Source: Akkermansia muciniphila (GTDB lineage Bacteria; Verrucomicrobiota; Verrucomicrobiia; Limisphaerales; UBA11320). From it: a DNA stretch of 37,358 nucleotides. Under the pieces are notes generated by a model. The model was not told the origin of the DNA. It ran no database searches and saw nothing but the letters and a program-made list of their open reading frames with translations. The translations under genes and the position numbers were made by a program. This document shows, in pieces, positions 1 to 37,358 of the stretch. Every line of letters begins with the position of its first letter. Position 1 is the stretch's first letter. The stretch is from contig CAMAVD010000018.1 of the NCBI GenBank assembly GCA_945861575.1, forward strand, positions 1-37,358, read 5' to 3'.

Positions 1-1
1 C

Positions 2-154
2 GTGCAATGGAACCCAATCTTCGAGGCCCAGATGCTTACCTACCTCCGTCTAACAAATCTTCGACTCGGGCTCGTGATCAACTTCGGGGAGCGCTGGGTG
101 AAATCCGGGATACACCGAGTAGTGAACGGTCTACCAGAGACGCCATCCCCCTAA
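2..154 (+). CDS. GxxExxY-family protein (PDDEXK-like), C-terminal fragment truncated by window start
   Basis: Frame 2 reads VQWNPIFEAQMLTYLRLTNLRLGLVINFGERWVKSGIHRVVNGLPETPSP*, matching the EAQLLTYLRL..LGLLINF...K.GI.R.V C-terminus of GxxExxY proteins; stop TAA at 152-154. Not in the ORF track because the start is outside the window. Confidence 0.72.
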   Translation: MQWNPIFEAQMLTYLRLTNLRLGLVINFGERWVKSGIHRVVNGLPETPSP

Positions 155-271
155 CGATACTGAAGTTGCTCGCCCTTCTTGCGCCTTTGCGCCCTGTCCC
201 GCGCGCGTTTACTTCCCCCCCAGCCACAGACATCGACGGTAGAGTACGAGTGGAATGACAAGGAGCCTCAT

Positions 272-1801
272 TCAGCCCCACAGCTGTCGATCCAGGGAAC
301 GCAGCTGGATCGCCTCCCAGACATGATCCGCCACGAGGGACTCCACCCCTGCCAGATCCGCAATCGTACGCGCCACTTTGAGAATGCGATCATAGGCCCG
401 GGCGCTCAGCTTCAAGTCCGTCATCGCGTGCTTGAGCATCTCGTGCGTGCCTTCATCGAGAGCGCAGAACGAGCGAATCTCCCGACTTCCCATGCGGGCA
501 TTACACGGAATACGCGGCCGTCCGGCAAATCGTCTGTGTTGAAGCTTCCGGGCATCGACCACTCTCTGGCGGATCTGCAAGGAACTCTCCCCACCCGGCA
601 TGGACGACAACTCGGCGAAACGAAGCGAGGGCACCTCGACGTGAATATCGATTCGATCCAGCAAAGGCCCTGAAACTCGCCCCAGGTATTTCTGAATGGC
701 ACGAGGGGAACTGCGCGACTCCCCAGGCATCTTCCCGTCGGGCGTCGGATTCATGGCAGCGACCAGCATGAACTGCGCGGGAAAAGTCATGCTCCCCGAG
801 GCGCGCGAGATCGTGACGCGCCCTTCCTCCAAAGGCTGGCGCAAGGTCTCCAAAACACCGCGTCGAAACTCAGGAAGCTCATCCATGAAAAGAACCCCGT
901 GATGGGCCAATGAGATCTCGCCCGGAGTGGGGTGGATGCTGCCCCCCAACAAACCGGCATCACTCGCTGTATGATGCGGAGCTCGGAAGGGTCGTCGTGT
1001 GATGATCGGCTCACCCTGAGGAAGCTTTCCTACGCTGCTGTGGATCTGGGTTGTCTCCAAGGCTTCCGACAGGGTCAGCGGCGGCAGGATGGTAGCCAGC
1101 CGCTTTGCCAGCATGGACTTACCGGTGCCCGGTGGACCTATCATCAGGACATTATGGCCTCCCGCCGCTGCAATCTCCAGGGCCCGCTTCACCGACTCCT
1201 GCCCCTTCACCTCGGAGAAATCCATCTCTTCGTCTCGGGGTTGATCGAAAAGCGCGTCCATATCGGTCACCACGGGTGTGATAAGGAGCTCACCCGATAG
1301 AAATCCAACCGCCTCACGCAAGTTCCGGACCGGAATCACCCTCAAGCCCTTCACCACCGACGCCTCGGCGGCGTTCTCCGCTGGAACAAGCACCCCAGTG
1401 CGACCCTCCGCCCGAGCCCGCAGGGCAATGGCAAGAGCCCCCTTCACCGGACGCACCGCTCCCGAAAGCGCCAACTCGCCGACGATCAGGAAGTCCGGCA
1501 AGGATGCGGAGGCCATCTGCTCCGCGGCCTGCACCACACCTAGCGCGATGGGGAGATCGAAGCTTGGCCCCTCCTTTCGCAGATCCGCAGGGGCAAGATT
1601 AATGGTTGTCCGCCCCATGGGCACGCGGAACCCCGAATTGTTCATGGCCGACAAAACGCGCTCGATCGATTCCCGTACAGCAGCGTCCGGCAATCCCACA
1701 ATGATGAGTTTCAAATCACCCACCGCTGAAGAATCTACCTCCACCTCTATGGAAAAAGCGTCGATGCCGAGAACTGCGGCCGACCCCACCTTGGCTAACA
1801 T
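272..1801 (-). CDS. comM: YifB/ComM family Mg-chelatase-like AAA+ ATPase
   Basis: 509 aa; MLAKVGSAAVLGIDAFSIEVEVD N-terminus, Walker A GPPGTGKSMLAKRL, FRAPHHTASDAGLLGG motif, C-terminal LSARAYDRILKVARTIADLAG. Confidence 0.95.
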   Translation of the reverse strand: MLAKVGSAAVLGIDAFSIEVEVDSSAVGDLKLIIVGLPDAAVRESIERVLSAMNNSGFRVPMGRTTINLAPADLRKEGPSFDLPIALGVVQAAEQMASASLPDFLIVGELALSGAVRPVKGALAIALRARAEGRTGVLVPAENAAEASVVKGLRVIPVRNLREAVGFLSGELLITPVVTDMDALFDQPRDEEMDFSEVKGQESVKRALEIAAAGGHNVLMIGPPGTGKSMLAKRLATILPPLTLSEALETTQIHSSVGKLPQGEPIITRRPFRAPHHTASDAGLLGGSIHPTPGEISLAHHGVLFMDELPEFRRGVLETLRQPLEEGRVTISRASGSMTFPAQFMLVAAMNPTPDGKMPGESRSSPRAIQKYLGRVSGPLLDRIDIHVEVPSLRFAELSSMPGGESSLQIRQRVVDARKLQHRRFAGRPRIPCNARMGSREIRSFCALDEGTHEMLKHAMTDLKLSARAYDRILKVARTIADLAGVESLVADHVWEAIQLRSLDRQLWG

Positions 1802-1882
1802 CGGGCGAGGTTATGATTCAATCGGCAGAACAGAGCAACTGGGAAATTGCACTCCCTCCCCCCTTCATGAGACGGTCTGCTG

Positions 1883-2332
1883 ATGTCGTGGAGGGACACA
1901 TTGCAAGGCTGGTGGGCTCGTCTTCTGAATCAGGGCGCGGAGGAAGTGACCCCGCTCAATCTCCGTCGAGGGCGACTCGGTGAGAAGTCCGCCCAGATCT
2001 TCCTCGAAAGACTTGGCTACCGCTTCGTGCTGGCAAATTTCCGATCGAAGCGTGGCGAGATTGATCTCATTTTCACGCACGAGGGCTGCGTGATTTTTGT
2101 AGAGGTGAAGACCCGGTCTTCAGAAAAGTGGAAGCGGCCTGCCGACGCCGTGAACTGGAAGAAGCAGCGCCGACTCTCGCGCGCGGCCCTGGACTATCTG
2201 CGGACGTTGAAAAACCCGCGCGTGGCATTCCGCTTCGACATCGTCGAGGTCATCCTCTCCCGAGACTCCGTAGTGGAGATCCGCCACATCCGCGATGCCT
2301 TCCGCCTCACGGCTCCCTATCGATACGGCTGA
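1883..2332 (+). CDS. yraN: YraN family protein (UPF0102, predicted nuclease)
   Basis: 149 aa; GEKSAQIFLERLGYRFVLANFRSKRGEIDLIFTHEGCVIFVEVKTRS is the UPF0102 signature. Confidence 0.93.
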   Translation: MSWRDTLQGWWARLLNQGAEEVTPLNLRRGRLGEKSAQIFLERLGYRFVLANFRSKRGEIDLIFTHEGCVIFVEVKTRSSEKWKRPADAVNWKKQRRLSRAALDYLRTLKNPRVAFRFDIVEVILSRDSVVEIRHIRDAFRLTAPYRYG

Positions 2333-3069
2333 TTCAGTTTCACCGTTTTGGCCTTCTTGTGCATGCGAATGTTGAGCATCTCCACCAGAACCGAGAACGC
2401 CATGGAGAAGTAGACGTAGCCCTTGGGGATATGCTGATGGAATCCCTCAGCAACCAGGAGCACACCAATCAAAATCAGAAAGCTGAGCGCCAGCATCTTG
2501 ATCGAAGGATGCTTGTCCACAAAGTCGCTAATCTGGTTCACGAAAAGCAGCATCGCTAACACCGCGATCACCACGGCAGCGATCATCACACCCACCTCTT
2601 TTACCATCCCCACGGCCGTGATCACAGAATCGAGCGAGAAGACGATGTCCAGCAGGGCGATCTGAACCAGAACGGAGCTGAAGGAAGCCGCCATCCCCTT
2701 GGTTTTCTCCCCATCCACCCCTTCAAGCTTCTCGTGAATTTCAAAGGTGCTCTTGGCAATCAGGAACAGGCCTCCCACAATGAGAATCAAATCCCGCCCA
2801 GAGATGGCGACCTTCCACTCCCAAAAGGTGTGTTCAAAGAAGGGCTTCTCGAGCTTCACGATCCACGCCAATCCACACAGAAGCAGGATCCGCGTGATCA
2901 TCGCCAACGCCAGACCAATCTGTCGGGCTTTCCGCTGCTGCTCAGGCGGGAGCTTCCCGCTCAAGATCGAGATGAAGATGATGTTGTCGATCCCCAGGAC
3001 GACCTCAAGGAGCGTCAGGGTGATCAGACTGATCCAAATTTGTGGCTCGCTGGCCCAGCTGAAATCCAT
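2317..3069 (-). CDS. TerC family integral membrane protein
   Basis: ORF 2317..3111; likely start ATG at 3067-3069 (MDFSWASEPQIWISLITLTLLEVVLGIDNIIFISIL). LEVVLGIDNIIF and DIVFSLDSVITAVGM are TerC signatures. Confidence 0.92.
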   Translation of the reverse strand: MDFSWASEPQIWISLITLTLLEVVLGIDNIIFISILSGKLPPEQQRKARQIGLALAMITRILLLCGLAWIVKLEKPFFEHTFWEWKVAISGRDLILIVGGLFLIAKSTFEIHEKLEGVDGEKTKGMAASFSSVLVQIALLDIVFSLDSVITAVGMVKEVGVMIAAVVIAVLAMLLFVNQISDFVDKHPSIKMLALSFLILIGVLLVAEGFHQHIPKGYVYFSMAFSVLVEMLNIRMHKKAKTVKLNQPYR

Positions 3070-3133
3070 TGTGATAAGAGGAAAGGTAATCCTGCTGACC
3101 CCGGGCCACACGCCCAGGGTCAGCGGGAAAGCG

Positions 3134-4315
3134 TTAATGTGCTGAAAACTTGTGAACCGTGGACGAGCGGAAGACCTGGCCCGGCTTCAACACAGTGGTG
3201 GGGAACTGCGGCTTGTTCGGTGAATCAGGGAAATGCTGGGTCTCCAGGCAGAAGCCCGAGTTTTTCGGATAGGCTCGCTTGGACTTGCCCGTCAGCTTTC
3301 CGTCCAGGAAGTTCCCGGTGTAGAACTGAACCCCCGGCTCGGTGGTGAAGATACTCATGGAGCGACCGCTCTTGGGATCATGCACCTCAGCCGCCAACGT
3401 CATCTCGTTGGGTCGGATCTGGCTGATCACGAAATTATTGTCGTAGCCGGTGGGTGACGCTTTCAGCTCACTCCAACGCGCTCCGATGGCGACAGGAACG
3501 GTGAAATCGAAGGGCGTCCCCTGCACCTTGACCACATCTCCTGTCGGTATGCTGGTCTCGTCGAACGGTGTATAACGTTCCGAGTTCAGCTTGAGCACAT
3601 GGGACAGAACGCTCGGCTCTCCCTCTCCAGCGAGGTTGAAATAGGAGTGATTGGTCAAGTTGATCACGGTGTCCTTATCGGTCGTCGCCTCGTAATCAAC
3701 ACGCAACTCGTCGGCGTGGGTCAGGGTGTAAACGATGCGAATCTTCAAATTCCCGGGATACCCTTCCTCGCCGTCGGGACTCAAGTAAGTCAGCTCCAAG
3801 GCGGGCCCTGTAGTGGTGCTGATGTCCCGGGCGTCCCACACCTTCTTGTCGATCCCTTTGATCCCGCCATGAAGCGAGTTGGGACCATTGTTCGCAGCGA
3901 GCTTGTACTCGACACCGTTCAGGGTAAATCGTGCGTTGCCGATGCGGTTGGCGTACCGGCCAGTGGCAGCGCCAAAGAATGGATGCCCCTTGAGGTAGTC
4001 CTCCAGGGTATCGAAACCGAGGACAATGTCACCCAGCTGGCCTTGGCGGTCAGGAACATGGAGCTCCGTCACGATTCCTCCGTAATTGGTGATCTTGGCC
4101 TTGAGACCGTTGCGATTCACCAGCGTAAAAATCTGCACCGACTCACCCTCAGGGGTCTTGCCAAACTCAGCCTTGTCAATCATGGGGGTATTGCTCTTGG
4201 ACATAATGTGCTCGTACTGCCAGGACTCGGAAGTGTGGGTGCAGCCGGAGAACATCAGGGCGCCCGCACACAGCGCGCCCAGGATCGTGCGATGCCTGGA
4301 ATTCATGACAGTCAT
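3134..4315 (-). CDS. galM: aldose 1-epimerase (galactose mutarotase), predicted exported lipoprotein
   Basis: 393 aa; NYGGIVTELHVPDRQGQLGDIVLGFDTLEDYL, GATGRYANRIGNARF, NLTNHSYFNLAG, GVQFYTGNFLDG are mutarotase motifs; N-terminal MFSGC lipobox-like site. Confidence 0.93.
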   Translation of the reverse strand: MTVMNSRHRTILGALCAGALMFSGCTHTSESWQYEHIMSKSNTPMIDKAEFGKTPEGESVQIFTLVNRNGLKAKITNYGGIVTELHVPDRQGQLGDIVLGFDTLEDYLKGHPFFGAATGRYANRIGNARFTLNGVEYKLAANNGPNSLHGGIKGIDKKVWDARDISTTTGPALELTYLSPDGEEGYPGNLKIRIVYTLTHADELRVDYEATTDKDTVINLTNHSYFNLAGEGEPSVLSHVLKLNSERYTPFDETSIPTGDVVKVQGTPFDFTVPVAIGARWSELKASPTGYDNNFVISQIRPNEMTLAAEVHDPKSGRSMSIFTTEPGVQFYTGNFLDGKLTGKSKRAYPKNSGFCLETQHFPDSPNKPQFPTTVLKPGQVFRSSTVHKFSAH

Positions 4316-4480
4316 ATCGGGTAATCGATGCGGCCAAACTCGGCAAGCCTTCTCCCAGACAAGGGGGAAGGAGAAGAGCTGAACGCTGCCTGCTTATAGG
4401 TTGGCCGTCCAAGGGGTGTCAAACGGGTTTTCGTCGGCCATCCTCGACTCCGACGGGGGAAGCGTGTAAGACTCAGCCCG

Positions 4481-5146
4481 ATGAGATGGGTGCCCTACGG
4501 ACCGCATGCCCTGCTGTTCTACTTTGCCGACGCCGTCGGCGAGGACGCTTTTCGCAAAGTCCGAGCCATCACTGCCGACCTGGAATTGCACCCCATGAAA
4601 GGGCTGATCGACTTCATCCCCAGCTTCACTTCGGTGCTGCTACATTTTGATCCGAGCGTGGTACCGCAGCCGCAGCTGCACGTTTTGGAGTGCTCCGCTC
4701 GCCTCAAGTCAGCCATGCTGGCGAAGCCCCCTGAATTGGAGACCAAATCGATACCGGTGCACTACGACGGGCCGGATCTCAAGCGGGTCGCCGATCACAC
4801 CAAGCTCTCCGTCGCCGAAGTTATCGAGCGTCATAGCCGTACAATCTACAAGGTCTATGCCCTGGGATTCGCCCCCGGCTTTGCCTATCTCGGCGACCTA
4901 GAACCCCGCCTGCACACTCCCCGGCTTGCCACGCCACGCGCACGCGTCCCAGCGGGTTCGGTAGGCATCGGAGGTGAGCATACCGGCATCTATCCCCTCG
5001 ACACACCGGGGGGGTGGAACCTTATCGGCCGAACCCCCAGGGTGATGTTCGATCCAAGCCGAGCAGAAACGTCAGGCAACCACCAGGATGCATTCCTCCT
5101 ACATCCCGGAGACTGCGTACAGTTTCTACCCCAAGGACGGCCGTGA
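4481..5146 (+). CDS. pxpB: 5-oxoprolinase subunit PxpB (KipI-like allophanate hydrolase subunit 1)
   Basis: 221 aa; ALGFAPGFAYLGDLEPRLHTPRLATPRARVPAGSVGIGGEHTGIYPLDTPGGWNLIGRTP is the PxpB/KipI signature. Confidence 0.95.
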   Translation: MRWVPYGPHALLFYFADAVGEDAFRKVRAITADLELHPMKGLIDFIPSFTSVLLHFDPSVVPQPQLHVLECSARLKSAMLAKPPELETKSIPVHYDGPDLKRVADHTKLSVAEVIERHSRTIYKVYALGFAPGFAYLGDLEPRLHTPRLATPRARVPAGSVGIGGEHTGIYPLDTPGGWNLIGRTPRVMFDPSRAETSGNHQDAFLLHPGDCVQFLPQGRP

Positions 5147-6003
5147 ACCCCGAGGTGCTCTACGTGATGGACCCCGGACACGGCTGCCATCTGCAAGATC
5201 GCGGCCGCCTCGGTCTGAAGCGCTTTGGGGTGCCCTCGGGAGGCCCCATGGATCCCCATGCGGCCGAATGGGCGAACCAGCTGCTCGGCAACCCGACCGA
5301 TGCCCCCATACTCGAACTCGCGCTGCAGGGAGCGAAGCTCGCCGCTCTCCAAGCCGTATGGGTCGCGGTCACGGGTGCAGACGCAACCGCCAATTTGCCG
5401 CTCTGGCGTGTGCTACGACTCGATGCGGATGATGTCATGACCTTCAGCAAGAACGTGTCCGGGGTCTGGACCTATGTGGCCGTGGAAGGTGGTTTCGTTG
5501 ACACGCCAGTCTTAGGCAGCGTCTCCACGTCACCTCGGATTCGCCTCGGACGCAGCTTCAACCGAGGGTCCATGCTGCGACGCAACAGTCAGCACTCTTT
5601 TTCAATGCCCCAGGGCGTCGCAGGGCGTATGGCCCCCATAGCTGAACAGCGCAACTACGCTCAACCCCCATCCATCCGCATCTGGCCAGGTCCCCAATGG
5701 GACCGCTTCTCCGCCACCGCGAAAGAGGCCTTTCTCCACCACGGCTGGACCCTCAGCCCCCGGTCCGATCGAACGGGCTATCGGCTGGAAGGCAAGCCGA
5801 TAGCCCCGATGCTAGGTCAGCTGATCAGCGAACCGGTGATGGTCGGCTCTATTCAGATCCCCCCCGACGGACTTCCCATCGTAACGCTGAACGACGGTCC
5901 TACCGTGGGCGGCTACCCGAAGATTGGCTTGGTGGACCCGGCCGATCTTCCGTGGCTAACGCAGGCCCGCCCTGGCCAGCGACTCCGATTCCACCTCGCA
6001 TGA
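5143..6003 (+). CDS. pxpC: 5-oxoprolinase subunit PxpC (KipA-like, biotin-dependent carboxyltransferase domain)
   Basis: GTG start at 5143 overlaps the PxpB stop (GTGA); GVPSGGPMDPHAAEWANQLLGN and DGPTVGGYPKIGLVDPADLPWLTQARPGQRLRF are PxpC motifs. The ORF track start at 5014 is an upstream extension. Confidence 0.93.
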   Translation: MNPEVLYVMDPGHGCHLQDRGRLGLKRFGVPSGGPMDPHAAEWANQLLGNPTDAPILELALQGAKLAALQAVWVAVTGADATANLPLWRVLRLDADDVMTFSKNVSGVWTYVAVEGGFVDTPVLGSVSTSPRIRLGRSFNRGSMLRRNSQHSFSMPQGVAGRMAPIAEQRNYAQPPSIRIWPGPQWDRFSATAKEAFLHHGWTLSPRSDRTGYRLEGKPIAPMLGQLISEPVMVGSIQIPPDGLPIVTLNDGPTVGGYPKIGLVDPADLPWLTQARPGQRLRFHLA

Positions 6004-6737
6004 GCCCGTCTGCCTGGGACTTGAATTGCGATCTGGGTGAGCAGGAGTCCCCGAGCAGGACTCGTTCCCTGATGCGCTGGATCACCTCAGCGAATATCGC
6101 GTGCGGCGGGCACGCGGGAACTGTGGAATCGATGGAGCGCTGCGTCCAGCTGGCGGCCGAGGCGGGGGTTCGACTAGGGGCTCACCCCGGGCCCTGGGAT
6201 CGAGCCAACATGGGACGAGGACATCTCGCACTGAGTCCCTCCGAACTCGACCTCCTACTTCTTCAGCAAGTGTCGGCCCTCGCCCAGCTGGCCCGCAGGG
6301 CCAACTCCCGACTCCATCACATCAAGCTGCACGGCGGACTCTATCACGCCGTCGAAGGATGCACTCTACTGGCCAAGGCGTATGTGCGGATTGTGCAGGA
6401 GCGCTGGCCGCGCCTGAAGATCTACGCCCGACACGGTGGCGAGGTGTCCCGGGTCGGCGCGCTTCAACCCCACGGGATCACGATCTGGGAAGAGGCATTC
6501 GTGGATCGCGGCTACACAGCCGGGGGCAACCTGATCCCACGCGGCGAGGTGGGCGCGCTTCTAGAAACCAAGAAAGAGCTTAGAGAGCGCCTGCGTCAGA
6601 TTTGCGACGAAGGTCGAATTCGGACACGAGAGGGCAACTGGATCCCCTCACGTCCACGCACTCTTTGCATCCACGGCGACACTCCAGCGGCACCCAAACT
6701 AGTCCGCTGGGCGCATGAAGCCCTGCGCCTCAGCTAA
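6000..6737 (+). CDS. pxpA: 5-oxoprolinase subunit PxpA (LamB/YcsF family)
   Basis: ATG at 6000 overlaps the PxpC stop (ATGA); DLNCDLGE, SANIACGGHAG, GAHPG, HIKLHGGLYH, EAFVDRGYTAGGNLIPR, CIHGDTP are YcsF motifs. Confidence 0.95.
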   Translation: MSPSAWDLNCDLGEQESPSRTRSLMRWITSANIACGGHAGTVESMERCVQLAAEAGVRLGAHPGPWDRANMGRGHLALSPSELDLLLLQQVSALAQLARRANSRLHHIKLHGGLYHAVEGCTLLAKAYVRIVQERWPRLKIYARHGGEVSRVGALQPHGITIWEEAFVDRGYTAGGNLIPRGEVGALLETKKELRERLRQICDEGRIRTREGNWIPSRPRTLCIHGDTPAAPKLVRWAHEALRLS

Positions 6738-6999
6738 TCTCCCCCCTGCCCTCTCGCCTGAAGCTTCTCTGCCCGTTTTAGTCCCCCCCGCCATCTGTGG
6801 ATCACGATTCCTCGCAGTCCCGAAGTTAGGTCACCTTCCACGTTCCGCAAAGCCGGGCATGTCGCCAAGGCTGAACTCTGGAAGGGGTCGCTTCACAACG
6901 ATAAAACCCATACCTCATCCGCTCCAGAAACCCGGATTCTTCGCACCAAGGCACTAGGTTCACCAAGCTCCGGGCCGGGCCAGACTGGATGAAGAAAAG

Positions 7000-7344
7000 C
7001 TAGGCCTCCGGTCGCTCCAAGACGAGCAAGCTCTCAGTCTCGCACTGGATGAAATCGCGAATGAGCGCATGTCTTGATCGGAGTAGATCCACAATCAATC
7101 GAGTAGGACAATTGCCGACGCGAAGCCAAACAAATTTGGGCGGGTGGCCGAATAGGATGCTCCTGTAATAAAAGTCGGTGTCCTTCGAGACAATGGAGAA
7201 TCCATGTTGTTTCGCCCACTCCGATATAATCCTATCATCCGCGTGTGCAAGACCGACCGTCTTGATGTGTGTGGATTCGGGGAACAGCTCTAAAATGTGG
7301 GGAACGATTCTGTCCGAGAGATTCTCGTCGAGTAGCAGTTTCAC
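7000..7344 (-). CDS. DUF5615 family PIN-like protein (putative toxin)
   Basis: 114 aa; MKLLLDENLSDRIVPHILELFPESTHIKTVGLAHADDRIISEWAKQHGFSIVSKDTDF is the DUF5615/Mut7-C-like N-terminus with PIN-like acidic residues. Confidence 0.88.
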   Translation of the reverse strand: MKLLLDENLSDRIVPHILELFPESTHIKTVGLAHADDRIISEWAKQHGFSIVSKDTDFYYRSILFGHPPKFVWLRVGNCPTRLIVDLLRSRHALIRDFIQCETESLLVLERPEA

Positions 7345-7565
7345 GCCGGTGCGACGAATAGCTTTCGTTCTCGGTCAGCTGCGAACGCCAAGCAGGCCTT
7401 GATGTCGTGAGCAGTGAGCTCGGAAAAATCATGTAGAATTTCGTGCTCAGTCATCCCACCGGCCAAATACTCAAGAACATCCTGCACGGTGATTCGCATG
7501 CCACGAATGCATGGCTTGCCGCTCCGCTTACCTGGTTCAATCGTAATGAGCTTTGAATAATCCAC
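7341..7565 (-). CDS. DUF433 family protein (putative antitoxin)
   Basis: 74 aa; ITIEPGKRSGKPCIRGMRITVQDVLEYLAGGMTEHEILHDFSELTAHDIKACLAFAADRE; 4-bp overlap (7341-7344) with the DUF5615 gene. Confidence 0.93.
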   Translation of the reverse strand: MDYSKLITIEPGKRSGKPCIRGMRITVQDVLEYLAGGMTEHEILHDFSELTAHDIKACLAFAADRERKLFVAPA

Positions 7566-7696
7566 TATCGAAATATAGGCTCGATACGTAGAAGGGTCAA
7601 TCGCGGGTTTTACGCATAAGGCCTAGACCCTATGGCTTGAGATGGGTGGATTGAGCGTGGGTGGCGGCTCATTGGAACGTGGGTTCAGACTCTGTT

Positions 7697-7987
7697 TTAG
7701 TGGAAGGATCCTGGAGGGATCCCAGGCCTCGGCAAGCGATGATCCGTATGGGGGACAGGAGTTCCCTGCCACGATGAGGTTTGAAATTCTCCCGGACCTA
7801 AATGGACACAGGTGTTGATCGGGAGACTTTCGAGTAAGGCATCGAGACGTCCTCCACTCCCGTCCCAGGGGTCGTTTTGCGTTCCCGCACCTAAGCCTCC
7901 ATCGCTGACCGCAGCCGACTTACGTCGATCAGCGATCCAAACATTCACGCGAACCGGATCCAGTAAAAATGCATCGAGGAGGGACAT
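7697..7987 (-). pseudogene. 5' remnant of a right-handed parallel beta-helix protein
   Basis: MSLLDAFLLDPVRVNVWIADRRKSAAVSDGGLGAGTQNDPWDGSGGRLDALLESLPINTCVHLGPGEFQTSS resembles the N-terminus of large beta-helix proteins (GSGT..DPYDGST..FDALM..LPANT.VHLGPGTFQT), then ends after about 95 aa with no helix repeats. Confidence 0.5.
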
Positions 7988-8738
7988 GAGATCAGAGCAA
8001 TTCTATTTTATTGAGAGGACATGGTTCTAGGTGGAATGACCAGCCCAGGCTGTGGGCTGTCCCAAAAGAGGCGGAAATATCGATCCTGATGGGATGGAAC
8101 TCTACAGGAATAGGAGGATCCTGAGCGCCCACACGGAAGCCGCAAGCAACCAGAACCGACACCAATATGAACTGGAGAAAGAGTTTCATAGCTCAGAACA
8201 ATGCCAAGGTCGCCGCATCGTCACTCAAGGTAGCCAAATCTGGCCACTGCTGGACCAGGACTCCTTTCAAAGTCTGGCCAACGGGTCCATGAGGAATGAA
8301 TCGGTCAATGACATGATAGTATCCTCACGTTCAACAGGGGCTTCCTCCTCGAACCCGCCCACCTCCGAGAAAAAAACAACCCAAACTCAGACCTGACATC
8401 CGGCCAGCAAGCCGCCGAGATCTGAAAGTAGGGGGGGGGGTAAAACAAACAGCTCCGAAGCCGCAGACCGCGTCAGACTCTCCAGAGTTGAAGTGAGCTT
8501 TTCCAAGAGCACGTCAGCAACTAGCGACACAACTCGGTGAATTGCAAGAAATAGTTTCACAGAAATTGTTCGCCGCACGTGTCTCAGATTTTTGCGGCAC
8601 ACCTCGTAATCGGAACCGGGTTTTTCCGGGCACAACGTCCTGGCTTGGAGATCGTCCCGTGGCGACCAAGACGTCGAAGGCGGCCGCACATTCCAAGTGA
8701 TGAAAGTCAGGGCCGCCAGACGGCGGCTCATGTGACTC

Positions 8739-8768
8739 CGATTACGATTACGAGTGCGAGTGCGAGGG
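8739..8768. repeat. degenerate hexamer tandem repeat CGATTA x2, CGAGTG x2, CGAGGG
   Basis: Read directly: cgatta cgatta cgagtg cgagtg cgaggg. Confidence 0.75.
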
Positions 8769-8872
8769 GAAGCGGGATGACGTGAGCGCAAATTAATGAC
8801 ATGCGCACAGAACTGCACCTGCGGTATACGCCCCCCTTGCATCCTGGGTCCACCCTTCCTACATTTCAGCCG

Positions 8873-11800
8873 ATGTCGCGCCCACACCCCGCGCCGGCCA
8901 TCCGCCTCCGCGGTGTTCGGCAAAACAATCTCAAGAACTTTGACCTGGATCTGCCGCTCCGCCAACTCACGGTCATCACGGGACTCAGTGGATCGGGTAA
9001 AAGTTCCCTGGCCTTCGATACGCTTTTTGCCGAAGGACAACGCCGCTACATCGAGACCTTCTCCCCCTACGCCCGACAGTTCTTTGATCGGATGGATAAA
9101 CCCAAGGTGGATCGGATTGAGGGAATCCCGCCCGCCATCGCCGTCGAGCAGCGCAACTCCGTTCGCTCAACCCGGTCGACGGTGGGGACTATGACCGAGT
9201 TGTGCGAGTACATGAAGATCGTCTGGTGCCATCTGGCCACCCTCTACTGCCGGGGCTGCGGAAAACCTGTCCGACGCGACCCGCCCGGACAAATATGGGT
9301 TCAGCTCAATGCCGAATCCCCCGCCCCCACAGAGGTGATCGTGACTTTCGACCTTCCCCTCAGTGCCCAACTCAGCCTGGAGGAGTCCCTGGCCTTGGTG
9401 GAGCGACAGGGATACCAACGCCTGCTGCTCTCGGGAAGCGTGTTGCGAATAGAAGATGCCCTGTCCTCGCTGAAAAGCCGAACACCCGCTCAGATCACGG
9501 TCATTCAAGACCGAGCCACGCTCAGCCCTTCATCCCGAGCTCGCTTCGTGGAAGCCTGCGAGCAGGCCTATCACTTCGGCAAAGGTCGCTTGACACTCTG
9601 GTCGTCTTACACCGAGGCAGGCCAGCAGAAGGCAAAGAGCCCCCGTCCCTTCTCCAATCAATTTCACTGTGCGGATTGCGAGTTAGTCTACCGGGAGCCC
9701 TCGCCACCGCTCTTTAGTTTCAACCATCCGATCGGGGCCTGCCCAGCCTGCAAAGGCTTCGGGCGCATCATCAGCATCGACTATCGTCTGGCCATCCCCG
9801 ATCCGACCAAGACCCTCGCCGGAGGTCTCGTGAAACCCTGGCAGTCGGGCGTAAGCGCTGACTGCCAGAAAGATCTGCTGCGCGCCTGCAAGGCGGCCGA
9901 CATCCCCACCCAGATTCCCTTCAATCAAATGAAGCAGGCGCATCAGGACTGGGTCGTCCAGGGCGAGCCCGACTATGGGAAGGATGAGGAGCATCAGTGG
10001 CCGCACGCTTGGTACGGTGTGAAAGGCTATTTTCGCTGGCTCGAGTCCAAATCCTATAAAATGCACGTGAGGGTGCTTCTTTCCCGCTACCGCGCCTACA
10101 CCCGCTGCGAGACCTGTCAGGGACAGCGTTTCCAGCCCGACAGCCTTCGTTTCCAGATGGAATGGCCTGAGGGTTGGACGCTACCAGGTGAACTCTCCCC
10201 CGATAGAGTTTCCCCTGCGACCAAGAAGGGCACCCGCCAGCGGCGCTGCACGCTTTCCGACTTCTATCAACTTCCCGTAGAGCAGGCGCTGCGCTGGACG
10301 GAGGAATGGATTCGGAGATGCGACCGTCCCCAGCGCGACCCTCTTCGGGTGGTGCTAGGAGAGGTTCGCGCCCGGCTTCTCTATCTCAACGAGGTCGGCC
10401 TGGGCTATCTCACTCTCGACCGCCCCACCCGCACTCTCTCCGGCGGCGAAACCGAGCGGGTCAATCTCACCACCTGCCTGGGCACACGGCTGGTGAACAC
10501 CCTGTTTGTGCTGGACGAGCCGAGCGTCGGCTTGCATCCCCGTGACACAGAACAGCTGGTGAAAGTTCTCCTCAGGCTTCGTGACACAGGCAACACCGTG
10601 GTGGTGGTGGAACATGAGGCCAGCGTCATGCGCTCCGCGGATCAGATTCTGGACCTGGGCCCCGGGCAGGGCGAGCGAGGCGGAGAGATTGTCTTCCAAG
10701 GCTCGTACAAAGACATCCTAAAACACACAGCCTCGCTGACAGGGCAGTATCTGAGCGGCCGCCGCCGAATCGACCCTCCCACCCCGCGTCCCGTCGATAC
10801 CGCCAAGCGAAGCAGCCTGAAATGGCTCCGAGCGAGGGGCGTGACGGCTCAAAACCTTCAGGGAATCGAGATCGAAATCCCGCTGGAGCGACTGGTCTGC
10901 CTCACCGGCGTGAGCGGCTCTGGTAAAACCACGCTGGTGCGCGAAGTCCTGCTCCCCGAGATCTCAGCTCGACTCGCAAGTGCGGACAGCGCGGCAGCAG
11001 GTGACGTGGAAAACGATGCGCCCGACTCCGGCAGCCAGGAGGACAGCGAAGCCGAGGAACGCACGGCGTGGCTGGACAGCCTATCAGGCTACGAACATCT
11101 CAAGAAGATTGTGATGGTGGACCAAACCGCCCTCGGCCGCACTCCACGGTCCAACCCGGTGGTGTATATCGGAGCGTTCGAAGCCATCCGAAAACTCTTC
11201 GCGACCACACCTCTGGCGAAGCAACGAGGATTGGACGCCGGCGGGTTCAGCTTCAACTCGGCGCAGGGCCAGTGCGAGCGCTGTCGAGGTGCGGGCTTTG
11301 AGAAAATTGAGATGCAGTTCCTCAGCGATGTCTTCGTTCGCTGCTCTGACTGCAATGGCCGCAGGTACCGGGAGCATGTGCTCGAAATCCGCCTGACACC
11401 TCACACCTCTGGAACCGAAGGGACAACGAGAAAGCGGCGCATGTCTGCGACCTATCCGGCGCCCCGCACCGAATCACTCCTCCTGCAGGAAACCCTGATC
11501 GCACCCAGTCGCGAACGTGGTGGACCGTCGCAGGTAACGCCGCAAACATCCCAAGTCGACTCGGGTTGGTCGATCGCGGACATGTTGGAGGCGACCGTGG
11601 ACGATGCGATCACCTTCCTGGATTCGTTTGTCGAGAGTCGCGACGCAGCAACCGCCGCCCGCAAACTCCGTCTACTCCAGGAGGTCGGTTTGGGCTATCT
11701 GCGACTGGGTCAGCCGATCAATACCCTTTCCGGTGGTGAAAGCCAGCGAATCAAGCTGGTAAGCCACCTGGCCGAGTCTGCGGCGAGCACGCGGAAGAGC

Positions 11801-12148
11801 CCCGACGCGATCGAAGGCACAAACACCAACCTATCCCCCACCCTGTTTATCTTCGACGAGCCCACCACTGGACTGCATTTCGAGGATGTTCGTGTGCTCC
11901 TGAAGGTCTTTCACCGCCTGGTGGATGCCGGACACTCCCTCCTTATCATCGAGCACAATCTGGATGTGATCCGCTCGGCGGACTGGGTCATCGACCTGGG
12001 TCCGGAGGCGGGCTTGGCGGGAGGACGCGTCGTGGTGACCGGGACACCCTCAGACGTCGCGGCCTGTGCCACCAGTCATACAGGAGCCGCGCTGCGGCCC
12101 CTGATGTTGCCAGCCAACCCGACCTCATCCCGTTCCAAGAAGGCGTAG
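8873..12148 (+). CDS. UvrA-like excinuclease ABC subunit A, first of tandem pair
   Basis: ORF 8801..12148; likely start ATG 8873 ([28 protein letters not shown]). Two Walker A ([23 protein letters not shown]), two ABC signatures ([22 protein letters not shown]), CxxC zinc motifs. Confidence 0.93.
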
Positions 12149-12152
12149 CCCC

Positions 12153-14867
12153 ATGAAGAAAACCCCTGAGCCGACGCCCCGCTGGGACGACGCCATCGAA
12201 ATCCATGGTGCGCGTGAGCACAATCTCAAGAACATCTCCCTCCAAATCCCACGCGACCGCTTCGTGGTTATCACTGGAGTGAGCGGATCCGGCAAGAGCA
12301 CGCTCGCCTTCGACCTGCTCTTCGCCGAGGGGCAGAGACGCTTCCTCGATTCCATGAACACCTATGCTCGGCAGTTTGTGGAGCAACTTTCCAGGCCCGA
12401 CGTGGACCTCATCACCGGCGTACCCCCAACGGTGAGCATCGAGCAGCGAACCAGCCGTGGGGGCGGGAAGAGCACGGTAGCGACCGTAACCGAGATTCAT
12501 CACTTCATTCGACTGCTCTTTGCACGGTTGGGGACCCAGCATTGTCCCGACTGCGGCTGCGCGGTCGAAGCACAGACACGCGACGAGCTGGTGCGACGAC
12601 TTTCCGCCGAGGCGGCCCAGCGCGGAGATCTTCTCCTCCTCGCGCCGCTTGTAAGAAATAGGAAAGGCTTCCATAGCGACCTGGCCGAATGGGCTTCCTC
12701 ACATGGGTATGCGGAGCTTCGGGCGGACGGGAAAATCCATAAAACCTCTGAACCATTCCGTCTCGACCGATTCAAGGAGCACGATGTCGAGGTCGTCATC
12801 GGCGTCTTCGACTCGGGGAAGAAGAAGGTGCGAAAGGCGGAGAACCCACCCTCCAAAAGCCCACGGGATCTGGCGGAGGAGGCCCTCAAGATCGGCAAGG
12901 GCACCCTCTTCGCCTTGGACAACACCCATGGACTGACGGTGCATTCCACAGAGCGTGCCTGCCCCCAATGCGGCCGATCCTTCACCGCGCTCGATCCGAA
13001 GATGTTCAGCTATAATTCAGCGCAAGGATGGTGCCTCAAATGCCGTGGGTTCGGAGAGACCTTCTACCTGCCGGAGGTGGATCGAGGCGCGCGCGCCGAT
13101 GCCATCGAAGAGTCCTGGTTCGGCTGGACCGAGGGCAAGCACGAGCCCTGCGATGAATGCCATGGCGCTCGACTTAACTCCACCGTGCTGGCGGTACGCC
13201 TACACGCGAAAGGCCTTCAGATCGCGGTGAAGAACAAGGAACCGTGGCCCTCTATCGATGATTTTGGGACCATGTCCGTCTCCGAGGCTCGCAGCGCTTT
13301 CAAAAGCGTTCGCTTCGAAGGAACAGGAGCACAGATTGCGCGCGATATCGTGCCAGAGATTCAGGAGCGCCTGAATTTCCTTCAGGAAGTGGGACTGGGC
13401 TATCTACACCTGGGTCGCGCGGTCACCACGCTGTCCGGTGGGGAGGCTCAGCGCATCCGCCTGGCTGCCCAGCTGGGATCCAATCTGAGCGGCGTGCTGT
13501 ATATACTGGACGAGCCGACCATCGGATTGCACGCACGGGACAACGAGCGACTCCTTCAGGCGCTGGAAATGCTAAAGGCACGAGGCAATTCGGTGATTGT
13601 CGTGGAGCACGACGAAGAAACGATGCGTCGGGCGGACTGGATCATCGACCTCGGACCTGCCGCAGGGGTCCGTGGCGGACAGGTGGTCGCGCAAGGCACC
13701 CTCGCAGAGCTGGCGCGCCATCCCGAAAGCATTACCGGCCAGTGTTTACGCGCCGAGCGCCGCTTCCCCATCCGTGGGGAACGTCGCCCCGTAGAGCACC
13801 GCAAAGGCTTGAAAGCGGAGGACCTGCCCTCGTGGTTGGAAGTCGGCCCTGCTTCGATTCACAATCTCAAGAAAGTGAAGACCAGGATCCCGCTTGGGCG
13901 CTTCGTCACAGTCACCGGCGTCAGCGGCTCTGGCAAAAGCACACTCGTGCGCGAGGCACTCCTGCCCGCCCTGCAAGCCTCACTCACCAAGGCAGGCTCC
14001 TCGCCGATTCCCATCCTGGGCTACGAAGGCATCCGGGCTGTCTACGAAGTCGATCAGGCACCGATCGGGAGAACACCCCGCTCCACACCCGCCACCTATG
14101 TAGGCTTCTTCAATGACATCCGCGATCTGTTTGCCCAGACCTCGGAGTCTCGCATGCGCGGGTTCTCCTCAAGCCGCTTCTCGTTCAATAGCAGCCAGGG
14201 CCGGTGCCCGACGTGCGAAGGCGCCGGACTTGTGAAGCTGGAGATGAACTTTCTTCCCCCAGCCTACGTGAAGTGCGAGACCTGCAATGGAACCCGTTTC
14301 AACTTGGAAACGCTCGACGTGGAGTTCAAGGGAAAGAACATCGGTCAGGTCCTCGATCTTTCCGTCGAGGAAGGCATCGAGTTTTTTGCGAGTCATTCGA
14401 AAATCCTGCATGCCCTCAGAGTGTTGAACGACACAGGGCTGGGCTATCTGAGGCTCGGCCAGACCAGCCCCACACTCAGCGGAGGTGAGGCACAGCGTGT
14501 CAAATTGGTCACTCATCTGCTCGGCGGTCTGAGGGACAGCGCCCAACCCGACCGGCGCAGGTCGCGGTCCTCCGGGAAGAATTTCTTCGTCCTCGAGGAA
14601 CCCACAGTGGGACTGCACATGTCGGATGTAAAACGACTGGTCGAGGTGATCCAACGACTCGTGGAGGGAGGGCACTCCGTACTGGTGATTGAGCACAATT
14701 TGGACCTCATCGCAGAATCAGATTGGATCGTAGATCTAGGACCTGAGGGAGGCGGAGGCGGAGGGACCATTGTAGCCGAAGGAACGCCCGAATCTCTCGC
14801 ACGAGAAGGCAAGTCCTACACGGGACGCTACCTGCGGGAGCTGCTCCAAAAGCAACCCAAAGCCTAG
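12153..14867 (+). CDS. UvrA-like excinuclease ABC subunit A, second of tandem pair
   Basis: 904 aa; [60 protein letters not shown], two Walker A, two LSGGEAQR signatures, CPTCEGAG...CETCNG. Starts 4 bp after the upstream gene's stop. Confidence 0.95.
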
Positions 14868-14947
14868 CAGCCTGTCACGACGGTTCCTGAGTCCTGATTC
14901 AGCACAGACGGGCTTCACAGTCAGACTCAGGTCCGGTGGTGTCAGGT

Positions 14948-14976
14948 CCGGCAGGCTGCCGGGCTTAAAAAAAGCC
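14948..14976. terminator. overlapping hairpins between convergent genes, candidate terminator
   Basis: ccggca-ggc-tgccgg (14948-14962) then ggctt-aaaaa-aagcc (14962-14976), between the uvrA-like stop and the convergent membrane protein stop. Confidence 0.45.
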
Positions 14977-14990
14977 TTCTGCGCATCTTC

Positions 14991-16706
14991 TTAAGCAGGA
15001 GCGCCAGTCTGTAACGCCCCTGTGGGAGGCAGTGCTCCTGGGGCCGGTTTGACGGGCTCAAGAGCGGGAGCGGACAAGGGCTCGCGGGATTTTCGAGCCA
15101 CGCCACCGTTGAGGCTAATACTTAGGCCCAAGGTCCCCGTAAAAATTGCCAAACCGTTGGTAAAGGCCCCATAGACGAAGATGTAGAAAAACGTCTGCGT
15201 TACAAAGAAGGTGAACAAAAACGTATTAATCTTCTGGAGTTCGGGAGGGCCGTAGCGATGGTTTCTGTAGAGTGCATACATGCCGGCCACCAAAAGCCAT
15301 GTGAACGCGAGGGCCCCAGGTATGCCCAGAGGAACCAGGACTGAGAGGGGACCGCTGTGATAGTCCCCTGCGATGTAGAGGCCTTCGAAATCGCTGATAA
15401 ATCCACGACGGGTGGATTCCTTTACAAGATAGAGATCCGTCGCATTCCCACCAAAGCCCTTGCCCAACACCAGATACTTGGGCATCTCCTCCACGACCAC
15501 CTGCCACATGCGCAAACGCCAATCCGTGGAGGCCCACGCATCAAACTTCACCTTCGCGCTAAGCCGCACGGGCAGATAAGCGATCGCACGCTGAACGACC
15601 AGAGGCAGCTTCTCAGTAAAAGGCACCAAACACGTCGCCAGTGCAATGGATGCTCCCAGGAGAATGAAAAACAAACGGGTCCGGTGCAGCTTCTCCACAA
15701 AAAACTGAACGCAGAACATCAGCACAAATAGAATCGGCATGGACCGAAACCCACCGAACGTGCTGATAAAAATGGTCAGGCAGAAACCAATCAGCCGCCA
15801 GGGCTGATTGACATAGAGCGTGCTCTTCCGTCGGATCGGAAAAAAGCTGAAGCCTTCGGAGAAATCAAACAGGCCCTTCACGCCATGGCGAATCAACAGA
15901 TAGCAAAAGGGCGCCATACAGCCGAAGGCCACTCCGCTCAACCGGGAGAACGCGTTATCCTGAGTGCTATAGTCGGCCTGGATCTGCATCACAGCGTTGT
16001 CGATTGGGAAGAGCCAGAAAAGCCAATACAGCTGGAAAGAATAGGCAATATTGCTCACCACGTGGGTGATGCCGGACAGAAAGAAAATCATGCTATACAG
16101 GAGCGCCCGGTGCGGAGGGATCTTCTGCCAGCTCAGGGCAAAGTAGCCTAAGATCGCCAGGAAAGCGTCGGCATACTTTCGTCCACCGAAGGTGCCACCT
16201 CCGAGGGAGGTCAGACCAAAGCCATCTCGTAGCCTCGCGGTAATGAAGATGACCAAAAACAGCACGATCAAAGGAGCCGTTAGCCAAGGGACTGTTTGCA
16301 GCCGCTTCTGCTTGTTCATCACCCGATCTAGGATCGAGAAGGCCACGCTCGCGAGTGTGAGAACCATCCAAAAACGTGGATGCCCTGGCAGGAAGAACGC
16401 ATGAATCGTGGCATTCCAGACGAGGATCAACAGGAAATGATGCCATCGGAGTAAGACCGGTACGAGCAGAAGTCCCATCACCGTCGTAACCCCCAGGACC
16501 GAGATAAGGTCCAGCGGAGTCGTCAGGAGATAGCCCATCAGCATCGCTATGGGCACACAAAGCCCATAGATGATGACAACCCGTGGTATCGCGACGTTGC
16601 TATTCATTCGCCAACTAGTAATCGACCAAGCATCGCCTAGCTTGAGCCACACTGACTCAAGCCAAGGCCACACCGAAATGATGGACAAGGCCAGGAGGCT
16701 GGCCAC
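14991..16706 (-). CDS. polytopic membrane protein, O-antigen ligase/polymerase-like
   Basis: 571 aa with many hydrophobic segments; DYHSGPLSVLVPLGIPGALAFTWLLVAGMYALYRNH resembles the O-antigen ligase C-terminal region. Possible alternative start at 16607 (MNSNVAIPRVV). Confidence 0.55.
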   Translation of the reverse strand: MASLLALSIISVWPWLESVWLKLGDAWSITSWRMNSNVAIPRVVIIYGLCVPIAMLMGYLLTTPLDLISVLGVTTVMGLLLVPVLLRWHHFLLILVWNATIHAFFLPGHPRFWMVLTLASVAFSILDRVMNKQKRLQTVPWLTAPLIVLFLVIFITARLRDGFGLTSLGGGTFGGRKYADAFLAILGYFALSWQKIPPHRALLYSMIFFLSGITHVVSNIAYSFQLYWLFWLFPIDNAVMQIQADYSTQDNAFSRLSGVAFGCMAPFCYLLIRHGVKGLFDFSEGFSFFPIRRKSTLYVNQPWRLIGFCLTIFISTFGGFRSMPILFVLMFCVQFFVEKLHRTRLFFILLGASIALATCLVPFTEKLPLVVQRAIAYLPVRLSAKVKFDAWASTDWRLRMWQVVVEEMPKYLVLGKGFGGNATDLYLVKESTRRGFISDFEGLYIAGDYHSGPLSVLVPLGIPGALAFTWLLVAGMYALYRNHRYGPPELQKINTFLFTFFVTQTFFYIFVYGAFTNGLAIFTGTLGLSISLNGGVARKSREPLSAPALEPVKPAPGALPPTGALQTGAPA

Positions 16707-16844
16707 TCAAAAAAAGGACTCCGACAACTTTCGTTCCCGACAAACTCCCACCTCATGCTGTCTTTGGCAACCAGGCACGCTAGGTGATTCCTAAAGAACC
16801 GCCTCCGTGGCCCCCACCCCATCCTGACCAACGGGGCGGTCATC

Positions 16845-17510
16845 TCAATCCAGCCCCAACTGCGCTCTCAGCTGTGCGAGGGCTCGGGACCGATGACTTA
16901 TGCGATTTTTGACGGCAGAACCCAACTGGGCAAAGGATGCGTTTTCTCCTGCCGGAACAAACAAGGGATCATAGCCAAATCCGCCCCCGCCTGTGGGCTC
17001 CAGAAGAATTCGACCCTCGCAAACCCCCTCGCAAAACCGGAGCGAGGGGGCGACCTCGCCCTCCCCTACGGTCGCCAAGGCGAGAGCGCAGCGGAAACGC
17101 GCACTGCGCCCAGGCAGGGCAACCTCGGCCAGCAGGCGCAGGAGCTTGCGATTATTCTCAGCGTCCGGGCTGTTCCCCATGGATCCAGGCTGATCCAAAC
17201 CGGCGAAACGAGCAGAGTAAATGCCGGGGGCTCCCTGCAAGGCGTCCACCTCCAAGCCCGAGTCATCTGCCAGCACCCCGAACTTGGCCGATCCCGACAC
17301 CTTCCTTACAAGTTCTGGCCGACCGGCAAGCCACCTGGCGACGGCAAGGCACTTCTTCGCGGCATTGTCCCGGAAGGTCAAACCGTCCTCAACCGCTTCA
17401 GGCACGCCTTCAAACTCGCTCAACCCCCGACACTGGATCTTGCCCTCTAAAACAGCAGCCATTTCCTCCACCTTGTGCGCGTTCCGTGTCGCAACGATCA
17501 GAACCTTCAT
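16845..17510 (-). CDS. rdgB: RdgB/HAM1 non-canonical purine NTP pyrophosphatase
   Basis: 221 aa; VLIVATRNAHKVEEMAAVL, ADDSGLEVDALQGAPGIYSARFAG, GGGFGYDPLFVPAGE.NASFAQL, NRISHRSRAL. Confidence 0.95.
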   Translation of the reverse strand: MKVLIVATRNAHKVEEMAAVLEGKIQCRGLSEFEGVPEAVEDGLTFRDNAAKKCLAVARWLAGRPELVRKVSGSAKFGVLADDSGLEVDALQGAPGIYSARFAGLDQPGSMGNSPDAENNRKLLRLLAEVALPGRSARFRCALALATVGEGEVAPSLRFCEGVCEGRILLEPTGGGGFGYDPLFVPAGENASFAQLGSAVKNRISHRSRALAQLRAQLGLD

Positions 17511-17947
17511 GGGTGGGGCACCGCAGGAAACCAGCGGTAAAGCATGAAATAAATGAGGACACCCGTCACCGACACATACATCCAGATAGGCCAGGCAATG
17601 CGTGCGATCTTCCGGTGCTTATCGAACTGCTCTGAAAGCCCGCGACGAATAGTAATCAGTGCGAGGGGAACCACCGCGATGGCGAGAATCACATGCGAAA
17701 TCAGCATGGCGCGATACATCCATAGGATGGCTCCTTCGGCTCCCAAGGGAGTGTGCACCCCGCGCACCAAAATCTTGTGAAGCACGTAGGTCACAAGAAA
17801 AACGCAGGAACAGGCGAAGGCACTGATCATGCAGCGACGATGGGCCTGGCGTCGGCCGCTTCGAATCAGAATAAGGCCGGAAAGAAGCAGGATGGCTGCG
17901 ATGCCGTTGAGGGAAGCGTTTAGAGTAGGAAGGTCGGAGATAGACAT
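17507..17947 (-). CDS. DUF420 domain-containing membrane protein
   Basis: 146 aa; LPTLNASLNGIAAILLLSGLILIRSGRRQAHRRCMISAFACSCVFLVTYVLHK; 4-bp overlap with rdgB; next to the SCO/cox cluster as usual for DUF420. Confidence 0.9.
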   Translation of the reverse strand: MSISDLPTLNASLNGIAAILLLSGLILIRSGRRQAHRRCMISAFACSCVFLVTYVLHKILVRGVHTPLGAEGAILWMYRAMLISHVILAIAVVPLALITIRRGLSEQFDKHRKIARIAWPIWMYVSVTGVLIYFMLYRWFPAVPHP

Positions 17948-17952
17948 GATGC

Positions 17953-18579
17953 TTAATCGTGGAGAAGGCGCCCAATATAGTCGTCGAGTTTCGCTTCACT
18001 GCCCTCCTCGAGAACCTCAACCGAGGCACGCAAACGCCCGTGGCGGTCTATGACAACCGAGATAGTGCTATGAACGAAAAGATCCTCTGGCTTCTCCCTG
18101 GCGGAGGGCGGGTTTTCCTGAGCGCTTAGTTTGAGTCCGTCCATGGCGAGCCTTGCGATCTCATCCTTGGGACCGGTAAGGAAGTGCCAGCGTGCGGCGT
18201 CGCCCTCAACTCTTTGCAAGTAAGCCTTCAGTATGTCGGGAGTATCGTAGTCCGGGTCGGTAGTCAGGGATACAAAACGAAGACCTGGTTCCGAGGCCCA
18301 GCGCTTCTGAAGGGCTGCCATCCGGCGGCTCATTTGTAGGCAGGGGCCGGGGCAGCGAGTGAAGATGATATTCGCCACCCAAACGCACCCCTTAAGGTCG
18401 GAGAGCCTCACCGCCACGCCCGACTGATTCGTCAAGGTGAAGGCTTGAAGTTGGTGGATCACCGGCAAGGGGGGCAGTGTCTCGCGCATGAGCCAGACCA
18501 TGCCTAGGACTAGAGCGACCACTACCGCCAGTCCGAGTGGAATCAGACGAAGCGATCGGTCATTCGGAGTGGTCGTCAT
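17953..18579 (-). CDS. SCO family protein (copper chaperone-like)
   Basis: ORF 17953..18603; likely start 18579 (MTTTPNDRS). GCVWVANIIFTRCPGPCLQMSRRM gives CxxxC, with conserved His in FVHSTISVVIDRHG. Confidence 0.9.
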   Translation of the reverse strand: MTTTPNDRSLRLIPLGLAVVVALVLGMVWLMRETLPPLPVIHQLQAFTLTNQSGVAVRLSDLKGCVWVANIIFTRCPGPCLQMSRRMAALQKRWASEPGLRFVSLTTDPDYDTPDILKAYLQRVEGDAARWHFLTGPKDEIARLAMDGLKLSAQENPPSAREKPEDLFVHSTISVVIDRHGRLRASVEVLEEGSEAKLDDYIGRLLHD

Positions 18580-18720
18580 ATTACTCGGCCCTATCACACC
18601 CACACACCCGAAGCGCTAGACTCAACCGTTAAGTTGCTTCGAGCCCAGCAGAGGTCGCAACCGGAGGAACGCAACCAACAGATATCCGTGCGCCGACCCC
18701 GACATAGAGGAGGGAACGAA

Positions 18721-19488
18721 TCACTCGAAGGTTGCCCCAGCTGCACCACCACCCTCGGAGGCTTTCTTAGCAACCCATTGATCGTAGTCGGGCTGAGACA
18801 GCACTGTGAGGTATCCCTGCGCCATGCTGGCGTGCCCACCCCCGCAAAGCTGCGCGCAGTTGATTTGATATTTACCCTCTTGAGTGGGAGTAAAATGAGT
18901 CGGGATTCGCAGGCCCGGGATCGCATCCTGAGTGACGCGCATCGCAATGATCTTGAACGAATGAATCACATCCTGCGAGCTGAGGTATCCTAGGACAGGC
19001 TTTCCCACCGGCACCGTCATGTCATTGTCCGTCTTGATGTCATCTTTGCCATTGGGATCGTCGGCCACAAGGCCCATGGGATTCAAAGGGGTCACCAAGC
19101 GCATCTCCTGCTTTGAAAATTCCCCGTCTTTTCCGGCATAAAGAAAGGTCCAAGCAAACTGCCGCGCAATGATGCGAACCTGGGTGGATTCCTTCGGCGA
19201 AGGAAGCTGGTCCACCACTTTTGCCCAAAGCGGAATGGCAAAGCCTATCAGGAGGAACGCTTCCACCACGGCCACGGCCCCCTCGACATAGGTGGAGACA
19301 TGTGACTTGGTGCCATGATAGTCCGCCTTCGGATTCTTCCCTGCTCGAAAGCGGAAAAGGACATAGATGAAATACAGTCCCCATCCAACGAACAAGGCCA
19401 GCATCAGATAGTGAACCAGCAGGATCATCTGATCCACGTCATGTCCGTGCTTCGAAGTGACTACTGGAAGGCCTAGCAGCTCTTTCAT
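18721..19488 (-). CDS. coxB: cytochrome c oxidase subunit II
   Basis: 255 aa; two N-terminal TM segments, QFAWTFLY, CuA motif DVIHSF...CAQLCGGGHASM. No C-terminal heme c CxxCH domain. Confidence 0.95.
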   Translation of the reverse strand: MKELLGLPVVTSKHGHDVDQMILLVHYLMLALFVGWGLYFIYVLFRFRAGKNPKADYHGTKSHVSTYVEGAVAVVEAFLLIGFAIPLWAKVVDQLPSPKESTQVRIIARQFAWTFLYAGKDGEFSKQEMRLVTPLNPMGLVADDPNGKDDIKTDNDMTVPVGKPVLGYLSSQDVIHSFKIIAMRVTQDAIPGLRIPTHFTPTQEGKYQINCAQLCGGGHASMAQGYLTVLSQPDYDQWVAKKASEGGGAAGATFE

Positions 19489-19506
19489 TTCAACAATATC
19501 TCAGTT

Positions 19507-19815
19507 CTAACGGTTGGGAGTGGCGGAGGGGGCATCGCTGGCTGACAAGCCACTATCCCCAGTCTCACGCGAAGCCCGATCCTCCGCCTCGATCTTGGCG
19601 GAACGCCGGGCCACAAAAACAAAAAAACTACAGATCCCGGCCAGCACGCAGTTCACCACAACCAGCAGGACGAAGATGCCCCAGTTCAAACCAACACCCA
19701 GCGGCGAGTCCGTCTGCCCGAAGCAAGTGGCGCAGGCCTCGGCCTTGCCGGCTGCGGTCAACACCAACATCGCAACGATCGACTGAAGGATGCTCTGACA
19801 GCTGGTTGATTTCAT
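19507..19815 (-). CDS. small signal-peptide/membrane protein with CxxC motif, uncharacterised
   Basis: 102 aa; MKSTSCQSILQSIVAMLVLTAAGKAEACATCFGQTDSPLGVGLNWGIFVLLVVVNCVLAGICSFFVFVARRS; translationally coupled to the upstream ORF. Confidence 0.75.
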   Translation of the reverse strand: MKSTSCQSILQSIVAMLVLTAAGKAEACATCFGQTDSPLGVGLNWGIFVLLVVVNCVLAGICSFFVFVARRSAKIEAEDRASRETGDSGLSASDAPSATPNR

Positions 19816-20024
19816 AGGTAACTCACGTCGCGAAGCTTTTTGAGGAAATAGCGGCCATAGACCAACAGAGCCACTCCCAGAACGCCGGAAGTGATTGCCA
19901 TACCAAGATTCAAGTCTCGGCTAGCCTCCTCATTCAAATAGGCCTGATAGGCCCAAGCCGCAAAGCCAAAGCAGAGCAGCGTGGAAGCCAGGATGAAGAG
20001 GATATGGATAGCCTTGAGTGACAT
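19812..20024 (-). CDS. small two-TM membrane protein, uncharacterised
   Basis: 70 aa; MSLKAIHILFILASTLLCFGFAAWAYQAYLNEEASRDLNLGMAITSGVLGVALLVYGRYFLKKLRDVSYL; 4-bp overlap with the next ORF, 2 bp from the coxIV stop. Confidence 0.7.
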   Translation of the reverse strand: MSLKAIHILFILASTLLCFGFAAWAYQAYLNEEASRDLNLGMAITSGVLGVALLVYGRYFLKKLRDVSYL

Positions 20025-20026
20025 TC

Positions 20027-20347
20027 TTAGTGAAATTGAGTGGTCGGGGGCATGTCATGCATCGCCCAGATGGTTAAGCCCATCAGCCCGATAAAGAAAA
20101 AGACGGTCGAGGCTAGGATGCCATAGATCATCTTCTTCTCATCCATAAGATGCATGAAATAGCCCGCAACAAGGAACGCTTTGATGCTGGCGATAAAGAG
20201 CGCCAAAGCCACCGTCAGCGCCACGGAGTGTATTTCGAGGAAATAGGCACCCACGGTGAAAACGGTACCCACAATGAGTGCAAGGAAGATGATAATATAC
20301 TTCCTCTTAACGGCTTCGATGTCCTCGTGACTGTGATGATCGCTCAT
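20027..20347 (-). CDS. cytochrome c oxidase subunit IV family protein
   Basis: ORF 20027..20404; likely start 20347 (MSDHHSHEDIEAVKRKYIIIFLALIVGTVFTVGAYFL); three TM segments, KAFLVAGYFMHLMDEKK. Confidence 0.9.
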   Translation of the reverse strand: MSDHHSHEDIEAVKRKYIIIFLALIVGTVFTVGAYFLEIHSVALTVALALFIASIKAFLVAGYFMHLMDEKKMIYGILASTVFFFIGLMGLTIWAMHDMPPTTQFH

Positions 20348-20367
20348 AAAAAGGGGAGTTGTGTCTG

Positions 20368-21159
20368 CTAGAGAAGATACAGGACAGGGAAAAGAAAGAT
20401 CCAAACCAAGTCAACGAAATGCCAGAACAAGCCTGAGACTTCAACCCGGTTGGTATAACGTTCGGGATCCGTTTTCCACATTCCCGCCCCAGGCCAGAGG
20501 ATGTATCCGATGACCAAAGCGCCACCAATCACGTGCAAACCATGCAGGCCGGTCAATGTGAAGTAGATCGCGGTGTAGGTATTGTGCGCCGGGCCGTAGT
20601 TTCCAATCTTCTTGATGTCCGAAGTCTTGATCTCGATCTCCTTGTGAGGCTTGTGATTCGGCCCATGACCGCTGGCTTCCATCACCCCATGCGCCTTCCC
20701 CTTTGAGGCGTCGATCTCAAACCCTGAGAGCACCACCAACTCCTTGTCCCGCTTGATCAAATGCCCATCAAACACCTTGCCGTCATTGGTGATCACCTGA
20801 TAGTGCGTGAACTTGTCGTAGTACTCGTAGGACTTAATCCCCACAAACCCAAACGCACAGAGGATCGTAATCGTCTGATACAGACGATAGCGGGCGAAGT
20901 TGTTTTGCTTCAAAGCCGCCCACCCGAGCACGACCGTCACCGAGGAGGTGATCAGAACCAGTGTGTTCACCGTACCGATGGGAACATTGAGCAAGCGTTG
21001 AGGCCACTCGCCAATATCCGCCCCCACGCGCAACATGATGTAGGAGGAGAACAACGCACCGAAGAGCATCACCTCCGATGCAAGGAAGAGCCAGATCCCA
21101 AGCTTCGCGTTGTAAAGGCCGGTATCTCGCCGGGGCTGTACTGTGTATGGAATGTCCAT
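20368..21159 (-). CDS. coxC: cytochrome c oxidase subunit III with enlarged soluble loop
   Basis: 263 aa; GIWLFLASEVMLFGALFSSYIMLR, TGLHGLHVIGGALVIGYIL, VEVSGLFWHFVDLVWIFLFPVLYLL are subunit III hallmarks. Confidence 0.95.
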   Translation of the reverse strand: MDIPYTVQPRRDTGLYNAKLGIWLFLASEVMLFGALFSSYIMLRVGADIGEWPQRLLNVPIGTVNTLVLITSSVTVVLGWAALKQNNFARYRLYQTITILCAFGFVGIKSYEYYDKFTHYQVITNDGKVFDGHLIKRDKELVVLSGFEIDASKGKAHGVMEASGHGPNHKPHKEIEIKTSDIKKIGNYGPAHNTYTAIYFTLTGLHGLHVIGGALVIGYILWPGAGMWKTDPERYTNRVEVSGLFWHFVDLVWIFLFPVLYLL

Positions 21160-21183
21160 GTCTTAGGTCCCTGCTGCTAAAGT

Positions 21184-23007
21184 TTAGGAGTTTTGATTCT
21201 GGGGCACGAAATCCTTCGATGCACCCGGCAGACTGTAGTCATAGGGCCCACGAACAACCTCAGGCGTCTTCAGGAAATTACCATGAGGAGGAGGCGTGGG
21301 TGTTTGCCATTCCAAGGTCGTCGCATCCCAGGGATTGTCGGAGGTGACTTTCTTCCCATGAGAGATGCTCCAGAAAAAGTTAATGATAAAAGGAATCTGA
21401 GCGAGGGCCAATCCCCAAGCAGCGTGTGAAACGAAGGCGTTGAGCTCAATCATGCGGTCGGAGAGCCCACCAATAGAACCAGCTGCAGCCTTGGCCGTGG
21501 AATACATCGCCCCACCGTCGGACATGCGTCGAAGCATGCCCGACATGCCCTGGATGAACATCGGGAAAAACACCAGGTTCATGAAAATCAGGGACAGCCA
21601 GAAGTGAACCTTGCCCAGCGTTTCGTTCATCATCCTGCCGGCCACCTTTGGATACCAGTAGTAGATCCCCGCAAACAGGCCGAAAATAGTCCCCGGAGCC
21701 ACCACGTAGTGGAAGTGGGCTATGACATAGTAGGTGTCGTGCAGATGAATGTCGCTGTAGTTGAATCCAAGAGGTAGGCCCGTCAAGCCACCCAAACCAA
21801 ACATCGGCAGAAACGCGAGGGCGAACAGCATCGGCGTGTTAAACCGGATGGCTCCTCCCCAAAGGGAGATGAAAATACAGGTCAGGATGATCACCGACGG
21901 AATCGAGATGATCATGGTGGTGGTCTGGAAGAAGGTGCTGATCTTTGTTCCCATGCCCGTGAGATACATGTGATGCGCCCAAACAATGAAGGAGATGAAA
22001 CCGATCGCCAGCGTGGCATAGACCATCGACTTGTAGCCCCAGAGCGGCTTGCGGGTATTGTTCGCGACCACTTCGCTGACAATTCCGATGGCTGGGAGAA
22101 TGAGAACGTAAACCTCAGGATGCCCCAGGAACCAAAATAGATGCTGCCAGAGCAGTGGGCTTCCACCCCCGCTGATATCCGCCAAACGCCCCCCTACCGC
22201 CAAGCCCGTTGGCAGGAAAAAGCTCGTCCCCAACACATTGTCCGCCAGCTGCATCAAACCCGCAGCCTCCAAGGGAGGAAAGGCCAACAAGAGCAGGAAC
22301 CCGGTCACAAACTGAGCCCAAACGAAGAAAGGCAACCTCATCCAGGTCATGCCAGGAGCACGGAGCTGGATGATCGTCGCAATAAAGTTCACCGCGCCCA
22401 AGAGCGACGAGGTGATCAAGAGCACCATTCCCGTGAGCCAGAAGGTCTGGCCATGCCCCTCCACCGAGGTCGCCAAAGGCGAGTAGGAGGTCCAACCGGA
22501 CTGGGCTGTGCCTCCCGGAATAAAGAAGCTGACCAACATCACGATACCGCCTGCCGCAAAGCACTGGTAGCTGACCATGTTGATGCGGGGAAACGCCATA
22601 TCAGGCGCACCAATCTGGAGCGGCACCACTAGGTTTCCAAACGCTCCGAACGCCAAAGGAACGATCGCCAAGAACACCATGATCGTGCCATGCATCGCGC
22701 CGAACATGTTGTAAAGGGTGGGCGACATGATGCCCTTGTCGGCCAAGGGCCCGAAGAAATGCGCCATCAAGCCCCCGATGATCGGAATCGGCTGTCCAGG
22801 GTAGGCAATCTGAAAACGCATCAGCATCATCAGAATAAAACCGAGAAGCAAAAACACCAACGCTGTTATGCCGTACTGCACCCCGATCACCTTGTGGTCT
22901 GTCGAAAATACATACTTCTTTAGAAAACCCCCCTCATCGTGGTGAGCGTGGTTCTCGTGATGCTCATCTGAGCCATGAGCATGCGAGTGAGCGGATGTTG
23001 TTTGCAT
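21184..23007 (-). CDS. coxA: cytochrome c oxidase subunit I
   Basis: ORF 21184..23055; likely start 23007 (MQTTSAHSHAHGSDEHHENHAHH). STDHKVIG, MHGTIM, GAPDMAFPRIN, GHPEVYVLILP, WAHHMY, HDTYYVIAHFHYV. Confidence 0.97.
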   Translation of the reverse strand: MQTTSAHSHAHGSDEHHENHAHHDEGGFLKKYVFSTDHKVIGVQYGITALVFLLLGFILMMLMRFQIAYPGQPIPIIGGLMAHFFGPLADKGIMSPTLYNMFGAMHGTIMVFLAIVPLAFGAFGNLVVPLQIGAPDMAFPRINMVSYQCFAAGGIVMLVSFFIPGGTAQSGWTSYSPLATSVEGHGQTFWLTGMVLLITSSLLGAVNFIATIIQLRAPGMTWMRLPFFVWAQFVTGFLLLLAFPPLEAAGLMQLADNVLGTSFFLPTGLAVGGRLADISGGGSPLLWQHLFWFLGHPEVYVLILPAIGIVSEVVANNTRKPLWGYKSMVYATLAIGFISFIVWAHHMYLTGMGTKISTFFQTTTMIISIPSVIILTCIFISLWGGAIRFNTPMLFALAFLPMFGLGGLTGLPLGFNYSDIHLHDTYYVIAHFHYVVAPGTIFGLFAGIYYWYPKVAGRMMNETLGKVHFWLSLIFMNLVFFPMFIQGMSGMLRRMSDGGAMYSTAKAAAGSIGGLSDRMIELNAFVSHAAWGLALAQIPFIINFFWSISHGKKVTSDNPWDATTLEWQTPTPPPHGNFLKTPEVVRGPYDYSLPGASKDFVPQNQNS

Positions 23008-23121
23008 TTTTTTGTGCCGCAGGGCGATCCAACTAAAAACCGAAAGCCAGATCACCCTGCAATATTTCTAAAAGATAACCCGGTGACTCTCTACGATGTC
23101 AACGGAACAAATTGGTCAAAT

Positions 23122-24033
23122 TCAGAGTTTAGTTTTATCTATGACCATCATCAACAGGAGGAGGGGCAGGTAGAGGATGGAATAAAGGAAGAGCTGGCGC
23201 GCACCGGCCCGATCGAGCCGACGCGAGAAACGATGAGCACTGTAGATGAAGCCTAAGCCGAGCAATAGCGCACTCACAAAGTAGAGGCGCCCCGACAAAC
23301 CGAAGGCGAATGGGCTTAAACTGATAGGCAGTAGCCCCAAAGTGTGGCTGAAAGCCTGCCGCGCTGTCTTACGTCCATCTTCATCTTGCACCGCCAACAT
23401 CACAAACCCTGCGTTGCGGTACTCCTCACGGTACATCCACGCAATGGCGAGAAAATGGGGCAATTGCCAGAAAAACAGGATCGCGAACAAGCCCCATCCC
23501 TCCACGCTAAGATGCCCGCGAGCCGCTGTCCAACCCATCAGCGGCGGCAAGGCCCCAGGAACCGCGCCGATCGCGGTATTGAGCGAAGTGACCCGTTTCA
23601 GAGGGGTGTAAACCAGCAAATAGCTCACCGACGTCAGAGCACCCAGAATGGCGGTAAGAGGGTTCACCCACCGCCAAAGCTGAATGAACCCCACCACGCT
23701 CACTACCAAGCCGACGGTAAACACCATCATGGGCGTCAGCTTCCGTGAAGGAAGCGGGCGATGCTCCGTTCGAGCCATCAGAGCATCATGGTCTCGCTCG
23801 AGCAATTGATTGAGCGCGGCAGCCCCAAAGGCCAGCAGGGTGGTCCCACAAATACAGTGGAAACCAAGGATCCAGTCGACGTCCCCCTGATAGCCCAGGT
23901 AGAAGCCGGCCAAGGTGGTGAGCACGACCAAACCACTGAGACGCGCCTTAAAAAGCTCCAGCCAGAGACCGATCCCAATGGGAGAGACGGCCACCGAGGG
24001 GGCCACATCTACACGCGACAGGCCTGCCTTCAT
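23122..24033 (-). CDS. ctaB: protoheme IX farnesyltransferase (heme O synthase)
   Basis: 303 aa; AALNQLLERDHDALMARTEHRPLPSRKLTP, YLLVYTPLKRVTSLNTAIGAVPGALPPLMGWTAARG, FFWQLPHFLAIAWMYREEYRNAGFVML. Confidence 0.96.
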   Translation of the reverse strand: MKAGLSRVDVAPSVAVSPIGIGLWLELFKARLSGLVVLTTLAGFYLGYQGDVDWILGFHCICGTTLLAFGAAALNQLLERDHDALMARTEHRPLPSRKLTPMMVFTVGLVVSVVGFIQLWRWVNPLTAILGALTSVSYLLVYTPLKRVTSLNTAIGAVPGALPPLMGWTAARGHLSVEGWGLFAILFFWQLPHFLAIAWMYREEYRNAGFVMLAVQDEDGRKTARQAFSHTLGLLPISLSPFAFGLSGRLYFVSALLLGLGFIYSAHRFSRRLDRAGARQLFLYSILYLPLLLLMMVIDKTKL

Positions 24034-25076
24034 GATAACGAGGCCATGGCCGCCGAGTTCGAGGTTTTTCGGGGCGTTTCCAAGCGCGGCGTGCTTCTCA
24101 TTCCAGAGTCAATAGGTCTGGAAAGTCGGACTGCCACCAAGGTTAGCAAAGCCGTCCACGCGAGGCAGATCGCGCCCAAGACAACGTGGAGGGTGGCAAT
24201 ATCGTCCGCTTTGCCGGTCCAAACCGTGCACGCCCCTAGAATCGCTTGAGTCACGATGAGACATTGCCAGATAGCCACTCCCTTGCTCAGCGGCGACCCA
24301 GCCCCAGCGGCCCTGAGCAAACGCCGCGTCAGAAGGACGCTGAACACCAAAATCGCCAGCGCTCCCAACCGATGCAGCATGTGCAGATGGATCTGGTAAG
24401 ACGTGACCGGCAAGAAACCTCGGGTGAGATTGAGTGCGCTCAGCGTCTCGGGATCGGTGGCAGGCCATAGACGTCCATAGGCAAGCGGGAAATCCGGCAC
24501 CGCCAAGCCCGCATGCTCGTGACGCATGGTGGCTCCCAGCAAGAGTTGAACGAAAATCAAACCTGTGAAGCCACCCAGCCAGGTGACGGCTTTCGCGGTA
24601 AGACCAGCCCCCGGCATTTGCCGCCACCAGCGAGAGCGATACAAAGCGATCGCGCAAAGCAGCACCAGGAAGGCTTGCGCCAGTCCCGCGTGAAAAATCC
24701 CGATTTGATCCAGGATTAGCCTCACCCTCAGACCACCGAGAACTCCCTGAAAAATCACCAAACCCACGGCAAGATAACTCAATCTACGCAGCCATTTTCG
24801 GGGCTCTTCCCACCACATCCAAACCGCCAGAACAACCGTGATCAGGCCCACCCAGGAGGCAAAAAGCCGATGGGTGTGCTCGTAGAGAATGCCCCCCTGC
24901 CAAAAGGAAGGAGGGAACAGGAACATATTGTAGCCGTAGGTCGTCGGCCAGTCGGGAACCGCCATGCCAGCCCCTTTGCTGGTGACCAATCCCCCCAGGG
25001 CGATCAACAAGAGCGTGTTGACGGCGACGAACGCCGCAAAACCTGTCAGCCATCGATTGTTTTCAGATCGCGTCAT
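24030..25076 (-). CDS. ctaA: COX15/CtaA family heme A synthase
   Basis: ORF 24030..25157; likely start 25076 (MTRSENNRWLTGFAAFVAVNTLLLIALGGLVTSKGAGMAVPDWPTTYGYNMF). EHTHRLFASWVG and HMLHRLGAL heme-ligand motifs. Confidence 0.95.
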   Translation of the reverse strand: MTRSENNRWLTGFAAFVAVNTLLLIALGGLVTSKGAGMAVPDWPTTYGYNMFLFPPSFWQGGILYEHTHRLFASWVGLITVVLAVWMWWEEPRKWLRRLSYLAVGLVIFQGVLGGLRVRLILDQIGIFHAGLAQAFLVLLCAIALYRSRWWRQMPGAGLTAKAVTWLGGFTGLIFVQLLLGATMRHEHAGLAVPDFPLAYGRLWPATDPETLSALNLTRGFLPVTSYQIHLHMLHRLGALAILVFSVLLTRRLLRAAGAGSPLSKGVAIWQCLIVTQAILGACTVWTGKADDIATLHVVLGAICLAWTALLTLVAVRLSRPIDSGMRSTPRLETPRKTSNSAAMASLS

Positions 25077-25352
25077 GAACCTTCTCACTTCTGCCGAACT
25101 CAGGGTAGCTTCGAAACCAAGCAACCACTTAGCTAAACTGTAGAATGATGGCACCAAAGCTCAAGGACGAACCCCAGGAATTCGAGGCAACCGCTTTCCT
25201 GTTAGCCAAACTACTCGGGAGCATGCATCCATGTTTTAAGGACAGGCCCATCGCGTCAGAGCAGTGCCGTTCTGCCACATCCAAAATACCTAGAACGAAA
25301 AAGTTGTCTTGGCGGGCACTCTGCAGAACGCCATTCAAAGCACAACGGCCTG

Positions 25353-26561
25353 CTAGGCTGAACCCGATCGGGGGCGACGCCGCGCGGGTACCGGGGGACC
25401 GAACAGCCTCTCATACTCCTGAATGGCGTAACGGTCTGTCATGCCCGCAAGGTAATCACAGATCGCCCGAGGCCAACCGATCTTCCGCGCCCGACGCTTC
25501 ACGAACACGCTCAGCTCCGAAGGATTCGCCTGATAGTGCTCGAAAATCGCCTTGAGCATTCGCACAGCACGCAGGTTGGGCTTGTGGACTACCGGATTAT
25601 AATAGAGATGGGTGTAGAGATACTGCCGCAACTCCAGGTTTAGCTCCCGGCGAAGAGGGCTGTACTGCACCAGGGGTCGCGGCTGACGACGCGCATCATC
25701 CGACGTCCTAACCCGCGCCTCCTGAATACGGGAAAGCGTGGTGAACACCACGTCCTTCACCTGACTGTCGATCAGACAACGAATGATGAAATAACGGCGA
25801 CACTCATCCGGGAGGCGTCCGTGCTCACGCCGAACACTCTGCGCCGCCTCACGCCACAAGCGCACGTTGCGGCTCAGGTGTGTTTCCGAGATCAGCCCCC
25901 AATCCAACCCATCGTCGAGATCATGGCTGTAATAGGCAATCTCGTCGGCCTGATTGGCTGCCTGAGCCTCCAGACTGGCGCAGGGAGCAACGAATCCCAG
26001 CGGAGAATCCAAGGCGGCCGATAGCGGCTCATGTTTGGCGAGCCCCTCCCGAGTTTCCCAGGTGAGGTTCAAGCCTGGAAAACCAGGATATTTTTGCTCA
26101 AGTTCCTCTACCACGCGCAGGCTGTGACGGTTGTGTTCGAAGCCCCCATGCTCCTGCATCAAACCATTTAACGCCTCCTCTCCCTTATGACCGAAGGGAG
26201 GATGGCCGAGGTCATGCGCCAAAGCGATGGTCTCGGTGAGGTCTTCGTTGAGGCGCAACGCGCGGGCGATGTTTCGAGAGATACCCGAAACCTCCATGGT
26301 ATGCGTCAGCCGGGTGCGAAGATGATCGCCCGTGCCATTTAGAAAGACCTGGGTCTTATACTCCAGCCGACGGAAGGCACGGGAGTGGATAACGCGGTCC
26401 CGATCGCGCTGAAACTGCGTGCGCCACTCGGGAGGCAGCTCGGCATGCACCCGCCCGCGGCTCTCGCCGCTAAACTGAGCAAAGCCCGCCAGCTGGGCAG
26501 ATTCCCTACGCTCCAGCTCTGCCCGGGTGCATGGCTTCATCGCCTTCAGCAAGGAACTCAC
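25353..26561 (-). CDS. dgt: deoxyguanosinetriphosphate triphosphohydrolase-like protein (HD domain)
   Basis: 402 aa; RVIHSRAFRRLEYKTQVFLNGTGDHLRTRLTHTMEVSGISRNIARALRLNEDLTETIALAHDLGHPPFGHKGEEAL. Confidence 0.95.
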   Translation of the reverse strand: MSSLLKAMKPCTRAELERRESAQLAGFAQFSGESRGRVHAELPPEWRTQFQRDRDRVIHSRAFRRLEYKTQVFLNGTGDHLRTRLTHTMEVSGISRNIARALRLNEDLTETIALAHDLGHPPFGHKGEEALNGLMQEHGGFEHNRHSLRVVEELEQKYPGFPGLNLTWETREGLAKHEPLSAALDSPLGFVAPCASLEAQAANQADEIAYYSHDLDDGLDWGLISETHLSRNVRLWREAAQSVRREHGRLPDECRRYFIIRCLIDSQVKDVVFTTLSRIQEARVRTSDDARRQPRPLVQYSPLRRELNLELRQYLYTHLYYNPVVHKPNLRAVRMLKAIFEHYQANPSELSVFVKRRARKIGWPRAICDYLAGMTDRYAIQEYERLFGPPVPARRRPRSGSA

Positions 26562-26572
26562 GTGGTCAGAGA

Positions 26573-27799
26573 TCAGCTCGGCGGACGGATCTGCACAGGC
26601 TCAACCCCGCGCAACTCGAACAGCCGACGAATGGTGTCCTCAATCAAATTGTTGGGGCAGGACGCTCCAGCAGTCACCCCCACAACCGCAGTCCCCGCAG
26701 GCAGCCAGGCGCGCGTCTCGAGGTCTCCCTTCCGATGAAGATCATAGTGCACGATGAGATCGGTACTGACCATCTTGGCCGCATTGCTGATGAAGTAGGT
26801 CGGAAGCCGCCCCTCTCCCATCTCCGCCAAATGCGACGTGTTCGAAGAGTTGTAGCCTCCAATCACAATGAGCAGGTCGAGAGGCTCCTGGAGCAACTTC
26901 TCCAGCGCATCCTGCCGATCCTGGGTCGCCCCGCAGATGGTGTCGAAGAAGCGAAAGTGCCGGTCGATGGCTTCGGTGCCGTACTTGCTCTCCATGGTGG
27001 CGCGGAAACGCCGCTGCACCTCTTCGGTCTCACCGCGTAACATCGTGGTCTGATTCGCCACGCCGATGGCTTGAAGATGGATGTCGGGATCGAAACCCGG
27101 GGAATGCGCCCCCTTGAACTTCTCCAGGAACTCCAGCTTGTCGCCACCATTCAAAACGTAACGGCAGACATAGTCTGTCTCGGCCAGATTGAAGACCACC
27201 AAGTAATGCCCATCAGGCTGTGCGGTCGCCTGGCTGCTGGTCGCCAGGGTCTCCTCATGCCAGGCCTTGCCATGAATAATGCTGGTCACCGACTCCCGTG
27301 AATACTGACGGACACGCTTCCAAACGCTCATCACGTCCCCACAGGTAGTGTCCACAAATGAGCATCCGCGCGCCTCCAGCTTGCGCCGGGTGGCCACCTC
27401 GGTCCCAAAGGCTGGAATGATAACGATGTCCTCAGGCTGCAGTCCCGCGATCTCCTCGTCCGACGGCTTGCTCGCGATCGTCACGATGCCCATGCGGCGG
27501 ATCTGGTCGTTGACCTCCGGATTGTGGATGATCTCGCCCAGCAGCGCGATGCGTCGATCGGGATACGCCTTGCGGGCGGCGTAGGCCAGATCGATAGCGC
27601 GCTCCACACCGTAGCAAAAGCCAAACTCCTTGGCCAATCGCACCGTCAGATCGCCCAAGGTCAACCTACCTCCCGCGGCTCGGATTCTCTCCACCAACTC
27701 GCTCCGATAGTGGGCCACCACTTGGGCTTGCACGGCGGTCATAATGTCGGGGCGACGCAAATTGATTTTCTGAGGCGCAGGCGGAACAGTTGATGACAT
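26573..27799 (-). CDS. ispH: 4-hydroxy-3-methylbut-2-enyl diphosphate reductase, long plant/cyanobacterial-like form
   Basis: ORF 26573..27865; likely start 27799 (MSSTVPPAPQKINL). FGFCYGVERAIDLAYAA, GEIIHNPEVND, VDTTCGDVMSVWKRV, HGKAWHEETLAT, GYNSSNTSHLAE, GASCPNNLIEDTI. Confidence 0.95.
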   Translation of the reverse strand: MSSTVPPAPQKINLRRPDIMTAVQAQVVAHYRSELVERIRAAGGRLTLGDLTVRLAKEFGFCYGVERAIDLAYAARKAYPDRRIALLGEIIHNPEVNDQIRRMGIVTIASKPSDEEIAGLQPEDIVIIPAFGTEVATRRKLEARGCSFVDTTCGDVMSVWKRVRQYSRESVTSIIHGKAWHEETLATSSQATAQPDGHYLVVFNLAETDYVCRYVLNGGDKLEFLEKFKGAHSPGFDPDIHLQAIGVANQTTMLRGETEEVQRRFRATMESKYGTEAIDRHFRFFDTICGATQDRQDALEKLLQEPLDLLIVIGGYNSSNTSHLAEMGEGRLPTYFISNAAKMVSTDLIVHYDLHRKGDLETRAWLPAGTAVVGVTAGASCPNNLIEDTIRRLFELRGVEPVQIRPPS

Positions 27800-28101
27800 A
27801 ACAGGCCGCAAACTAGCAGGCCACTCCCGGAGGGCAAAACCTATTCTTGTCTGGATTCTAGGCACCTTCGCCCGGACGAATCCCCATCACGCAGCCATGT
27901 GGGGCTCACTCAAAACAAATCATAACATCCAGCATTACAGCAACTTGCACAAAGGAACACCCCAAGATCTCGGCATCGGTTCTGTTCGAGAATCGTCCCA
28001 CCCACACCACCCAGTGGTTGCGTGTCCAGATGCTCAACTCATTCTGGGTAATACTTTTTGCGAAAACGCCCTAAGTAGAGTAGGAACATACGAACAAACT
28101 C

Positions 28102-30147
28102 ATGAAAATCCAGGCCCTCATTTTTTCTCTAGGGCTGGCGTGCTCCCAAACCGCACTCCTACAGGGGGCGGACCATAGCGTGGCCCGCATCTGGGACGAG
28201 GAGATCCTCTCCGCCATCCGGATCGATCTCCCGCATCCGCCGGTGCACGCACGCAATCTCTTCACGCTCTCGGCAGCGATGTACGACGCCTGGGCCGCCT
28301 ACGACCCGGTCGCCGTGGGCTTCGTGCACCATGAGAAACACAGCGCCGCGGATGTTGAGGCTGCCCGTCACGAGGCTATTAGCTACGCGGCCTATCGCAT
28401 CCTTAAGGAGCGCTTCGCTCTATCGCGCAACGCAGTCACCACGCTCGCCGCGCTCGACGTTCGGCTTGCCGCTTTGGGCTACAACAAGAACAATTTCAGC
28501 GTGGATGCCTCCACTCCCGCAGGCCTAGGCAATCGGATCGCGGCCGAGGTCTCGTCCTATTTCCTGAACGACGGGGCGCTCCAATTACGCGCCTACGCAG
28601 ACTACCCCGCTTACCCCGCTTCGCTAGGAGGCTACGCCTCGGTCAACCGCCCCTTGATCACAGGCAGCCGCGAAAGCCTGGCATTCGACGTGAACCGGTG
28701 GCAACCGCTGGTCATCACCAATCAGGTCAGCCAGAATGGCATCCCCCTTGAGGCAATTCAAAAGTTTCTCGGAGCGCAGTGGCTGAGCGTTCGTCCCTTC
28801 GCCCTGACGCGCAACGACGCCAGCAAGCCTTGGATCGATCCCGGCCCCCCGGATCGCCTGGGCGGAGCCGGGGACACCCGTTTCCGGAGCGAGGTCGTGG
28901 ACGTGATCCGAGCCAGCAGCATTCTCACGCCGGACGACGGGGTCAACATCGATATCTCCCCCGGGGCCACAGGAAACAATAGCCTTGGAACCAATGACGG
29001 ACAGGGGCATCCAGTGAATCCAGCCACAGGCCAACCCTACCCTCAGAATCTGGTCAAGCGCGGCGACTTTGCTCGAGTGCTGGCAGAGTTCTGGGCGGAT
29101 GGCCCCAGCTCGGAGACCCCTCCCGGACACTGGAATACCCTTGCCAACACCGTCAGCGACCATCCCGGCTTCCAGAAGCGACTAGGCGGAGTGGGTCCAG
29201 TGCTCGGCGCACTCGAGTGGGATGTGAAGGTGTATTTCGCCTTGAACGCAGCCGTGCATGACGCGGCCTGCGCTGCCTGGTCGCTCAAGCGCTATTATGA
29301 TGGTTGGAGACCGATCGCTGCGATTCGCTACATGGCCATGTTTGGACAGTCCACCGACATCTCCAGCTTCATATACCATCCCCGTGGCCTGCCCCTCGTG
29401 CCTGGACTGATTGAGGAAGTGACCCAGGACACGGCCGCACAAGGAGGAAGACATGTGGGTTTACCTGTGGGGGAAATCGCGATCTATGCCTGGCCTGGGC
29501 AGCCTGCCAATCCCGCCACTCAATACAGCGGTGCCCGCTGGATGCTGGCAGTGGACTGGCTTCCGTTCCAGAAGAAGAACTTCGTGACACCAGCGTTCCC
29601 CGGCTACGTCTCCGGACATAGCACCTTCAGCCGATCCGCCGCCGAGGTGCTCACCGCGATCACCGGCAGCCCCTACTTCCCAGGCGGACTGGGAATCTTC
29701 AACGCCCCCGCGAATGTCTACCTCACCTTCGAGAAGGGCCCCAGCGCGGATATCCAACTGCAATGGGGCACCTACTACGACGCTGCGGATCAGGCGGGCT
29801 TGTCTCGAATTTTTGGCGGCATCCATCCCAGCAACGACGATCTGGTCGGACGCGAGACCGGAGCGCTCTGCGGTAAGGCCGCCTGGAACTTGGCCCGCCA
29901 ATACTTCGACGGCTCGATCCTGAACACGCCGCTTGCCATCACCATGGTTCCCGTCGATCAGGTGCAATGTGAAATCCGTTTCAACACCCTGCGCGGCTTC
30001 CACTACAAACTGATGGGGTCCCCGGATATTCACGGAGAATTCGAGGAGATACCCTTCAGCGGCTTCCAGGCGGTGGACACCACCTACTCTCGCGTGGATG
30101 CATTCCTAGGGATCCAAAAATTCTTCAAGGCCGTCCGCGTGGAATAA
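28102..30147 (+). CDS. secreted vanadium-dependent haloperoxidase-like (PAP2 superfamily) protein
   Basis: 681 aa; signal peptide MKIQALIFSLGLACSQTALLQGA; vanadate-binding motifs KRYYDGWRP (Kx6RP), GYVSGHSTFS, SRIFGGIHPSNDD (SRxxxGxHxxxD). Confidence 0.9.
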   Translation: MKIQALIFSLGLACSQTALLQGADHSVARIWDEEILSAIRIDLPHPPVHARNLFTLSAAMYDAWAAYDPVAVGFVHHEKHSAADVEAARHEAISYAAYRILKERFALSRNAVTTLAALDVRLAALGYNKNNFSVDASTPAGLGNRIAAEVSSYFLNDGALQLRAYADYPAYPASLGGYASVNRPLITGSRESLAFDVNRWQPLVITNQVSQNGIPLEAIQKFLGAQWLSVRPFALTRNDASKPWIDPGPPDRLGGAGDTRFRSEVVDVIRASSILTPDDGVNIDISPGATGNNSLGTNDGQGHPVNPATGQPYPQNLVKRGDFARVLAEFWADGPSSETPPGHWNTLANTVSDHPGFQKRLGGVGPVLGALEWDVKVYFALNAAVHDAACAAWSLKRYYDGWRPIAAIRYMAMFGQSTDISSFIYHPRGLPLVPGLIEEVTQDTAAQGGRHVGLPVGEIAIYAWPGQPANPATQYSGARWMLAVDWLPFQKKNFVTPAFPGYVSGHSTFSRSAAEVLTAITGSPYFPGGLGIFNAPANVYLTFEKGPSADIQLQWGTYYDAADQAGLSRIFGGIHPSNDDLVGRETGALCGKAAWNLARQYFDGSILNTPLAITMVPVDQVQCEIRFNTLRGFHYKLMGSPDIHGEFEEIPFSGFQAVDTTYSRVDAFLGIQKFFKAVRVE

Positions 30148-30158
30148 GCCAAGACCTG

Positions 30159-33100
30159 CTATTCGGCACGGATTCGGTAGAAGCGCATCGAGGGCGCAGG
30201 CACCGTCGCATCAACCTGCTCCAGTCGTCCACTCACTCCAAGGGTCACCTCACGCGAAACCGTCCACTGCTCCAGGTCTGCCGACGCCTCCAACAGGTAT
30301 CGACCAAACGCGCGGCCCTGCATTCCCAAACGAATCGCTCCCCTCTCCTCCAATCGCACAAAACTGAAAGCGGGCGCAATAACCGGTATAGCAGCCGCCA
30401 CCAAAACATCGTCAAGCCGGAGCTCCGCCCGAGGACCGGAAACACCGGAAACATGATGATACACCCAGCGAATCTGCACATACGGACGATTGAGCAAGAC
30501 CGCAGGCAAGGTGTAGGGCCCTAGGACCCGGGCGTGTCCTTGTCGTTCTGCCCTCTCATAGGAAATGGGTCGCCCCAAAGAATCGGTCCAATCCGTAAAC
30601 GCTCCTGAGTTCCCGATGCGGTATTGGAGCCGAAGCGCATAGGAACGGCTATTGGTCAACACAGTGCCTGCGGTGAACTGGATCTGTGCCTGCGTCACAC
30701 CTAAGGTATTCAAACCAAGGACCGCCGCACCGACATATCCCCCGCCATCCAGCTGACTATCGCTGGTATTCAAGAACCCAACCCCCTCCTCTCCCAAGCC
30801 GAGGACTCGAGACCGGCTCGGACGATCGTAGGGCAGCGTCCAAGGATCGTCGAAGGCAGCGTCCGCCACCGGCTCCGCGACGGGTGTCTGCTGGAAACGC
30901 ATGTGAGGGGGGTAACTCCCGGCAGGTTCCGACGCCGCCCATCGCTCGAACAAATAGGGACCGTCGGCCAAGGGCCAGGCCTTTGGAACCTGAGTCAGAG
31001 TGGACGGATCTAAAACGAAGAGCGCGGTGAGCGCGAGGTCTTGGTCCGGTGTCAGATTCAAGGTTTGCGCCGCGCCAGGGCGATCTCGCCACCCAACAAA
31101 GCGATACCCTGGATTGGCAATCGCGGTGGCCGTCACCGGATGTCCTTTGAAGTACACTCCGGTCCAGGGTGCCTGAACAGATGCCGAGACATCAATGGAG
31201 TTCAAACGAATCGCCCCAGCAGCAAGCTCATCCACCGCCAAGCGGACAACGACGCTGCCAGCGAGACCGAAGCGACTAGCCAGCTGTTGCCTCATGGCAG
31301 CAGGTCGCCGCACGGCAAAGTCCCGTACCACTCTCACCTGATTACTCCATTCGCTCAGCGTCGAGGGGGCGTGCCAGCGGTCGACATGCTCCCTCATCTC
31401 GGGGGCAAGCTGGGTGGCAAATGAGTCGATGCGCGCAAGAACATGATTGGTATGGAAGGTGGTGTTCAGCAGATCCGCCCAGCGATTGATCCAATCACGA
31501 CGAAAGCCCTGATTCGTCAGCAGTGTTCGCAACAGATACGTCACCACGGGGCTGTTGTGATCATTGCCGCCCGGGTTGGACGAATACTGCGTCCAGGGTC
31601 CATTCGCTTCCAAATCATAATTCAGCATGGGAAAAGACCAGGCTGGCGGCACCGCCCAGAAGCCGCCCCAACCGACGTCGCAGTCGAAGAGGATCCAGCG
31701 GAATCGTCCTTCCGGAGTGCGCGGCCGCCAGAGACGATGGTTCCCGATGTCCCATCGATAGTAATAGATCTCACAAATTTTGAAGTCGCCGAAGTTCTCA
31801 ACCTGCATGAAGTCGCGAACCTGAGCGAACTGGCCGGGATCGGTGAGATCATGCGTCTGAAGAAAGCTCATCAGTTCTGACCAGCGCACCCCATCCCCCT
31901 CGACCGCACTTGCAAACCCTTCCAAATAGTCCACATTGTCAGGATCTACGCCTGGCTGGTGCGCGGCAAAGTAGCCTCCCTCAAAGGCCTCCTGAAGATG
32001 GTGGATGCCCCAGTACTCCCCATTGATGAAGAGCACGGCCGGTCGATAAGCCTGCGTGTCCAAGCCCAGCTCCGCCCCCAAACTTTGCATGAAGATGTCG
32101 CGAAACATCGTGAGATTGTAGTCATGGCCCGAGGGCCGCAGAAGAAGGCGATTGTATCGGGTCACCGGTCGCTCGGGGAAAATCCGATACTCAAACGGAC
32201 CCGTACCCGGGAAGTTCAGCGGATGCAGGCGAAGCCCTTTGACAGGGAAGTAGAACGAGGTGTTGCCATGCATCCGGATGCCAGTCCCTTGCGAGATGAC
32301 CGCCACTCCGTTGGTCTCAAAGAGATCCACATGCCCCGGACGCTCCCACAAATCTCCCGACTGGGCGTAGTTACCGCCAGCCGCATTCCCTGGAACATAA
32401 ATGCCCACGTTGTCATCGAAGAAGTTGGCTCGATCGCTGACCAGGGACACCACCGGCATGGAATAACGGCTTCCGCCCTTGGGGTGAATGAGATAGGAAC
32501 GAGTGGCGGACGGGGCCGAGAGTCCGCCCTCCTTGAACGCACGGGCTCGCACGACGGTGAGCTTGTTCACCAGGCCGGTGGGAGGAGCAATGCCTCCAGG
32601 CACGGTGGGAATCAGGGACAGCACATTGGGCAAAGTGGCTCGATTGGTAACCAGAAGCGGTGCTGTGTAGACGAGAGACTTTGTGCTCGGCTCGGAGCCG
32701 TCCAGGGTGTAACGGATAATGGCTCCCTGGTTCGTCACGGAAAGAGTGACTAGGAACGCGTTGGAGTAAGCACCGCTCGGATGGGAAAAACTCGGCGCTC
32801 CTAGCAACTCCGTCGCAGAAACCGTGAGATTGGATGCACCCGGTGTAGGGCTCTGGAAAAAGGCCCAGGGCCCTATCCCATCGAGCTTCCGCCCATAGGA
32901 TACGTCGCGGGGAAGATCCCCAGGGTAGCGAATCTCGTCGGACTTGGAACCGTCTGGCCGTGTCAGCACCACCGATTCGCCCCCGCTGCCCAAGGCAAAG
33001 GAAGCATGAAGCGATGAGCGTGGCAGCAGGCGATACGATTCGAGGAGAAAACGCTGAAGCCCGAGCATCTCCGCATCGCTCAAGGCGCGACGAAAAATCA

Positions 33101-34100
33101 GCAGCTCGGCAAGATCGCCCGGCCAGGCACCATAGGCACCGGAACCCAGACTGGTCGGTGCGAATACCTGGGCGCGTGGGGAACGAAACCCCACGCTGGC
33201 AAGAATCCCCTGCCAGAACAGATCGGGAGTCTTGTCGCGATACCTCACTCCAAGGACCTGGTAGGCAGAGCCAAACGACCCCGTCATGACCGCCAAGGCG
33301 GGCATGTAGCCATCCCCATGCTCGTAGACGGACACCCCATTGGTCCCCATAGAGAGCCCCATGCCGGAGTCCAAGGTTCCCCCATGATTCGCTCCGAAGA
33401 GATAGCGCTGTCCCGAAGTCCCACCCGTCCCTGAGGCCGAAGCCGAGTCTACCTCGTGAGTCGCCCTGCCTCTCGCGACAAAAACGATGCTGAAGTCATT
33501 GGTGCCCAGCGGTGCCCCCAGCAACATCCCATCGTCATTCCCATCAAACCGAACCGTCGCGGGAAGCAACCCGTTCGCAGAGGCCGGGGTAAAAAGAGGC
33601 TGTTGAGAGGTTAGAGTCTGGTTGAAAGCCTGCCCGTTGCCCCGCCCGTCATTCCAGCGTCGGAGATACAGTGCTGCGCCCGACTTGCGAACAGAGGCCG
33701 TATCGTTGGTGACCACATCCGACGCTTTGAACCAGGCGGCCAGACCCGGGATCTGATCTGGAGTGAGCGCAGGATGGCTGAGCGACTGACGGTCCTTTCC
33801 ATCTGCATACACCACCAAAAAGCCCTGTGGACGCAGGGTTGCATTGCTGATCACCCACTTAAAAGGGAGCGCCGGATCATCTGAAAGACCATAGCCGGCC
33901 AAGCGTACATCGTCGTTCCCTGGATTGAACAGCTCCACCCAGTCTGGAGTGCCGCCGGATTCATCGACCAATCCCCGGCTATTGCCAGACACCAACTCAT
34001 TGAGAACCACCCCCTGGGCCGACGAAGCGGCCAGAGAGGCAAGAAACGCGACCAGCGGGAAAAGTCCCCCAAATCGGTAAGAAGAGCACAACAACGTCAT
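30159..34100 (-). CDS. large secreted CotH kinase/lamin-tail domain protein
   Basis: 1313 aa; signal peptide; lamin-tail-like VVLNELVSGNSRGLVDESGGTPDWVELFNPGNDDVRLAGYGLSDD; LamG-like region; CHB_HEX_C-like IRYTLDGSEPSTKSLVYTAPL; CotH-like GIRMHGNTSFYFPVKGLRL, LLLRPSGHDYNLTMFRD, INGEYWGIHHLQE, LFDCDVGWGG. Confidence 0.9.
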   Translation of the reverse strand: MTLLCSSYRFGGLFPLVAFLASLAASSAQGVVLNELVSGNSRGLVDESGGTPDWVELFNPGNDDVRLAGYGLSDDPALPFKWVISNATLRPQGFLVVYADGKDRQSLSHPALTPDQIPGLAAWFKASDVVTNDTASVRKSGAALYLRRWNDGRGNGQAFNQTLTSQQPLFTPASANGLLPATVRFDGNDDGMLLGAPLGTNDFSIVFVARGRATHEVDSASASGTGGTSGQRYLFGANHGGTLDSGMGLSMGTNGVSVYEHGDGYMPALAVMTGSFGSAYQVLGVRYRDKTPDLFWQGILASVGFRSPRAQVFAPTSLGSGAYGAWPGDLAELLIFRRALSDAEMLGLQRFLLESYRLLPRSSLHASFALGSGGESVVLTRPDGSKSDEIRYPGDLPRDVSYGRKLDGIGPWAFFQSPTPGASNLTVSATELLGAPSFSHPSGAYSNAFLVTLSVTNQGAIIRYTLDGSEPSTKSLVYTAPLLVTNRATLPNVLSLIPTVPGGIAPPTGLVNKLTVVRARAFKEGGLSAPSATRSYLIHPKGGSRYSMPVVSLVSDRANFFDDNVGIYVPGNAAGGNYAQSGDLWERPGHVDLFETNGVAVISQGTGIRMHGNTSFYFPVKGLRLHPLNFPGTGPFEYRIFPERPVTRYNRLLLRPSGHDYNLTMFRDIFMQSLGAELGLDTQAYRPAVLFINGEYWGIHHLQEAFEGGYFAAHQPGVDPDNVDYLEGFASAVEGDGVRWSELMSFLQTHDLTDPGQFAQVRDFMQVENFGDFKICEIYYYRWDIGNHRLWRPRTPEGRFRWILFDCDVGWGGFWAVPPAWSFPMLNYDLEANGPWTQYSSNPGGNDHNSPVVTYLLRTLLTNQGFRRDWINRWADLLNTTFHTNHVLARIDSFATQLAPEMREHVDRWHAPSTLSEWSNQVRVVRDFAVRRPAAMRQQLASRFGLAGSVVVRLAVDELAAGAIRLNSIDVSASVQAPWTGVYFKGHPVTATAIANPGYRFVGWRDRPGAAQTLNLTPDQDLALTALFVLDPSTLTQVPKAWPLADGPYLFERWAASEPAGSYPPHMRFQQTPVAEPVADAAFDDPWTLPYDRPSRSRVLGLGEEGVGFLNTSDSQLDGGGYVGAAVLGLNTLGVTQAQIQFTAGTVLTNSRSYALRLQYRIGNSGAFTDWTDSLGRPISYERAERQGHARVLGPYTLPAVLLNRPYVQIRWVYHHVSGVSGPRAELRLDDVLVAAAIPVIAPAFSFVRLEERGAIRLGMQGRAFGRYLLEASADLEQWTVSREVTLGVSGRLEQVDATVPAPSMRFYRIRAE

Positions 34101-34203
34101 GGCGTAAGAATGGGTGATAAAGGCAGAGCCATTTATAACCCGCCCTCAGACCAAATACAAGGCTGGCGTGGACAGCAGTTCTGAGTTCGTCGCCAGTGGG
34201 GCG

Positions 34204-34240
34204 GGTCTCCGACCTGCCGGTTCAAGGAGTCTCCGACTCC
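34204..34240. repeat. double-hairpin REP-like intergenic element
   Basis: GGTC-TCC-GACC (34204-34214) followed by GGAGTC-TCC-GACTCC (34226-34240), both with a TCC loop. Confidence 0.5.
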
Positions 34241-34577
34241 GTGCGGGATCGAAGCCCCCCCACGATCCGGCCTTGTGGCCCAGTCGCGCTTGCCTACACT
34301 CTTCGCCGTAGCCCGTCTCTCTGCTGCCTGGGGGCATCCAAGATCTCAACCTAGGCGCTGTGAGGCCGATGAAACATCTGAGACAATGCCTGTATTTCTA
34401 CATAGCTTTGAACGTCTCGGGACGCGCGGTCCCGGCACACGCAGCCGGTGCGGCTTCCTAACACTGCTCCTCATCGCTCTCATGGCAGCACTCCCGGCGG
34501 CTCACGGGACTGGCGCGCTGCCCCCACTAGCCTCAGACATCCTGCCCTAGAGTGGAATCAGGCTGAACTCATCTGCA

Positions 34578-35379
34578 ATGCGCCTGATCCGTGAGCAGGT
34601 CCATGTAAAAGAGAGTGTGAGCGGTTTCAACTTGGGGGAGGTCGGACCAAAAGCACTGGAGACGCTGTGGCTTAGAGGCGGGTTCCCTCGATCCTTCCTC
34701 GCCGCGAGCGCTGCGAGCAGACTTTATCCGAACCCTTTTGGAACGCGACATGCCACAGCTTGGTATCAGGACTCCCTCGGAAACGCTTCGTCGTTTCTGG
34801 GCCATGGTCGCCCACTACCACGGACAAGTTTGGAATGCCGCTGAACTTGCCCGCGCATTAGGCTCGTCGGAACCTACAGCGAGGCACTATCTTGACATAC
34901 TCTGCGGCACCTATGTCGTGCGTCGCCTTCAGCCGTGGCATACCAATCTCGGCAAACGCGAACTCAAGGCACCCAAAGTATATGTCAGAGATTCTGGACT
35001 CCTGCATCGCCTACTCGGGATCGACACGCGGAGAGAATTGCTCACACATCCTAAGCTTGGCGCATCGTGGGAAGGGTTTGCCCAGGAGCAGGTGCTCGCC
35101 ATCACCGGACAAGATGACACCCACTATTGGGCGACTCAGAATGGAGCCGAACTGGATCTGCTGCTTTTCCGGCGAGGCAAAGCTTGGGGAGTGGAGTTCA
35201 AGGTAGGCGATTCACCGCAGATGACCAAGTCTCTGCACATCGCACTGGGCGACCTAGGATTGGAACGGGCCTGGAGTGTCTATCCCGGCACTCGGCGATA
35301 TCGAGTGCATAAGGAGGTAGAAGTCTTGCCCCTGGCCGAGGTAGGGGAGCTTGCCAAGTTCTTGGGCGCCGGAGCCTGA
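34578..35379 (+). pseudogene. AAA+ ATPase/DUF4143 protein remnant: N-terminal ATPase lost, frameshift near 34700-34720
   Basis: Frame of 34578: GFNLGEVGPKALETLWLRGGFPRSFLAAS; continues in the frame of 34738 as ADFIRTLLERDMPQLGIRTPSETLRRFWAMVAHYHGQVWNAAELARALG...KLGASWEGFAQEQ...ELDLLLFRRGKAWGVEFK. Both are consecutive parts of DUF4143 proteins; no Walker A upstream (in-frame stop at 34548). Confidence 0.8.
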
Positions 35380-35693
35380 TGCCCCTGATCGATGGCAACG
35401 AGCCCCCGTTGCAAAAGTCCGGCTAGAAAACTTCACGACCATTGAGGAGTCGCACGGGAGCGGAGCGGATCAACAGTCGCTCAGTTCGACGGTCAGATCA
35501 CCTCTCTGTCGGAGCCGACGTGAGAAGGCCTCGATATGGACCGGTACCAGACGGTCGTTTTTTCCCCTGCCTTGCCCTGACGTACGTGGACAGTGCATCG
35601 AATAAAGACGCCAGGACGCAAAGGTGGGAAGAGGATTGGGAGAGGAATTTAATCCTAAAAAGGAGAATGGAGGTGGGCGTGAGGGCGGATTTT

Positions 35694-35710
35694 GCACCTT
35701 TCGGAGGTGC
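35694..35710. repeat. perfect 6-bp hairpin GCACCT-TTCGG-AGGTGC flanked by T and A runs
   Basis: Read directly: ttttgcacctttcggaggtgcgctacaaaaa. Confidence 0.55.
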
Positions 35711-35876
35711 GCTACAAAAATAGAAGACGCGCACCTTGGAATCAATGACCACGTCTTCACCGTGGACGTCTTCCAGTTTTTCTGCGTTACTTGACAGGTC
35801 GTCCCCGTGACTAGTCCCTATTCCTGCCCCTCTCTGGGCAAGGCGGAATCAATAGCCCGGTGGAACGTCCTGCTCT

Positions 35877-37253
35877 ATGATCAAACTAACTGGCAGAGGG
35901 TCAATTACGACCTGCGATGGGGTCACCCGACGCGATTTTCTACAGATCGGCACGCTTGGAGCGCTTGGCTTCAGCATGGCGCAGTACGCTGCGGCAAAGG
36001 CGGCCGGCAATGTCGAGGATCGGGCAGGCGAAAAGGCCTGTATTCTCATCTTCAACCTGGGAGCGCCGAGCCAACTCGACACCTTCGACATGAAGCCGGA
36101 TGCGCCGCGCGAAATCCGCGGCCCTTTCAAGCCGATCCGCACCAAGAGCAGCGCCTTTGAGATCAGCGAGATCCTACCCAAACACGCCGCCCTGGCGGAT
36201 AAGTTCTCACTGGTCCGCTCCTGCTATCACACCGCAGCCGCCGTGCACGACACCGGGCATCAAATGATGCAGACGGGCCGTCTGTTCACAGGCGGCATCA
36301 ACACGCCGCATGCCGGCTGCGCCCTCAGCTATCTAAAGGGTCGACGCAGCGAACTCCCCGCCCACGTCATCCTCCCCGAGCCAATGGGGCCCACCGGCGG
36401 CAATATGCCCCATGGACAGGATGCAGGCTTCCTCGGCAAGGCTCACGACCCCTTCGTGCTCGACGCCGACCCTTCTCTCAAGAACTTCAAAGTCCCCGAC
36501 CTCCTGCCCCCAAGTGAAATCGGCGAAGCCCGACTTCAGAGGCGCAAGGAGCTGCGGGAGACCGTCGAGGACAGCCTGAGGAACTTCGAGACCAGCGAGT
36601 CTGCAAAGCGGATGGACGCGAACTTCGCCGACGCTTACCGCCTGATGAGCAGCCCCAAAGCGCGCGAGGCATTCGATCTCAGCCAGGAGCCCCTAAAAGT
36701 GCGGGAGCGCTACGGCATGACGCGCTTCGGACAGTGCTGCCTCCTGGCGCGCCGCTTGGTGGAACGGGGTGTTCGCTTCGTCACCATCAACACCTTCATC
36801 ACGGTCTTCGACGAAATCACCTGGGACATCCACGGCTCGAAACCCTTCACCTCCATCGCGGGAATGAAGGACATCGTGGCACCGATGTACGACCAGGGCT
36901 ATAGCGCACTGCTCGAGGATCTCTTCCTGCGAGGCATGCTCGACAACACCCTGGTCACCTCGCTGGCAGAGTTCGGTCGGACGCCCCGAATCAACCCGAC
37001 CGGTGGTCGCGACCACTGGCCCCAGTGCTGGACCGTGAACTTCGCCGGGGGCGGCGTGAAGGGCGGTCGTGTGGTGGGCCGCAGCGACGAGATCGGAGCC
37101 TACCCCGTGGAACGACCTGTCCAACCGAAAGAGGTCGTAGCCACAATCTACCACTCGTTGGGACTTGATCTCGACACTCACCTTCCAGGCCCGGCTGGCC
37201 GGCCATTCCCCTTGGTAGACTTTGGCACCCAACCCATCCGCGAGCTATTCTAG
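35877..37253 (+). CDS. DUF1501 domain-containing protein with Tat signal
   Basis: 458 aa; TRRDFLQIGTLGALGFSMAQYAAA twin-arginine signal; ILIFNLGAPSQLDTFDMKPDAPREIRGPFKPIRT, HDTGHQMMQTGRLFTGG, EFGRTPRINPTGGRDHWPQCWTVNFAGGGVKGGRVVGRSDEIGAYPVERPV. Confidence 0.94.
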   Translation: MIKLTGRGSITTCDGVTRRDFLQIGTLGALGFSMAQYAAAKAAGNVEDRAGEKACILIFNLGAPSQLDTFDMKPDAPREIRGPFKPIRTKSSAFEISEILPKHAALADKFSLVRSCYHTAAAVHDTGHQMMQTGRLFTGGINTPHAGCALSYLKGRRSELPAHVILPEPMGPTGGNMPHGQDAGFLGKAHDPFVLDADPSLKNFKVPDLLPPSEIGEARLQRRKELRETVEDSLRNFETSESAKRMDANFADAYRLMSSPKAREAFDLSQEPLKVRERYGMTRFGQCCLLARRLVERGVRFVTINTFITVFDEITWDIHGSKPFTSIAGMKDIVAPMYDQGYSALLEDLFLRGMLDNTLVTSLAEFGRTPRINPTGGRDHWPQCWTVNFAGGGVKGGRVVGRSDEIGAYPVERPVQPKEVVATIYHSLGLDLDTHLPGPAGRPFPLVDFGTQPIRELF

Positions 37254-37358
37254 GCTGCTGAACCACTCCCTCGCCGCATGAGCTCTCCGTATCCTACCGA
37301 TGTCATCCGACGGTCTGTTCGTCTGCCAGACTGCAGCCCGTATCTTCGCAGGATGGTT

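Follow-up and report, generated by a model that had tools for sequence, protein, structure and literature searches.

A recurrent C-terminal FYR module on exported proteins of Verrucomicrobiota is a possible lineage-specific sorting or retention tag

Introduction

Two neighbouring genes in a verrucomicrobial genome encode secreted proteins that are otherwise unrelated but appear to end alike, which raises the questions of whether the two tails are homologous and what such a tail might do. The genes lie in a window of 37,358 nucleotides, the whole stretch of DNA that was analysed, and converge on each other with their stop codons separated by a short spacer (Table 1). The initial annotation described a pattern of residues common to both tails, and likened its logic to that of the PEP-CTERM and Por tags that mark exported proteins in other bacteria. 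Here, we examine the ancestry, distribution, predicted fold, and protein context of these tails, which we call the FYR module.

Results

The first protein is a vanadium-haloperoxidase/PAP2-like protein (VHPO), for which a Pfam scan detected DUF6851 (4e-17), with VCPO_2nd and PAP2 under the cut-off. Its catalytic part stops at approximately residue 606, and homologues from outside Verrucomicrobiota align only to approximately residue 605. The second protein, hereafter the CotH protein, matches CotH (5e-41), CHB_HEX_C_1, LTD, and Flg_new_2. The tails are located where the initial annotation placed them, and the endings quoted there are exact.

Table 1 Features of the convergent gene pair and their C-terminal modules.
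Feature	Position	Strand	Basis
Secreted vanadium-haloperoxidase/PAP2-like protein (VHPO), 681 aa, N-terminal signal peptide	28102..30147	+	ORF, Pfam
FYR module of the VHPO (C-terminal 75 aa, closing with KFFKAVRVE), diverged copy	29920..30144	+	Profiles; AlphaFold2 pLDDT 91
VHPO stop codon	30145-30147	+	
11-bp spacer separating the two convergent stop codons	30148..30158	.	
CotH protein stop codon	30159-30161	-	
FYR module of the CotH protein (C-terminal 75 aa, closing with RFYRIRAE)	30162..30386	-	Profiles; AlphaFold2 pLDDT 88, six strands
Secreted LTD / chitobiase-C / CotH kinase / InlB-repeat protein, 1313 aa	30159..34100	-	ORF, Pfam

The pattern seen by eye is, taken alone, insufficient to establish homology. 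When one tail is aligned straight to the other, 37-70% of shuffled sequences score equally well, and searches of the genome with each single tail recovered only 2 and 1 extra matches. A database search with a degenerate pattern taken from the alignment was abandoned because the members are too divergent. In forty 20-kb stretches sampled from the same genome, numerous proteins were seen to close with [FY][FY]R, and an iterated hidden Markov model (HMM) was built from 28 such copies encoded elsewhere in this genome, with both window proteins left out. This model matches the CotH tail with E=2e-9, the match reaching the last residue, and aligns with the VHPO tail in full register at 9.5 bits (p=5.7e-5), a score attained by none of 2000 shuffles. 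Eight of 718 unlabelled tails outscored the VHPO tail, all of them resembling further family members, while reversed whole proteins gave no match at E<1e-3. The tails of 21 VHPO orthologues from the same order score 16-26 bits, far above the VHPO of the window, and a profile–profile comparison of 88 modules from non-VHPO proteins with 38 VHPO tails gave a probability of 98.4% (E=6.3e-15) over 74 columns. The resemblance that the initial annotation described therefore stands on profile and orthologue evidence, and falls to chance level when the two tails are aligned directly. That two unrelated tails are alike by chance, as the pairwise alignment taken by itself would allow, is refuted by the profile–profile match and also by the HMM, orthologue, and shuffle evidence, and we give it almost no credence. 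On these profiles the two tails are homologous, and the VHPO of the window carries a diverged copy that has FFKAVRVE in place of FYRvr.

The module is abundant. At E<=0.01 the genome contains at least 128 copies, a lower bound obtained by scoring 150 of 221 candidates in a 5.2-Mb assembly that is 86% complete. Across a sample of the phylum, in which no more than 14 candidates were scored in any genome, at least 157 of 388 genomes have a match at 1e-4. VHPO homologues led to 28 genomes from within and outside the phylum, which we compared. Six of these are verrucomicrobial and carry 15-146 copies each. The 22 others come from Chloroflexi, Myxococcota, Planctomycetes, Actinobacteria, and Proteobacteria; the search matched nothing in 21 of them and gave one weak match in the last. 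Judged by these profile searches, the module is restricted to Verrucomicrobiota among the 28 genomes tested. The searches of genome, phylum, and outgroups bear out the statement in the initial annotation that FYRxR endings recur in exported proteins of Verrucomicrobiota. At weak module scores the discoidin (F5/8C) hairpin is a source of false positives; similarity to discoidin in the PDB and in some low-copy genomes was judged to be convergence on the motif WEAAYxxxYxLExSxDgxxW. No family in Pfam (member sets A1, A2, and A3) or NCBIfam (set A1) covers the module, and no paper describing it was found among the open-licence literature.

The two genes of the window are probably adjacent only incidentally, since the VHPO flanking stretches examined in relatives contain no CotH gene, and a genome that carries more than 120 copies should have a few of them side by side. 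A shared operon or conserved neighbourhood was rejected on the same flanks. As a separate observation, CotH kinases themselves are strikingly expanded, with 56 matches across this single 5.2-Mb genome, many of which belong to proteins of ~2000 residues.

AlphaFold2 models of both modules are confident (Table 1). Their nearest folds are fibronectin type III (FN3) and immunoglobulin (Ig) domains, with modest significance (Foldseek E at or above 0.02), and sequence profiles match FN3 weakly; no member of sets A1, A2, or A3 matches PF00041 at the E-values used. When aligned to FN3 domains from the same genome, the RFYRvr segment corresponds to strand F; FN3 then completes its seven-strand A-B-C-C'-E-F-G sandwich with strand G, whereas the module stops. 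A median of 5 residues follows the arginine of the FYR motif, too few for a further strand. We infer that the module is an FN3-like β-sandwich of ~75 residues that ends after strand F and lacks strand G, a gap that an N-terminal strand may fill. From these models the module appears either to descend from, or to strongly resemble, a fibronectin type III-like sandwich. The modules are highly divergent, and almost only core-type residues (W, Y, and FYR) are kept.

A fold of this kind would also suit an accessory domain, either passive or ligand-binding, in which a short FN3-like sandwich caps or stabilises long secreted proteins, or lends them weak binding to polymers, and has no dedicated sorting partner. 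Secreted enzymes commonly carry FN3 and carbohydrate-binding domains as accessories. Duplication inside the phylum would then have multiplied the module, which would be mostly terminal because a domain lacking strand G is easily appended. We regard this explanation, including its account of spread and position, as a serious possibility that falls somewhat short of even odds. Both the similarity to FN3 and Ig folds and the conservation centred on core-type residues, which a plain structural domain would also display, speak for it, whereas the small number of fn3 matches in the genome, only 7, speaks against it.

The position of the module bears on the same choice. Statistics on position and cargo were drawn from the sampled stretches and from stretches around matches in this genome. 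Among the 94 copies whose stop codon is visible, 86 end within 12 residues of it, only one protein in 96 has two copies, and the best copies from other genomes of the phylum are terminal in 28 of 29 cases. Because the seeds had been selected for C-terminal FYR endings, the counts may be too low for any subfamily that is internal throughout, although full-length frames were scanned with the profile. An ordinary accessory domain frequently lies inside a protein or in tandem arrays, whereas 91% of the FYR copies are terminal and 95 of 96 proteins have just one. Internal and N-terminal copies do exist, as an accessory domain would predict: 8 of the 94 (about 9%) precede other domains. In five of the non-terminal cases, which include CotH-type proteins, the module is succeeded by one or two Ig domains. 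In three proteins (L022:4747-5901, L224:3326-4189, and L269:1372-2889) the module is N-terminal to a formylglycine-generating-enzyme-like (FGE-sulfatase-like) domain, the reverse of the usual order; the Ig and FGE-sulfatase-like names were read from the protein sequences themselves. In loci L298 and L299, copies are followed by a common region of ~110 residues (..ATYDRxGIAGTYF..), possibly another terminal domain. One 1079-residue frame (L247:1341-4577, minus strand) begins with a DeoR-like helix-turn-helix and ends with the FYR module, and may be a fusion or an artefact of assembly or frame.

The proteins that carry the module are enriched for predicted signal peptides. Among proteins with no other transmembrane segments, a crude home-made but strict predictor assigned a signal peptide to 48 of 63 with the module and to 104 of 367 others (Fisher p=9e-13). 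For several of the 15 module proteins with no predicted signal peptide, visual inspection reveals one that a wrongly placed start had obscured. An earlier lenient rule, under which 186 of 375 long background proteins, about half, were positive, was discarded for the stricter one. The module accompanies VHPO, CotH, LTD, Ig, FG-GAP, RCC1, BspA-type leucine-rich repeat, InlB repeat, CBM4_9, and metallophosphatase domains. This lack of a common substrate among its bearers argues against an accessory domain. The enrichment of profile hits at C termini and on signal-peptide proteins, which the initial annotation had proposed as a check, is thus found, and its picture of a small β-rich domain at the end of diverse exported proteins agrees with a module present once per protein, overwhelmingly terminal, and associated with signal peptides.

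A folded Ig-like domain of ~75-80 residues at the exact C terminus of large exported proteins follows a logic similar to that of the type IX secretion system (T9SS), and the module could be a T9SS C-terminal domain, or Por tail, with the system itself present in this genome. We consider this very unlikely. No member of the module family matches the Por/T9SS tail models (TIGR04183, TIGR04131, and PF18962) in Pfam or NCBIfam, and no SprA match was found in the 86%-complete genome, a search in which control genomes gave none either. T9SS was found only in Bacteroidetes in a survey of bacterial secretion systems (Abby et al, 2016; PMC4793230), a restriction that also argues against its presence here.

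The VHPO family allows the suffix to be compared across phyla, in 80 loci with homologues from many phyla aligned to approximately residue 605. The FYR module follows approximately residue 606 in 37 loci, almost all of which have verrucomicrobial titles. In planctomycetes the suffix is instead either PEP-CTERM, with three proteins above the TIGR02595 cut-off, or dockerin, with two above the Pfam cut-off and one just below. Two VHPOs from Lysobacterales have a hydrophobic tail recognised by no model, and those from Chloroflexi, Myxococcota, Actinobacteria, and other groups end 1-10 residues past the core. Inspection of individual loci showed that planctomycete homologues at L135, L157, L162, L166, and L170 have dockerin, or EF-hand repeats resembling it, at the C terminus, and that in a VHPO from an Opitutales bin (L137) a Trp-rich tail of 111 residues replaces the FYR module, perhaps as another lineage-specific module.

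A C-terminal suffix on some members of a homologous family is a mark of the LPXTG, PEP-CTERM, and GlyGly-CTERM systems (Haft and colleagues; PMC3237569), and in VHPO the suffix is likewise present in only some members of a family homologous over its full length. Sorting domains are also expected always to be C-terminal, whereas 8 of 94 copies of the FYR module are followed by another domain, and always to accompany an N-terminal signal peptide, for which the module proteins are strongly enriched (48 of 63). Because the module stands in the slot of PEP-CTERM or dockerin on homologous VHPOs, this exchange of suffixes is, by analogy, the strongest functional clue to a putative role in sorting or attachment, and the FYR module is probably the phylum's own tag. 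Sharing the slot with PEP-CTERM weighs against a plain accessory domain; sharing it with dockerin weighs in favour of one, as a binding module fits that slot as well as a sorting tag does.

A further possibility is that module proteins are processed by an exosortase. The genome has two exosortase-like genes just under the TIGR02602 cut-off (G000:C40:13008-13718 and G000:C21:17154-17786) and about 10 PEP-CTERM matches. PEP-CTERM processing requires a PEP motif, a transmembrane helix, and basic residues, of which the module has none. Module members do not match TIGR02595 or PF07589 (set A1 in NCBIfam; sets A1, A2, and A3 in Pfam), and they lack a C-terminal transmembrane helix with basic residues, closing with the RFYRvr strand and its few following residues. 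Furthermore, the frames with PEP-CTERM matches are short (86-305 aa), and neither of the PEP-CTERM proteins identified in sampled stretches, two in all, has an FYR module. Exosortase processing of module proteins is very unlikely, and exosortase/PEP-CTERM is a separate, smaller system in this genome.

Discussion

We put at roughly one in two the chance that the Verrucomicrobiota-specific module of ~75 residues, of which both tails are copies, acts as a lineage-specific, folded C-terminal sorting or retention tag. An accessory domain is nearly as likely, given the internal copies and the absence of evidently conserved surface residues. If the module is a tag, its bearers would be exported by Sec, the module would fold in the periplasm, and a common envelope component would recognise the folded module and deliver the protein to the cell surface or hold it there. 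More speculatively, the open edge beside strand F could be a docking site for a partner strand, as in donor-strand complementation. A bolder version, to which we assign a low probability, would make the FYR module the recognition domain of an undescribed secretion or surface-display system of Verrucomicrobiota that serves more than 100 proteins per genome, with a strand donated by a receptor in the outer membrane or at the surface completing the sandwich. Counting against a tag of either kind, no receptor, protease, or translocon for the module was identified in the analysis, and the copies with domains after them argue against a signal that needs a free C terminus. Low-copy genomes were rejected as a route to a neighbouring machine because their flanking stretches are too short and their matches are partly discoidin.

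Several known systems offer comparisons. Like the FYR module, PEP-CTERM (TIGR02595, PF07589) is a C-terminal suffix with many copies per genome on diverse signal-peptide proteins, is added to some members of homologous families, and occupies the same VHPO slot in planctomycetes. It differs in consisting of a PEP motif, transmembrane helix, and basic tail within ~24 residues, whereas the FYR module is a predicted folded β-sandwich of ~75 residues, is sometimes non-terminal, and has no known enzyme. The T9SS C-terminal domains (TIGR04183/PF18962 and TIGR04131) are also folded, Ig-like, similar in size, and found at the C terminus of large exported proteins, but they have another terminal motif, belong to another phylum, and show no profile match, and the T9SS translocon was not found here in an uncontrolled SprA search. 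The analogy with PEP-CTERM and Por tags drawn by the initial annotation consequently survives in terminal placement, diverse cargo, and slot exchange, and fails on the anatomy of PEP-CTERM and on matches to T9SS tail models. Fibronectin type III (PF00041) resembles the module in predicted fold and, weakly, in sequence from strand A through strand F, whereas the module ends after strand F, is nearly always single and C-terminal, and lies below Pfam detection. Dockerin type I (PF00404) is likewise single, mostly C-terminal, on diverse secreted proteins, and in the same planctomycete VHPO slot, but has a calcium-binding helical fold and a known cohesin partner, whereas the FYR module is not known to have a partner. 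The chaperone-usher pilin domain, also an Ig-like sandwich lacking strand G, is similar in idea only; no sequence similarity was seen, and the open groove of the FYR module is a prediction.

The general kind, a C-terminal homology domain marking exported proteins, is already known. The FYR domain itself, with its phylum restriction, copy number, and predicted folded, FN3-like form, is absent from the family libraries searched. The route by which Verrucomicrobiota bring very large exported proteins onto the outer membrane or past it is apparently undescribed in the literature searchable here. The FYR profile offers a marker for candidate surface proteins and a bait for a receptor, and the module could serve as a label for finding a machine by phylogenetic profiling, as was done for exosortase and rhombosortase. 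As a family, it would annotate very many nameless ends of verrucomicrobial proteins.
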